Source of the DNA: Pediococcus claussenii ATCC BAA-344
Lineage (GTDB): Bacteria; Bacillota; Bacilli; Lactobacillales; Lactobacillaceae
Assembly (NCBI RefSeq): GCF_000237995.1
Contig: NC_016605.1
Span: 496,001 to 560,000, forward strand
Direction: 5' to 3'
Length of the DNA stretch: 64,000 nt
Positions 1-64,000 of this stretch are shown here, piece after piece. The notes below the pieces were generated by a model. It searched no databases, was not told where the DNA came from, and worked only from the letters and a program-made list of their open reading frames with translations. The position numbers were made by a program, and so were the translations under genes. Numbering within the stretch: position 1 is the first letter of the stretch; each line of letters opens with the position of its first letter.

Positions 1-740
1 CCTTGACGTTGGCCTAACTGATTAGCATATGAAAAGCTGTCTTCCAATAATTTCATAACTGGAACGACACCACTTGCAGCACCTTCAATTCCCTTGATAG
101 GAGCGCCGGCTTCCCGAAGATTGCTAAGATTGATTCCTACTCCGCCACCTAATTTTGAAAGTTGTAACGCTGAATTAATGGTTCGGCCAATTGAATTCAT
201 GTCATCTTGTGCTTGGATTAAAAAACAAGAGACCAGTTCACCCCGATGTTTTCGTCCAGCATTTAAAAAGCTAGGGGTTGCAGGTTGATAGCGTTGATGG
301 ATGATTTCATCAGCAATATTTATAGCCAAGTCTTCATCACCATCAGCGAAATAAAGGGCATTCATCGCAACTCGATCAATAAAATTTTCTAAATAAGTTT
401 GATTATCATTTGTGCGTAGAGCGTATTGAGCGTAGAATTTGTAAGCCGCCATAAATGACTTAAAGTGAAAATTTTGACTTTTTAAAAAATCATACAATTT
501 CTCAATAAAGGTTAGGCTGTATTCCTTGAGGATTTTTTCATCAATGTAATCTTCACGAGTTAGATAATCAAAGCGATCCTGAATGGAATTAAAAGTCATG
601 GTATTTGGACGAATATTCTCAGTAATAAAAGCTTCTAGTGCCTCGTGATCTTTGTTTAGTGGAATTTGATTATTCACTGGAATATTAATTTCGTTGTTCA
701 AATCATAATAGGTGACATCTTTTAAGTCTTTGAGTGCCAT
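1..740 (-). CDS. nrdE: Ribonucleoside-diphosphate reductase class Ib, alpha subunit (partial)
   Basis: Large subunit of the aerobic class Ib ribonucleotide reductase; with NrdF it reduces NDPs to dNDPs using NrdH as electron donor. About 246 N-terminal codons are visible and the gene runs off the left edge. The protein reads MALKDLKDVT at its start, has the conserved Ser-Cys near residue 171-172 (a substrate-site cysteine in this family), then an MNSIGRTINSALQLS segment and LGGGVGINLSN near 198-207, all typical of NrdE. The start at 740 is preferred over an ATG three codons upstream because AAGG lies about 9 nt before it and directly abuts the other. nrdH lies upstream on the same strand, with a terminator-like hairpin between. 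Confidence 0.95.
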   Translation of the reverse strand, partial: MALKDLKDVTYYDLNNEINIPVNNQIPLNKDHEALEAFITENIRPNTMTFNSIQDRFDYLTREDYIDEKILKEYSLTFIEKLYDFLKSQNFHFKSFMAAYKFYAQYALRTNDNQTYLENFIDRVAMNALYFADGDEDLAINIADEIIHQRYQPATPSFLNAGRKHRGELVSCFLIQAQDDMNSIGRTINSALQLSKLGGGVGINLSNLREAGAPIKGIEGAASGVVPVMKLLEDSFSYANQLGQRQ

Positions 741-764
741 TGTTTTCATCCTTTCAGTTGAGTT

Positions 765-813
765 CTAAAAATAAAAAAGAACACTCCGTTAAGTTTAATC
801 AAACGAAGCGTTC
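765..813 (-). terminator. Terminator-like hairpin between nrdH and nrdE
   Basis: On the minus strand GAACGCTTCGTT (813-802) pairs with AACGGAGTGTTC (790-779), 12 pairs including two G-U, and is followed by TTTTTTATTTTT. It lies after the nrdH stop and about 25 nt before the nrdE start, with no room for a separate nrdE promoter after it. It probably acts as a partial terminator or attenuator that lets some transcripts read into nrdE. Confidence 0.7.
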
Positions 814-843
814 ACTGGGTCAGGAAGTGTAAGAATACCTGAA

Positions 844-1074
844 TTACATAGCAAGTGCTTTTAATTCGTTTGGTCTAAATCCTGCAATTGCTTTGTCTTC
901 AGATACTTGAACTACTGGAACAGATTGAAAACCTTGTGCCTTAAGTTGATCAATGTATTCAGGATTAGTATTGATATTTCTTTCAACGAATGGAATTTCG
1001 TGTTCCGAAAGAAAACGCTTTGTCATCTTACATTGCATACAGTTGTTTTTAGTATAAATAGTTACTTCGCTCAT
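844..1074 (-). CDS. nrdH: Glutaredoxin-like protein NrdH
   Basis: Small thioredoxin-fold redoxin of 76 residues that passes electrons to the class Ib ribonucleotide reductase NrdEF. The redox motif CMQC is at residues 13-16, the cis-proline region SVPVV follows, and the C-terminal GFRPNELKAL stretch is typical of NrdH and separates it from ordinary glutaredoxins. GAGAGG lies before the ATG. It is the first gene of the visible nrdH-nrdE unit; nrdI and nrdF are not in the window. Paired NrdR boxes and a promoter lie directly upstream, so it should be under NrdR control. Confidence 0.95.
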   Translation of the reverse strand: MSEVTIYTKNNCMQCKMTKRFLSEHEIPFVERNINTNPEYIDQLKAQGFQSVPVVQVSEDKAIAGFRPNELKALAM

Positions 1075-1109
1075 AAAAAAGACCTCTCTTCAAAAATGTT
1101 TATGGATTA

Positions 1110-1137
1110 AGTATACCGCTTTAAAGATTAAAAACAA
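1110..1137 (-). promoter_or_regulatory. Promoter of nrdH
   Basis: On the minus strand a -10 hexamer TATACT (1115-1110) is preceded, with a 16-nt spacer, by TTGTTT (1137-1132). It is the only good promoter-like pair between nrdH and the NrdR boxes, which sit just upstream of the -35. Confidence 0.65.
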
Positions 1138-1144
1138 CAAAAAA

Positions 1145-1192
1145 AGCACAATATATAGTGGCTTAAAATGAAACTCTGCTATATATTGTGCT
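1145..1192 (-). promoter_or_regulatory. Tandem NrdR boxes upstream of nrdH
   Basis: Two copies of the NrdR box core CACAATATATAG: AGCACAATATATAG at 1145-1158 and its exact reverse complement at 1179-1192. Centres are about 31-34 bp apart depending on how the 16-bp box is framed, close to three helical turns, the usual spacing of paired NrdR boxes. NrdR is the ATP/dATP-sensing repressor of ribonucleotide reductase genes. Because the two copies are exact inverted repeats, the segment could also form a hairpin. Confidence 0.88.
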
Positions 1193-1380
1193 GTGACGCT
1201 GTTTTTAAATTATTAAATTTTAGAATTGCAGTTTTATTCTGTAATTACTTTACTGTATTATACTAGTAGAATTTGGAGGTTAATTCAATGACAGATTATT
1301 ACTTTACAGAGAACCCAAACGCTGAACATGCAGAAGAAACATGGACTTTTGAGCTTAAAAAAAATTTTTTTACGTTCACA

Positions 1381-1386
1381 ACAGAT
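1381..1386. repeat. Target-site duplication, left copy
   Basis: ACAGAT directly before the left end of the IS; the same six bases follow its right end at 2909-2914. Removing the element and one copy restores the interrupted reading frame (T-D-S-G-V-F). Confidence 0.85.
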
Positions 1387-1437
1387 AAAGTGCTCCATAA
1401 TTGTTAGACAAGAAATCTAATAGTTATGGAGCACTTT
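1387..1437 (+). promoter_or_regulatory. Left-end hairpin of the IS covering the orfA ribosome binding site
   Basis: AAAGTGCTCCATAA at 1387-1400 pairs perfectly with TTATGGAGCACTTT at 1424-1437 (14 bp) and is followed by further Ts. The only GGAG for orfA (1428-1431, 10 nt before its ATG) lies in the 3' arm. RNA entering from outside the element should fold and hide the site. Confidence 0.75.
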
Positions 1438-1441
1438 TTCT

Positions 1442-1975
1442 ATGGTCAAATATAGTTCAGAATTAAAAGCAGAAGTCGTTAGTGAATATCTTCAAGGTGA
1501 CATTAGTATCAGTCTTCTTTCAAAGAAACGTAACTTGCCTCGAATACAAGTAGGTAGATGGATACAAAACTTTCGTTTGAGCGGCGCAGACGCTCTTAAA
1601 CGAAGAAGAGTTAAACGAAGTTTCTCAGTTGAGTTTAAAGTTGATGTGATAAACTACTATCAAACTCATGATGAAACTTTAGCCGAAGTATCCGCAAAAT
1701 TTGATGTTAATTCTTGTCAAATCAGTCTTTGGAGGACAGCCTTCAATCAGTATGGTATAGAAGCCTTGAAGCCTCATCCGAAAGGCAGAAAAACCAAAGT
1801 GAAACATAATCAGAAGAAATTACGTAAGTTAGTAAACAAGAACGAAATCGATCAACTTCGTGAAGAATTGACGAAAAAGAATCAAGAATTATATGATGCA
1901 AAATTGGAGAACGAAATCTTAAAAAAATCAATGACCCTGTTCGGAACCTCAAAGGACGAAAGAAAACACAAATAG
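1442..1975 (+). CDS. IS3-family OrfA (helix-turn-helix protein)
   Basis: Product of 177 residues with two related N-terminal helix-turn-helix modules (about residues 1-55 and 58-115; compare LSKKRNLPRIQVGRWIQNFR with VSAKFDVNSCQISLWRTAF) and a basic linker near 113-130. A coiled coil with regular leucines follows (about 135-165), as in IS150-group OrfA proteins that bind the IS ends and dimerise. It ends after the frameshift region, so the free OrfA would be a regulator while the fused product is the transposase. Confidence 0.9.
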   Translation: MVKYSSELKAEVVSEYLQGDISISLLSKKRNLPRIQVGRWIQNFRLSGADALKRRRVKRSFSVEFKVDVINYYQTHDETLAEVSAKFDVNSCQISLWRTAFNQYGIEALKPHPKGRKTKVKHNQKKLRKLVNKNEIDQLREELTKKNQELYDAKLENEILKKSMTLFGTSKDERKHK

Positions 1976-2871
1976 TTGATCAGATCAGGGTCGAACAAGA
2001 GTCTCTTCCGAAATCTAACCGGTATAAAGTCGGCGATATTCTTAAGACCATTGGACTTAAGAAAGCGACTTATCATGATGAACGTAAACGTATCAAAAAT
2101 TATGTAGATAAGTATGAAGATGTAAAAGTAGAGATACTAAAAATTGCCGAAAGCGGAAGATATCGCGGACGTCTAACCTACGGTTATCGTCGCGTTCAAG
2201 AAGAGCTCATTAAATTAGATATCCATCTATCAGACGCCGTAGTGCGTCGTTTGATGGATGAATTAAATGTTCAAGTAAGCCTTTATAACCGCCACAGAAA
2301 TGGTAGATATTCATCTTATAAAGGTACAGTTGGAAAAGTGGCCCGTAACGTTCTACATCAGCATTTTAATGAAACCGTACCTTTCAAAGTATTACATACC
2401 GATGTTACACAAGTACGCTTGGCCGATACTAAGTGGGCTTACGTTTCAGCTATTACTGACGAAGCAAGCAAGGAAGTTTTAGCATTTCAAGTAAGTAATG
2501 GTCCTAACAGTAAACTAATTATGGATACACTCGATGAACTCACAGAAAATATTCCGGAAGGAATAAAACCAATAATTCATTCAGATCAAGGTTGGCATTA
2601 TCAATTGAATTACTATACCGATAAACTCTCCGAAAAAAAATTTATACAAAGCATGTCTCGTAAGGGAAACTGTCTTGATAATGCGCCAATTGAAAGCTTC
2701 TTTCATCTTCTTAAAACAGAATGTCTTAATGGATTTCCACAGTGTAAAGATATTGGAGAATTCAAGGAAATCACAAAGAATTACGTCGATTGGTTTAACA
2801 ATCGACGGATATCACAGAAAACAAAAGGCATGACTCCCTGCGAATACAGGGAACATGCCTTAGCAGTTTAA
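1442..2871 (+). CDS. IS3-family transposase OrfAB made by -1 frameshift
   Basis: The orfB frame is open from 1897 to 2871 and lacks its own well-placed start; the slippery heptamer A-AAA-AAA lies at 1921-1927 in the orfA frame. Slipping back one base there gives a fusion of about 476 residues. The OrfB part has an HTH_21-like region (YGYRRVQEEL) and the integrase core with D in HTDVTQV, D in IHSDQGW and E in APIESFF; 35 residues separate the last two, the classical D-D-35-E transposase triad. There is no internal stop or other sign of decay. Confidence 0.88.
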
Positions 2872-2908
2872 AAATATTCAATTTTGTCTAACTTTTGTGT
2901 TGCACTTT

Positions 2909-2914
2909 ACAGAT
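2909..2914. repeat. Target-site duplication, right copy
   Basis: ACAGAT directly after the right end of the IS, identical to 1381-1386. Confidence 0.85.
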
Positions 2915-3414
2915 AGTGGTGTTTTCTCTAAAAAAACGGTCGATTATGGTACCAGAGTGTTACTTAATGCGATTGAATTCAAATTAGTAAATGAAAAAGT
3001 GCTAGATATGGGGTGCGGTTATGGTCCAATTGGTATTTCAATTGCGAAGAGCAATCCTAATTTTGAAGTTACAATGACGGATGTTAATTCACGAGCCTTA
3101 GGTCTTGCTAAGCGGAATGCTATTGCGAACGGCGTTGAAAAACAAACTAAAATATTTGAGTCTAGTGTTTTTGAAGGAATTAAAGATCATGATTTTACAT
3201 CGATAGTTACAAACCCGCCTGTGCGAGCTGGTAAAAAGGTAGTTGATGAGATGTTAACAGAAAGTTACTCCCACCTAATTCAAGGTGGGCAACTTGTGAT
3301 AGTTTTACAGAAGAAGCAGGGGGCACCTTCTGCTAAGAAACTAATGATGGGAATTTTTGGTAATGCTGAAGTTATTAAGAAAGATAAAGGATATTACATA
3401 ATAAGAAGTGTGAA

Positions 3415-3900
3415 ATGACTGAATTAAATGAGCAAGAAATTAGAAATTATATGCTAGAGGCCTTGGAAGAAGCAAATAATGCGAGACTAATTGATGAAGT
3501 ACCAATTGGGGCTGTTGTTGTAAAAAACGGTGAAATCATTGGGAGAGGGCATAATCTTAGGGAACATGGACAGGATGCAACTATGCATGCTGAAGTATTA
3601 GCGATTATAGAGGCTTGTGAATATTTGCATAGCTGGCGTTTATGGGATTGTCAATTGTTTGTGACGATTGAGCCATGTTTAATGTGTAGTGGGACAATTA
3701 TTAATGCTCAAATTCCATCGGTTTATTTTGGCGCACGCGATCCCAAGGCTGGAGCGGTTAGAAGTTTATATCATGTTTTAGAAGATGATCGTTTAAATCA
3801 TCAGGTAACAGTTGAAGAAGGAATATTAGCAGAAAAGTCTGCCAATCTTATGAAACAATTTTTTAAAGAAATTCGAGAAAAACGAAAAAAAAATAAGTAA
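3415..3900 (+). CDS. tadA: tRNA-specific adenosine deaminase TadA
   Basis: Zinc enzyme that deaminates A34 to inosine in the tRNA-Arg(ACG) anticodon; usually essential. The protein of 161 residues has the cytidine-deaminase fold with HAE at 58-60 (zinc ligand His and proton-shuttling Glu) and PCLMC at 87-91 (two zinc cysteines), plus the family segment ARDPKAGAVRSLY. Its ATG overlaps the stop of the methyltransferase reading frame (ATGA), so the two were translationally coupled before the IS landed. It now depends on read-through or on a promoter in the IS or gene remnant. Basic lysine-rich C-terminus. Confidence 0.95.
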   Translation: MTELNEQEIRNYMLEALEEANNARLIDEVPIGAVVVKNGEIIGRGHNLREHGQDATMHAEVLAIIEACEYLHSWRLWDCQLFVTIEPCLMCSGTIINAQIPSVYFGARDPKAGAVRSLYHVLEDDRLNHQVTVEEGILAEKSANLMKQFFKEIREKRKKNK

Positions 3901-3942
3901 AATAGTAGCATTTTTTTTGAATTTCAAGTATCATAGTTATTG

Positions 3943-4038
3943 CCGTAAGGCCTTAAGGCAAGGTCGAATTTACGAATCGTGTCAGATCCGGAAGGAAGCA
4001 GCACTAAGTTTACTTCGGTTTGTGCCTTAAGTTATTGA
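3943..4038 (+). ncRNA. ffs: Signal recognition particle RNA, small bacterial type
   Basis: The conserved apical domain GTCAGATCCGGAAGGAAGCA with GCACTAAG lies at 3981-4008, the Ffh-binding loop of 4.5S/SRP RNA. Flanking CTTAAGGCA (3952-3960) and TGCCTTAAG (4023-4031) form the closing helix. The exact ends are uncertain by about 10 nt. Position just before dnaX is common in Firmicutes. An 8-bp hairpin (about 4047-4067) and the terminator at 4079 follow. Confidence 0.93.
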
Positions 4039-4078
4039 GATAATGAATTCTGAGACTTAATATCTCAGAAATAAAGAT

Positions 4079-4123
4079 GAGGCCATGGATGCAAAACATT
4101 TTGTTTTGGTCCAGGCCTCTTTT
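4079..4123 (+). terminator. Intrinsic terminator after the SRP RNA
   Basis: GAGGCC at 4079-4084 pairs with GGCCTC at 4114-4119, extended inside by further pairing, followed by TTTT. It ends the SRP RNA transcript just before the dnaX ribosome binding site. Confidence 0.8.
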
Positions 4124-4149
4124 AATTAATGAATTGAAAGGAAATGCAG

Positions 4150-5892
4150 ATGAGTTATCAAGCGTTATACCGAGTGTGGCGTCCTCAGAACTTTGGTGAC
4201 ATGGTTGGACAAGAGGTTGTAACTAGAACATTAAAGAATGCCCTTATAACCAAACAGATTAGTCATGCATACCTTTTCACCGGGCCGAGAGGAACTGGTA
4301 AAACTTCGGCTGCTAAGATTTTTGCAAAAGCAGTAAATTGTCACTTTCTAAAAGATGGTGAACCTTGTAATGAGTGTATTACCTGTCGTGCCATTAATAA
4401 TGGTAGTTTGAATGATGTTATTGAGATTGACGCTGCATCAAACAATGGTGTAGAAGAGATTCGCGATATTCGTGACAAGGCTAAGTATGCACCCACGGAA
4501 GCAGACTACAAGGTTTACATTATTGATGAAGTGCATATGCTTTCAACAGGAGCATTTAACGCCTTATTGAAAACACTAGAAGAACCACCTGCTAATGTTA
4601 TCTTCGTGCTCGCGACAACCGAACCTCAGAAAATCCCGTTGACTATCATTTCGAGAACGCAACGTTTTGATTTTCGAAGAATTTCAGCTCAGGAAAGTTA
4701 CGATCGAATGGTCTACATCTTAGATCAAAAAAAGGTTGATTACGATCCAAGTGCTTTGAGAGTAGTGGCTAGGGCTGCAGAAGGTGGAATGAGGGATGCC
4801 TTGAGTATTCTTGATCAGGTACTTTCATTCGGGGATAATGAAGTTACTTTAGAAAACGCCTTATTGGTAACTGGTAGCGTTAACGAAGAACTTTTAAATC
4901 AATACTTAACACAAATTTTTAGTAAGCAGACTTCTCTAGCGTTAGAAACACTTCATAAGATTCTTGCTGAAGGTAAAGACGGGCAACGTTTTGGTGAAGA
5001 TTTAATTGTTGAACTGCGTAATTTGCTATTATATCAACAAGATCCAGCCCTAGTGGAAGAGCAAAATCTTGGAGAACTTTCAGAGCAGTTTATTGAATCC
5101 GCTAAACAGGTTACAAGTGAAGAATTATATGGCATGATTGATACATTAAACATGATTACTCAGCAGATGCGATTTACTACTCATCCGGATGTTTACCTAG
5201 AAGTATTGACGATTAAACTATGCAATCGCTCAAGCGGAAATAGCGAAAGCACTGATTCTGTTAGCACAGTTCAGTCATCTGAAGTTGAAGAATTAAAGAA
5301 GCAGGTTCAAAATTTACAGCAACAAATTAAACAGGTTAAAATTGGAACGGAAAGTCAGCCGCATACCAAACAAACGTTGAGGCCTCAAAATAGTGTCCCT
5401 AAGAAAAGTAAAAAAACTACAAGGACACCTGCTAATTTGACTAAGATTTATCCAATATTAGAGGCGGCTACCAAGGATAATTTAAATGAAATGCAAAATT
5501 TGTGGCGCGATTTAATGAATATGTTAAGTGTGACTCAGAGGGCATTAATGCATGTTTCTAAACCTGTGGCAGCAAGCAAAGAAGGTGTGGTAGTTGCCTT
5601 TGATTATGATTTTCTTTTCGAAAAGGCAGTTGATAATGATAGTTTAAGAAGCGAGATGGAAGCTAATCTTGCGAAGCTAACTGGTTCCGAGTTTAAAATA
5701 GCATATGTTACAGTTGAAGAGTGGCCTGAGGTTAGAGCAGGTTTTCTTAAAAATCACTCAGTTGGAAGCCAGAAGGAGCAAGTTGATGGGCCTGAAACTG
5801 GTGTTGAACAGCCTGTTGAAAAAAACAGTGAAATTATAGATAAAGCGGTCGAACTCTTTGGCTCTGAAAATATTGAAATAAAAAATGATTAA
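4150..5892 (+). CDS. dnaX: DNA polymerase III subunits tau/gamma
   Basis: Clamp-loader ATPase that organises the replicative polymerase and loads the beta clamp. The protein of 580 residues has Walker A GPRGTGKT at 45-52, a zinc-binding cysteine cluster near 64-79, Walker B with DEVH at 126-129, sensor ISRTQRFDF near 175, then a long variable linker with a coiled coil and lysine-rich stretch, and a C-terminal polymerase-binding region. The ATG at 4150 is preferred over the one six bases upstream, which abuts the AAAGGAA ribosome binding site. First gene of the dnaX-ybaB-recR cluster. No gamma-making frameshift site is evident. Confidence 0.97.
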
Positions 5893-5905
5893 GGATGGTA
5901 GAATT

Positions 5906-6220
5906 ATGCGTGGTGGAATGGGCAATATGCAAAATATGATGCGTCAAATGCAAAAAATGCAAAAGCAGGTGACGGCAGAACAAGATCGTTTGGATGAAAC
6001 AGAATTTACTGGCGTAGCACCTGATGAATTGGTTAAGGTTACGTTTACTGGTAACCATCTGATGAAGGATATTGATATTAAACCAGAAGCTATTGATGAA
6101 GATGATCCTGATATGATGCAAGACCTCATTGTGGCTGCTGTTAATGATGCAATGGCCAAAATAAAAAAAGAAACCGATCAGTCAATGGGGAAGTATACCA
6201 AGGGCATGTCAGGAATGTAA
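5906..6220 (+). CDS. ybaB: YbaB/EbfC family nucleoid-associated protein
   Basis: Small DNA-binding dimer of 104 residues, found next to dnaX and recR in many bacteria; linked to nucleoid structure and recombination. The N-terminus is very rich in Met and Gln ([19 protein letters not shown]), then the YbaB core with VKVTFTGNH and [16 protein letters not shown]. The ATG at 5906 (MRGGMGN) is chosen over an earlier ATG at 5885 that overlaps dnaX, because AAGGATGG sits about 10 nt before it and family members start there. Cotranscribed with dnaX and recR. Confidence 0.93.
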
Positions 6221-6360
6221 AAACTGTTAATCTGTGGATAGATAAGTTCTGTTTGGAATTAGCTTAAAACGATTCTTTGAAGTATTCGTTATAAAGCAAT
6301 TTTCTTTTACAGAACTTTTTATTTAGTATGATTTATTAAAAGTTAGTTGAGGCGGAATAG

Positions 6361-6960
6361 ATGCAATATCCAGAACCAATTGCAAAATTAATTGATAGCT
6401 TTATGAAATTGCCAGGGATTGGTTATAAGACGGCAACTCGGTTAGCATTCTTTACTTTAGATATGCAGGGTGACGATGTGACTGAGTTTGCTAAATCATT
6501 GATAAATGTTCAAAGAAATCTACATTTCTGTAGTATTTGTGGCAATATTACGGAGGAAGATCCCTGTGAAATTTGTTCAGATCCTTCGCGCGATCAAAAT
6601 ACTGTTTTAGTTGTTGAAGATTCTAAAGACGTAATGTCAATGGAACAAATGAAGGAATATCACGGATTATACCATGTTCTACACGGTGTCCTATCTCCGA
6701 TGGAAGGAAAGGGACCTGAAGATATTAATATCACAAGTTTATTAAAACGGCTTCAGGATAATGAAGCAATTAAAGAAGTGATTATTGCAACTAATGCAAC
6801 TCCTGAGGGTGAAGCAACCGCGATGTATTTAGCACGATTGGTTAAACCGTCGGGAATTAAGGTTACAAGATTAGCACATGGGTTATCTGTTGGAAGTGAC
6901 ATTGAATATGCGGATCAAATGACTTTATATAAAGCTGTAGAGGGAAGAACTGAAATGTAG
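6361..6960 (+). CDS. recR: Recombination protein RecR
   Basis: Ring-forming recombination mediator that works with RecF and RecO to load RecA at gaps. The protein has the usual 199 residues: helix-hairpin-helix [15 protein letters not shown] (16-30), a C4 zinc finger with cysteines at 57, 60, 69 and 72, and a Toprim domain (VVEDSKDVM, then [16 protein letters not shown]). GAGGCGG precedes the ATG. It follows ybaB after 140 bp. Confidence 0.97.
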
Positions 6961-7130
6961 GTAAAATATCTTAATAAAAGTTAATAAAAACACTAATCAG
7001 TTTTGCCTTTAAGATAACTGGATTTGTTAGCAACTTTTATGATATTTTGATTTTTTAGTGCGTGGACAGGCTATAAAATCTAAAGTAGAATTAAAGCGTA
7101 TTTGAATTTAAATTGGAGTGACAATAGTAC

Positions 7131-7775
7131 ATGAACGGACAATTTATTTCTTTTGAAGGACCAGATGGAGCAGGGAAAACAACGGTTTTAAAAGAAATGG
7201 TAGCTTATTTTGAAAAGGAAATAAGCGGGGAATTAGTAGTTACACGGGAACCAGGTGGTAACCCTATATCAGAAGCGATCAGAAAATTAATTCTGGATCC
7301 TCAAAATACTATGATGGATCGTCGAACGGAAGCGTTGTTATATGCAGCGGCACGAAGACAGCACTTAGTTGAGAAAGTAATTCCGGCTCTTCAACGTAAT
7401 GCGGTTGTTTTTTGCGATCGTTATGTCGATAGTTCAGTGGCATATCAAGGCGCTGGTAGAGAAATTGGAACGGATGATGTCTACAAAATGAACTTGTTTG
7501 CAACAGAAGGAATCTTACCAAATTTGACAATTTACCTTGATGTGCCGTCTGAGGTTGGTCTGAAGCGAATTATGAATCATCGTAAAAATGAAATTAATCG
7601 ATTAGACCTTGAAAAACTAGATTTTCATAAGCGGGTGCGTGAAGCGTATCTTGCTTTAGCAAGACAATATCCTGATAGAATTAAAGTTATCAATGCAAAT
7701 CAAGAGGAAAAAGTGGTTCAGCATGATGTACGCATTTTACTAGAAGAGCAACTTCATTCAAGATTGAGAGGATAA
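7131..7775 (+). CDS. tmk: Thymidylate kinase
   Basis: Phosphorylates dTMP to dTDP in dTTP synthesis. The P-loop GPDGAGKTT is at residues 10-18, the substrate motif TREPGG near 38-43, and DRYVDSSVAYQG near 97 contacts the nucleotide; 214 residues is the family length. The 170 bp upstream hold no recognised gene; the yaaL and bofA genes found here in Bacillus are absent. darA follows after 6 bp, so tmk, darA, holB, yabA and rsmI look like one operon. Confidence 0.97.
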   Translation: MNGQFISFEGPDGAGKTTVLKEMVAYFEKEISGELVVTREPGGNPISEAIRKLILDPQNTMMDRRTEALLYAAARRQHLVEKVIPALQRNAVVFCDRYVDSSVAYQGAGREIGTDDVYKMNLFATEGILPNLTIYLDVPSEVGLKRIMNHRKNEINRLDLEKLDFHKRVREAYLALARQYPDRIKVINANQEEKVVQHDVRILLEEQLHSRLRG

Positions 7776-7781
7776 ATAGAT

Positions 7782-8117
7782 ATGGCAACTAAATTAATAA
7801 TTGCAATTGTACAAGATAAGGATTCAAATCGTTTAAGTGATATATTTGTTGATAATAATATTCGTGCTACTAAGTTATCCACAACAGGTGGCTTTTTACA
7901 ATCAGGTAATACTACCTTTATGATTGGAATTGAAGAAGAGCGAGTTGATGATGCTTTAGCCCTGATCAAGGATGCAAGTCATGCTCGAGACGAATTCATG
8001 ACACCTCCGGTTAATATGGATGTTAGTATGGAGGGGACAACTGCTTTTCCTGTTAAGGTTCAGGTTGGGGGAGCAACAGTGTTTGTGTTGCCTGTTGATA
8101 AATTCACACATTTTTAG
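7782..8117 (+). CDS. darA: Cyclic di-AMP receptor of the DarA/PstA (YaaQ) family
   Basis: PII-like trimeric protein that binds cyclic di-AMP; its downstream output is not settled in most species. The 111-residue protein has the family hallmarks: MATKLIIAIVQDKDSNRLSD at the start, ATKLSTTGGFLQSGNTTFMIG (about 30-50, ligand-binding loop), and the C-terminal VGGATVFVLPVDKFTHF. Sits between tmk and holB as in Bacillus, though yaaR, which follows it there, is missing. Confidence 0.95.
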   Translation: MATKLIIAIVQDKDSNRLSDIFVDNNIRATKLSTTGGFLQSGNTTFMIGIEEERVDDALALIKDASHARDEFMTPPVNMDVSMEGTTAFPVKVQVGGATVFVLPVDKFTHF

Positions 8118-8135
8118 AAAGTAGAAGAAGATATT

Positions 8136-9116
8136 TTGAAGGCAGAAGAACTCCAACCGATTATTGTTGATCGATTTCAGCGGATTATTGAAAAAAAGCA
8201 GTTGGCGCATGCCTACCTATTAACTGGGAATACAGGTGTTGGTAAACAGGAGGTCGCAGAATGGATTGCAATGCGTCTTTTTTGCAACAATTTGCAAAAC
8301 GGACGTCCCTGTGGAAAATGCTTTGAGTGCCAGCGAATTCTAAATAAAGAGCATCCAGATGTTGTTGAGGTTGCACCTGATGGTCAAACGATTAAAGTTG
8401 ATCAAGTTCGATTCTTGAAGTCTGAATTTTCTAAGAGTGGTGTTGAGGGAACTCAAAAGGTTTTCATCATTTTGGATGCAAATAAAATGACAACAAGTGC
8501 ATCTAATAGCCTTTTGAAGTTTATAGAGGAACCAACTGGAAACGTTTTTGCCTTTTTACTAACTGAGAATCGTAATTTAATGCTACCAACAATTATTTCG
8601 AGAACTGAAGTAATTGAATTAAATCCGCTTTCAAACGAGACAATAAAAGTGGAATTTGCAAAATTAGGTGCATCTGATGCGGTTGTTAATGTTTTGTCTG
8701 AACTGACAAATAGTAATGATGAGGCAAAGATCTTAATCGAAGATGAATGGATTGAAAACGCTGTTACAAGAGTATATCGGTGGTTTACTTTGGTAACTAG
8801 AGGTGATATGGAGGCCTTCGTTGAGGTCCAAACCAGATTAGTCATGCTTGGAATGGATAGGTTCCACCAAGATACAATACTAAGCCTAATGATATTATAT
8901 GGGCGTGATTTAATGCGAATAAAGGCGGGAGAGCAAGAAAGTGTTTTTAGACAGTATCAGTCTGAAATTGAAGAAATAGCAAAAGGGCAAACATTGGCAA
9001 CCTGTTTGCAGGCAATGGATATATTGTTGCTGATGCCTAATAAATTACAAAGTAATATAGGTTTTCAAACAATATTGGAAACGGCTACGATAAACCTGTG
9101 CCAGGCCTTTAAATAA
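8136..9116 (+). CDS. holB: DNA polymerase III subunit delta'
   Basis: Clamp-loader subunit that pairs with DnaX and HolA. The protein of 326 residues has a modified P-loop GNTGVGKQE (about 29-37), a cysteine cluster CNNLQNGRPCGKCFEC near 50-66, a helical LKFIEEPTGN stretch and the sensor IISRTEVI. It begins with TTG, with only a weak purine-rich ribosome binding site, and no better in-frame start is seen. The ricT gene that follows holB in Bacillus is absent and yabA comes next. Confidence 0.95.
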   Translation: MKAEELQPIIVDRFQRIIEKKQLAHAYLLTGNTGVGKQEVAEWIAMRLFCNNLQNGRPCGKCFECQRILNKEHPDVVEVAPDGQTIKVDQVRFLKSEFSKSGVEGTQKVFIILDANKMTTSASNSLLKFIEEPTGNVFAFLLTENRNLMLPTIISRTEVIELNPLSNETIKVEFAKLGASDAVVNVLSELTNSNDEAKILIEDEWIENAVTRVYRWFTLVTRGDMEAFVEVQTRLVMLGMDRFHQDTILSLMILYGRDLMRIKAGEQESVFRQYQSEIEEIAKGQTLATCLQAMDILLLMPNKLQSNIGFQTILETATINLCQAFK

Positions 9117-9129
9117 AGGAGGAAGTAAT

Positions 9130-9474
9130 TTGGATAAGCAAAAATTATTTGAAAAAATCAGTCAATTAACATCAGCAACCGAAGAACATTTATCCGAATT
9201 GCGAAGTCTACAGGAAGAAATGGTTGAGGTCCTGGAAGAAAATGCCGAATTAGAGATCGAAAACCAAAATTTGCGAGAAGAACTGGGTAAGAGAATTTCT
9301 AAAAAAACATTGAAAAAGCACGGAAGTACTGAACATGGATTATCAAAATCAAGAAAGAATTTAGAAAAACTGTACTCGGGCGGATATCATGTTTGTAACG
9401 AGTGGTTTGGAAAACGTCGTCCTGAAAATGAAGAGTGTGCCTTTTGTGTCACCATCATTTATGGGGATCGCTAG
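9130..9474 (+). CDS. yabA: Replication initiation control protein YabA
   Basis: Negative regulator of DnaA-driven initiation that bridges DnaA and the DnaN clamp. The 114-residue protein has an N-terminal leucine-zipper-like coiled coil (about 1-60) and a C-terminal zinc module with HVCNEWFG and ECAFC. TTG start with AAAGGAGGAA upstream. Its last bases lie a few nucleotides from the rsmI start, so it is cotranscribed. Confidence 0.93.
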   Translation: MDKQKLFEKISQLTSATEEHLSELRSLQEEMVEVLEENAELEIENQNLREELGKRISKKTLKKHGSTEHGLSKSRKNLEKLYSGGYHVCNEWFGKRRPENEECAFCVTIIYGDR

Positions 9475-9482
9475 GAGAGAGT

Positions 9483-10355
9483 ATGTTATCACAGAAAAGT
9501 TTTCAGGAGCATCAAGATGGTACGCTGTATTTGGTTCCAACACCAATTGGTAATTTAGCTGATATGACGTTTCGGTCGGTTGAGGTTCTAAAGGAAGTTG
9601 AGTTAATTCTTGCAGAGGATACTAGAAATACACAAAAACTTCTTAACCACTTTGAAATTAAAACTAAACAATTGAGTTTCCATGAATTTAGTTCTGAAAA
9701 AAGAATACCTGAAGTAATTGAAAAGCTTAAAAATGGCATCAACATTGCGCAAGTTTCTGACGCAGGAATGCCCTCAATTAGTGATCCAGGACATGATTTG
9801 GTGATGGCAGCGATTGATGTTGATATACCGGTTGTTCCATTACCAGGAGCTAGTGCAGGTATTACAGCTTTGATAGCTTCTGGAATTGATCCACAACCAT
9901 TTGAATTTTATGGTTTTCTCCCAAGAAAAACAAAAGAACAAAAAGAAGTTTTAAAAAAAATATCTGATGTGAATCACACCCTAATTTTTTATGAAGCACC
10001 ACATCGTTTAGCAAAAACAATTCAGAATTTTAAAGAAACTTTTGATGATGATCGAAAAATTACACTTGCTCGCGAACTCACGAAACGCTATGAAGAATTT
10101 GTAAGAGGAACTATTGGTGAAGTGTTTGAATGGACCCAAAACAATGAGATTCGGGGAGAATTTGTAATTATCCTTGAAAAAAGTGGGGAGGATCTGATTG
10201 AAAGGAATGCTGATCTAGAATTACCAATTAGAGATCATGTTCAAAAAATTATTGATGAAGAGGATATAAAACCCAATCAAGCGATAAAAAAGGTTGCAAA
10301 GCTACGTGGCATGGTAAAGCAAGATGTTTACAATATTTTTCATGAACTAGGTTAA
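9483..10355 (+). CDS. rsmI: 16S rRNA 2'-O-methyltransferase (C1402) RsmI
   Basis: SAM-dependent methyltransferase that 2'-O-methylates C1402 in the decoding centre. The protein of 290 residues has LYLVPTPIGNLADMTFR near the start, AEDTRNTQKLL, VSDAGMPSISDPG and VPLPGASAG, the tetrapyrrole-methylase-fold motifs of the family. A longer in-frame start at 9435 would overlap yabA and is rejected: AGGAGAGAG lies just before the ATG at 9483. Last gene of the tmk operon. Confidence 0.96.
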   Translation: MLSQKSFQEHQDGTLYLVPTPIGNLADMTFRSVEVLKEVELILAEDTRNTQKLLNHFEIKTKQLSFHEFSSEKRIPEVIEKLKNGINIAQVSDAGMPSISDPGHDLVMAAIDVDIPVVPLPGASAGITALIASGIDPQPFEFYGFLPRKTKEQKEVLKKISDVNHTLIFYEAPHRLAKTIQNFKETFDDDRKITLARELTKRYEEFVRGTIGEVFEWTQNNEIRGEFVIILEKSGEDLIERNADLELPIRDHVQKIIDEEDIKPNQAIKKVAKLRGMVKQDVYNIFHELG

Positions 10356-10373
10356 GGAGATTAGGTATTACAA

Positions 10374-11126
10374 ATGGCAGGGAAAAATTTTTCAGAAAAA
10401 CATCGTATTTTATATTATGAGGGAGATCAGAATGCACATGTAACTCTTCCCATGTTAGTAAATATGATGGTTTTAGCTTCTGAGGATCAAAGCGAATTAT
10501 TGGGCGTTGGTCCTAAGAAGATGAGTACAACGGGATTAGGTTGGGTTGTTACTCAATATCAAATAAAAATAAAAAAAATGCCTAAGATTAATGAAGAAGT
10601 GACCATTTCGACCGAAGCCATTAATCATAATGCGTACTTTTGTCAGCGTGATTTTTGGATTAGTGATAAAGAAGGCAATGAATTAGTTCACGCAACTTCG
10701 ATTTTTGTAATGATGGATCTCCAAAAACGTAAAATGCAAAAATTGATCCCAGAGATCTTGGAACCATACGAATCTGAAGAAGTTAAACAAATTATTCGTT
10801 TACCAAAGATTATTGAGCCTGAGGATGGGGAAAAATTATCCCATCAATATTCGGTCCGTTATTTAGATATTGATCAAAATCGACATGTGAATAATTCCAG
10901 ATACTTTGAATGGATGATCAATACGCTGGATGATGAGGTATTGACTAATAATTTTCCAAGTGAAGTTAATGTTCGTTATCATGTGGAAGTTCAACCGGGA
11001 GCAATGATTAACAGTAAAGCAATCAGGTCTGGATCTCAGGGAGATTTTAGAACTAATCATAAGATTTTTGTGGACGATACTCTTTGTACAGAGGCAAATA
11101 TTGAGTGGCAATCATATTTAGAGTAA
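10374..11126 (+). CDS. Acyl-ACP thioesterase (FatA/FatB-like)
   Basis: Predicted to release fatty acids from acyl carrier protein. The 250-residue protein has two hot-dog domains as in plant-type FatA/FatB: the first includes GLGWVVTQYQIKIKKMP, the second the HVNNSRYFEWM segment (about 166-176) whose Asn-His-Cys/Glu region forms the active site in the family. Such genes are common singletons in lactobacilli and clostridia. It lies 18 bp after rsmI and 54 bp before galE. Substrate chain length cannot be read from the sequence. Confidence 0.9.
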   Translation: MAGKNFSEKHRILYYEGDQNAHVTLPMLVNMMVLASEDQSELLGVGPKKMSTTGLGWVVTQYQIKIKKMPKINEEVTISTEAINHNAYFCQRDFWISDKEGNELVHATSIFVMMDLQKRKMQKLIPEILEPYESEEVKQIIRLPKIIEPEDGEKLSHQYSVRYLDIDQNRHVNNSRYFEWMINTLDDEVLTNNFPSEVNVRYHVEVQPGAMINSKAIRSGSQGDFRTNHKIFVDDTLCTEANIEWQSYLE

Positions 11127-11180
11127 AATACGGTAAAGAGTTATTTCATTGAATAATAAGCAAAATAATTGGAGGTAATT

Positions 11181-12176
11181 ATGAGTATTCTAGTGATCGG
11201 TGGAGCTGGTTATATTGGCTCTCATATGGTGAAACGACTGGTAGAAAATGACGAAGAAGTGGTTGTTGCTGATGATTTATCAAGAGGACATCGAGCAGCT
11301 ATCAATGATAAAGCCAAGTTTTATAAGGGTGACATAAGAGATAGATCATTTTTGGACGGGCTTTTTGAAAAAGAAGCAATTGATACAGTTGTCCACTTCG
11401 CTGCTTATTCGATTGTCCCGGAATCAATGGAAAAACCCCTGAAGTATTTTGACAATAATGTTGGTGGCATGATTACTTTGCTTGAAGCAATGCGTGATCA
11501 TGATGTAAAACGGATTATTTTTTCATCAACTGCTGCAACTTATGGTGTCCCAGAAAAGTCTCCAATTTCAGAAGTTGACGCTACTAAACCGATTAATCCC
11601 TACGGTGAAAGTAAGTTAATGATGGAAAAGATCATTCATTGGGCGGATGAAGCGTACGGAATTAAATTTGTTGCCTTGCGATACTTTAATGTTGCCGGAG
11701 CTGATCCAGATGGCTCAATTGGGGAAGATCATGGACCAGAGACACATTTAGTACCAATTATTTTACAAGTAGCCCTTGGTACGCGCGAGAAGTTGCAAAT
11801 TTATGGAAATGATTATAATACGCCTGATGGAACCAATGTACGAGACTATGTTCATGTTCTTGATTTGGCAGATGCTCATATTCTTGCAATTAAGTATCTA
11901 AAAGATGGAAATAGCAGTGATGTTTTTAATCTTGGTTCATCGTCTGGTTTTTCTGTTCAAGAAATGTTAGAAGCGGCTCGTGAAGCAACCAACAAAGAAA
12001 TTCCTGCAGTTGTTGCACCAAGACGTGCAGGTGATCCGGATTCATTAATTGCTGATAGTTCAAAGGCTCGTTCAGTGTTAGGGTGGAATCCTAAGTATGA
12101 TGATGTTAAAGAAATTATCAAAACAGCTTGGAATTGGACTCAAAAGCATCCTAAAGGCTACGCTGATCGAAAATAA
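11181..12176 (+). CDS. galE: UDP-glucose 4-epimerase
   Basis: NAD-dependent short-chain epimerase that interconverts UDP-galactose and UDP-glucose (Leloir pathway and cell-wall sugar supply). The protein of 331 residues has the Rossmann motif GGAGYIG at 7-13, the catalytic pair Y141/K145 in [17 protein letters not shown] and a conserved DYVHV segment. The ATG at 11181 is chosen because TTGGAGG lies 6 nt before it; an earlier in-frame ATG at 11169 falls upstream of that site. No gal operon neighbours are present. Confidence 0.96.
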
Positions 12177-12187
12177 TTCAAATTAAA

Positions 12188-12305
12188 GAGCGAGACATAA
12201 GTCGAAAAATGACAAGCATTAGGAATAAGGGCCAAATGATGATGTGATATCATCGTTTGGCCCTTATGTTTAAGCGGAATCTGTTGACTTATTTCTCGCA
12301 TTTTT
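12188..12305. repeat. Structured intergenic repeat, copy 1
   Basis: Outer arms GCGAGACATAAGTC (12190-12203) and GACTTATTTCTCGC (12286-12299) pair except for one base and are followed by TTTTT. Inside is a 19-bp stem (12225-12243 with 12249-12267, one G-U, 5-nt loop). A second element with matching outer arms lies at 37277-37419. It may serve as the galE terminator. Confidence 0.75.
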
Positions 12306-12471
12306 ACTATTTAGTTCGGAAATTAAATTTAGATCGCAGTCATATTTCATTCCCTTTTTAAAAATATTTAAAAAAATTAATGTACTTTATTCAATCAATA
12401 TTGTTTAAATCTAAATAGTATGAAGCAATGGATTTTATGGTAATATGAAGTGATGAATTGGAGAGTGAACA

Positions 12472-13200
12472 ATGAAGATTTTAGCATTTGATACCTCAAA
12501 CCAAGCTTTATCGGTTGCCTTACTTGAGGATCAGAACTTATTGAGTATGCAGACAACAAATATTAAGCGAAACCACAGCGTACAGTTAATGCCGGTTATT
12601 GACCATGTGCTAAAAAGCGCTAGTGTCGATATTCAAAGTATCGGTCGAATTGTGGTGGCAGAAGGCCCTGGATCCTATACTGGGCTGAGAATTGCGGTAA
12701 CGACTGCTAAAACGTTAGCAGAAACGATCGATGCAGAGTTGGTTGGTATTTCGAGCCTTGAAATGTTAGTTTTGAATGCGCCTGTTGATGGCATTGTGGT
12801 TCCATTCTTTGACGCACGACAAAAAAATGTTTTCGCGGGTGTCTATGAAAAGAGCGGGGAGAAGCTTAAAACTATTCAAGCAGATCAGCATATCGCAATG
12901 AAAGATCTCCTACATTTTCTAAATGGTTTAGGTAAATCAGTTTACTTTATTTCGACTGATTTTGATAAATTCCAATTGGAGATTGAAGACACTTTAAAAG
13001 TAATTGCGGAACATTCTAACCGCTTAAACAATTTGCCGAATGCCTTTGCTTTAGGACTATTAGGATTTCAAAAGCAAGAATTAGAAAATGTATTTAGTTT
13101 TATTCCCAACTACCTTAGAAAAACTGAGGCAGAGAGAACATGGGAGACAAGTCATCCACAGGAGCTGAAAAAAGAATCGTATGTTAAACGAATGGATTAA
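12472..13200 (+). CDS. tsaB: tRNA threonylcarbamoyladenosine biosynthesis protein TsaB
   Basis: Scaffold subunit that pairs with TsaD and TsaE to make t6A37 in ANN-decoding tRNAs. The 242-residue ASKHA-fold protein has LAFDTSNQALSVAL at the start and GPGSYTGLRIAVTTAKTLAE near 66-85, both diagnostic. GGAGAG precedes the ATG. First of a tight cluster tsaB-rimI-tsaD-(beta-lactamase-like); it overlaps rimI by 20 bases. Confidence 0.95.
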   Translation: MKILAFDTSNQALSVALLEDQNLLSMQTTNIKRNHSVQLMPVIDHVLKSASVDIQSIGRIVVAEGPGSYTGLRIAVTTAKTLAETIDAELVGISSLEMLVLNAPVDGIVVPFFDARQKNVFAGVYEKSGEKLKTIQADQHIAMKDLLHFLNGLGKSVYFISTDFDKFQLEIEDTLKVIAEHSNRLNNLPNAFALGLLGFQKQELENVFSFIPNYLRKTEAERTWETSHPQELKKESYVKRMD

Positions 13201-13777
13201 GTGGGTTAAATCAAATTTCTTCAATCGAACTGGAAGGTTACGGGAAGAAGCTTTTGAAATCAAACGTCACAATGTGAATATTGAAAAGGAACCATATTTT
13301 GTAGCACAAGCAATGTTTACCGATATCCCAGAAATTTTAGAAGTTGAACGGACGGTTTATGATGGCCAAACACCGTGGGATCGTGCAGCGTTTGCAAATG
13401 AGTTACGACGCAAGTTTGACCGTCTGTATTTAGTTGTTAGAAAAAATGATCAACTAATTGCTTTTATTGGATCGTCATTTGATGATCGGACTAAGCGTGC
13501 CCACATAACCAATGTTGCAGTAGAACCTTCTTTTCAGCACCGCGGAATTGGTGCCTTTTTAATTGAAGCGATAATTAAAAAAGCACATCATGCACAATAC
13601 AAAACAGTCACATTAGAGGTACGAAAAAGTAATTTAAACGCACAAGCCCTCTATTTAAAAATTGGATTCGAAAAAACCGGAATTAAAGAGCGTTATTATT
13701 TTGGCGATCATGAGGACGCGATTGATATGTCCTTAAACTTACAAAAATGGCGAGGAGGATACGATGGTGATAGGTAG
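13181..13777 (+). CDS. rimI: Ribosomal-protein-alanine N-acetyltransferase RimI (GNAT family)
   Basis: GNAT acetyltransferase that in the known cases acetylates the N-terminal alanine of ribosomal protein S18. The acetyl-CoA loop [17 protein letters not shown] is near residues 115-131, followed by [25 protein letters not shown], the classical RimI C-terminal block. At 198 residues it carries about 40 extra N-terminal residues compared with the Escherichia coli enzyme; the start at 13181 has a weak ribosome binding site, so a shorter protein is possible. Sits between tsaB and tsaD as in many Firmicutes. Confidence 0.92.
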
Positions 13778-14804
13778 ATATATATTAGCTATTGAGTCTA
13801 GTTGTGATGAAACAAGTGTAGCAGTAGTACAGGATGGATCGGTTATTTTATCTAATATTATCGCCACGCAGATCAGCAGCCACCAGAGATTTGGTGGAGT
13901 TGTGCCGGAAGTGGCTAGTCGTCACCATATTGAGCAAATCACAATATGTATTAGTGCAGCTTTGCAGAAAGCAGAGATCAAAAAAGAAGATCTTGATGCT
14001 GTAGCCGTCACTTATGGTCCAGGATTGGTTGGAGCTTTGCTAGTCGGGGTGACAGCGGCTAAAGCATTTGCATATGCGAATAACTTACCGTTAATTCCAG
14101 TTAATCATATGGCTGGTCATATTTATGCAGCACGTTTTGTGAAGCCAATTGTTTTTCCATCTTTAGCACTGTTAGTTTCGGGTGGTCATACTGAGTTAGT
14201 ATATATGCCACGTGAGAATGAGTTTCAAATTATTGGAGAAACACGCGACGACGCTGCAGGTGAAGCCTACGATAAGATCGGTAGGGTAATGGGCCTGAAG
14301 TATCCGGCTGGGAAAGAAATTGATCAAATGGCGCATCATGGCCAGGATACATTTCATTTTCCAAGAGCCATGCAGAATGAAGAAAACTTTGATTTTAGTT
14401 TTAGCGGTTTGAAGAGTGCTTTTATTAATACGGTTCATAATGCGGAACAAGTAAACAAAACGCTGAATCATAACGATTTAGCTGCAAGTTTCCAACAAAG
14501 TGTTATCGATGTTATTGTTAAAAAAACTTTACGGGCTTGTGAGGAATTCGACATTCGACAATTGATTTTAGCTGGGGGGGTTGCAGCAAATCAAGGATTA
14601 CGCGAACGACTTAGTAGTGACATCCGCAACTCTTTTCCAACATTGGATCTTGTACTGGCTCCAATTGAACTTTGCGGAGATAACGGAGCAATGGTAGGAG
14701 CTGCAGGCTATGTAGCTTATCAGTACGGTGTGGTTAGTGACGACTTGACATTAAATGCAGAGCCGAGCCTAGAGTTTGAATGGGCGGAGCATGCTGAAAA
14801 ATAG
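13764..14804 (+). CDS. tsaD: tRNA N6-adenosine threonylcarbamoyltransferase TsaD
   Basis: Catalytic subunit that transfers the threonylcarbamoyl group to A37 of tRNA. The protein of 346 residues begins [15 protein letters not shown], has the metal-binding HMAGH (HxxxH) near 113-117, [26 protein letters not shown] and [13 protein letters not shown], all family motifs. GAGGAGG precedes the ATG, which overlaps the end of rimI. Usually essential. Confidence 0.97.
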
Positions 14805-14813
14805 GAGAAAATT

Positions 14814-15791
14814 ATGACAGATAAACTTCATCAAATTCATCAAGCAGTTCAGACAGCAATTGATAATGGTGTTATTTTTGGGGCGTCGTATAGTTTGATT
14901 TCTCAAGAAGAGATCGAGATGCGTTTTGAAGGTGTTCAAGGTGATGATGAGTTAAATATTGCGTTGGATCCTTCAATGATCTACGATTTGGGCAGTTTGA
15001 CACAGAGTGTAGCCACTACTACTCGTATTTTTCAGTTACTTGCCATTCGAGAGATTGGTTTTCGGGATCCGGTTGTTAAATACTTACCAGGCTTCTCCCA
15101 TGCAGAAATTAATATCTGGCATTTGTTATCGCAACAAAGCGGTTTACCAGTACAAATTCCAAGTGCATCAAATATGACAGGACTTGAATTTGTAAATGTT
15201 TTATATGATATTGATCTCGATTTCAAACCAGGAGATCATGTCCAACATTCGCCGCTCAATATGATTCTACTGGGGTTGATTATTCGATCAACTGACGGTT
15301 CAATTGATCGAAGTGTTCAAGACCATATTTTATATCCCTTAGCTATGACTAACACTGGTTATAATTTAAATCGACCAAAAATTCGCTTTGTGCCAACTCG
15401 AAAAGACGCCAAAAGAGGGCAAATTCAAGGTCAAGTTGAAGACTACCAAGGATTAATTCTGAATGGTGAAAGTGGTTATTCCGGCTTGTTTTCAACATTG
15501 AACGATTTAACCGTCTTTGTTGAAATGATGTTGCAACGCGGTAATTATCAAGGTAAGGAAATATTGGATCCTCAGATTTTTACCCTTTTACAGAAGTTTG
15601 ATGAGGATGGACAGTCACTTGGCTGGCGGAGATCACGCTCAAATAAGGGACTGTTCTACATGCAAAGTCCGACCGGGGTGATTGCTTTTGATATTGCAAA
15701 ACGCCAAGGCTTGGTTTGTATGACAAGTTTTATCGAGGATGAAGAAGATCGTAAAAAGTTACTGAATGAAATTTTAAAAGTAGTTGAATAA
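14814..15791 (+). CDS. Beta-lactamase-fold protein (serine hydrolase family) lacking catalytic residues
   Basis: The 325-residue protein has the length and layout of the beta-lactamase/penicillin-binding-protein C-like hydrolases: YDLGSLTQSVATTT, WHLLSQQSGLP, GDHVQHSPLNMILLG, PLAMTNTGY, and SGYSGLFSTLNDL. All three catalytic motifs are altered: S-x-x-K reads SLTQ (Lys to Gln), the Tyr of Y-x-N reads His, and the usual HAG (KTG equivalent) reads YSG. No signal peptide is visible, so it is probably cytoplasmic. It follows tsaD after 9 bp and should be cotranscribed. Either a pseudoenzyme with a binding role or a decaying gene with an intact frame. Confidence 0.85.
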   Translation: MTDKLHQIHQAVQTAIDNGVIFGASYSLISQEEIEMRFEGVQGDDELNIALDPSMIYDLGSLTQSVATTTRIFQLLAIREIGFRDPVVKYLPGFSHAEINIWHLLSQQSGLPVQIPSASNMTGLEFVNVLYDIDLDFKPGDHVQHSPLNMILLGLIIRSTDGSIDRSVQDHILYPLAMTNTGYNLNRPKIRFVPTRKDAKRGQIQGQVEDYQGLILNGESGYSGLFSTLNDLTVFVEMMLQRGNYQGKEILDPQIFTLLQKFDEDGQSLGWRRSRSNKGLFYMQSPTGVIAFDIAKRQGLVCMTSFIEDEEDRKKLLNEILKVVE

Positions 15792-15860
15792 AAAAAACGC
15801 CTTAGGCTTATTTCTGAAACCATTTTAGTATGGCTCGGAATTAAGTTTAAGGCGTTTTTA
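15791..15860. terminator. Bidirectional terminator between the tsaBD cluster and the CPBP gene
   Basis: AAAACGCCTTA near 15794-15804 pairs with TAAGGCGTTTT near 15848-15858, with further TTA pairing inside, and A/T runs flank both sides. The two gene groups converge here. Confidence 0.75.
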
Positions 15861-15896
15861 TTTTAAATTGTGAAATGGAAAACTTTATAATATCTG

Positions 15897-16553
15897 TTAT
15901 TTCATAAATATTGCACTAATGGCAATTAAAGAATTCATTAGCATATGGGTAATCATCGATGTTTGAATACGCCCTGTTCGATTATACAGCCAACAAAAGA
16001 GCAATCCGATCGAAGCATAAAGTATTATGTGGCCGTCTGAATGCATGAATGCAAAAGCCAGGCTTGATATCAATGCGGTTATAACTAAACCAAGGTTAGT
16101 ATTATTCCACCCTAGAAGATTACTTAGATTACCAAACAAAACCTTTCTAAAGACTAATTCTTCCATGATTGGAGCGCCAATTGTGATTGCAAATATAAAG
16201 AATGAGTTGGTTTTAGCAAGTGTCAATAATGTTTGAGTATTCTGAGAAGTAGTGCTAGCTCCAGAAGCAATAGTAAGAAGATTGATTATAAATTGAAGAA
16301 GTAGAATTAAGCCAAGTCCGATTACACCCCAAAAAATAGCATTAATGAACGGCTTACGTCCATATTCTATTGAATTTAATTCGGTAGTTTGAAGAGCAAT
16401 CGTGGACAGTAGAACCGCGCCTAGTAAATAATCCAGAGTTTGGATGGGAATATAATATTTTCCAAGATTGAAAAAAGAAATTAAAATTGAGGGAAGAAAA
16501 AAGATAAAGAAATACGTAATTAAAATTAGAAGCGAGCTTTTTGAAAGTTTCAT
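15897..16553 (-). CDS. CPBP-family intramembrane metalloprotease
   Basis: Integral membrane protein of 218 residues with about six hydrophobic segments and the CPBP (Abi/CAAX-protease-like) motifs: EELVFRK (motif 1, Glu-Glu-x3-Arg) and FAFMH (motif 2), then a HxxxN-like C-terminal block. In lactic acid bacteria such proteins are linked to bacteriocin self-immunity or protein processing, but no bacteriocin genes are near here, so the substrate is unknown. It is transcribed towards the tsaBD cluster and divergently from groES. Confidence 0.88.
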   Translation of the reverse strand: MKLSKSSLLILITYFFIFFLPSILISFFNLGKYYIPIQTLDYLLGAVLLSTIALQTTELNSIEYGRKPFINAIFWGVIGLGLILLLQFIINLLTIASGASTTSQNTQTLLTLAKTNSFFIFAITIGAPIMEELVFRKVLFGNLSNLLGWNNTNLGLVITALISSLAFAFMHSDGHIILYASIGLLFCWLYNRTGRIQTSMITHMLMNSLIAISAIFMK

Positions 16554-16639
16554 ATTACATTAATCTCCTTTATTATGCATGTCAGTATAACATAGTAGAG
16601 GCTTACCGTGATAGTTTGGTTAATAATGGTCAAAAATAC

Positions 16640-16668
16640 TTGCATTCTGTTCTAATAATGATTATAGT
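16640..16668 (+). promoter_or_regulatory. Promoter of groES-groEL
   Basis: TTGCAT (16640-16645), 17-nt spacer, TATAGT (16663-16668). The CIRCE operator begins 11 nt after the -10, over the expected start site. Confidence 0.85.
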
Positions 16669-16679
16669 GGTCATTGTAG

Positions 16680-16706
16680 TTAGCACTTGAGGTGTTTGAG
16701 TGCTAA
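16680..16706 (+). promoter_or_regulatory. CIRCE operator (HrcA binding site)
   Basis: TTAGCACTT - 9 nt - GAGTGCTAA: the CIRCE inverted repeat with one departure from TTAGCACTC in the left arm. HrcA represses groESL here under normal growth; hrcA itself is not in the window. Confidence 0.95.
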
Positions 16707-16736
16707 AAATAAAAACTTAGTACTGGAGGGATTGAC

Positions 16737-18667
<1,931 letters not shown>

Positions 18668-18690
18668 GGATAAATAGATTTTAAATTATT

Positions 18691-18729
18691 AAGGACTGCG
18701 AATGGAATTTGCCATTTGTAGTCCTTTTT
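18691..18729 (+). terminator. Intrinsic terminator of groESL
   Basis: AAGGACTGCGAATGG (18691-18705) pairs with CCATTTGTAGTCCTT (two G-U or mismatch positions), followed by a T run. Confidence 0.85.
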
Positions 18730-18944
18730 GTATATTGAAATATATCTTAAGTGCACAAGTTAAACAGATTTGAGTTATTATGCATGTAGGAAGATTTTTA
18801 TAAGAAGAATGAAATAGAATTATTGTGATTATGAAAAGTAAGACCAAATGGGCTAGTCTGGAATGATTTAGAAAGTACTAGCTAATCATCACTAATTAGA
18901 GTAAAATTTCTATTGCATTATTATCTTAGAACGGAGATCAAGGA

Positions 18945-20777
18945 ATGTTTTCGTATTTGAAACGAATTTTAATTGGTAAACCCCTGAAAACTTTAGAGGA
19001 GGGGGGACAAGCTTTAACTAAATTTAGGGCTTTAGCGCTTTTGTCGTCCGATGCACTTTCATCCGTTGCTTATGGTACTGAAGAGATACTATCAGTTTTG
19101 GTTGTATTGTCTGCTGCGGCAACATGGTATTCATTGCCAATTGCTGCTATTGTTTTGGCCCTGTTATTTGCAATTGGGGTTTCATACCGACAAATCATTA
19201 ATGCTTACCCATCTGGTGGAGGAGCGTATGCTGTTGCCAGTACTAATTGGGGAACTTCGGCGGGTTTGGTTGCTGGGGGATCGTTACTGGTTGACTATAT
19301 GTTAACAGTTGCTGTTAGTGTTACCTCAGGAACGGAAGCAATTACTTCGGCAATTCCATCATTAATTAACTATCAAGTTCCAATTGCCATTTTGATTGTA
19401 CTTGGCATTATGGCACTTAATCTACGCGGCTTGCGCGAGTCGGCAAGCTTCTTAACTATTCCCGTGTACTTCTTTATCATTATGATCACAGGGATGGTTG
19501 CATTCGGCTTTTTTAATATTATTACAGGTCGAGCTGTATACCACGCTGCAACTGCTGTCGGAACAGCGGTACCTGGAATGACATTTGTCCTGTTTATGCG
19601 GGCGTTATCATCTGGTTCGTCTTCACTGACTGGTGTTGAGGCAATCAGTAATGCCGTACCTAACTTTAGGAAACCTAAACGACGTAATGCTGCAATGACA
19701 CTTACGATCATGGCACTTATCCTTGGAGTCTTTTTTGCGGGTATTACCGTCTTAGCATATTATGGCGGGATTGTCCCGAGCGCTAAGCAAACTGTTTTAT
19801 CACAAATTGGTGTATCGGTTTTTGGTCACGGAATTTTATACTACATGCTTCAGCTTTCAACGGCTTTGATTTTAGCGGTTGCTGCTAATACTGGATTTTC
19901 GGCTTTTCCAATGTTGGCCTATAATCTGGCAAAGGATAAATTTATGCCACACGCATATATGGATCGCGGAGACCGCTTGGGTTATTCTAATGGTATTATC
20001 TCGCTTGCTGCTGGTGCGATCGTGCTAATTCTAATTTTTCATGGTAAGACTAGCTTGTTGATCCCACTTTACGCAATCGGAGTTTTTGTACCATTTACTC
20101 TTTCCCAATCAGGTATGATTGTTCATTGGATGAGAGAACGTGGTAGAGGATGGCTGCTTAAATCGTCAGCAAATTTCCTTGGAGCCTTTTTATCTTTTGT
20201 TTTAGTATTATGTTTATTGTTCCTTCACTTTGGTAATGTATGGCCTTACTTTATCGTGATGCCTGTTATCCTTAGAATGTTTTATAAGATTCGTCAGCAC
20301 TATAATGCTGTTGCGGATCAGCTTAGACTTGTTGAAAAGGGAAAAGTTAAATTACATGAATACGATGGCTCAACGGTCATAGTGCTTGTCAGCAACGTTA
20401 CTCAAGTAACCTCCGGAGCAATTAATTATGCACGTTCCATTGGTGATTACGTTATTGCTATGCATGTTTCATTTGACTCTGATCCAGAAAAAGAACATAA
20501 AACGGCTATTGAGTTTAAAGCAGAATATCCTGATGTACGTTTTGTGGATATCCATTCATCATATCGATCAATCACAAATCCAACAATTCGTTTTTGTGAC
20601 GTAATTGCAAAACGTGCGGCGGAACGAAACTATACAACAACGGTCTTAGTACCACAATTTGTACCAAGAAGGCCATGGCAGAATATCTTGCATAATCAAA
20701 CTGCTTTAAGGTTAAGAGCTTCCTTAAACTCTCGGGAAAATATTATTGTTTCAACGTATAATTATCATTTGAAATAA
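18945..20777 (+). CDS. APC-superfamily amino-acid permease with cytoplasmic C-terminal domain
   Basis: Membrane transporter of 610 residues. It opens with a short cytoplasmic arm (ILIGKPLKTLEEGGQALTK) and then about twelve hydrophobic segments, with the APC motif ALSSDALSSVAYGTEEIL in the first helix. The last about 150 residues form a soluble domain (YDGSTVIVLVSNVTQVTSG onward) resembling a nucleotide-binding or UspA-like fold. Close relatives are annotated only as amino-acid permeases; the substrate is unknown. It stands alone between two terminators. Confidence 0.88.
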   Translation: MFSYLKRILIGKPLKTLEEGGQALTKFRALALLSSDALSSVAYGTEEILSVLVVLSAAATWYSLPIAAIVLALLFAIGVSYRQIINAYPSGGGAYAVASTNWGTSAGLVAGGSLLVDYMLTVAVSVTSGTEAITSAIPSLINYQVPIAILIVLGIMALNLRGLRESASFLTIPVYFFIIMITGMVAFGFFNIITGRAVYHAATAVGTAVPGMTFVLFMRALSSGSSSLTGVEAISNAVPNFRKPKRRNAAMTLTIMALILGVFFAGITVLAYYGGIVPSAKQTVLSQIGVSVFGHGILYYMLQLSTALILAVAANTGFSAFPMLAYNLAKDKFMPHAYMDRGDRLGYSNGIISLAAGAIVLILIFHGKTSLLIPLYAIGVFVPFTLSQSGMIVHWMRERGRGWLLKSSANFLGAFLSFVLVLCLLFLHFGNVWPYFIVMPVILRMFYKIRQHYNAVADQLRLVEKGKVKLHEYDGSTVIVLVSNVTQVTSGAINYARSIGDYVIAMHVSFDSDPEKEHKTAIEFKAEYPDVRFVDIHSSYRSITNPTIRFCDVIAKRAAERNYTTTVLVPQFVPRRPWQNILHNQTALRLRASLNSRENIIVSTYNYHLK

Positions 20778-20834
20778 GACTAAAGTTAGATGAGTCTATA
20801 TTTAATAGGCCCGTAGTTTTTCAGTTTTTGCATT

Positions 20835-20876
20835 GACCCCAATTGGTGAGGATTTATTCATCTTTTGGGGTCTTTT
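20835..20876 (+). terminator. Intrinsic terminator after the permease gene
   Basis: GACCCCAA (20835-20842) pairs with TTGGGGTC near 20865-20872, with inner GGTGA/TCATC pairing, then TTTTG. Confidence 0.8.
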
Positions 20877-21070
20877 GTTGCCTTGAGATTTAATGTGACT
20901 TGTTCGTCATATTTCATTATTTGGATTAGAAATAAAATTCTAAACGTCAACTTTGGTTCTGGCTTTTCATTTAATTGTGCTAATATTAAATTATTTAAGT
21001 AAGCAAAGAACATTTTGAAAACTACAAGCTACATTAAATTTGTTTATTTTGCTTTAAACATGATATTGAA

Positions 21071-21100
21071 TTGAAAAATCATGAATTTTTTCTGTATAAT
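21071..21100 (+). promoter_or_regulatory. Promoter of tagO
   Basis: TTGAAA (21071-21076), 18-nt spacer, consensus TATAAT (21095-21100), 30 nt before the chosen start. Confidence 0.7.
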
Positions 21101-21129
21101 GAAAGTAGTACTTTTAGAAGAGGATGAAT

Positions 21130-22335
21130 ATGCGATTTGAAATTATTGTTAGCTTGTTTGCAACAATGATCATTTCTGCTGTTTTAACTCCGTTTGTGAG
21201 GCGTTTTGCTTTTTTAATTGGTGCAGTTGATGAACCATCAGCTCGACGAGTTAATAAAGTTCCTATGCCCACAATGGGGGGACTTGCAATTTTTATTGCC
21301 TACAATTTTACAATGTTTGTGTTGATGCGGAATCAGATTCCCACTGCGCCAGACAAGTTGTTTCAATTCTGGGGAATGTTTGCGGGACAGTGTATTATTA
21401 TTATTACAGGAATGATCGATGATGTAGTTGAATTAAAGCCCTATCAAAAAATGATTGGTATTCTGCTGGCGGCGGTTGAGGTTTATTTCCTAGGTGGCGT
21501 ACGGATGACCACAATTACCCTTCCATTCCTTGGAATTTTAAATCTTGGTTGGATTGGATTTCCAGTTACAATTTTGTGGATTGCAGCAATCACTAATGCA
21601 ATTAATTTATTAGATGGATTAGATGGGCTAGCAACCGGAGTGTCAATTATTGCTTTATTTACAACAGGATTTACGGGTTTGTTTTTCCTGCCCTCTACTA
21701 ATATTTTAGTAGTGGTGATGATATTTACTTTGGTGGCAGCAGAGATTGGTTTTCTGCCATACAATTTTTTCCCTGCGCGAATCTACCTGGGAGATACAGG
21801 CGCTTTATTCATTGGTTTTATGATTTCTGTTTTTTCATTATCAGGATTAAAAAATGCGACATTTATTTCTGTAATTATTCCGTTAATGATTCTCGGTGTT
21901 CCAATAACGGATACGGTTTATGCAATGTTAAGACGTCGCTTGAATAACCAGTCAATTTCACACGCCGATAAACGTCATTTGCACCATCGATTAATGCAAA
22001 TGGGACTTACTCATCGGCAGACGGTTTTAGTTATTTACGGAATTTCTCTTATTTTTTCATTTATTGCACTACTTTATCCATTATCAACGATTTGGGGATC
22101 TGTTTTTTTAACGATCGGAATCTTAATTGGAATTGAAATTTTTGTTGAAGCAATTGGGTTGGTTGGGGAAAATCGAACTCCAGTTTTGAACTGGATTAGA
22201 AGGATTGTTAGTTCAAATACTTCTCAAGAGGCGAGCCAAGATTTTGAAAGAGAACATCCGCAAAAAGCGCCAACTAAAAACAAACAAGAGGAACCACTTA
22301 GTCGAGTTGTTAAAAATAGAAGGCAAAAAAAATAG
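21130..22335 (+). CDS. tagO: Undecaprenyl-phosphate N-acetylglucosaminyl 1-phosphate transferase (TagO/WecA family)
   Basis: Polytopic membrane enzyme that starts wall teichoic acid or other envelope polysaccharides by moving GlcNAc-1-P to undecaprenyl phosphate. The 401-residue protein has about ten membrane segments, DDVVELKPYQKM (Asp-Asp motif), NAINLLDGLDGLATG, FPARIYLGDTGALF and the HADKRHLHHRL loop tied to UDP-GlcNAc recognition. A charged cytoplasmic tail (about 60 residues) ends it. The ATG at 21130 is preferred over 21124 because AGAGG abuts the latter. Confidence 0.93.
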   Translation: MRFEIIVSLFATMIISAVLTPFVRRFAFLIGAVDEPSARRVNKVPMPTMGGLAIFIAYNFTMFVLMRNQIPTAPDKLFQFWGMFAGQCIIIITGMIDDVVELKPYQKMIGILLAAVEVYFLGGVRMTTITLPFLGILNLGWIGFPVTILWIAAITNAINLLDGLDGLATGVSIIALFTTGFTGLFFLPSTNILVVVMIFTLVAAEIGFLPYNFFPARIYLGDTGALFIGFMISVFSLSGLKNATFISVIIPLMILGVPITDTVYAMLRRRLNNQSISHADKRHLHHRLMQMGLTHRQTVLVIYGISLIFSFIALLYPLSTIWGSVFLTIGILIGIEIFVEAIGLVGENRTPVLNWIRRIVSSNTSQEASQDFEREHPQKAPTKNKQEEPLSRVVKNRRQKK

Positions 22336-22710
22336 AGAGTGAAGCAACCCGGTTAGGTTGTGAGGATTAGCAGGAAATAAGAATTATGACGGGCTTGGTC
22401 ATAGTTCTTATTTTTGGCTAACCGCAGGAAGCTGGGTTGAGCAACTCGTTTTAAAAAAAATAGAGAGTGAAGCAACCCGGTTAGGTTGTGAGGATTAGCA
22501 GGAAATAAGAATTATGACGGGCTTGGTCATAGTTTTTATTTTTGGCTAACCGCAGGAAGCTGGGTTGAGTAACTCATTTCAAAAAAATAGAGAGTGAAGC
22601 AACCCAGTTAGGTTGTGAGGATTAACAGGAAATAAGAATTATGACGGACTTGGTCATAGTTTTTATTTTTGGCTAACCACAGGAAGCTGGGTTGAGTAAC
22701 TCATTTCAAA
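22325..22710. repeat. Three tandem copies of a 127-128 bp structured repeat
   Basis: Units begin TAGAGAGTGAAGCAACCC at 22333, 22461 and 22588 and end near CAACTC or TAACTC. Copies differ at only a few positions. Each holds a central stem AAATAAGAATTATGAC / GTCATAGTTCTTATTT with a 7-nt loop, and outer GCAACCC / GGGTTG arms. A change in copies 2 and 3 (C to T in the right arm) turns a G-C into a G-U pair, so RNA pairing is kept. No open frame fits the array; it follows tagO directly. Confidence 0.9.
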
Positions 22711-22752
22711 TAAGGATTGTAGCAAAACATTATTTGCTACAATCCTTATTTT
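22711..22752. terminator. Strong terminator between tagO and the yigZ-family gene
   Basis: TAAGGATTGTAGCAAA (22711-22726) pairs perfectly with TTTGCTACAATCCTTA (22733-22748), loop of 6, then Ts on the plus strand; the A-rich 5' side may serve the converging minus-strand gene. Confidence 0.88.
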
Positions 22753-22768
22753 TATGCATCAGTTGAGG

Positions 22769-23401
22769 TTAAATTTGAATTGGAATAATTTGTTCCGGAC
22801 CATTTTTAAAAGAAACATTACCGTTTAGTAGACCAGTTAATTGTTCTTTAAAATTTAAAATATTATCCTTCAATATAGGAACTGAAAGAGTAACCTGAGT
22901 AGAATATTGTGAATTAAGTGTGGTTAGATTCTGTTGTTGCAAGAAATAATTTAGGGTATCAATGTTTTTATAATCAATCGTAACTAGCATGATTTGTTGA
23001 AGCACTAATCTAGCAAGACTAGCATCAGAAACGGCGAGAGAAACGCTAGATCCATAAGCTCGGATTAGACCACCGGCACCCAGTTTGATACCACCAAAGT
23101 ATCTAGTAACGATTGCAAGCACGTTGGTGAGCTCTTCCTTTTTTAAAACTTCTAGCATTGGAACACCTGCTGTGCCAGATGGTTCGCCGTCGTCTGATGC
23201 ACGTTGTATGTTAGAGTCGTTACCTAAAATATATGCGTAACAATTGTGATTTGCTTTTGATTCTTTCTTTGTGATTTCTTCAAGAAGCTTTTTTGCTGCA
23301 GTTTCTGTTTCAACTGGAATTAAGCGACAAATAAATCGCGATTTCTTAATGGTTTGTTCAATTTGAACATTTTTTATAACTGTAATTGAATTTTTGCTCA
23401 T
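22769..23401 (-). CDS. YigZ/YvyE family protein (IMPACT-type)
   Basis: Protein of 210 residues of the UPF0029/IMPACT family, with the N-terminal family block IKKSRFICRLIPVETE and diagnostic ASDDGEPSGTAGVPMLEVL near 74-92, FGGIKLGAGGLIRAYG near 107-122. A smaller EF-G domain-V-like C-terminal domain follows. The exact biochemical role is unsettled in bacteria; the eukaryotic relative IMPACT regulates translation control. Its start lies next to the comFA region, on the opposite strand, as in many lactobacilli. Confidence 0.92.
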   Translation of the reverse strand: MSKNSITVIKNVQIEQTIKKSRFICRLIPVETETAAKKLLEEITKKESKANHNCYAYILGNDSNIQRASDDGEPSGTAGVPMLEVLKKEELTNVLAIVTRYFGGIKLGAGGLIRAYGSSVSLAVSDASLARLVLQQIMLVTIDYKNIDTLNYFLQQQNLTTLNSQYSTQVTLSVPILKDNILNFKEQLTGLLNGNVSFKNGPEQIIPIQI

Positions 23402-23439
23402 TTAAAAAGTTTCTCCTAGATTTAAACGTATTTAATTAT

Positions 23440-24759
23440 ATGGACGAATTTGAAAAAAAGCAATTTTATGGCAGGTTAGTACCAATTTTATGTGGAGATG
23501 TTCAGCGATACAATGTTCAATATTTGCAACCATTTAAGGGTAACAACCCAAACGTGATATGCGAAAGATGTGGTACATGGCTAAATCGACGAGTTGCAAT
23601 ACTACCTAATCAACAGTTCTACTGTCGTAATTGTATTAATTTAGGAAGAATATCAACTCTAGTGAAGTTAGGAACCTTACCTGAACCTAATTTATTTAAA
23701 ATAGGGGTTGACTACCTGACCTGGGACGGAAAATTAACGTTGGATCAAAGAAGATGTGCCGATGACGTTGTTGAGGCGATCAAGAGCAATGAAACTTTAC
23801 TATTATGGGCGGTTACGGGTGCTGGGAAGACTGAAATGTTGTTTGAAGGTATTGATTTGGCTCTCAAACAAGGATTGCGTGTATGCGTTGCTTCCCCAAG
23901 GTTAGATGTTTGTAATGAATTGTATCCTAGGTTTCAAGAAGTCTTTCCGGCAAGCAGAATTTGTCTATTACATGGTGAATCGGAAATGACATATGAATAT
24001 GCGCAGTTTACAATTTGCAGCACCCACCAGTTATTGCGGTTTCGTAATGCGTTTGATGTATTGATTGTGGATGAGGTTGATGCGTTTCCATATGCTGGTA
24101 ATCCACAATTGATTTACGCGACAAAAAATGCAAAAAAAGATGACGGAACGTTAATTTATTTAACGGCAACACCAGGAAAAAGTCTATTAAAGCAAAGTAA
24201 AGTTGGGGCTATTCGTACCAGTTATTTATTAAAAAGATATCATGGAAATCCTCTGCCAGTCCCAATATGGAAAATTCAGTACGGATGGAGGAAGTTGGTT
24301 AAGCGAAGAAAATTAAGTAGATACTTGCGGTTATTTTTAAATAAACAGTTACCAGAAAAACATCAATTCTTGATTTTTGTTCCTAAAATAACTGATTTAG
24401 AACTTGTTAAGGATTGTATTGAAAAAAATATTAATGAAATAAAGATCGATACTGTTTGTTCTAATGATCCCAAACGAACAAGAAAGGTTCAAAAAATGCG
24501 CAATGGGGAAGTTGATGGACTAATAACCACCACAATTTTGGAACGAGGTGTAACTTTTCCAGAAATTGATGTAATGGTTTTAGGAGCAGATGATCCGATT
24601 TTTTCAATGGCAGCCTTGGTTCAAATTGCTGGTAGGGTCGGAAGAAGTTCGCGGCGCCCAAGTGGCAGAGTTTGGTTTGAATGCAACCAGTTGACTAGAG
24701 GTATTCTTAAAGCAATCAATACGATTAAATATATGAATAAAAAAGGATTTACTGAATAG
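23440..24759 (+). CDS. comFA: ComFA, ATP-dependent DNA helicase of the competence system
   Basis: DEAD-box-type translocase that helps pull single-stranded DNA into the cell during transformation. The 439-residue protein has an N-terminal zinc module (CERCG ... CRNC, about 46-72), Walker A AVTGAGKTEM near 128-137, VDEVDAFPY (Walker B) near 211-219, TATPGKS, and helicase C motifs VQIAGRVGRSSRRP. The start at 23440 is uncertain: no clear ribosome binding site is visible, and an earlier non-ATG start would overlap the divergent gene. Followed without a gap by comFC. Confidence 0.92.
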   Translation: MDEFEKKQFYGRLVPILCGDVQRYNVQYLQPFKGNNPNVICERCGTWLNRRVAILPNQQFYCRNCINLGRISTLVKLGTLPEPNLFKIGVDYLTWDGKLTLDQRRCADDVVEAIKSNETLLLWAVTGAGKTEMLFEGIDLALKQGLRVCVASPRLDVCNELYPRFQEVFPASRICLLHGESEMTYEYAQFTICSTHQLLRFRNAFDVLIVDEVDAFPYAGNPQLIYATKNAKKDDGTLIYLTATPGKSLLKQSKVGAIRTSYLLKRYHGNPLPVPIWKIQYGWRKLVKRRKLSRYLRLFLNKQLPEKHQFLIFVPKITDLELVKDCIEKNINEIKIDTVCSNDPKRTRKVQKMRNGEVDGLITTTILERGVTFPEIDVMVLGADDPIFSMAALVQIAGRVGRSSRRPSGRVWFECNQLTRGILKAINTIKYMNKKGFTE

Positions 24760-25428
24760 ATGGACTGCTTTTTATGTAATAAAAATACCTCACAAGAGTT
24801 GGACTTAGAATTTATTTTAAGCTGGCAAGGAATTCAGTCTGAACTTGTTTGCGTAGATTGCAAAAATTTGTTTGCACGGTTGGAAGATGGACAGATTTGT
24901 AAGGGATGTGGGCGTAGTTCTCAGAAAATTCAGTGTGCTGATTGTTCTAGGTGGGATGATGACTTTAGAAACATAGCAATGTATGAGTATAATGACGCAA
25001 TGAAGGACTACTTTAACAGATATAAGTTTTTGGGTGACTATTACTTAGCCAATGTTTTTAATCGTGAATTTAGTAGCTTTATTAGCAAAAATATCAAAGC
25101 GGGGGAGAAGTTAGTAACGATTCCTGTGGATGATTTAACAATGAAAACGCGAGGATTTAACCAAGTGGATGGAATAATTGGATTAGATACGTTAAACGTC
25201 TTGAACTCTATACGCCAAAGTGGTCAACTACATCAATTTCAATTATCCAGGCAGGAACGTTTAGAGCAAGATAACCATTTTACTATTGATGATCCTAAAC
25301 AAATTTTAGGTCAAGAAGTGGTTATTTTAGATGATATTTATACTACTGGTAAAACAGTTAGGGATGCTGCACGAGTATTGAAGAATAGCGGTTGTAAAAG
25401 TGTGAGATCTATTACATTGTGTCGATAA
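24760..25428 (+). CDS. comFC: ComFC, phosphoribosyltransferase-like competence protein
   Basis: Partner of ComFA in DNA uptake. The 222-residue protein has N-terminal cysteine pairs (CFLC; CVDC; CKGCG; CADC, a zinc-ribbon layout) and a C-terminal phosphoribosyltransferase fold with VVILDDIYTTGKTVRDAA (about 187-204). The ATG directly follows the comFA stop, so translation is coupled. Both genes are full length; whether the host is transformable cannot be judged without the comG, comE and comK/sigX genes. Confidence 0.93.
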   Translation: MDCFLCNKNTSQELDLEFILSWQGIQSELVCVDCKNLFARLEDGQICKGCGRSSQKIQCADCSRWDDDFRNIAMYEYNDAMKDYFNRYKFLGDYYLANVFNREFSSFISKNIKAGEKLVTIPVDDLTMKTRGFNQVDGIIGLDTLNVLNSIRQSGQLHQFQLSRQERLEQDNHFTIDDPKQILGQEVVILDDIYTTGKTVRDAARVLKNSGCKSVRSITLCR

Positions 25429-25578
25429 GAAGAGGAAATTTATATAATATTTTTAAGGGACATTCATTGTTAAAAACAGCGCTTTCATTTATAATGTGAT
25501 TATACAGAAGTGAACTAATTACTTTTATTTCTGTTATGCTAATCTGACGGTTAGCAAGTTGGAAGGGAGAGAAGTTCT

Positions 25579-26145
25579 ATGCTTGAATTTAATGTACGTG
25601 GTGAAAACATTGAGGTTACTGAAGCTATTCGTGATTATGTGGAAAAAAGAATCGGGAAAATCAATAAGTATTTTGATGATGGTTCTACTCCCAAGGCTCA
25701 CGTAAACCTAAAGGTATATCAAGATAAGACTGCAAAGGTAGAAGTAACAATTCCAATGTCAGCCCTTGTCTTGCGGGCAGAAGAAACTTCGCCAGATTTA
25801 TACGCAAGTGTCGATTTAGTAACAGACAAATTAGAGCGGCAAATTAGAAAGTATAAGACAAAAATTAATCGCAAATCGCGTGAAAAAGGATTTAAGGGTG
25901 TGGAAGTTCCAGATGAAGCATCTACGAATGATGAAGAATTTGATGATGAAAAAGTAAGTGAATTTGATATTGTAAGAACTAAACAGATTTCACTGAAACC
26001 AATGGACAGTGAAGAGGCTATCCTTCAAATGGATATGTTAGGACATAACTTCTTTATTTATGAGGACGCTGAAAGTGGAGCTGTTGACATTGTTTACCGT
26101 CGACGAGATGGTCGTTACGGCTTGATCGAATCAGGAGAGGAATAA
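25579..26145 (+). CDS. hpf: Ribosome hibernation promoting factor, long form
   Basis: Binds the 30S subunit and drives formation of inactive 100S ribosomes in stationary phase. The 188-residue protein has the N-terminal S30AE domain (LEFNVRGENIEVTEAIRDYVEKRIGK) and the C-terminal dimerisation domain (FDIVRTKQISLKPMDSEEAILQMDMLGHNFFIY), separated by an acidic linker, which defines the long form. GGAAGGGAGAG lies before the ATG. Placed just ahead of secA as in most Firmicutes. Confidence 0.96.
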   Translation: MLEFNVRGENIEVTEAIRDYVEKRIGKINKYFDDGSTPKAHVNLKVYQDKTAKVEVTIPMSALVLRAEETSPDLYASVDLVTDKLERQIRKYKTKINRKSREKGFKGVEVPDEASTNDEEFDDEKVSEFDIVRTKQISLKPMDSEEAILQMDMLGHNFFIYEDAESGAVDIVYRRRDGRYGLIESGEE

Positions 26146-26355
26146 ACTTTTGAAGCTTTGCAGACTGTTTTTGCTTAAAAATATTCTGTGAGGCTTTTTA
26201 TTTTGTTCAAAAGTAGCAGATTTTATTCGAATACATTAAAAAATGATTACAACGTTATCGTTATTTAAGTATCCGTGTTTAATTGTGTATTAAAGAATGA
26301 TAGAATTAAACAGAATATCTATATACAAGTACAAGAGTGAAAGGAAATTGTTAGA

Positions 26356-28716
26356 ATGCCAAATCCTTTAAGACGTTGGGTCGAAAGTGACTCACGTGAA
26401 TTGAAACGTTTAGGTCAAAAAGCAGACCAAATTGATGCATTAAAAGATGAGATGGAGAATCTCACTGATGAAGAATTACAGGCAAAAACTCCAGAATTAA
26501 AAGAGCGACTAAAAAATGGCGAAACACTAGATGATATATTGGTAGAAGCCTTTGCCGTTGCCCGTGAGGGAGCAAAGCGCGTCTTGGGATTATTTCCATT
26601 TCGAGTTCAGTTAATGGGTGGAATAGTACTTCATGGTGGTAATATTGCTGAAATGAAGACTGGTGAAGGGAAAACCTTAACAGCTACTTTACCGGTTTAT
26701 TTGAATGCTCTTGCAGGCAAGGCCCTGCTCTTGATTACTGTTAACGAATATTTGGCGGAACGTGATTCGACTGAAATGGGTGAGCTATATAACTGGTTAG
26801 GACTGACAGTTGGTTTGAATATCACAGAAAAGTCTCCAGATGAAAAGCGGGAAGCCTATGCTGCTGATATCACATACTCGACTAATAGTGAGATTGGGTT
26901 TGATTACCTGAGGGATAACATGGTTGTATACAAGGAAGACATGGTACAACGTCCTCTTAATTTTGCTTTAGTTGATGAGGTGGACTCGGTATTAATTGAT
27001 GAAGCGCGAACTCCATTAATTATTTCAGGGCAATCCGAAGCTGGAACACATATGTATGAACAGGCGGATCAGTTTGTAAAAACTTTAAGTCAAAATGACT
27101 ACAAGATTGATTGGGAATCAAAATCGATCACTCTGACCGAAGATGGTATTAGACGTGCTGAAAAATATTTCCATCAAAAGAATTTATATGATGTAGAAAA
27201 TGCGTCATTGAATCATCATTTGGACCAAGCGCTTCGTGCCAACTATATTATGCAATCGGATAAAGATTATGTTGTGCAAGAAGGTGAAGTTTTAATTGTT
27301 GACCAATTCACTGGACGTGTAATGGAGGGACGTCGTTTTTCAGATGGGCTTCATCAAGCGATTGAAGCTAAGGAACATGTTGAGATCCAAGAAGAAAATA
27401 AGACTATGGCTAATATCACATACCAAAATCTTTTCCGAATGTATCATAAATTGGCTGGTATGACTGGTACCGCCAAAACGGAACAAGAAGAATTTCGTGA
27501 AATTTATAACATGGAAGTTATAACTATTCCAACTAATCGTCCAATTCAGCGTGATGATCGTCCGGATGTTCTATATCCAACTCTTGAAAGCAAGTTTGCA
27601 GCTGTTGTGAAAGAAATTAAAGAACTACATTCCAAAGGGCAACCAATGCTAATTGGTACTGTAGCCGTTGAGACTTCTGAATATTTATCACGTTTATTAG
27701 ACCGTGAGAATATTCCACACGTTGTTTTGAATGCTAAGAATCACGCACGCGAGGCCGAAATCGTTATGAATGCTGGGCAACGTGGTGCGGTTACAATTGC
27801 TACAAACATGGCTGGACGTGGTACTGATATTAAGTTGGGACCTGGCGTAAAAGAAGTTGGGGGCTTAGCAGTTATTGGTACTGAACGACATGAATCACGT
27901 CGTATTGATAATCAGCTTCGTGGCCGTGCAGGACGACAAGGTGACCCTGGTATGTCACAATTTTACTTGTCGCTTGAAGATGACCTGATGATTCGTTTTG
28001 GTTCGGAAAGAATTAAGAATTTATTGAGTCGAATGCGAGTGGATGATGAAGACGCGGTAATCCGTAGTCGCATGATTACTCGTCAAGTTGAATCGGCTCA
28101 AAAACGAGTTGAAGGTAACAATTATGATTCTCGAAAAAATGTTCTTCAATATGACGATGTAATGCGTGCTCAACGTGAAGTTATGTATGCAGAACGACAA
28201 AGAGTCATCATGGAAGATAAGGATTTAAAAAATGTTATTATGCCAATGGCTTATCGAACTATTGATCGGGTAGTTGACGCACAAACACAAACTTCAAAGA
28301 AAAAATTTGATCTAGAGACCATAGTAGAGTTTGCACGAAACGTTCTTGTTCGTGAAGATGATATTATTAAATCCGATTTAGCAGGAATGAATGCCGATCA
28401 AATTAAGAAGTATTTGTATGGGTTAGCTGACAAAGTCTATAAGGAAAAAGAAGAACAACTATATGAGCCTGAACAAATTTTGGAATTTGAAAAGGTTGTC
28501 ATTTTGAGGGTTGTTGACCAACATTGGACTGATCATATTGATACAATGGACCAATTACGACAATCAGTTGGTCTTCGTGGTTATGGGCAATTAAATCCTT
28601 TGGTTGAGTATCAGCAAGAAGGATACCGGATGTTTAACGAAATGATTAGTGATATTGAATATGAAGCAACACGATTATTTATGAAATCTGAGATTCGTCA
28701 AAATCTAGAGAGATAA
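26356..28716 (+). CDS. secA: Preprotein translocase ATPase SecA
   Basis: Motor that drives secretory proteins through SecYEG. The 786-residue protein has [14 protein letters not shown] (Walker A, about 97-110), [24 protein letters not shown] (DEAD box), [16 protein letters not shown] (helicase motif), [10 protein letters not shown] and [16 protein letters not shown] in the scaffold domain. It ends at [12 protein letters not shown] without the C-terminal zinc-binding Cys-x-Cys tail found in Bacillus and Escherichia coli; other lactobacilli also lack it. AAAGGAA precedes the ATG. Confidence 0.98.
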
Positions 28717-28728
28717 ATTGAATGCGGA

Positions 28729-28770
28729 GGGGTTAAACGAGATCTAATAATTTCGTTTGCCCCTTTTGTT
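28729..28770 (+). terminator. Terminator-like hairpin after secA
   Basis: GGGGTTAAACGA (28729-28740) pairs with TCGTTTGCCCC (28753-28763) and is followed by TTTTG. Confidence 0.75.
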
Positions 28771-28806
28771 TCAATTTAAATTATCAACATACAGTAGGAG
28801 TTTAGA

Positions 28807-29923
28807 ATGGAATTAAGTGAAGCGCGCCATGAAATAGAAAATATGCGAAAAGAAGTCCAAGACTTTAGGGGGTCTCTTTGACTTAGATGGCTTGAGCGAA
28901 AGTATTTCGGTTAACGAATCTAAGATGGCAGAGAGTGACTTTTGGAATGACTCAGTAGAAGCTCAGGCGTTAATTGATCAAAATAATATTTTAAAAGAAA
29001 AATATGACAATTTTGAGCGATTGCAGAAACATGTTGAAAATTTAGAAGTAACCCTTGAATTGTTGGAATCTGAACCTGATGCTGAAATGCAGGCGGATTT
29101 GGAGGCCGAGATTGAAGAAACTAATAAATTATTAAGAGATTATCGTTTGGGTTTGTTATTGAATGGCCCTTATGACGCTAATAATGCAATCTTAGAGATT
29201 CATCCTGGAGCTGGTGGGACAGAGTCACAAGATTGGGGTTCAATGTTGTTTAGAATGTACACGAGATGGGCAGAACAGCATAAATTTAAAGTACAAGTTG
29301 AAGATTATCAACCTGGAGATGTTGCAGGAATAAACAGTGTAACGATTAGAATTATTGGACATAATGTCTATGGTTATTTGCGTTCTGAAAAAGGAGTTCA
29401 CCGGCTTGTAAGATTGTCACCTTTTGACTCTGCTGGACGTCGTCACACTTCATTTGCATCGGTTGATGTTATGCCTGAACTAGATGAATCGGTAGAAGTA
29501 AACATCAACCCAGATGATTTACGAGTTGACGTTTATCGTTCTAGTGGGGCTGGCGGGCAACATATAAACAAAACGTCTTCAGCAGTTCGGATTACACATT
29601 TGCCAACTGGGATTGTAGCTGCAAGCCAAGCGGAACGATCACAACTACAAAATCGAGCCACTGCAATGAGCATGTTGAAAGCTAAATTATTTGAGTTAGA
29701 AGAGGAAAAAAAGGCACAGGAAAAGGCTGCTTTAGAAGGAATTCAACTTGATATTGGGTGGGGGTCTCAAATCCGATCTTACGTTTTTCATCCGTATTCA
29801 ATGGTAAAAGACCATCGAACCAATTTTGAAACAGCTAATGTTCAAGGTGTTATGGATGGTGACTTAGATGGATTTATTAATGCATATCTCCAGTGGAAGT
29901 TACAGCAGGAAAATCCCCAATAG
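28807..29923 (+). CDS. prfB: Peptide chain release factor 2, made by programmed +1 frameshift
   Basis: Ends translation at UGA and UAA. The first 24 codons (28807-28878) run into an in-frame TGA at 28879; reading continues one base on from 28880, giving a 371-residue product. The site AGG-GGG-TCT-CTT-TGA-C is the classical autoregulatory prfB signal (internal Shine-Dalgarno, slippery CTT, poor-context TGA). The protein shows the SPF tripeptide in RLSPFDSAGRRHTSF, which recognises UGA, and the GGQ motif in SSGAGGQHINKT, which triggers peptide release. TAGGAG precedes the start. Follows secA. Confidence 0.97.
28867..28882 (+). promoter_or_regulatory. prfB +1 frameshift site
   Basis: AGGGGG acts as internal Shine-Dalgarno three bases before CTT-TGA-C. 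Low RF2 lets the ribosome pause at UGA and slip from CUU to UUU, so RF2 level sets its own synthesis. Confidence 0.95.
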
Positions 29924-29934
29924 GAAGTGAAATC

Positions 29935-30633
29935 ATGGCTAGAAAAATTTTAGTGGTTGATGATGAGCCTTCAATTGTCACGTTAATTCAGTACAATTTG
30001 GAGCAAGAATTGTATGAAGTTGAGGCGGTTGGAGATGGAATTGAAGCAGTTAAAAGGGCTCAAAACAATAATTTTGATTTTATTATTATGGACTTAATGC
30101 TTCCTGGACAAGATGGTTTCGAAGCAACCAAGGCAATTAGAAAGTTTAATCCGGATGTTCCAATTTTGATGTTGACTGCCAAAACTGGAGAAATTGATAA
30201 AGTCATGGGTCTTGAGCTTGGAGCGGATGATTATCTAACAAAACCGTTTAGTCCGCAGGAGTTGCTATCAAGAATGAAAGCGATCTGGCGAAGAACAGAC
30301 CGCTATAGTAAAAGTAATGTGAAAAATAGTGGTGCTAGTAATGATGCCGGAGTAGAAATTAATTTAAAACGGAAAATAGTAACAAAGAATAGCAAGCCAA
30401 TTGAACTAACTCCAAATGAATTTAAACTGCTGGAATACTTATATGAAAATTCTGGACAGGTTCTTTCACGTGAACAGATTTTAAATTCAGTATGGGGATA
30501 CGAGTTTGGTGGGCAAACAAGAATCGTTGATTTACATGTAAGTCATTTACGTGATAAGTTGGAAGATGATCCTAAGCATCCCAACATCATTCGAACGGTA
30601 AGAGGTTTTGGCTATGAATTTTCTCAAAGATAA
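29935..30633 (+). CDS. phoP: OmpR/PhoB-family response regulator (PhoP-like)
   Basis: DNA-binding half of a two-component system that answers phosphate starvation, judged from its place just before the pst operon. The 232-residue protein has a receiver domain with acidic pair D9-D10, phosphoacceptor D53 in IIMDLMLPG and K103 in LTKPFSP, and a C-terminal winged helix (LTPNEFKLLEYLYEN ... GQTRIVDLHVSHLRDKL ... IRTVRGFGYEF). The ATG at 29935 fits the family start; longer forms overlap prfB. The kinase gene overlaps its 3' end. Confidence 0.93.
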   Translation: MARKILVVDDEPSIVTLIQYNLEQELYEVEAVGDGIEAVKRAQNNNFDFIIMDLMLPGQDGFEATKAIRKFNPDVPILMLTAKTGEIDKVMGLELGADDYLTKPFSPQELLSRMKAIWRRTDRYSKSNVKNSGASNDAGVEINLKRKIVTKNSKPIELTPNEFKLLEYLYENSGQVLSREQILNSVWGYEFGGQTRIVDLHVSHLRDKLEDDPKHPNIIRTVRGFGYEFSQR

Positions 30634-31996
30634 AGTTACAATACGAACTCTTCAATTTACCATCTTAAGCTTGATTGGCAATTCATTTATGGCATTTTTG
30701 GTTTACAAATTAATGGTTAAGGAACATCCCAATTTTACGAGTGTTAATTTAACGTTATTAGCAATTGTGATTGCATTAATTACAGTAATTGAATCAATTG
30801 TTTTTTGGAGTAATCAACGAAATATTTTTGAAAGACAAAAACTGTTTAGAGAAAGCCTTAAAAAAATCTTGAAAGACGATAAGGCTAAACGGATTGTATT
30901 GGATAAGGATGATCCTTTTTATGACTTAGCCAATGCTATTAATTTAATTAATTCGCACAATCGACACCAAGTCCACGAAATTGTTAATCAAAAGAATGAA
31001 TTGCGAGCGATTATGGATAATCTCCCAGTTGGGATACTTGTGATCAATCGGCATCGTGAATTACAAATTTCCAATCACTACGCGCGAAAACAGTTTAATA
31101 TAACGGATTTAAATGTACCTCATCCATATAGTATGGACTTACAAAACTCTGAGGTATCAAAGCTGATTGAACAAAGTTTTGAAAGTCACCAGACTTCTTT
31201 TGGACACATTCAATTTGATGATCAGCATACCTATGAAGTTTCAGTTGTTTATAGCCCTAAGGCACATCATCGCTTTGAAATTGTCGTTCTTTTGTATGAT
31301 ATTTCTGAGGAGATGCGGGCAAAACAAGTCGAGGAAGATTTTATTAACAATGCTTCTCATGAACTTAGGACGCCGATTACTTCGATTGGAGGATTTGCAG
31401 AAACATTATTGAACGGGGCCAAGGATGATCCTGAAACATTAGATCAATTTCTGACGATTATTAAAGACGAAAGTGGTAAGTTAACGCAATTAACTGAAGA
31501 TATACTGACTATGTCGCGAATTCCGAAGAACGAAAAAAAATGGGAAGAAGTCCCATTAGTTGAGACGATTAATCAAAACATACAAATCTTAGCCAAACAG
31601 ATTGAACAGCGTCATTTGCAGATTAACATGAATATTAAGAATGACCAGGAAGTTAATGTGATAAAAAAGGATTTTTACCAAATAGTTAAAAATCTATTAT
31701 CAAATGCAATTAGTTATAACATTGATGGCGGACAAATTATCTTTGACTATGCTGAAGATACAAAGGGGTGGAGTTTGACTGTTCGTGATACCGGTGAAGG
31801 GATCCCCAATGATCAGATTAACCGTATTTTTGAACGCTTTTATCGAGTTGATGGAGTTAGAAGTACAGAGCCTATTGGTGGTACTGGACTAGGCTTAGCG
31901 ATTGTAAAAGAAGCTGTTGAAGATATGAACGGAAAAATTAGCGTAAAATCAATTTTAAATACGGGTACTGAAATCACAATTCGATTTAAGAAGTAA
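30614..31996 (+). CDS. phoR: Sensor histidine kinase (PhoR-like)
   Basis: Membrane kinase of 460 residues that should phosphorylate the preceding regulator. Two hydrophobic helices (about 13-34 and 45-66) with only a short loop between them, so no large outside sensor domain; then a PAS-like domain (about 128-235), a HisKA box with H249 in NNASHELRTPITS, and an ATPase domain with NLLSNAISYN, DTGEGIPNDQ and GGTGLGLAIVKE. The short outer loop fits sensing through PstSCAB-PhoU. ATG at 30614, inside the end of phoP; AGAGG 8 nt upstream. Confidence 0.92.
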   Translation: MNFLKDKVTIRTLQFTILSLIGNSFMAFLVYKLMVKEHPNFTSVNLTLLAIVIALITVIESIVFWSNQRNIFERQKLFRESLKKILKDDKAKRIVLDKDDPFYDLANAINLINSHNRHQVHEIVNQKNELRAIMDNLPVGILVINRHRELQISNHYARKQFNITDLNVPHPYSMDLQNSEVSKLIEQSFESHQTSFGHIQFDDQHTYEVSVVYSPKAHHRFEIVVLLYDISEEMRAKQVEEDFINNASHELRTPITSIGGFAETLLNGAKDDPETLDQFLTIIKDESGKLTQLTEDILTMSRIPKNEKKWEEVPLVETINQNIQILAKQIEQRHLQINMNIKNDQEVNVIKKDFYQIVKNLLSNAISYNIDGGQIIFDYAEDTKGWSLTVRDTGEGIPNDQINRIFERFYRVDGVRSTEPIGGTGLGLAIVKEAVEDMNGKISVKSILNTGTEITIRFKK

Positions 31997-32062
31997 AACA
32001 TTCAAAGATTTTATGTACTTTTAGTTTACGCGAAGTAAAAAGTTTGAATAAATTTAGGATGT

Positions 32063-32119
32063 CCTACCAGTTGAAAATGAGTGCGAAAACTCTAATTCAG
32101 TTGGTAGGCTTTTTATTTT
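32063..32119 (+). terminator. Intrinsic terminator of phoPR
   Basis: CCTACCAGTTGAA (32063-32075) pairs with TTCAGTTGGTAGG (32096-32108) with two G-U pairs, an inner GAGT/ACTC stem, then CTTTTTATTTT. Confidence 0.88.
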
Positions 32120-32146
32120 GGGATAACAGAGTTATAAGTGGTGGAA

Positions 32147-32220
32147 TTTTACAAATAATTAAAATCAATACAAAACCTATACAATTCTCAAATAAAACCG
32201 ATACATTGATCCTTTAATAT
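32147..32220 (+). promoter_or_regulatory. PHO-box repeats and -10 of the pst operon
   Basis: TACA cores with a T/C-N-A or T-T-T lead lie at 32150, 32169, 32180 and 32202 (TTTTACA, CAATACA, CTATACA, CGATACA). The last three are 11 and 22 bp apart, the period of PhoP half sites in Firmicutes. TAATAT at 32215-32220 is a plausible -10 about 9 nt after the last repeat, with no consensus -35, as expected for an activated promoter. Confidence 0.75.
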
Positions 32221-32263
32221 ATGTCTTGCAATACAAGATATTAGACATGTGGAGGAAAAGAGA

Positions 32264-33142
32264 ATGCATAAAAGATTGGCATTATTGTTTAGTTTGTTGG
32301 GAATGGTTTTTATTGTTGCGGCATGTGGAAATAATTCGGCTTCAAAAAGCGGGAGTAAGAACGTAACGATTGTTGGGTCTACTGCGCTTCAGCCACTAGT
32401 TGAAAAAGCATCGAATGAGTATAAAACACAGAATTCTAAGTTAAATATTACTGTGCAAGGTGGGGGATCTGGAACTGGACTAAGCCAAGTACAACAAGGC
32501 TCAGTTGATGTGGGAGATTCTGATATTTTTGCAGGACAGCAAGATGGAATCAAAGCAAGCAAGATTGTTGATCATAAGGTTGCGGTTGTTGGAATTGCAC
32601 CAGTAATTAATAAAGATGTTAAGATTACGAATATTTCAAAAGACGATTTAATGAAAATTTTCACCGGAAAAATTACTAATTGGAAGAGTGTGGGTGGACC
32701 CGATAAAAAGATTGTGGTTATCAATCGCGCACAGGGGAGTGGAGTTCGAAAAACGTTTGAACAATCTATTCTAGGTGGAAAAGAAGCAATGACATCGCAG
32801 GAAAAAGATTCAAATGGTACGGTTCAAAAAATCGTCAGTTCAACTCCTGGAGCAATTAGTTATCTAGCATTTTCTTATGTAAATAAGGATTTGAAAGCAT
32901 TAAAAATTGATGGTGTAGAGCCAAATGATAGTAATGTGACAACTAACAAATGGAAGATTTGGTCATATGAGCACATGTACACTCAAAAGAAACCAAGTAA
33001 GGCAACAATGGACTTTATCAAGTACATGGATTCTAAAGCTGTTCAAAATAAATTAGTAAAACAACTTGGTTATATTTCAATTCATGATATGAAAGTAGAA
33101 TTAACAAGTGATCTGAAGATAAAACCAATTGAAGGGAGATAG
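32264..33142 (+). CDS. pstS: Phosphate ABC transporter substrate-binding lipoprotein
   Basis: Captures inorganic phosphate outside the membrane for PstCAB. The 292-residue protein has a lipoprotein signal with lipobox VAAC at 18-21, then the PstS core: IVGSTALQPLVE, GGGSGTGLSQVQQGSVDVGDSD (phosphate-binding loops), FTGKITNWKSVGG and INRAQGSGVRKTFE. The ATG at 32264 is picked because GGAGG lies 9 nt before it; an upstream GTG includes the ribosome binding site itself. First gene of the pst operon, behind PHO boxes. Confidence 0.96.
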   Translation: MHKRLALLFSLLGMVFIVAACGNNSASKSGSKNVTIVGSTALQPLVEKASNEYKTQNSKLNITVQGGGSGTGLSQVQQGSVDVGDSDIFAGQQDGIKASKIVDHKVAVVGIAPVINKDVKITNISKDDLMKIFTGKITNWKSVGGPDKKIVVINRAQGSGVRKTFEQSILGGKEAMTSQEKDSNGTVQKIVSSTPGAISYLAFSYVNKDLKALKIDGVEPNDSNVTTNKWKIWSYEHMYTQKKPSKATMDFIKYMDSKAVQNKLVKQLGYISIHDMKVELTSDLKIKPIEGR

Positions 33143-33148
33143 TAGCGA

Positions 33149-34069
33149 ATGGAGCCAATCAAACAGGAACTAACAAAGAAGTCTCGGGCTGCTAAACAGG
33201 ACCAAAGAGGGCAGCTCATTGCGGGACTAAGTATAGTTCTAATTATGCTCGTGGTGTTATCAATCCTTTACATGATAACCTCACGTGGATTGGCAACTTT
33301 CACTCAAGATCATATAAGTGTGGTGGATTTTTTCACTAAGACGGTTTGGAACCCGGGATCGCTCGGTAAGAACGGTCAACCACTGGTTGGGGCATTACCA
33401 ATGATTATAGGATCATTCATGGTAACAGTCTTAGCGGCCTTACTTGCAACGCCATTTGCGGTTGCAACGGCCGTTTTTATGAGTGAAATTGCTAATAAAA
33501 GAGGACAAAAAATATTGCAACCGGTGATTGAACTATTAGTTGGAATTCCATCAGTAGTTTATGGCTTTATTGGTTTAGTTGTTGTAGTGCCAATCACCCG
33601 GCACTTTTTCGGGGGAACCGGGTTTGGAATTCTATCAGGAACGTTCGTACTTTTTGTTATGATCCTGCCAACCATTACTTCAATGTACATTGATAGTTTA
33701 AAAGCAGTTCCTCGATTTTATCGAGAGGCTTCATTGGCACTCGGTGCGACAAGGTGGCAAACCCTGTATAAAGTTATTGTACGTTCTTCAATTTCAGGGT
33801 TATTGACAGCTATTATTTTTGGAATGGCTAGAGCTTTTGGTGAAGCGCTCGCTGTACAAATGGTAATCGGAAATGCGGCCTTGATGCCAGATGGGTTACT
33901 AACACCTGCGGCAACACTTACTAGTGTGCTAACGACTGGGATTGGAAATACAGTTATGGGAACACTTCCAAATAATGCGCTCTGGACGCTTGCGTTAATT
34001 CTATTATTTATGTCATTGTTCTTTAACTTAATTACACGATACATCGGGAGAAAGGGGGAACTGAAATGA
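33149..34069 (+). CDS. pstC: Phosphate ABC transporter permease PstC
   Basis: One of the two membrane subunits of the high-affinity phosphate importer. The 306-residue protein has six hydrophobic segments, a GSFMVTVLAALLATPFAVATA block and the cytoplasmic EAA loop YREASLALGATRWQTLYKVIV that contacts the ATPase. It begins 6 bp after pstS and overlaps pstA by four bases (ATGA). Confidence 0.95.
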   Translation: MEPIKQELTKKSRAAKQDQRGQLIAGLSIVLIMLVVLSILYMITSRGLATFTQDHISVVDFFTKTVWNPGSLGKNGQPLVGALPMIIGSFMVTVLAALLATPFAVATAVFMSEIANKRGQKILQPVIELLVGIPSVVYGFIGLVVVVPITRHFFGGTGFGILSGTFVLFVMILPTITSMYIDSLKAVPRFYREASLALGATRWQTLYKVIVRSSISGLLTAIIFGMARAFGEALAVQMVIGNAALMPDGLLTPAATLTSVLTTGIGNTVMGTLPNNALWTLALILLFMSLFFNLITRYIGRKGELK

Positions 34070-34953
34070 ACGCAAAAACAGCTGATAAGATTGCAACTGG
34101 TGTGATTTACTGTTTAGTTGGCATTGTTGTTTTAATTTTAGTTTTTCTGATCGGTTTTATTCTCTGGACGGGACTTCCATACGTATCGTGGGACTTTCTA
34201 ACTGGATCAGCCAATGCCATGGGTGGTAGTGGTGGAATCGGTGATCAACTATTTAATTCGTTTTACTTATTGTTATTAACGTTACTGATTTCATTTCCAA
34301 TTGCGTTGGGTGCTGCCATTTACTTATCAGAATACGCTAAGCAGAACTGGTTTACAGATTTAATCAGAATTACAATTGAAGTTTTAAGTTCGCTTCCATC
34401 GGTTGTTGTGGGGCTTTTCGGTTTTCTACTGTTTGTAATTCAATTTAAGCTAGGATTTTCGATTATTTCTGGGGCGATTGCCTTAACATTTTTTAATCTA
34501 CCGATTCTGACAAGGAATATTGAAAATTCATTACAAGATGTTCCTAATTTACAACGTGAAGCTGGAATGTCTTTGGGGCTTTCAAAGTGGCGAACTGTAA
34601 TAAAAGTTGTTTTGCCTGTTGCACTTCCTGGAATCTTGACTGGGATCATTTTGAGTGCTGGTCGTGTTTTTGGCGAAGCAGCCGCTTTAATTTATACCGC
34701 CGGACAGAGTTCGCCAAGCATCAATTACGGGGATTGGAACCCACTAAATCCAACTAGCCCACTTAATATCTTTAGGCCAGCGGAAACTTTGGCTGTTCAT
34801 ATTTGGAAGATTAATTCGGAAGGCGTTATGCCAAACGCAAATCAAATTTCAGCAGGGACATCTGCCGTACTGATTATTGCCATACTATTATTTAACTTCC
34901 TAGCACGTTGGCTAGGTGGAAGATTATATCGTCGTATTACGGCTAGCAAATAA
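34066..34953 (+). CDS. pstA: Phosphate ABC transporter permease PstA
   Basis: Second membrane subunit of the phosphate importer, 295 residues with six hydrophobic segments. The EAA loop reads LQREAGMSLGLSKWRTVIKVVLP, and SSLPSVVVGLFGFLLF and AGRVFGEAAALIYTAG are typical of PstA. Its ATG overlaps the pstC stop, so translation is coupled. Confidence 0.95.
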   Translation: MNAKTADKIATGVIYCLVGIVVLILVFLIGFILWTGLPYVSWDFLTGSANAMGGSGGIGDQLFNSFYLLLLTLLISFPIALGAAIYLSEYAKQNWFTDLIRITIEVLSSLPSVVVGLFGFLLFVIQFKLGFSIISGAIALTFFNLPILTRNIENSLQDVPNLQREAGMSLGLSKWRTVIKVVLPVALPGILTGIILSAGRVFGEAAALIYTAGQSSPSINYGDWNPLNPTSPLNIFRPAETLAVHIWKINSEGVMPNANQISAGTSAVLIIAILLFNFLARWLGGRLYRRITASK

Positions 34954-34966
34954 GGGGTGATGTTTT

Positions 34967-35767
34967 TTGAAAAATTATGATCTAGCACAAAATTCAATTA
35001 AAACGTTCGATGAAAAAACAGAAATAGCACTTTCAACCAAAAATTTGCAAGTTTACTACGGTGATAATCATGCTATGCACGATGCTTCATTGTCCTTTCC
35101 ACGTTATTCGATTTCAGCACTAATCGGTGCGTCTGGTTCTGGGAAATCCACTTATTTACGGAGCCTAAATCGGATGAACGACGGAGTTGCAAGAGTTGAT
35201 GGAGAGATTATGTATCGTGATTTGGATATTAATTCAAATGCGGTTGATGTCTATCAGGTTAGAAGAAGAATAGGGATGGTATTTCAACGGCCTAACCCGT
35301 TTGCCAAATCAATTTACGATAATATTGCTCTTCCCTTACGTGAAATGGGAATTAAAAATAAAACAGAGATTGATGATATTGTTGAAAAAAGCTTAAAACA
35401 GGCTGCTTTGTGGGATGAAGTGAAGGACAATTTGAAAAAAAGTGCTTTGGCCTTATCAGGCGGACAACAGCAGCGTCTATGTATCGCACGAGCCATCGCA
35501 ATGAGTCCCGATATTTTACTATTAGATGAGCCAGCTAGTGCTTTAGATCCTATTTCTACGTCTCGGATTGAGATGACATTACAGGAGTTAAAGAAAAACT
35601 TCACCATAATAATTGTAACGCATAGTATGGAGCAGGCCTCGCGGGCAAGCGATTATACTGCTTTCTTCCATATGGGACATATTATTGAATTTAACGAAAC
35701 ACAAAAAGTTTTTACGAAACCAAACATGAAAATTACTGAAGATTATATTTCAGGAAACTTTGGATAA
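34967..35767 (+). CDS. pstB1: Phosphate ABC transporter ATP-binding protein PstB (first copy)
   Basis: ATPase of the phosphate importer, 266 residues: Walker [10 protein letters not shown] near 54-62, [16 protein letters not shown] (Q-loop), signature [16 protein letters not shown], Walker [14 protein letters not shown] and H-loop [10 protein letters not shown]. It starts at TTG with AGGGGTGA about 6 nt before it. It has an N-terminal extension of about 20 residues compared with the second copy that follows. Confidence 0.94.
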
Positions 35768-35784
35768 GAAAAGGAGGGTGAAGA

Positions 35785-36540
35785 ATGACACCACTTTTAA
35801 CAAGTGAAAATGTGCGCCTTTACTATGGTGAAAATGAGGCTTTACATGGAGTTGATTTGGATTTCGATAAAAATCAAATCACGGCTCTTATTGGACCATC
35901 AGGTAGTGGTAAATCAACCTATTTAAGAAGTCTTAATCGAATGAATGATCTTATTCCAGACGTGACAATTACAGGAACAATTAAGCTTGATGGTGATGAT
36001 ATCTATGCGCCAAGGGTTGATGTTGTGGAGCTCCGAAAGAAGGTTGGAATGGTCTTTCAGCAACCCAACCCATTTCCTTTCTCGGTTTACGAAAATGTTA
36101 TTTATGGTTTGAAACTTGCCGGTGAAAAAGATAGGCAACTGCTTGATCAGCGCGTTGAGGAGAGTTTAAAAAGCGCGGCAGTCTGGGAAGAGACCAAAGA
36201 TCATTTGCATGATAGTGCATTATCATTTTCTGGTGGGCAACAGCAAAGAATATGTATTGCACGCGTTTTAGCAGTTAAACCGGAGATTATTTTAATGGAC
36301 GAACCTACAAGTGCGCTTGATCCAATTTCTAGTTCAAAAATCGAAGATACGATTTTAGCATTGAAAAAAGTCTATACAGTAGCAATTGTCACTCACAGTA
36401 TGCATCAGGCATCAAGAATTTCCGATAAAACTGCATTTTTTTTAGACGGAAAATTAGTTGAACAGGGACCAACTGAAAAGATTTTCCTAAATCCTGACCG
36501 ACAAGAAACTAGTGATTATTTAAACGGAAAATTTGGATAA
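35785..36540 (+). CDS. pstB2: Phosphate ABC transporter ATP-binding protein PstB (second copy)
   Basis: Second PstB, 251 residues, clearly homologous but diverged from the one before it: Walker [11 protein letters not shown]-loop [16 protein letters not shown], signature [16 protein letters not shown], Walker [14 protein letters not shown]. Both copies have intact ATPase motifs, so the importer could use a mixed pair or alternative ATPases. Paired pstB genes are common in lactobacilli and streptococci. AAGGAGGG precedes the ATG. Confidence 0.94.
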
Positions 36541-36560
36541 AAACTTTAAGGAGGAATAAT

Positions 36561-37229
36561 ATGCGCGGAATATTTGATGAGGAGTTAAAGAGACTTTTGA
36601 ACAAGTTTACTGAGATGGGAATTAATGTTAGTGAACAAATTTACAGGGCAACCAAATCTTTTGTGGATCATGACCGTGAGCTTGCACAACAAGTTATTGA
36701 TGCGGATGATGAGATTAATGAACAAGAGATAAAGCTGGAAGACCAAGCACTTAATTTAATTGCGCTTAAGCAGCCGGTTGCTTCCGATTTTAGAAAGGTA
36801 ATCGTTGTATTAAAAGCAAGTTCTGATTTGGAACGAATAGGTGATCATGCTGTTGGAATTGCGAAAGAAACTATTCGTATTAAAGGAAAACAACGGGATC
36901 AAAAGATTGAAGATGAGATTGCTGATATGACTAATACTGTTCGGAGTATGCTAGATATCACTATTGATGCATACGTCAAAGGCGATAGTGCGCTGGCAGA
37001 ACAAGTGATTGAAGCAAATAAGAAGATTGATCAACGTTATAATCAAATCCGAAAAGATAGTTTGGCGAATATGAAGTCAGATCCAAATGCAATAACTGGT
37101 GGAACCGGATACTTATGGGTGGCAAGTTATTTGGAGCGGATTGGTGATCACATCACGAATGTTGTGGAGTGGATTCTTTATAATAAAACAGGAAAGATTA
37201 CCGAATTAAGTTCGGACATAGTAGAGTAA
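36561..37229 (+). CDS. phoU: Phosphate-signalling protein PhoU
   Basis: Links PstSCAB activity to the PhoR kinase and limits phosphate uptake. The 222-residue protein is all-helical with two PhoU repeats, each carrying the metal-binding pattern E-x3-D-x3-[DN] (KASSDLERIGDHAVGIAKE near 90-108; VASYLERIGDHITNVVEW near 187-204). AAGGAGG precedes the ATG. Last gene of the pst operon. Confidence 0.95.
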   Translation: MRGIFDEELKRLLNKFTEMGINVSEQIYRATKSFVDHDRELAQQVIDADDEINEQEIKLEDQALNLIALKQPVASDFRKVIVVLKASSDLERIGDHAVGIAKETIRIKGKQRDQKIEDEIADMTNTVRSMLDITIDAYVKGDSALAEQVIEANKKIDQRYNQIRKDSLANMKSDPNAITGGTGYLWVASYLERIGDHITNVVEWILYNKTGKITELSSDIVE

Positions 37230-37629
37230 AATATTGTAATTAATAGTGATATATGCACAATTATTAAGTAAAAACAGAGCGGGATATAAGTCAGAAAGTG
37301 ATGAGCATTTTAGCGGAATCACTTTGATATAGTTTTCTTTAAGTTAAGCAGATGAATTATTGGTTTTTATCTGTCAATCTAGAGTGAACTATAGCAGTTG
37401 ACTTATTTCCCGTATTTTTGTTATTTGGGTTAGAGCTGATAGTTAGATTTTAGGGATGTCTTAATTATTTTATTTTCAAAGATAATTAAAAGGATTTTCG
37501 ACGGTATTAAGTAAAAGACGAATTTTGCCTAATAAAAAACGTAATTTTTAATTATATTGATTATCAGATTTGCCAATATATCTACAATAGAAGTAAAATA
37601 TTACTAACCAAAAGATTGGATGTGATACT
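37230..37629. other. Intergenic region after phoU
   Basis: Contains the second copy of the structured repeat (37277-37419). The remaining 200 bp before the PspC-domain gene are AT-rich; no gene or convincing regulatory site can be supported, though TACAAT near 37583 could be a -10. Confidence 0.6.
37277..37419. repeat. Structured intergenic repeat, copy 2
   Basis: GAGCGGGATATAAGTC (37277-37292) and GTTGACTTATTTCCCGT (37397-37413) are close matches to the arms of the element at 12188-12305 and pair with each other; TTTTT follows. The interior differs from copy 1 except for a TTAGCGGAATC-like stretch. At one stem position copy 1 has A-T and copy 2 G-C. Confidence 0.72.
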
Positions 37630-37947
37630 TTGAATTCAAATGAAAAAAGAAAGCTTTTAAAATCAAACGATCGTATTTTTACCGGAGTTGCCGGTGGCTT
37701 TGCTGAGTATTTAAACTTAGATAAGACTTTAATGAGGTTGATCTTTGCAGCTTTGATTCTGATTAGTCATGGATTGGGTTTGATCGTTTATATAATTTTG
37801 GCATTTGCAATGTCTGATAAATCAAATTACCAAAAGGGATTTTTCAGCTCGATGCGTGATGGAATGCGTGGTCAAGCACAGAATGATTCGAAAAAGAGAA
37901 AAGAGATTAAAAATGTCGAGGAAAAAGATGTTTCCGATGATAAATAA
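37630..37947 (+). CDS. PspC-domain membrane protein
   Basis: Small protein of 105 residues with one PspC domain: NDRIFTGVAGGFAEYLNLDKTLMRL (about 13-37) then a hydrophobic helix pair (LIFAALILISHGLGLIVYIILAFAM) and a charged tail. PspC-type proteins take part in envelope stress sensing; in Firmicutes they often sit in small operons with a YvlD-like protein, as here. TTG start with GGATGTGA upstream; no ATG alternative before the domain. Confidence 0.87.
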   Translation: MNSNEKRKLLKSNDRIFTGVAGGFAEYLNLDKTLMRLIFAALILISHGLGLIVYIILAFAMSDKSNYQKGFFSSMRDGMRGQAQNDSKKRKEIKNVEEKDVSDDK

Positions 37948-37958
37948 GGAGAGGTAAG

Positions 37959-38318
37959 ATGCGTTTTTGGCAGAGAGTTATTATAGATGCAATTTTGTTT
38001 ATTGCTTTAACAGGTTTTTTTCAACAATCAGGAGCTTTTCGAGTATCAAGCATTTGGATTGCGCTTGCAGCCAGTTTAGTGTTGGCAATATTGAACGCTA
38101 GCATCAAGCCAATTCTGCAAATAATATCGTTACCAATCACCATTTTAACGTTAGGGCTGTTCAGTATAATTATTAATGCACTGATGCTCTCATTGACCTC
38201 ATTGCTAGTAGGGTCAACTGTCTTCTACTTTGCTAGCTTTGGGACGACAATGCTTGTGGCAATTGTCCTTTCAGTTTGTAACGCAATTATTTCTAACTAC
38301 TTCAATCGTGGCGTATAG
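37959..38318 (+). CDS. YvlD/phage-holin-family-4 superfamily membrane protein
   Basis: Very hydrophobic protein of 119 residues with four predicted membrane helices and the family stretch LNASIKPILQIISLPITILTLGLFSIIINALMLSL. Despite the family name these are usually not phage proteins: relatives sit beside PspC-domain genes and belong to envelope-stress operons. GGAGAGG precedes the ATG, 11 bp after the PspC gene; hprK follows after 17 bp. Confidence 0.87.
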   Translation: MRFWQRVIIDAILFIALTGFFQQSGAFRVSSIWIALAASLVLAILNASIKPILQIISLPITILTLGLFSIIINALMLSLTSLLVGSTVFYFASFGTTMLVAIVLSVCNAIISNYFNRGV

Positions 38319-38335
38319 GATAGGGAGGGTCAATT

Positions 38336-39274
38336 ATGGCCGATAGTGTTTCAGTTTCAGAATTAGTCAAAAAAATTCGATTGGATGTTTATTCAGGTAA
38401 GGAGTTTTTGAAAGAAAGAAACGTAACCGTTAGTGATATTTCACGTCCAGGGTTGGAGTTAACTAATTATTTCAAATTCTACCCGCATGAACGAGTACAG
38501 CTGTTTGGTCAGACTGAGATTTCTTATGCCAAGGATATGATGTCGACTGATGACCGACGTGATATTTTTAATCGCATGGCAATGTCTGATACGCCTGCGT
38601 TTGTTATTTCACGGGGGTTACCGATCCCAGCAGAACTAATGGAAGCTTCCAAAAATAATCAGGTGCCAATACTGGGGTCGAACTTGCCAACTTCACGTTT
38701 ACTAAGTAACATGACTAATTATTTAGAAAGTCACTTAGCGGAGCGAGAATCTGTGCACGGTGAATTAATGGAAATTTATGGTTTAGGTGTTCTAATTACC
38801 GGAGATTCTGGAATTGGTAAGAGCGAAACTGCACTTGATTTGATTAAGCGTGGACATCGTTTAATTGCAGATGATCGTGTTGATGTATACCAACAAGACG
38901 AGCAAACCCTTGTTGGGGAGGCTCCCAAAATTCTACAGCACCTTTTAGAGATTAGAGGGGTTGGTATCATTGATGTTATGAATTTATTTGGTGCGGGTGC
39001 CGTCCGTGGCCATACAGATATAAACTTAATTGTGCACTTACAAAACTGGGACAAGGAAACTCAGTTTGATCGTTTAGGTAATGGTGAAACTTTTAGAAAG
39101 TTTTTTGATGTTGAGATTCCTAAGATAACCGTACCGGTCCGAGTTGGTAGAAATTTAGGTGATATCATTGAAGCTGCAGCCATGAACTTCCGGGCACGTA
39201 ATATGGGTTATGATGCGACTAAGGTTTTTGATGATAATTTAAATGAATTGATTCGTGACAATTCAAAAAAATGA
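38336..39274 (+). CDS. hprK: HPr kinase/phosphorylase
   Basis: Phosphorylates Ser46 of HPr when glycolytic intermediates are high, turning HPr into the CcpA corepressor, and reverses the reaction under starvation. The 312-residue protein has the P-loop GDSGIGKS at 156-163, the following RGHRLIADDRVD, and the signature LEIRGVGIIDVMNLFGAGAVR near 200. It heads a run hprK-lgt-gpsA-galU conserved in lactobacilli. Confidence 0.97.
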   Translation: MADSVSVSELVKKIRLDVYSGKEFLKERNVTVSDISRPGLELTNYFKFYPHERVQLFGQTEISYAKDMMSTDDRRDIFNRMAMSDTPAFVISRGLPIPAELMEASKNNQVPILGSNLPTSRLLSNMTNYLESHLAERESVHGELMEIYGLGVLITGDSGIGKSETALDLIKRGHRLIADDRVDVYQQDEQTLVGEAPKILQHLLEIRGVGIIDVMNLFGAGAVRGHTDINLIVHLQNWDKETQFDRLGNGETFRKFFDVEIPKITVPVRVGRNLGDIIEAAAMNFRARNMGYDATKVFDDNLNELIRDNSKK

Positions 39275-39285
39275 GGTTGAGATAG

Positions 39286-40125
39286 TTGAATTTTATATTA
39301 GGTGCATTAAATCCAATCGCCTTCCATTTTGGAGGGCTTCAAGTACGATGGTATGGTGTGATAATTGCTTCGGCAGTTATTTTAGCAACATTGTTAGCAG
39401 TGCGGGAAGCAAAAAAAAGAAACATTAATCCTGATGATGTTTACGATATGATTTTATGGGCATTACCAGTTGCAATCATTTCAGCAAGAGCTTACTATGT
39501 CGCTTTTGAATGGAAATACTATAGTCAAAATCCTGGACAGATTATTCAGATTTGGGACGGAGGAATTGCAATTTATGGCTCGTTAATTGGAGCTGCAATT
39601 GTGGTTATTATCTTCTGTCGGTCACGTTGGATTCCAACTTGGTTAATGTTAGATGTAGCGGCTCCGGTTTTAATAATGGCTCAAGGAATTGGACGCTGGG
39701 GTAATTTCATGAATCAAGAAGCATTTGGTCGTGTTACAAATTTGGCGTTTTTGCAATCACTACATTTACCAGAATTTATTATTCATCAGATGTACATTCA
39801 AGGTGCTTATCGGCAGCCAACTTTCCTATATGAATCGGTTTGGGATATAAGTGGATTTATTATCTTAATCCTCTTGCGGCACATACCAAAGCTCTTTAAA
39901 CAGGGTGAAGTTTTCCTACTATATGTTATCTGGTATTCGTTTGGACGTTTCTTCATCGAAGGAATGCGTACTGATAGTTTAATGTTGTTGGGTATAAGAG
40001 TCTCACAATGGTTATCAGTAATTTTATTTGTTGCGGCTATTATTATATGGGTTACAAGGAGAAGGAGTGGGAACGTTCCCTACTACCTTGACGGGAATCG
40101 TTTTAATAGCTCTACGCTTGAGTAA
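39286..40125 (+). CDS. lgt: Prolipoprotein diacylglyceryl transferase
   Basis: Membrane enzyme that adds diacylglycerol to the lipobox cysteine of prelipoproteins, such as PstS in this window. The 279-residue protein has about seven membrane segments, [14 protein letters not shown] near the start, the Lgt signature [13 protein letters not shown] near 142-154, and [18 protein letters not shown] start after a GAGGTTGAGA ribosome binding site. Confidence 0.96.
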
Positions 40126-40179
40126 ATTCATAAAGTATATAATAATAGATGTGTAATAAAAGTCTAAAAGGAGAACAAG

Positions 40180-41190
40180 ATGACTCAAAAAATTGCAGTA
40201 TTAGGTGCCGGATCATGGGGGAGTGTTTTAGCTAATTTGCTTGTAAAAAACGGAAATGATGTCGTTAACTGGACAAACATGGAAGAACAAGCAAAAGAAT
40301 TAAATGAAAACCATACAAATCGTGCGTACATGCCTGATCTTACATATGATGACCGTTTGATTGCAACCACTGATTTGAAAATGGCCGCTCAGGATGCGGA
40401 TGCCATTTTATTCGTCGTTCCAACTCAGGTAATGCGTTTGGTTGCGCAACAATTGGTGGATGTTTTGAAGAATTCTAAACAAAAGCCAATCATTATTCAC
40501 GCAAGTAAAGGTCTTGAGTTAAATACCCACAAGCGTTTGTCACAAGTTCTTTCGGAAGAAATCCCAGCTGAATATCGTTCTTCAATGGTTGTTCTGTCTG
40601 GCCCAAGCCATGCAGAAGATGTTGCAAAGGATGATTTAACGCTTGTTACAGCCGCAAGTTCAAATATCAATGCTGCCCGAAAGGTTCAGTCATTGTTTAT
40701 GAGCGAACATTTTAGGGTTTATACAAACGACGATATCGTTGGTGTTGAAATGGGTGCGGCGTTGAAAAATGTTATTGCGATTGGGGCAGGCGCACTTCAT
40801 GGCCTTGGCTACGGAGACGATGCTAAGGCGGCTTTAATTACTCGTGGATTGGCTGAAATTTCACGATTGGGCGTGGCGTTTGGCGCTAAACCTCTAACAT
40901 TTATGGGGTTATCCGGGGTAGGTGATTTAATCGTCACTGCCACAAGTGAACATTCTAGAAACTGGCGTGCGGGCAACGAGTTAGGACAAGGTATGTCACT
41001 AAAGGAAGTAACCAATACCATGGGAATGGTAATCGAAGGTGTGCCTTCAACTAAGGCTGCTTATGAGTTGGCTAAACAAAAGAAAATCGAAATGCCAATT
41101 ACCGATGCAATTTATGATGTTCTCTATAATGACAAAAATATTAAAACAGTTATTAATGGCTTAATGGAACGAGAAGGAAAAGCCGAATAG
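40180..41190 (+). CDS. gpsA: Glycerol-3-phosphate dehydrogenase [NAD(P)+]
   Basis: Makes sn-glycerol 3-phosphate from dihydroxyacetone phosphate for phospholipids and teichoic acids. The 336-residue protein has the Rossmann motif GAGSWGSVLA at 9-18, VPTQVMR, the catalytic-lysine region ASKGLE, SGPSHAEDV and the C-terminal block GLSGVGDLIVTATSEHSRN. AAAGGAG lies before the ATG. Confidence 0.97.
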   Translation: MTQKIAVLGAGSWGSVLANLLVKNGNDVVNWTNMEEQAKELNENHTNRAYMPDLTYDDRLIATTDLKMAAQDADAILFVVPTQVMRLVAQQLVDVLKNSKQKPIIIHASKGLELNTHKRLSQVLSEEIPAEYRSSMVVLSGPSHAEDVAKDDLTLVTAASSNINAARKVQSLFMSEHFRVYTNDDIVGVEMGAALKNVIAIGAGALHGLGYGDDAKAALITRGLAEISRLGVAFGAKPLTFMGLSGVGDLIVTATSEHSRNWRAGNELGQGMSLKEVTNTMGMVIEGVPSTKAAYELAKQKKIEMPITDAIYDVLYNDKNIKTVINGLMEREGKAE

Positions 41191-41220
41191 TTTAAAATAA
41201 GAAAAGCGAGGTTTTTGATT

Positions 41221-42105
41221 ATGGCAAAAATAAAGAAAGCAATTATTCCTGCAGCTGGTTTGGGTACAAGGTTCTTACCTGCAACTAAGGCATCTCCAAA
41301 GGAAATGCTACCTATCGTGGATAAACCAACCATTCAGTATATTGTTGAAGAAGCAAAAAAATCAGGTATTGAAGATATTTTAGTCGTCACAGGTAAAGGA
41401 AAGCGTGCGATTGAAGACCATTTTGATTCTGTTCCTGAACTTGAAGATAATTTAAGAAGCAAAGGTAAAGATAAAATGTTGAAATTGGTTGAAGAGACAA
41501 CTGATATCAATCTATATTTTATTCGCCAAAGTCATCCCCGTGGACTTGGCGATGCCGTTTTAACTGCGAAAGCTTTCGTTGGTGACGAGCCTTTCGTTGT
41601 AATGCTTGGTGATGACTTGATGGAAGACAAAATTCCGCTGACCAAGCAACTGATTAATTCATACGAAGTAACTGGCGCTTCAACTCTTGCTGTTATGCCA
41701 GTACCACACAAGGAAGTTTCAAAATATGGTGTGATCGATCCTCAAGAAAAATTAAATGATAATTTATATAATGTTGCACGTTTTGTTGAGAAGCCGGCCG
41801 TTGAGGAAGCTCCAAGCGATTTAGCAATCATTGGACGATATGTTCTAACGCCTGAAATTTTTGATATTCTTGAACAACAGAAACCTGGCGAAGGTAATGA
41901 AATTCAGTTAACAGACGCGATTGATACTTTGAATAAGAGGCAACGGGTATTTGCTCATGTATTTAATGGTGATCGTTACGATGTTGGTAATAAATTTGGT
42001 TTCTTAAAGACTAATATCGAATTTGGGTTAAAGCACCCAGAGACTAAGGATGAATTAAAGGAATATATTATTCAACTTGGAAAAGATTTAGATAAAAAGA
42101 AGTAG
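41221..42105 (+). CDS. galU: UTP-glucose-1-phosphate uridylyltransferase
   Basis: Makes UDP-glucose for polysaccharide, teichoic acid and Leloir metabolism; GalE and PgcA encoded in this window act on either side of it. The 294-residue protein has the nucleotidyltransferase motif [20 protein letters not shown] near 11-30, LGDDLMEDK and [12 protein letters not shown] with the family lysine. The ATG at 41221 ([13 protein letters not shown]) is chosen over an in-frame TTG six bases upstream. Confidence 0.96.
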
Positions 42106-42132
42106 AGTATATCCATCTCAATACAACTAAAG

Positions 42133-42193
42133 GTAGAATTTAGGCTAGTGAAGTTATTGTATAAATCACATCACGACTTAATTCTACTTTTTT
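42133..42193 (+). terminator. Intrinsic terminator of galU
   Basis: GTAGAATTTAG (42133-42143) pairs with CTTAATTCTAC (42177-42187) with one G-U or mismatch, followed by TTTTTTG. Confidence 0.75.
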
Positions 42194-42309
42194 GTTTGGA
42201 TGGGCACTTAAATCTGGGTTTAATTCAGTTTTATTTTTGAGTTTAATCAATAGACAAGTTACATTAAGTAAGCGTATATTAGTATCATTATCGAATTGGA
42301 GGGGTCACC

Positions 42310-43248
42310 ATGGCAAAAGAATATGACATTATTATAATTGGTGCTGGTCCTGCAGGAATGACAGCAGCACTGTATGCTTCTCGAGCTAACATGTCAGTTT
42401 TAATGTTGGATCGTGGAATTTACGGCGGACAAATGAATAATACTGCCTCAATTGAGAACTATCCAGGGTTTAAATCGATTTTGGGCCCAGATCTTGCTAA
42501 AGAAATGTATGATAGTTCCACTCAGTTTGGAGCAGAATATAGTTACGGCAGTGTAGAATCTGTTGTTAATGATGGTGACACTAAGACAATCACAACTGAT
42601 ATGGGTGATGAATTTATTACAAAAGTCCTAATCATCGGTACAGGTTCTGAATATAAAAAGCTAGGAGTTCCTGGTGAAGAAGACTTTAGTGGACGTGGCG
42701 TTTCATACTGTGCAGTTTGTGATGGTGCCTTCTTTAAAGGAATGCATTTAGTAGTAATTGGCGGTGGTGATTCAGCAATTGAAGAAGGAATTTATCTTAC
42801 TCAATTAGCCTCGAAGGTTACTGTTATTCATCGACGTGATCAACTACGTGCACAAAAAATAACTCAACAACGTGCTTTTGACAACGATAAAATGGAATTC
42901 GTTTGGAACAGTAATGTGACTGAGATTGTTGGCGATGACAAGGTTGAAGGAGTTAAAGTTAACAATAACAAAACTGGCGAAGATAGTTTTATTGACGCAT
43001 CTGGTGTATTTATTTACGTGGGTGTTCAACCAATGACTGCGCCGTTTAAGGGTCTTGGTATCTTAGATGAAGACGGATGGATTCCAACAGATGAATTAAT
43101 GCACACTAAAGTTCCTGGCATATTTGCAGTCGGTGACGTTCGTAAGAAGAATCTTCGTCAAATTGCGACTGCGGTCGGCGAAGGTGGCACAGCAGCACAA
43201 CAAGCTTTTGATTATATTCAAGAAATTAATAGTAAGCAAAACGTTTAA
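42310..43248 (+). CDS. trxB: Thioredoxin-disulfide reductase
   Basis: NADPH-dependent flavoenzyme that reduces thioredoxin. The 312-residue protein has the FAD motif GAGPAGMTAA at 11-20, redox-active C134-A-V-C137, the NADPH motif GGGDSAIEEG, and the C-terminal FAVGDVRKKNLRQIATAVGEG that closes the FAD site. GGAGGGG precedes the ATG. Stands alone between terminators. Confidence 0.97.
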   Translation: MAKEYDIIIIGAGPAGMTAALYASRANMSVLMLDRGIYGGQMNNTASIENYPGFKSILGPDLAKEMYDSSTQFGAEYSYGSVESVVNDGDTKTITTDMGDEFITKVLIIGTGSEYKKLGVPGEEDFSGRGVSYCAVCDGAFFKGMHLVVIGGGDSAIEEGIYLTQLASKVTVIHRRDQLRAQKITQQRAFDNDKMEFVWNSNVTEIVGDDKVEGVKVNNNKTGEDSFIDASGVFIYVGVQPMTAPFKGLGILDEDGWIPTDELMHTKVPGIFAVGDVRKKNLRQIATAVGEGGTAAQQAFDYIQEINSKQNV

Positions 43249-43254
43249 AAACAT

Positions 43255-43294
43255 AACTTTATTAAGTTCAACGCTTGAAAGAGCGCACTTAATA
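43255..43294 (+). terminator. Intrinsic terminator of trxB
   Basis: AACTTTATTAAGT (43255-43267) pairs perfectly with ACTTAATAAAGTT (43277-43289), with an inner CGCT/AGCG stem, followed by TTTTT. Confidence 0.88.
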
Positions 43295-43391
43295 AAGTTT
43301 TTTTGTTATCATACAATAGTGTTATGAGAACGTTTTTTTGAAGAATTATGGTACTATTTATTTGAAAAATAAATATTTTTGGGGTGTAAGT

Positions 43392-44666
43392 ATGGCTAGT
43401 AATACTGGAAAAATGGGATTTTGGTCTGTCTTCTTTTTAGGTGTAAATGGCATTATTGGATCTGGGATTTTTTTGCTACCGGGAAATATGTATAAATTAA
43501 CAGGTAATAACAGTATTTGGTTAGTTGCACTTGCGGGACTTTCTGCTTTGACAATTGCGCTCTGTTTTGCGGATATGGCGAGTCGTTTTACTGGTAACGG
43601 GGCTGCTTGGCTATATACCTACAATGCATTTGGCCGTTTTCCAGGATTTGAAATTGGTTTCTTCTCTTGGATACAAGGTGTAATAACGATTGCAGCAGAG
43701 GTTGCCGCATTTTTAAGTGTGCTGAGAGAAGTTGTTCCAGCTGCTAATAGCGTGATGGTCTACAACATAATTGGAACGTTACTTATAGTGGGACTAGCCG
43801 TATTAAACTTATTAGGTCCTAAGTTTTCTGATTGGTCGGATAATGTAGCGACTGTGATGAAGATGCTAGTTTTAGCGGTTTTTATAATTATTGGTATTTG
43901 GAGTATAAAGAGTATTAACTTTTCGAAAAGTGGTGTGTATCCGATTGGCAATTATAATAATGCTTTTAATATAATTTTCTATATGTTTTCTGGATTTTCC
44001 TTTTTGCCAATTGCAGCAAGTGATATGAAAAATTCCGAAAAGAATTTACCACGAGCTTTAATATCAGTGATTATCACGGTAACTGCAATCTACGCTCTTA
44101 CACAATTTGTAGCAATCGGTGTTTTGGGAACAAAAATCATGAGTAGTAATACACCTTTGGCGTTGGCACTCGCCGTTGCTTTAGGCCCTGTGGGTAAATT
44201 ATTGATTGTTGGCGGTATGTTAATATCAATTTTGGGTGTAGCTATCTCTGTTTCGTTTAGTACTCCCTTTGTTGCATCTTCGCTAGCAAATGAACACCAA
44301 TTATTACCGAGTATTCTTGGAATAAAAACGAAGGAGGGTACGCCTTGGGTTGCAATCGCTATAACTTCGGGTCTAAGCATCTTATTGTTACTAAGCGGTA
44401 GCTATTTATTTTTGGTATCCAGTGTTGTAGTTGTTTCATTAATTCAGTACATTGCTACGTCACTTGCAACGATCAAAATTCAGCGTGTTGACAAATCCGA
44501 CAAAGACGGATGGCGTTTGCCAGGAGGAATGACGATTCCAATTATAGCAATTTTACTATGTTTATATATTTTTTCTGGAATAACTTTTAAAGTTGTTATT
44601 TTTGGTATTGTTAGTGCTTTATTGGGGATTATACTTTATGCTCTCGATGATCATAAAGCTAAATAA
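43392..44666 (+). CDS. APC-superfamily amino-acid permease
   Basis: Transporter of 424 residues with about twelve membrane segments. The N-terminus has the APC signature FFLGVNGIIGSGIFLLPG (about 13-30), and a later AASDMKNSEKNLPRAL loop is typical of amino-acid/polyamine carriers. Substrate not predictable. The ATG at 43392 has GGGGTG about 6 nt upstream; a longer in-frame form from 43338 has no ribosome binding site and no family support. Single gene. Confidence 0.9.
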   Translation: MASNTGKMGFWSVFFLGVNGIIGSGIFLLPGNMYKLTGNNSIWLVALAGLSALTIALCFADMASRFTGNGAAWLYTYNAFGRFPGFEIGFFSWIQGVITIAAEVAAFLSVLREVVPAANSVMVYNIIGTLLIVGLAVLNLLGPKFSDWSDNVATVMKMLVLAVFIIIGIWSIKSINFSKSGVYPIGNYNNAFNIIFYMFSGFSFLPIAASDMKNSEKNLPRALISVIITVTAIYALTQFVAIGVLGTKIMSSNTPLALALAVALGPVGKLLIVGGMLISILGVAISVSFSTPFVASSLANEHQLLPSILGIKTKEGTPWVAIAITSGLSILLLLSGSYLFLVSSVVVVSLIQYIATSLATIKIQRVDKSDKDGWRLPGGMTIPIIAILLCLYIFSGITFKVVIFGIVSALLGIILYALDDHKAK

Positions 44667-44778
44667 ATTGAACTAATCCGAATTTATTATTAAGTGCCTT
44701 AATTATAAAATTTAAAACTTCTCGCCCGTTCTTCAGTAGTGTATACTTAGGTCATAATAAGGTTTGGAGGCGCTTAAA

Positions 44779-46503
44779 TTGAGTTGGAAAGACACAATGG
44801 AACTATGGCAGAATTACGATGAGTTGGATCCCAAGTTGAAGGGTGAGTTAGCTGAATTATCTCAAGATCCTGAAGCTGCGGAAGAAGCTTTTTACGCTCC
44901 AATGGAATTTGGAACGGCCGGGATGCGTGGGGTTATGGGACCAGGTATTAACAGAATGAATATTTACACGGTTCGTCAGGCCACGGAAGGCTTAGCTCAG
45001 TTTATGGATACTCTACCTCAAGCTGAACAACAACAAGGGGTTGCAATTAGTTTCGATTCCCGATATCACTCAAAAGAGTTTGCTCTTGAAGCCGCTGGTG
45101 TACTTGGTGAACACGGAATTCCAAGTTTTGTGTTTGATGATATTCGTCCAACACCAGAGTTATCTTATGCTGTTAGAGAGTTAGGGACTTATGCGGGGGT
45201 CATGATTACCGCTAGTCATAATCCTAAACAATATAATGGATACAAAATTTACGGTCCAGATGGTGGTCAGATGCCACCAGAAGAATCGGATCGCATTACA
45301 GGCTACATTCGAAAAGTAACAGATATTTTTGCTGTTAAATCAATGACACAAGAAAAATTACGGGCAAGGGGATTGATGTCCTTAATTGGCGAAGATGTTG
45401 ACTTGAAATATTTGTCAGAAATCAAAAAGGTTTCATTGAATCATGAATTAATTAAAAAATTCGGTGCTAACATGAAGTTGATTTATTCACCACTTCACGG
45501 AACTGGTAAAGTAATCGGAAGTCGTGCATTGCAGAATGCGGGCTTCACAGATTACACAATGGTTCCGGAACAGGCGATTTCTGATCCAGAGTTTGCTACA
45601 GTTCCTTTTCCAAACCCAGAATTTGCCCAGGCTTTTGACTTAGCAATTGAACTAGGTAAGAAGCAAGACGCAGATTTGTTGATTGCAACCGATCCTGACG
45701 CTGATCGATTGGGGGCAGCAGTTCGTTTGCCTAATGGGGAGTATAAACTCCTGACAGGAAACCAGATTGCCGCTTTAATGTTAGATTATGTGTTAACTGC
45801 GCATGAACAAGCTGGTGATTTACCAAAGAATGCAGTTGCGGTTAAATCAATTGTATCAAGCGAATTTGCAACACGAATTGCTGAAGGACACCATGCTAAG
45901 ATGATTGATGTCCTGACTGGATTTAAGTTTATCGCTGATCAAATTAAGAACTTTGAAGAAACTGGTGAACATACCTTTATGTTTGGTTTTGAGGAAAGCT
46001 ATGGTTATCTTGTTCGTCCGTTTGTTAGGGATAAAGATGCTATTCAAGGTATCGTTTTACTTGCTGAAATAGCTGCATATTATCAAAGCAAAGGTCAAAC
46101 CTTATACGATGGATTACAAAGCCTATTTGCAACTTATGGCTATCATGAAGAAAAAACAATTTCCAAAGATTTTCCGGGAGTTGATGGTAAAGAAAAAATG
46201 GATGCAATTATGAACCAATTCCGTTCAGAACATCCAACTGCGTTTGCTGGATATCAGGTTGTTAATTCACAAGATTTTGAAACTAGTGTTCAAGTTAATA
46301 AAGAGGGCAAAGAAAGCAAAATTGATTTGCCACAATCCAATGTGCTTAAATACACGTTAGATGATGGGACTTGGATTGCAATTCGTCCTTCAGGAACGGA
46401 GCCTAAGATTAAATTCTATGTGGGTACTGTTGGAGAAAGTGAAGAAGATGCCCTTAAAAAGGTTGATTTGTTTGAAGACAGCATTGATAAATTAGTAAAA
46501 TAA
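44779..46503 (+). CDS. pgcA: Phosphoglucomutase / phosphomannomutase (PgcA type)
   Basis: Interconverts glucose 6-phosphate and glucose 1-phosphate, supplying GalU with substrate. The 574-residue alpha-D-phosphohexomutase has the phosphoserine loop TASHNPKQYNGYK near 142-154, the metal loop DPDADRLG near 302-309, GFEESYGYL (sugar loop) and RPSGTEPKIKFY (phosphate loop). The TTG at 44779 is favoured: TTTGGAGG lies 8 nt before it, whereas an upstream in-frame TTG overlaps that site. Confidence 0.94.
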   Translation: MSWKDTMELWQNYDELDPKLKGELAELSQDPEAAEEAFYAPMEFGTAGMRGVMGPGINRMNIYTVRQATEGLAQFMDTLPQAEQQQGVAISFDSRYHSKEFALEAAGVLGEHGIPSFVFDDIRPTPELSYAVRELGTYAGVMITASHNPKQYNGYKIYGPDGGQMPPEESDRITGYIRKVTDIFAVKSMTQEKLRARGLMSLIGEDVDLKYLSEIKKVSLNHELIKKFGANMKLIYSPLHGTGKVIGSRALQNAGFTDYTMVPEQAISDPEFATVPFPNPEFAQAFDLAIELGKKQDADLLIATDPDADRLGAAVRLPNGEYKLLTGNQIAALMLDYVLTAHEQAGDLPKNAVAVKSIVSSEFATRIAEGHHAKMIDVLTGFKFIADQIKNFEETGEHTFMFGFEESYGYLVRPFVRDKDAIQGIVLLAEIAAYYQSKGQTLYDGLQSLFATYGYHEEKTISKDFPGVDGKEKMDAIMNQFRSEHPTAFAGYQVVNSQDFETSVQVNKEGKESKIDLPQSNVLKYTLDDGTWIAIRPSGTEPKIKFYVGTVGESEEDALKKVDLFEDSIDKLVK

Positions 46504-46521
46504 ATTAAAATATTTGATGTT

Positions 46522-46582
46522 AAAGCGGTAGTAAACTTGCGGGAAAATGCCCATCCAAGTTTGCTATCGCTTTCTCTTTTTT
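46522..46582 (+). terminator. Intrinsic terminator of pgcA
   Basis: AAAGCGGTAGTAAACTTG pairs with CAAGTTTGCTATCGCTTT with small mismatches, loop near 46540-46555, then CTCTTTTTT. Confidence 0.85.
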
Positions 46583-46689
46583 AAGCAACCTTTGAAGATG
46601 GCGAAAGTATGTTCGGTGTGATAGAATGTGTATAGATTTTTGATAGTGGCCAATTTAGATAGAAGTTAAGTGATGGGATTAACGTTAAG

Positions 46690-46723
46690 CGACGAATGAT
46701 TATGAAATAAAAATCATTCGTCG
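46690..46723. repeat. Perfect inverted repeat upstream of uvrB
   Basis: CGACGAATGATT (46690-46701) and AATCATTCGTCG (46712-46723) are exact reverse complements with a 10-nt loop. No T run follows on either strand, so it is not a standard terminator. Confidence 0.75.
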
Positions 46724-46823
46724 TTCCCTTCTAGAGCAGATTATTAACTTTTTGATTAAGTGTAATTTAGACTGAAGAGAACTTAAATTTATTCTGGCTA
46801 AAAAAGTGGGGGGTATCGTATTA

Positions 46824-48827
46824 ATGATTGAACGTGAGGATGATCGAAAGTTTCAATTAGTTTCAAAGTATAAGCCTACCGGGGATCAGCCCAAAGCAAT
46901 AGAGGAACTAGTTAATGGACTTAATAAGGGTGAAAAGGAACAAATTTTGCTTGGCGCGACGGGAACGGGTAAGACTTTTACGATTTCTAATGTTATCCAA
47001 CAGGTTAATCGACCAACCTTGGTGCTTTCACATAATAAAACATTGGCGGGGCAGTTGTACGGAGAATTTAAACAGTTTTTTCCCAACAATGCCGTTGAAT
47101 ATTTTGTTAGTTATTATGATTACTATCAACCGGAAGCATACGTTCCGTCCAGTGATACTTATATTGAGAAGGATTCATCAATTAATGATGAGATTGATGA
47201 ATTACGTCACTCGGCAACTAGTTCTTTACTTGAGAGAAATGACGTTATTGTTGTGGCTTCTGTCTCAAGTATCTTTGGGTTGGGTGATCCACGAGAATAT
47301 CGGGACCATGCTGTATCAATTCGAGTAGGCCAGGAGATTGGTAGGGATCAATTGCTTCGTCAGTTAGTTGATATTCAGTATGATCGTAATGATATTGATT
47401 TTCAACGTGGACGTTTTCGAGTGCACGGAGACGTTGTTGAGATTTTTCCAGCTGCAAGTGAAGCACATTCGATTCGTGTTGAGTTTTTTGGTGATGAGAT
47501 TGATAGAATGCGGGAAGTTGATGCATTAACTGGTGAAATCATTGGGGATCGCGATCATATTACGGTTTTCCCCGCAACCCATTTCATGACTAATGAAGAG
47601 CGAATGGAAACAGCTATTAAGGGTATTGAAGATGAACTAAAAGTTAGATTAGATGAACTTGAAAAAGATGGGAAACTATTGGAGGCCCAAAGGTTAAAAC
47701 AACGCACAACCTATGATTTAGAAATGTTACGTGAGATGGGGTATACCAGTGGCATCGAAAATTATTCACGCCATATGGACGGACGGAAACCGGGTGAACC
47801 ACCATACACTCTATTAGACTTCTTCCCCGATGATTTTCTAGTCGTTGTGGATGAGTCACATGTTACGATGCCCCAGATTCGTGGAATGTACAATGGCGAC
47901 AGAGCACGAAAACAACAGCTTGTTGATTATGGATTCAGGCTACCAAGCGCGCTGGATAATCGACCATTACGATTAGAAGAATTTGAGAAACATGTTAACC
48001 AGATTATATATATGTCGGCCACTCCAGGCGATTATGAGCAAGAACGTACGGATGATGTGGTTCAGCAAATTATTCGCCCAACTGGATTGTTGGATCCGAT
48101 AATTGAAGTTCGACCGATTATGGGCCAAATGGATGACCTGCTAGGAGAAATAAACCAGCGTGCCGAGAAAAATGAACGTGTTTTTGTGACAACTTTAACA
48201 AAAAAGATGGCAGAAGATTTAACCGATTATCTGAAGGAAATGGGTGTAAAAGTTGCCTACTTACACAGTGATATTAAGACACTTGAAAGAACTAGAATTA
48301 TTAGGGATCTCCGAACTGGGAAATACGATGTGTTAGTTGGAATTAATCTTCTACGTGAAGGAATTGATGTTCCAGAAGTTTCACTTGTGGCCATTTTAGA
48401 CGCTGACAAGGAAGGATTTCTGCGTAATACTCGTTCTATGATTCAGGTTGCGGGAAGATCTGCCCGTAATGAAAATGGACATGTAATAATGTACGCTGAT
48501 CGGGTTACTCGTTCAATGCAGGAAACAATTGATGAGACTGCACGTCGTCGGAGTATTCAGGAAGCATATAATGAAGAACACGGTATAACTCCGCATACAA
48601 TTCAAAAATCGATTGGCGAACTAATCTCATCGACGAAGTCTGATGAAAATAAGGGTAAAAAGGACGACTTTTTGGATGTAGACTTCGCTGATATGAACAG
48701 GGAAGATCAGAGTAATATGATTGAGAACCTGGAAGACCAAATGCGAGCAGCTGCCAAGAAATTAGATTTTGAAAAAGCTGCTAATTTAAGAGATACCGTG
48801 TTGGAACTAAAGTCACAAATCGGGTAG
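46824..48827 (+). CDS. uvrB: Excinuclease ABC subunit B
   Basis: Damage-verifying helicase of nucleotide excision repair. The 667-residue protein has Walker [10 protein letters not shown] near 41-49, the beta-hairpin region [21 protein letters not shown] near 90-110, [10 protein letters not shown] (Walker B), [30 protein letters not shown] and a C-terminal UVR domain (about 628-663) that binds UvrC. The ATG at 46824 has GGGGGG about 11 nt upstream; the earlier in-frame start at 46806 precedes that site. uvrA follows after 10 bp. Confidence 0.97.
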
Positions 48828-48837
48828 GAGAATTAGG

Positions 48838-51687
48838 TTGGCAAACGATAAAATAGTTATTCATGGGGCAAGATCTCATAATTTAAAAGATATTGATGTA
48901 ACAATTCCAAGGAATAAGATGGTTGTCGTAACTGGATTATCTGGGTCGGGTAAGAGCTCACTAGCTTTTGATACACTGTATGCTGAAGGACAACGACGAT
49001 ATGTAGAAAGTTTATCAGCATATGCACGTCAGTTTTTAGGACAAATGGATAAACCAGATGTGGATTCAATCGATGGACTTAGTCCTGCCATTTCAATTGA
49101 TCAAAAAACAACTTCCAAGAATCCTCGTTCAACAGTGGGGACGGTTACGGAAATTAATGATTATCTTCGTCTCTTATGGGCGAGAGTTGGACATCCAATT
49201 TGTCCTAACGACGGCACGGAGATTACGAGTCAAACTGTTGAACAAATGGTTGATCGTGTATTAGCACTGGAAGAACGTACTCGCATCCAAATTATGTCAC
49301 CAATTATTCGTGGAAAAAAGGGACAACACAAAAAAGTTTTTGAAAAGGTTAAGCGGGAAGGCTTTGTTAGAGTACAAGTTGACGGGGAAACATATGATGT
49401 TGACGAAGTTCCTGATCTAAATAAGAATCAAGCGCATACTATCGATGTAGTAGTTGACCGTGTTGTGGTAAAGGATGGAATACGTTCCCGGCTATTTGAC
49501 TCTTTTGAAGCTGCCTTACGATTAAGCGACGGTTATGCGACGGCAGATATTTTAGATGGTGAACCGATTCTTTTTTCTGAACATTATTCTTGCCCTATTT
49601 GTGGTTTTACGGTTGGTGAGTTAGAGCCAAGATTGTTCTCATTTAATGCACCATTTGGGGCATGCCCAGATTGTGATGGGTTGGGTGTGAAGTTAGAAGT
49701 AGATACAGATTTAGTTGTACCAGACCCAAGCTTAACGTTACGCAAAGGAGCAATTGCACCTTGGAATCCTATTAGTTCACAATATTATCCATCTATGCTT
49801 GAACAAGCAGCTGAGAGTTTTGGAATTGATATGGATGTTCCCTTTGAGAATTTAAAAAAGTCAGAACAAGATATTGTTTTGTATGGTTCACAGGGTAAAA
49901 AATTTCATTTTCATTATGAAAATGATTTTGGCGGTGTGCGTGATGTCGATGCGGAGTTTGAAGGGGTTGTGAGTAACGTTAACAGGCGTTATGCTGAGAC
50001 CAATAGCGACTTTACAAGGGACCAAATGCGACTATACATGCGTGAATTGACTTGTCAAACTTGTCATGGGTATCGTTTAAATCGTCAAGCACTTTCCGTA
50101 AAAATTGCTGGAAAGCATATTGGTGAGGTTTCTGAATTACCTGTTGATGAGAGCATTTTATTTTTTAAGGGTGTTGAATTATCAGATCAAGAATCACAAA
50201 TTGCAGCTCCTGTACTGAAAGAAATCAATGATCGTTTAACGTTTTTAGGTAATGTTGGATTAGATTACTTAACGTTGAGCAGGTCAGCACGTACACTATC
50301 TGGTGGTGAGGCTCAACGAATTCGTTTAGCAACGCAGATTGGTTCGAATTTGTCTGGTGTACTTTATATTTTAGATGAACCTTCAATTGGGTTACATCAG
50401 CGTGATAATGATCGTCTAATTAGTTCCCTCAAAAAAATGCGTGATTTGGGGAATACATTAGTAATTGTTGAGCATGATGAAGATACCATGTTGGCATCTG
50501 ATTATTTAATTGATATTGGGCCTGGTGCTGGTGAAAATGGGGGTCAAGTAATGGCTGCGGGAACTCCAAAGCAGGTTATGCGGTCAACAAAATCATTAAC
50601 GGGACAGTATTTAGCTGGCAAGAAGTTTATACCGTTTAGTCCTGATAGGCGGAGTGGCAATGGTAAAAAAATAAGATTGACTGGTGCTAGTGAAAATAAC
50701 TTAAAGAACGTAAGTGTTGATTTCCCACTGGGCGAATTCATTGCAGTTACTGGAGTGTCTGGGTCAGGTAAGTCTACTTTAGTAAATATGGTATTAAAAA
50801 GGGCTTTAGCTCAAAAACTTAACAATAATTCTGAAAAACCTGGCAAGTTTAAAAAAATTACTGGTGTTGAAAATATTGAGAAAGTTATCAATATTGATCA
50901 AACTCCGATTGGTAGAACGCCTCGAAGCAATCCTGCGACATATACCAGTGTTTTTGACGATATAAGAGGTCTTTTTGCACAAACGAATGAGGCAAAATTA
51001 AGGGGATACACTAAGGGTCGCTTTAGTTTCAACGTAAAAGGTGGACGATGTGAGGCCTGTAAAGGTGATGGAATCCTTAAGATCGAGATGAACTTTTTAC
51101 CAGATGTTTACGTGCCTTGCGAAGTCTGTCATGGGCAGCGCTATAACTCTGAGACCCTCGAGGTTAAGTATAAGGGGAAGAACATTGCTGAAGTACTGAA
51201 TATGACAGTTGAAGAAGCAGCCAAGTATTTTGAAGCAATTCCGAAGATCGCCCGTAAGTTACAAACTATTATTGATGTCGGTTTAGGATACGTTCATTTG
51301 GGACAATCGGCTACAACTTTATCTGGTGGGGAAGCTCAACGAATGAAGTTAGCTGCCGAGTTGCATAAGAAAGCCAATGGACGCAATTTCTATATTCTTG
51401 ATGAACCGACTACTGGACTGCATACCGATGATATTAAACGCTTATTGGATGTACTACAACGATTGGTTGATAATGGAAATACCGTATTAGTAATTGAACA
51501 TAACCTGGACGTGATTAAAACGGCAGACCATTTAATCGATCTCGGACCTGAGGGAGGAGCTGGTGGCGGTGAAATTATTGCGACCGGGACTCCTGAAGAT
51601 ATCGCTAAGGCTTCCAACAGTTACACGGGACAGTATCTTAAACCAATTTTGGAGAGAGATTTAAACCGTATGAAAAAAATTAAATAA
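48838..51687 (+). CDS. uvrA: Excinuclease ABC subunit A
   Basis: Damage-sensing ATPase dimer of nucleotide excision repair. The 949-residue protein has two ABC modules (GLSGSGKSS near 32 and GVSGSGKST near 641, each with an LSGGEAQR signature and DEP Walker B) and two zinc modules (CPICG ... CPDCDG near 253-283 and CEACKGDG ... CEVCHGQ near 739-767). TTG start with TAGGAG upstream; cotranscribed with uvrB. Confidence 0.97.
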
Positions 51688-51698
51688 AATAATTATTG

Positions 51699-51748
51699 AA
51701 ATGAACGCTTATAGATTATATTAAAAATCTTGGGGGTTCATTTTATTT
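51699..51748 (+). terminator. Terminator of uvrBA
   Basis: AAATGAAC (51699-51706) pairs with GTTCATTT (51736-51743), loop closed further by G/C pairs, followed by TATTTTA. Moderately strong. Confidence 0.6.
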
Positions 51749-51782
51749 TAAATGGTTTTAAAATTTTGAAAAGAAAAAAGAA

Positions 51783-51802
51783 ACACCCGGGTGTGATATA
51801 AT
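51783..51802 (+). promoter_or_regulatory. Extended -10 promoter with a perfect palindrome before rapZ
   Basis: TATAAT at 51797-51802 is preceded by TG-A (extended -10) and by the perfect 12-bp palindrome ACACCCGGGTGT at 51783-51794; no -35 hexamer lies at the right distance. The palindrome covers the -35/-10 spacer, where a repressor could block the polymerase. Confidence 0.6.
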
Positions 51803-51831
51803 ATGGAAAGGATTTACGAGGGGGAAATGAA

Positions 51832-52719
51832 ATGGCAAAAAATTTACAGTTGGTAATCGTGACTGGAATGAGTGGTGCTGGAAAAACAGTAACCATGCAG
51901 AGCTTTGAAGATCTTGGATACTTTGTAGTTGATAACATGCCGCCAGCCTTACTACCGAAGTTTTTTGAATTGATAACCGAGGCTGGAAATATTGAAAAAG
52001 TGGCCCTAGTTGTAGATTTAAGGTCCCGTACGTTTTATGACCAACTCCTTTCAATGCTTACTGGCGATCGTCGTTTCGGGCAGGATGTCGATACAGAAAT
52101 CCTATTCCTTGATGCTTCTGATGAAGAATTGATTGCTCGTTATAAAGAAACAAGGCGTGCTCATCCGTTGGCAATGGACGGACGAATCGCAGACGGTGTT
52201 CGAAAAGAACGTGAATTATTAGCGCCTCTAAAAACCGATTCACAATTTATTATTGATACGACAAAGATGACACCACGCGAATTACGTGAAAAAATTTTTG
52301 CTCATTTCTCAGATAATAAAACTGCTAAGTTTCATGTAGAAATTTTATCTTTCGGTTATAAGTATGGGCTTCCAATTGATGCTGATATTGTAATGGACGT
52401 AAGATTTTTGCCAAATCCTTACTATATTCCTGAGTTAAGAAATCATACTGGAATGGATAAAGATGTTTATGATTACGTAATGAATCAGCCAGCAACTGCC
52501 AAGTTTTATGAACATTTTATTGCATTACTCAAAGAGACACTTCCTGGATACGAAAAAGAAGGGAAATCTAATTTAACGATTGCAATTGGTTGTACAGGTG
52601 GACAACATCGTTCGGTAGCAATTGCCGAAAGGCTAGGCAGTGATTTGAAGGATATATATCCTACTCATGTTCAACACAGGGATGCGTTGAAGCGAAAGGA
52701 AACGGTAAACCGCTCATGA
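51832..52719 (+). CDS. rapZ: RapZ/YvcJ family nucleotide-binding protein
   Basis: P-loop ATPase/GTPase of 295 residues. Walker [10 protein letters not shown] near 12-20; [12 protein letters not shown] and the C-terminal [18 protein letters not shown] with HxxR are diagnostic. In Escherichia coli RapZ controls glucosamine-6-phosphate synthase through small RNA decay; in Bacillus YvcJ affects competence. GAGGGGG precedes the ATG. The cluster rapZ-yvcK-whiA is a classic Firmicutes operon; its stop overlaps the yvcK ATG. Confidence 0.95.
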
Positions 52720-53711
52720 TAATGGGGAAGAGGCCGAAAATAGTTGTAATTGGTGGAGGTACTGGGTTGCCAGTCGTCCTTAATGGATTACACAAGAAAA
52801 ATGCTGACATAACAGCCATCGTGACCGTTGCAGATGACGGGGGTTCGTCTGGAATCATTCGAGATTATGTGAACGTTGTTCCGCCAGGGGATATTCGAAA
52901 CGTAATGGTTGCATTGTCAGATTCTTCGAGTACCTTTAAAGATATTTTTCAATATCGGTTTAATAGTAATGACAGTTTTCTATCAGGTCATGCGATTGGA
53001 AATCTTATCATTGCTGCGCTATCAGAAATGAAGGGTGGCATTGGTGCTGCTATTCAAGAATTGTCAGAAATGATGGAAGTTAAGGGAAATGTTTTTCCTG
53101 CAAGCGATGAGCCACTTGTATTGCATGCCGAGTTCACAGATGGGACGCAACTTGCTGGTGAAGCGGAAATCACAGCTGCACATAAGACAATTCAGCGTAT
53201 TTGGGTTGAAACCAATCCGTGGAGTGAAGTAAAGAAACCTAAAGCCATCAAAGGTGCTGTTCAAGCAATTTTAGAGGCCGATCAAATTATTTTAGGACCA
53301 GGTAGTTTATATACTAGTATTTTACCTAATTTGATGATTGACGATATTGGTCAAGCTGTTTTGAAAACTAATGCTGAGATTGTATATATCTGTAATATTA
53401 TGACTCAAAAAGGTGAAACAATTGGATTTTCAGATGCTGATCATGTTCGCACCTTGAATAGACATTTGGGGAAAAATTTTGTTGATACTGTCCTTGTTAA
53501 TACGAAAATTGTACCAGAAGATTATATGGATTTTCATCGTTATGACGAAGTTTCTAAACAAGTCACACATGATTTTAATGGCTTGCGCAAAATGGGATGT
53601 CGAGTTATTTCCGAGGACTTTTTGTTGTTAAGAGATGGTGGGGCCTTCCATAATGGAACACAAGTAGTAGAAGAATTGATGAATATTTGTAGTAATCCAA
53701 AGCGAAAATAA
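52716..53711 (+). CDS. yvcK: Gluconeogenesis factor YvcK (GlmR)
   Basis: UDP-sugar-binding regulator that steers carbon to cell-wall precursors, needed for growth on gluconeogenic carbon in Bacillus. The 331-residue protein of the CofD-like fold has [16 protein letters not shown] near 10-25, [14 protein letters not shown] near 38-51, [12 protein letters not shown] and [13 protein letters not shown], all family motifs. The ATG overlaps the rapZ stop (ATGA); a second ATG two codons on is also possible. Confidence 0.95.
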
Positions 53712-53727
53712 AAGGGAGGTGAGCGAT

Positions 53728-54657
53728 TTGTCATATGCTAGTGAAGTAAAAAAGGAATTAACTGGTCTAGAAGTTCATAAGGGGAATGCTAAGGCTGAGC
53801 TAATGGCGTTAATCCGCATGAATGGATCGATTGGGATTTCAAATCGAGATTTAATTTTGAATATCCAAACAGAAAATCCTGCTATTGCACGACGAATTTA
53901 TTCACTTTTAAAAGAATTCTATCAAATTGATGCTGAGTTAAGCGTGCGCCGCAAGATGAAGTTGAAAAAGAATAACGTTTACGTTGTTCGGTTGCGTAGC
54001 GGGGTTAAAGAATTATTAAAAGATCTTGATATTTTAGAAGATGATTTTCAAATTAATGAGATGGTTCCAGATGGAGTACTCACTTCTGAAGCAGAAATAC
54101 GTTCCTATTTGCGAGGCGCTTTTTTAGCTGGGGGTTCTGTTAATAATCCTGAAACAAGTCGTTATCACCTTGAAATTTATTCACTTTACGAATCACATAA
54201 TGATATGATCGCAAAATGGATAAATAAGCATGACTTGAATGCTAGAACTACTGAACGAAGAAGTGGTTATATAACTTATTTGAAGGAAGCAGAGCATATT
54301 GCCGATTTTTTACAATTAATTGGCGCAACAACGGCTATGCTCAAATTTGAAGATATGCGAATCATGCGCGATATGAGAAATTCAGTTAATCGTTTAGTTA
54401 ATTGTGAAACTGCCAACTTAAATAAAGTAGCCAACGCTTCAATGAAGCAGATCGACAATATTGAATTTATTGATGATCAGGTTGGATTAGGTGAATTACC
54501 ACCTAAATTGCGTGAAGTTGCTGAGGCTAGATTAGCGCATAAAGAGGTTAGTTTAAAAGAACTTGGCGAGTTAGTTCCAGGAGGGCCTATTTCAAAGTCT
54601 GGTATTAATCATAGATTGCGAAAAATAAATCAACTCGCGGAACAATTACGAGCATAA
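53728..54657 (+). CDS. whiA: DNA-binding protein WhiA
   Basis: Protein of 309 residues with an N-terminal LAGLIDADG homing-endonuclease-like fold (no nuclease role) and a C-terminal helix-turn-helix ([27 protein letters not shown], about 272-298). In Bacillus it affects chromosome segregation, division and metabolism. The TTG at 53728 gives the family start [12 protein letters not shown] and has GGGAGG 8 nt before it; a GTG nine bases earlier lies inside that site. Last gene of the rapZ operon. Confidence 0.94.
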
Positions 54658-54675
54658 CTAAAAAATATGTAGAAG

Positions 54676-54730
54676 AAAATGAGTCTTAAATGATGAGGAT
54701 TAGCTATCATTTGAGACTCATTTTAATTTT
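54676..54730 (+). terminator. Intrinsic terminator of whiA
   Basis: AAAATGAGTCTTAAATGAT pairs with ATCATTTGAGACTCATTTT (one G-U), loop near 54696-54704, then AATTTTA. Confidence 0.85.
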
Positions 54731-54781
54731 ATAATACTTAATGTTTTCTTGCGTATTGTTGAGAATCAGACTGGACATAAA

Positions 54782-54809
54782 AAAACACGGCAGAAGTCTG
54801 TCGTGTTTT
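54782..54809 (-). terminator. Intrinsic terminator of clpP
   Basis: On the minus strand AAAACACGACAGA pairs with TCTGCCGTGTTTT (one mismatch or wobble) with a short loop and further Ts, about 10 nt after the clpP stop. Confidence 0.88.
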
Positions 54810-54818
54810 AGAGAAACT

Positions 54819-55415
54819 CTATTTACTGATTTCAGAATTATTTTCCATAATACCATCAATCAAACCATAATCAACTGCATCTTGTGCAGTAAGATAATTA
54901 TCGCGCTCAGTATCACGGTTAACAGTTTCAAAAGGTTGACCAGAATTTTCAGCTAAAATATGATTCAACTCTTTACGAGTTTTCAAAATCTGTTCGGCTG
55001 CAATTTCAATTTCCGTCTGTTGACCTTGTGCACCGCCAGAAGGCTGATGGATCATTACTTCTGAATGAGGAAGTGCAAAACGTTTCCCCTTAGTACCAGA
55101 AGAAGCAAGCACACTAGCCATAGAAGCTGCCATACCCATAACGATGGTTTGTACATCTGACTTGATAAAGCGCATTGTATCATAAATTGCAAGACCAGAA
55201 GTTACAACACCACCAGGTGAGTTAATGTAAAGGTAAATATCTTTTTCAGAATCTTGTGCGTCCAAGAATAATAGTTGGGCAATGATTGAGTTTGCTAAAT
55301 CGTCATCAATCGCACCTGATAACATGATGATACGATCTTTTAGTAAGCGTGAATAAATGTCATAAGCACGTTCGCCACGTGATGATTGTTCAATAACTGT
55401 TGGGACCAAGTTCAT
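54819..55415 (-). CDS. clpP: ATP-dependent Clp protease proteolytic subunit
   Basis: Serine protease that forms the double-ring chamber fed by Clp ATPases. The 198-residue protein has the catalytic triad S98 (GMAASMAS), H123 (MIHQPSGG) and D172 (DTERDNY). AAAGGAGG precedes the ATG on the minus strand. The promoter and the CtsR operator lie 60-90 bp upstream, so it belongs to the class III heat-shock regulon. Confidence 0.98.
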
Positions 55416-55474
55416 AACTTAGTTGCCTCCTTTTTTAAACGAAAAATTATCTGTTAGATAACTAACATGATGAT

Positions 55475-55504
55475 AGTGTAAAACAAAGGTCAAAAAAGGT
55501 CAAA
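55475..55504 (-). promoter_or_regulatory. clpP promoter with CtsR operator
   Basis: The plus strand reads GGTCAAAAAAGGTCAAA at 55488-55504, an exact CtsR heptad repeat (GGTCAAA-N3-GGTCAAA). On the minus strand TTGACC (55503-55498) and TACACT (55480-55475), 17 nt apart, form the promoter; the operator covers the -35 and much of the spacer, so CtsR would block polymerase binding. Confidence 0.93.
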
Positions 55505-55694
55505 TGTTTTTGCTTATTTTTTGAAACAAAGTAGAAACATAGGTAGAATTATAACTAAGCAATGTAGTTGTAATTGTAAAAATAATTAATGCTATAATGG
55601 CAGCGGATACAATTGGCAAAAGCTTGAGAAAGTAAAAAGGCATTCCAAAAATTGAAATACCCCTTAAATAAAAATGTTTAGATTTTATGTAATA

Positions 55695-55766
55695 TGCGCC
55701 ATGTGGGAGTCGAACCCACAGCTCGAGAACCGGAATCTCACGTGCTATCCATTACACTAACGGCGC
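55695..55766 (-). tRNA. tRNA-Arg, anticodon CCG
   Basis: The minus strand folds into a cloverleaf: acceptor GCGCCGT / ATGGCGC with discriminator A, D arm with TAATGGATAGC, anticodon stem TGAGA / TCTCG around loop TTCCGGT (anticodon CCG, codon CGG), T arm GTGGG-TTCGACT-CCCAC. CCA is not encoded. It stands alone between clpP and rpoN. Confidence 0.95.
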
Positions 55767-55826
55767 AAGTACAATAGAAATTTTACATTAGAGTAGTTTA
55801 AATAACAAGTGGTAATGGTGATTAAA

Positions 55827-57152
55827 ATGGCAATGAAACAAGGAATTTCACAAAAACAACAACAAAAGCAGATTCAACGACTTGCAATGACTCAAACATT
55901 GCAGCAATCAATCCAAATGTTGCAATACAATGTAGAGGAGTTACAAGAATTCTTACAGCAAAAAGAATTAGAAAATCCGCTTATCAGTGTTGAGGTGAGT
56001 GATCAAACTAATGAATTTAGAAGTTCGTCGGTATTAAATAGTGAGGCTCATGATGCGTTAATCGAGCAGGCTGCAGGTTCTTCAACACAGTCCTTATTTG
56101 ACTATTTACTCGATCAAGTTCATCTAACTATGAGAAATACACCACTGCGCCGGTTAGTCCAGTTCTTATTGGACTATGTTGATGAGAATGGTTATCTTCA
56201 AATTTCAAATGAGGACGTTATTGAAAAGACTGGTGCCTCACTTGTTTCGGTTAATGATGCCGTAACTTTATTACAGCAACTAGATCCACCTGGTGTTGGA
56301 GCTAGAGATTTAAGGGAATCATTGATGTTACAAACTGAAAATGATGAAGGATCACCAAGGATGGCCTATTTGGTTTTAGAAGAGAACTTTGATGAACTGG
56401 TTAATCGCGAATGGGATAAAATTGCAAAGAGCTACGATATGTTACTGACGGATGTCCAAGAAGTTTTTGATTATGTTAGAACATTAACACCCAAACCTGG
56501 AGCTGCATTTAGTTCACATGAATCTGCTTATGTTATACCTGATTTAATTTTGTTTGAAGATGAGGATGGTTCTTTGCGCTTGCAAACAACAAAGGCGGCA
56601 CATCCAAAAGTAGAGTTTCAAAGTGCATACTTCAGTCAATTGGAGTCGGAGAATAACCAAGAAGTTGTGGAATATATTAGCGAAAAAAAAAGCGAATATG
56701 AATGGATTGCAAAAAGTCTGAATCAACGTGAGGAAACAATTTTACGTGTGGGGAAAATAATTACCAGTGTACAACTAGATTATTTTAAAACTAAGTCGAA
56801 GGAGTTAAAGCCACTTTTATTAAGAGACGTTGCAAATAAGTTACATTTACACGAGTCTACAATTTCTCGCGCAGTTAACGGTAAGTACATAGCTACGCCG
56901 ATTGGGACTTTTGAACTCAAAAAATTCTTTAGTAATGCTGTAAGCAATGAAAATAACGAGCTCTCCTCTGATGCTGTAAAACAGAGAATCGCTCGTTTGA
57001 TAGAAGAAGAGGATAAAGCTAAACCAATTTCTGATGCAAAAATCGGGAAAATTCTTGAAGAGAATAACATCAAAATCTCAAGAAGAACAGTGGCTAAATA
57101 CCGTGAAAGTCTTGATATTCCATCGTCCTCGAAAAGGAAAAGATTTGAGTGA
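55827..57152 (+). CDS. rpoN: RNA polymerase sigma-54 factor
   Basis: Alternative sigma factor that needs an AAA+ activator. The 441-residue protein has the Gln-rich region I (QRLAMTQTLQQSIQMLQ), the core-binding domain, a helix-turn-helix (LHLHESTISRAVNGKYI) and the RpoN box SRRTVAKYRE near the C-terminus. In lactobacilli it usually serves mannose-class PTS operons through LevR/ManR; neither those nor -24/-12 promoters were seen here. The start at 55827 is likely but two nearby in-frame ATGs compete. AT-rich, no obvious partner operon. Confidence 0.95.
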   Translation: MAMKQGISQKQQQKQIQRLAMTQTLQQSIQMLQYNVEELQEFLQQKELENPLISVEVSDQTNEFRSSSVLNSEAHDALIEQAAGSSTQSLFDYLLDQVHLTMRNTPLRRLVQFLLDYVDENGYLQISNEDVIEKTGASLVSVNDAVTLLQQLDPPGVGARDLRESLMLQTENDEGSPRMAYLVLEENFDELVNREWDKIAKSYDMLLTDVQEVFDYVRTLTPKPGAAFSSHESAYVIPDLILFEDEDGSLRLQTTKAAHPKVEFQSAYFSQLESENNQEVVEYISEKKSEYEWIAKSLNQREETILRVGKIITSVQLDYFKTKSKELKPLLLRDVANKLHLHESTISRAVNGKYIATPIGTFELKKFFSNAVSNENNELSSDAVKQRIARLIEEEDKAKPISDAKIGKILEENNIKISRRTVAKYRESLDIPSSSKRKRFE

Positions 57153-57161
57153 GTGCAACGT

Positions 57162-57190
57162 TTGCAAAATAAATACGGACTTGTTATAAT
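57162..57190 (+). promoter_or_regulatory. Promoter of the cggR-gap operon
   Basis: TTGCAA (57162-57167), 17-nt spacer, consensus TATAAT (57185-57190). About 120 nt of leader precede the cggR start. Confidence 0.85.
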
Positions 57191-57260
57191 CATCTTTGTA
57201 AGTGAGGTATGCAACAAAAGTTAATGCTTGAGTTTGTATGCCATTTATTTTCAAGTTGTT

Positions 57261-57296
57261 GGGTCGTTTTATGGCACACGTGGGCAATTGGCGTCC
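57261..57296 (+). promoter_or_regulatory. Probable CggR operator
   Basis: Two half-sites with the layout GGG-N2-N6-N4: GGGTC-N6-TGGC (57261-57275) and GGGCA-N6-GTCC (57282-57296), 21 bp apart. This resembles the Bacillus subtilis operator (CGGGAC-N6-TGTC twice, about 20 bp apart). It lies about 65 bp after the expected transcription start, fitting a road-block type of repression. Confidence 0.55.
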
Positions 57297-57315
57297 CAGT
57301 CAGGAGAGCTGGATC

Positions 57316-58344
57316 ATGAGTAATCAACTAGAGCTACTTGAGTCGATTGTTCCGGAGATGGTTGACGGTTTTCTACGTCGGTATGACATTTTACGGGCGA
57401 TTGCCCCTTTGGAGCCAGTTGGACGTCGTGTTTTGGCGGATCGGGTCCATTTAAGTGAACGAGTGCTACGAACCGAAACTGATACGCTGCGATCACAAGG
57501 ATTAATTATTAGCTCACAAACTGGCATGTCATTGACCGAAGATGGTCGAAAAGTTGAAGAAGGACTAGAAGGTCTTGCTAATCAACTTTGGGGCCTAAAA
57601 AGTCGGGAAGACCAGTTGGCTTCTAAGCTGGGCATTGAACAATGTATAATTGTGCGAGGTAATAGTGACCGGCAGTGGGGTGTTACACAACAACTTGGAT
57701 TTTCTCTGAATGAGGCGCTTGCAAAATGTTGCCGGAAGGGTAATAATACTATAGTGGTTATGGGTGGTTCAACAATGGCTGCTGTAGCCGCAGGTTTAAC
57801 AACTGCTTTATCACGTGGACGTGGATTATTATTTGTCCCGGGACGTGGTGGAATGGGTGAATCAGTAAGACGACAGGCTAATTCAGTGGCTGCTACGATG
57901 GCTTCACAAACTGGTGGCCAGAGTCGTTCACTGTATATTCCAGAGCAGTTGAGTGAAGATACATATCATCCTTTGTTGAATGAGCCAAGTGTTAAAGCAG
58001 TAATGGATTTAATTGCTCGTGCGCAGGTGGCCATTCATGGTATTGGACGGGCGGATGATATGGCACGACGTCGTGAGATAGACGAAAAAACGCAAAGCTT
58101 GTTGCACGAAGCACATGCGATTGGCGAGGCTTTCGGATGTTTTTATGATAAAGATGGTAAGGTGGTTTACCGAGTGCCACGCCTTGGATTACAGCTTGAG
58201 GATGCCAAACATTTCAATCATGTAGTTGCAATTGCCAGTGGCTCAGATAAGGCTGAGGCAATTGACGCCTACATGAAGATTGCACCTAAACAAACGGTAT
58301 TAATTACTGATGAGGGTGCTGCAAACTTGATTTTAAAAAAGTAG
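57316..58344 (+). CDS. cggR: Central glycolytic genes regulator CggR
   Basis: SorC-family repressor of lower glycolysis, relieved by fructose 1,6-bisphosphate. The 342-residue protein has an N-terminal winged helix (RYDILRAIAPLEPVGRRVLADRVHLSERVLRTE, about 24-56) and a C-terminal sugar-phosphate-binding domain (VVMGGSTMAAVAAGL; VPGRGGMGESVRRQANSVAATMA). AGGAG lies about 10 nt before the ATG at 57316; upstream in-frame starts lack one and would span the operator. First gene of the operon. Confidence 0.95.
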   Translation: MSNQLELLESIVPEMVDGFLRRYDILRAIAPLEPVGRRVLADRVHLSERVLRTETDTLRSQGLIISSQTGMSLTEDGRKVEEGLEGLANQLWGLKSREDQLASKLGIEQCIIVRGNSDRQWGVTQQLGFSLNEALAKCCRKGNNTIVVMGGSTMAAVAAGLTTALSRGRGLLFVPGRGGMGESVRRQANSVAATMASQTGGQSRSLYIPEQLSEDTYHPLLNEPSVKAVMDLIARAQVAIHGIGRADDMARRREIDEKTQSLLHEAHAIGEAFGCFYDKDGKVVYRVPRLGLQLEDAKHFNHVVAIASGSDKAEAIDAYMKIAPKQTVLITDEGAANLILKK

Positions 58345-58409
58345 AGTCTTGTGATTTTACTTTTTAAAATAAATTATTTTTTAGATTCCTAAAGGAGGAA
58401 ATCTTAGTT

Positions 58410-59432
58410 ATGACTGTAAAGATTGGTATTAATGGTTTTGGACGCATCGGTCGTTTAGCTTTCCGTCGTATTTTTGAATTAGGCGCAAAGTCAAACGAAA
58501 TCGAAGTTGTTGCTATCAACGATTTGACAAGCCCAGCATTGTTGGCACACTTGCTCAAATATGATTCAACACATGGTACTTTCCCTGCTGAGGTTAGTGC
58601 AACTGACGATTCAATCGTTGTTGACGGTAAGAAATACCGTGTTTATGCTGAACCAAAGGCACAAGATATTCCTTGGGTTAAGAATGACGGTGTTGACTTT
58701 GTACTTGAATGTACAGGTTTCTACACATCAAAAGAAAAATCACAAGCTCATTTGGACGCTGGCGCAAAACGCGTATTGATCTCAGCTCCTGCTGGTAGTG
58801 ATCTTAAGACTGTTGTTTACAACGTAAACGATGATGTTTTAACTTCAGATGATCGTATCGTTTCTGCTGGTTCATGTACAACAAACTGTTTAGCACCAAT
58901 GGCTTACTTCTTGAACAAAGAATTTGGTGTTAAGATTGCTACTATGACAACTGTTCATGCTTACACAAGTACTCAAATGTTACTTGATGGACCTGTTCGT
59001 GGTGGTAACTTCCGTGCTGCTCGTGCTGCTGCTGCTAATACAATTCCTCATACAACTGGTGCTGCTAAGGCTATCGGTCTTGTAATTCCTGAATTAAATG
59101 GTAAGCTTCAAGGACATGCACAACGTGTTGCTGTTGTTGATGGTTCATTGACAGAACTTGTTTCTATCTTGGACAAGAAAGTTACAGCTGACGAAGTAAA
59201 CGAAGCTATCAAGAAGCATACTGAAGGTAACGAATCATTCGGTTGGAACGAAGACGAAATCGTATCAAGTGATATTATTGGTACAACTTATGGTTCAATC
59301 TTTGACCCAACACAAACAGAAGTTACTACAGCTGGCGACCAACAATTAGTTAAAACTGTTGCTTGGTACGACAACGAATACGGCTTTACTAGCCAAATGG
59401 TACGTACTTTATTGAAATTTGCTACTCTTTAA
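58410..59432 (+). CDS. gap: Glyceraldehyde-3-phosphate dehydrogenase
   Basis: Oxidises glyceraldehyde 3-phosphate with NAD+ and phosphate. The 340-residue protein has [15 protein letters not shown] at 6-20, catalytic C156 in SAGSCTTNC, and [24 protein letters not shown] precedes the ATG. Strongly biased codon use (highly expressed), unlike cggR 65 bp upstream. A strong hairpin terminator separates it from pgk, so gap may be made in excess. Confidence 0.98.
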
Positions 59433-59477
59433 GATTAATTCTTAAATACTTGTAGATTTCAAACCGTCTAACGGTTT

Positions 59478-59515
59478 AAAAGACGGAGGGAGGTCGACTT
59501 CCTCCGTCTTTTTTA
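59478..59515 (+). terminator. Strong terminator between gap and pgk
   Basis: AAAAGACGGAGG (59478-59489) pairs perfectly with CCTCCGTCTTTT (59501-59512), 11-nt loop, T run. Just before it a small AAACCGT/ACGGTTT hairpin (59461-59477). Confidence 0.9.
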
Positions 59516-59550
59516 GTAAAAATGACTATATAATATAGGAGGCTATCAAC

Positions 59551-60753
59551 GTGGCTAAGTTAACTGTTTCTGATTTAGATGTTAATGATAAAAAAGTTCT
59601 TATGCGTGTGGACTTTAATGTCCCTGTAAAAGATGGTGTAATTGGCGATGACAACCGTATTGTGGCTGCTCTTCCAACTATCAAATACATCATTGAAAAT
59701 AATGGAAAGGCAATCTTGTTCTCTCATCTTGGTCGTATCAAGACTGAAGAAGACAAAAAAGCTTTGACACTTCGTCCTGTTGCACAACGTCTTTCTGACT
59801 TACTTGACAAGCCAGTTACGTTTGTACCAGTAACTCGTGGACAACAACTTGAAGATGCAGTTTCAAAAATGAAAGACGGCGACGTACTTTTATTTGAAAA
59901 CACTCGTTTTGAAGATCTTGATGGTAAGAAGGAAAGTGGAAACGATCCTGAATTAGGTCAATATTGGGCATCTCTTGGCGATATGTTCGTTAATGATGCA
60001 TTTGGTACTGCTCACCGTGCTCATGCTTCAAATGTCGGCGTTGCTGAAGCAATGAAGGCTGCTGGCAAACCAGTTGCTGCTGGTTACTTGATGGAAAAAG
60101 AAATCAAGTTTTTGGGTGAAGCTGTTGATGATCCAAAGCATCCATTTGTTGCAATTCTTGGTGGAGCAAAAGTTTCTGACAAGATTGGTGTAATCGATCA
60201 CTTACTTGATAAAGCTGATAAAGTTATTATTGGTGGTGGTATGACATATACTTTCTACGCTGCTAAGGGAATGACAATCGGTAACTCACTTGTTGAAAAA
60301 GATAAGATCGACGTTGCTAAAGAAATCCTTGCAAAGGGTGGCGATAAAATCGTTCTCCCTGTTGACAGTGTAATTGCTGAAAAATTTGATAACGATGTTC
60401 CTAACAAAGTTGTTGAAGGCGATATTCCTGATGGTTACATGGCTCTTGACATTGGACCTAAATCAATTGCTGAATTCGAAGATGTTTTGAAGGATGCTAA
60501 GACTGTTGTATGGAATGGACCAATGGGTGTATTTGAAATGAGTAACTATGCTAAGGGAACTCTTGAAATTGGTAAGTTCCTTGGTACATTATCAGATGCT
60601 ACAACAATTGTTGGTGGTGGTGATTCAACTGCTGCTGTTAAGCAATTGGGCGTTGGCGATCAGTTGACACATATTTCAACTGGTGGTGGTGCATCACTTG
60701 AATACCTTGAAGGTAAAGAATTACCTGGTATTGCTGCTATTTCAAACAAATAA
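59551..60753 (+). CDS. pgk: Phosphoglycerate kinase
   Basis: Makes ATP from 1,3-bisphosphoglycerate. The 400-residue protein has [16 protein letters not shown] near 14-29, FSHLGR near 58, ENTRFED, the hinge region and the C-terminal nucleotide loop [18 protein letters not shown] start with AGGAGG upstream. TATAAT-like bases at 59528-59535 may give it its own promoter after the terminator. Confidence 0.97.
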
Positions 60754-60766
60754 TTAAACCAATACC

Positions 60767-60791
60767 CAAGGCTGGCTTTTAGTCAGCCTTG
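60767..60791 (+). other. Hairpin between pgk and tpiA
   Basis: CAAGGCTG (60767-60774) pairs perfectly with CAGCCTTG (60784-60791), 9-nt loop. No T run follows, so it more likely affects mRNA processing or stability than termination. Confidence 0.6.
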
Positions 60792-60816
60792 TCGTATTAC
60801 ATAAGCATTTTATTAA

Positions 60817-61590
<774 letters not shown>

Positions 61591-61643
61591 TTTAATAGCT
61601 CGTTTGTAATATAATATAACTGCGTAAGCAGATTAATAGTTAA

Positions 61644-62978
<1,335 letters not shown>

Positions 62979-62995
62979 TTATTATTTGTAATTTG

Positions 62996-63028
62996 AAAGT
63001 CGAATCTTATTGATTCGACTTTTTTTGT
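62996..63028 (+). terminator. Intrinsic terminator of eno
   Basis: AAAGTCGAATC (62996-63006) pairs perfectly with GATTCGACTTT (63012-63022), 5-nt loop, T run. Confidence 0.9.
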
Positions 63029-63037
63029 TGATTTAAA

Positions 63038-63085
63038 TTGACACAAACTATTTAACGTATTAATATATATTTGTAAACGAAAGCG
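63038..63085 (+). promoter_or_regulatory. Promoter with cre-like site upstream of the unknown gene
   Basis: TTGACA (63038-63043), 17-nt spacer, TAATAT (63061-63066): nearly consensus. TGTAAACGAAAGCG at 63072-63085 matches the CcpA cre pattern TGWNANCGNWNNCA at every fixed position but the last, and sits over or just after the start site. TTTAACG (63051-63057) and CGTTAAA (63084-63090) form an inverted repeat around the -10. Confidence 0.65.
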
Positions 63086-63104
63086 TTAAATAGAGGGTGA
63101 TATA

Positions 63105-63722
63105 ATGCATGATGTTGATACAGGAATTTTTAATACACAAAATCCAGTTATTTTTTCAATTACAAAAGTTAATTATCAAAGATATATGACACGCGCTCAG
63201 ATTAAGGTTAACGATATGTCATTTCCTGAAAATGATGTTCGTCCTAAGTTGCTTATTGAAGGAGCAATAAAATTGGGAAGAATGGTTCAACGTGGTGGAA
63301 TGAATAACGGACAAGTTAACTTTAATGCAGATAATTTTACATTAGCAGATGATGCGGGTGAAGGATTAGCCGAGTATAAATATACTGATGTTGATTGGAT
63401 TCAAGTTGGAGCTGTAATTTCAGAGGAGTTGAGTGGTTATCCTTTTGGATATTTATGGATGTTAATTACAGTTAAAGCAGGTGACGGGGAATTTCACATA
63501 TTGAATTCTGATTTTAAAGTGTTGGATCAGTTGTTGCCACTTTGGAAAGATAAGCAAATAGTAGTTGAAGATCCACTAAGTGTAGTTCAAGAATGGCAGA
63601 ATTATAACGAAAACGTTGATACTTTTAAAAAGTATTTTACAAATAAATATGAAAATCTACGTAAAAATACAAATTATCCAGTTGTAATTAAAGGAGAAAA
63701 CCCAGTTTGGGGAGAAGACTAA
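63105..63722 (+). CDS. Protein of unknown function
   Basis: I do not recognise this 205-residue protein. It has no signal peptide, membrane helix or cysteine. The middle is rich in beta-type sequence (GEGLAEYKYTDVDWIQVGAVI; FGYLWMLITVKAGDGEFHILN) and the C-terminus is helical and charged. An N-terminal stretch has QNPVIFSITKVNYQRYMT. GAGGGTGAT precedes the ATG. It has its own near-consensus promoter and a terminator before it, so it is a separate unit between eno and secG. Codon use is ordinary. Confidence 0.8.
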   Translation: MHDVDTGIFNTQNPVIFSITKVNYQRYMTRAQIKVNDMSFPENDVRPKLLIEGAIKLGRMVQRGGMNNGQVNFNADNFTLADDAGEGLAEYKYTDVDWIQVGAVISEELSGYPFGYLWMLITVKAGDGEFHILNSDFKVLDQLLPLWKDKQIVVEDPLSVVQEWQNYNENVDTFKKYFTNKYENLRKNTNYPVVIKGENPVWGED

Positions 63723-63807
63723 TCTTTACTGAATCATAGTGGCATTTATAGCCAAAATATGGTAAATTATAAAGTATGTAATACTACCGCACGAAGGAGA
63801 TTATCCT

Positions 63808-64000
63808 ATGTATTCAACGTTGATGACAGCTTTATTAATTCTTTCAGTAATTATTATCATTGCTGTTTTGATGCAACCTTCAAAGAATGAGAGTTCTCTA
63901 GCTTCACTTTCAGGTGGTGCTAGCGAATTGTTTAGTCAACAAAAAGCCCGTGGCTTTGAGGCTTTTATGCAAAAAGTTACAGCTATTTTGCTTGTGTTGT
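63808..64000 (+). CDS. secG: Preprotein translocase subunit SecG (partial)
   Basis: Small membrane subunit of SecYEG. About 64 codons are visible before the right edge: a first membrane helix (TALLILSVIIIIAVLMQPSK), the conserved cytoplasmic loop SSLASLSGGASELFSQQKARGFEAFMQKVT, and the start of the second helix. GAAGGAGA precedes the ATG. The order eno - secG is common in lactobacilli. Confidence 0.95.
   Translation, partial: MYSTLMTALLILSVIIIIAVLMQPSKNESSLASLSGGASELFSQQKARGFEAFMQKVTAILLVL

Follow-up and report, generated by a model that had tools for sequence, protein, structure and literature searches.

What reads the GC-rich palindrome in the promoter of the rapZ-yvcK-whiA operon of Pediococcus claussenii, and is the palindrome itself what is read? 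The question arises from a 64-kb stretch of the genome (64,000 nucleotides, called the window here), for which a sequence-only reading had proposed the perfect palindrome to be the operator of an unknown repressor. WhiA, encoded by the third gene of the operon, is present in most Gram-positive bacteria. To our knowledge, its DNA targets in Firmicutes are poorly defined. The features of the locus, all within the window, are as follows.

51697-51745, plus strand: stem-loop followed by a U-rich tail, the probable uvrA terminator, between uvrA and the operon (from folding).
51780-51787, plus strand: GAAACACC, with one mismatch (position 3) to the published WhiA core GAYACRCY (core from PMC11701221).
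51780-51790, plus strand: conserved box GAAACACCCGG (family form GAHACRCCHGG), the predicted WhiA operator site (from conservation).
51783-51794, no strand: perfect palindrome ACACCCGGGTGT, to which the box and the TRTG extension both contribute.
51792-51802, plus strand: extended -10 promoter TGTG-A-TATAAT (TGTGATATAAT), without a -35 (from sequence; most box-bearing relatives have a similar element after the box).
51832-52719, plus strand: rapZ (yvcJ), operon gene 1 (Pfam RapZ-like_N and RapZ C-terminal domain).
52716-53711, plus strand: yvcK (glmR), operon gene 2 (Pfam PF01933, CofD).
53719-54657, plus strand: whiA (yvcL), operon gene 3, the predicted reader of the box (Pfam WhiA_N, LAGLIDADG_WhiA and HTH_WhiA).

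The layout described in the sequence-only reading, a palindrome with TATAAT 2 bp after it, a TG extension and no -35, was borne out by direct reading. TGTG occupies 51792-51795 and TATAAT 51797-51802, 2 bp 3' of the palindrome, and the best -35 hexamer before rapZ matches TTGACA at 3 of 6 positions (spacers of 14 to 23 bp). In Gram-positive bacteria, an extended -10 consists of TRTGn before TATAAT, and a -35 is then unneeded. TGTGATATAAT at 51792-51802 has TRTGn before TATAAT and lacks a -35, and is predicted from its sequence to be a promoter of this kind. The rapZ ribosome-binding site, GAGGGGG, is located at 51818. The upstream stem-loop folds at -17.5 kcal/mol (z -5.57); 51697-51745 was not picked up by a simple terminator scan, and is probably the terminator that sets uvrA apart from the rapZ operon. 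The placement of the promoter before rapZ-yvcK-whiA was likewise correct, the products matching RapZ, CofD/YvcK and a three-domain WhiA in Pfam; yvcK is the name that we presume for gene 2 from its neighbourhood and recall. The top solved-structure match of the whiA product is 3hyi (DUF199/WhiA), and among RapZ, YvcK and WhiA a Pfam DNA-binding domain is present in WhiA only. By RapZ, the nearest named relatives are Paucilactobacillus, Ligilactobacillus and Lentilactobacillus.

The palindrome by itself is weak evidence, because the window contains 20 perfect 12-bp palindromes (at least 8 G+C in 3) and the 12-mer at up to 2 mismatches was found once against 0.68 expected in the shuffled window. 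The search for more genome copies that had been proposed as a check returned a single place: with at most 1 mismatch, ACACCCGGGTGT occurs only here among the 9 contigs of P. claussenii. A joint search of 397 family genomes for the 12-mer and its -10, allowing up to 2 mismatches, gave matches in 8, at rapZ in 5 and elsewhere in 3, and only P. claussenii matched exactly. An additional exact 12-mer was seen in G164 (L036), where rapZ is not adjacent.

Conservation upstream of rapZ, the other proposed check, went against the palindrome, of which an exact copy is present in 1 of 93 operon upstreams, and in favor of a different element. Instead of a dyad, the relatives conserve an 11-bp asymmetric box, GAHACRCCHGG, adjoining an extended -10 similar to TRTGnTATAMT. 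The upstreams of rapZ were taken from 12 genomes of the genus and from 65 near-full-length rapZ matches of an 81-genome family sample, with 4 in both. Counted in 400 bases upstream of the operon in each of the 81 Lactobacillaceae genomes, the strict box was present in 52, belonging to 30 of 40 genera, and absent in 29; in 100 dinucleotide-shuffled sets the number averaged 0.07 and never exceeded 1, and on the opposite strand it was 0 of 81. A looser form of the box was found in 68 of the 93 upstreams, including all 12 of the Pediococcus genus. At eight named Lactobacillaceae loci, the strict box was observed in 5 and a GGAAC form in 2, with none in a metagenome-assembled genome of Ligilactobacillus. 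At position 3, the 68 operon boxes carry C in 41 cases, A in 22 and T in 5; about two thirds therefore match GAYACRCY there, and P. claussenii has A.

The spacing of the box shows that it is an element of its own. The usual distance between box and -10 is 5 or 6 bases; in 8 of the 68 boxes the gap is 10 to 27 bases, while the box sequence is kept, and the box and the -10 are therefore separate elements. This count covers gaps of at least 10 bases only, 2 further boxes among the 68 having no -10, and in G060 the true -10 lies even farther away. In the displaced cases the left box is retained and the right side varies (CTTGA, CATAG, CACGT), with G069 as a partly symmetric exception. The slot of a GTTGT-like auxiliary WhiA motif coincides with the extended -10 in the common arrangement, so that such a motif is indistinguishable from it there; GTTGTG is present in three displaced cases (G014, G084, G085). 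The claim that an operator is located here is thus supported, in the form of a conserved box of the protein-binding type that persists when the -10 is moved. The box also goes with the operon rather than with rapZ alone. A rapZ match is absent in 14 of the 81 genomes; in four of these (G027, G042, G069, G076) the box and a -10 stand directly before yvcK-whiA, and the other 10 belong to a clade with altered WhiA.

Two side observations belong here. In genus g8 (G018, G056, G086; L219-L221), no operon box was found although the WhiA helix-turn-helix (HTH) and the rpsJ box are both of the ordinary type; perhaps autoregulation has been lost. In genus g29 (G039:C1:992676 and G074:C3:340562; L217, L218), the rapZ match is partial, with internal stop codons, so that the operon start had to be estimated; these rapZ genes appear to be decaying or misread.

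Symmetry around the box, by contrast with the box itself, is not a conserved property of the orthologous promoters. With any centre allowed, 58 of the 68 boxes have at most 6 symmetric bases and 6 have at least 12, namely those of G005, G006, G008, G040, G075 and P. claussenii, 4 of the 6 being from the Pediococcus genus. In the common arrangement, symmetry requires both an A at position 6 of the box and TGTG instead of TATG. The two features are not associated (A/TGTG 6, G/TGTG 4, A/TATG 18, G/TATG 9; Fisher p 0.72, the -10 pattern used also taking in at least two displaced cases, G014 and G084). The dyad therefore recurs no more than is predicted if box and -10 vary independently. The palindrome is best read as incidental, arising where the box (ACACCCGG) runs into the extended -10 (GTGTG); the lack of a conserved dyad agrees with the asymmetry of a WhiA site.

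Genome-wide, the compound element is nearly confined to this operon. The 81 genomes contain 33 matches to the pattern GAMACRCCNGGN{0,2}TRTGNTA, 32 of which are at the operon, and 0 to its reversed control. The pattern ACACNCCNGGN{0,2}TRTGNTA has no occurrence in the P. claussenii genome, its register not fitting this genome. GAMACRCCNGG occurs 5 times in P. claussenii: in the rapZ promoter, in the leader of rpsJ (S10 ribosomal-protein operon), and 3 times within coding frames. The second of these copies is the following.

G000:C1:1265511-1265521, minus strand: rpsJ leader box of P. claussenii (loci L135 and L202; from sequence match).

This copy, GACACGCC, fits GAYACRCY exactly. A box is present in the rpsJ leader of all 81 genomes, in eight forms, GACACACCCGG in 40, GACACGCCCGG in 17 and six variants in the remaining 24, as counted with a search pattern written after the sites had been seen. 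It lies within a 28-base conserved block, 24 bases of which exceed 1.2 bits. No extended -10 follows the rpsJ box, and no matching right half is found at the rpsJ copies. Of the 100 copies of GACACRCCCGG in the 81 genomes, rpsJ leaders account for 57, the present operon for 24 and other places for 19; the reversed control gave 24, and these last 19 copies are at control level. Position 3 is C in 81 of 81 rpsJ boxes, as against A in 22 of the 68 operon boxes.

The rpsJ copy is situated inside a leader of the Rfam RF03136 (S10-Clostridia) type. Among three rpsJ loci, L156 scored 37.1 bits, above the gathering threshold of 35.1, and L105 (29.9) and L135 of P. claussenii (28.8) fell below it. A closing stem of the leader shows covariation. 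The box is outside the predicted pairs and maps to the variable hairpin of the model, whereas the rapZ copy is upstream of its -10. Because the box is inside a structured leader, its conservation at rpsJ may be partly RNA-driven. A reader of DNA best explains the sharing of the box, since the copy at the operon precedes its own -10; for the same reason an RNA element at rapZ was rejected. The rpsJ block GGTTGCGACACRCCCGGCCGCTTTGCCA, in S10-Clostridia-like leaders (L105-L185), has TTTGCCA at the place expected of a WhiA auxiliary motif.

WhiA is the best candidate for the repressor that the sequence-only reading had called unknown, in view of the core match, the recurrence at rpsJ and the published work on its homologs. 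In Enterococcus faecalis, according to the available text of PMC10986989, deletion of yvcL (whiA) raised yvcJ and glmR, and purified YvcL shifted a fragment of the operon promoter; vancomycin stress raised operon expression, less so in the yvcL mutant, and OG1RF_10503 was a second target. The three-gene operon with the regulator as gene 3 (there yvcJ-glmR-yvcL) is shared with P. claussenii, and in E. faecalis the regulation is negative, the regulator binding the promoter fragment directly. The difference is one of resolution: the fragments there were of about 275 bp, no mapped site being given in the text available, and here a site is predicted to the base, across the order and with a copy at rpsJ. 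The terms 'palindrom' and 'inverted repeat' are absent from the main text of PMC10986989.

The core itself comes from Mycoplasma gallisepticum, where, as the available text of PMC11701221 has it, WhiA represses and binds GAYACRCY in the rpsJ promoter region, with the HTH on the core and the homing-endonuclease-like domain on an auxiliary GTTGT; ATP loosens this second grip, mutation of Lys-216 and Ser-258 abolishes core specificity, and the core is noted before rpsJ in many bacteria. The asymmetric core is the same as here; the M. gallisepticum site lies 22 nt downstream of the start site and the operon site of P. claussenii upstream of its -10. No operator of a Lactobacillales rapZ-yvcK-whiA operon was found in the text available of PMC11701221, and 'Lactobac' is absent from its main text. 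In Streptomyces, WhiA is described in the accessible part of PMC3781837 as binding an asymmetric GACAC motif as a monomer and as binding its own promoter. GACAC is present in many operon boxes, which are likewise asymmetric, and an own-promoter site is predicted here as well. The Streptomyces system differs in its regulon of about 240 transcription units, in the positive autoregulation suggested for S. coelicolor, and in the position of whiAp2 inside the upstream gene, the present promoter standing before the whole operon (PMC3781837, same part). B. subtilis WhiA has been described, in the text available of PMC10714963, as not a classic transcription factor. The main text of a paper on lactic acid bacteria regulons (PMC3616900) contains no WhiA, rapZ, yvcJ, yvcK or rpsJ, and no description of this operator was found in the one open-access library searched.

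Boxes and WhiA type were found to go together in the family. Where the WhiA HTH scored at least 112 bits, a cut picked after the scores were known, the strict operon box was present in 52 of 63 genomes, and below it in 0 of 17; G038, with no WhiA HTH match, stands outside this split. In a comparison of 72 of 80 HTH sequences, at the two columns chosen as the strongest of the alignment, the 58 genomes with C at position 8 of the rpsJ box carry Cys in 56 and Leu or Phe in 58, and the 14 without this C carry Ala in 14 and Met in 13. On the YvcK tree (50 of the 81 genomes, no g19 genome) the box changed once, and these counts are therefore not independent; the HTH and box relation is a single, if striking, co-change. 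Judged by spacing alone, Lys-216 and Ser-258 of M. gallisepticum WhiA would fall in the same domain as the co-changing columns. The genera g2, g6, g7, g16 and g39 (L203-L210, L213, L214) lack both a rapZ match and an operon box, and their rpsJ box is GACACGCGCGG; their WhiA HTH shows Cys to Ala and Leu to Met, with a three-residue deletion except in g7. In genus g18, the Ala variant is combined with an unchanged box.

The box is very probably the operator through which WhiA represses its own operon, rapZ-yvcK-whiA, and binding at this site is predicted in P. claussenii. The C-terminal HTH of WhiA would bind the asymmetric box GAAACACCCGG, and the LAGLIDADG-like domain would reach over the adjoining extended -10 (TGTGATATAAT). 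Transcription would start about 7 bases past TATAAT, near 51809, which would place the box at about -29 to -19, in the place of the -35 and spacer. Because the box replaces this region in a promoter dependent on the extended -10, the site would be open to either WhiA or RNA polymerase, not to both at once. The operon would then be repressed when WhiA is abundant or in a DNA-gripping state, and candidates for the relieving signal are ATP, as in the Mycoplasma case, and cell-wall stress, as in the Enterococcus case. Against the WhiA reading stand the A at core position 3 of P. claussenii in place of the published Y, the 29 family genomes lacking the strict operon box, the genera g8 and g18, the single origin of the HTH and box co-change, the B. 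subtilis case, the families of the order and of other Bacilli in which the element is scarce or was not found, the possible RNA share in the conservation at rpsJ, and the M. gallisepticum rpsJ site, which is downstream of its start site.

Several other explanations of the element have to be weighed. A palindromic operator bound by a dimeric repressor other than WhiA would account for a perfect GC-rich dyad in AT-rich surroundings and for the 6 of 68 boxes with at least 12 symmetric bases, some of them odd-centred; it is highly improbable, as most boxes have little symmetry, the bases that make the symmetry are unassociated, the right half varies where the -10 is displaced (G069 again being partly symmetric), and the rpsJ copies have no right half at all. 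WhiA may also be the reader of the box and yet act as an activator, as was suggested for S. coelicolor whiAp2. The missing -35 of the rapZ promoter would agree with activation; an extended -10 with TATAAT, on general knowledge, should need no activator, the box would overlap the polymerase, and its distance to the -10 differs among genomes. Streptomyces WhiA activates and represses almost equally, with positive autoregulation suggested (available text of PMC3781837), but the nearest experimental case, E. faecalis, is one of repression (available text of PMC10986989), and activation is considered very unlikely here.

It is extremely improbable that the box is no operator but a promoter element for RNA polymerase or an alternative sigma factor. 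Its near-fixed distance to the extended -10 in most box-bearing genomes and the lack of a -35 in P. claussenii would suit such an element. However, 32 of the 33 compound elements are at this one operon, away from the operon and rpsJ the box by itself is at control level, the gap to the -10 reaches 10 to 27 bases in 8 of 68 boxes, and the rpsJ box has no extended -10 after it.

With autorepression by WhiA as the preferred reading, the rpsJ leader box suggests that WhiA would also damp the S10 ribosomal-protein operon. Across much of Lactobacillales, WhiA may be essentially a two-site regulator, using one 11-bp box for its own operon and for the S10 operon; this wider proposal is tentative, its chances being put slightly short of even. 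If it is true, ribosome synthesis and the control of cell-wall precursors would be yoked through the abundance and the ligand of WhiA. The strength of the two sites may differ: A at position 3 is tolerated in operon boxes but not in rpsJ boxes, and in a two-site regulator the rpsJ site would therefore be the stronger and autorepression would set in later. Autoregulation by WhiA has already been reported in the relative E. faecalis; what is new is the site predicted to the base, its spread across the order and the copy shared with rpsJ. The box gives the E. faecalis report a likely type of site, and a predicted operator at this resolution makes the role of WhiA in lactic acid bacteria directly testable. 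The shared box also hints at a tie between cell-wall control and ribosome production in these bacteria through one small regulator.

At the level of the order, a similar compound pattern was found in 83 of 158 genomes of the order, with 1 in the reversed control. It is present throughout or nearly throughout in some families (f2 20/20, f4 19/19, f39 16/18, f42 17/20) and rare in others (f3 3/20, f40 3/19, f43 1/20, f41 0/1); f1 gave 4/21 with a pattern that excludes the GAA form. In all 30 listed loci (f40 3, f39 16, f42 11), rapZ starts 56-118 bp past the start of the box; in f2 and f4, the position relative to rapZ was read in 4 genomes. Families f3, f40 and f43 are mostly without the element; in f3, at least one of the matches lies away from rapZ. 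In 33 other families of Bacilli, represented by one genome each, no GANACRCYNGG was found within 100 bases before rapZ. Bare cores were equally frequent on the two strands (11 against 12 on the other strand) in all 40 genomes read of the 108 other rapZ-matching genomes, with 2 kb upstream of each; where rapZ is deep in an operon, the promoter is possibly farther away. In one of these other Bacilli, G491, the bare core GATACACT stands at -43 of rapZ.

Extra copies of the compound form GAYACACCAGG-W-TATGnTA were observed in f2 (G498:C1:1237996, G527:C1:35096, G602:C12:2016, G609:C1:1962140) and in f3 (G424:C1:685901, G571:C30:2231). The rapZ gene was mapped in G424 and G498, and the extra copies there are far from it; a further WhiA target is a possible explanation of these f2 and f3 sequences.
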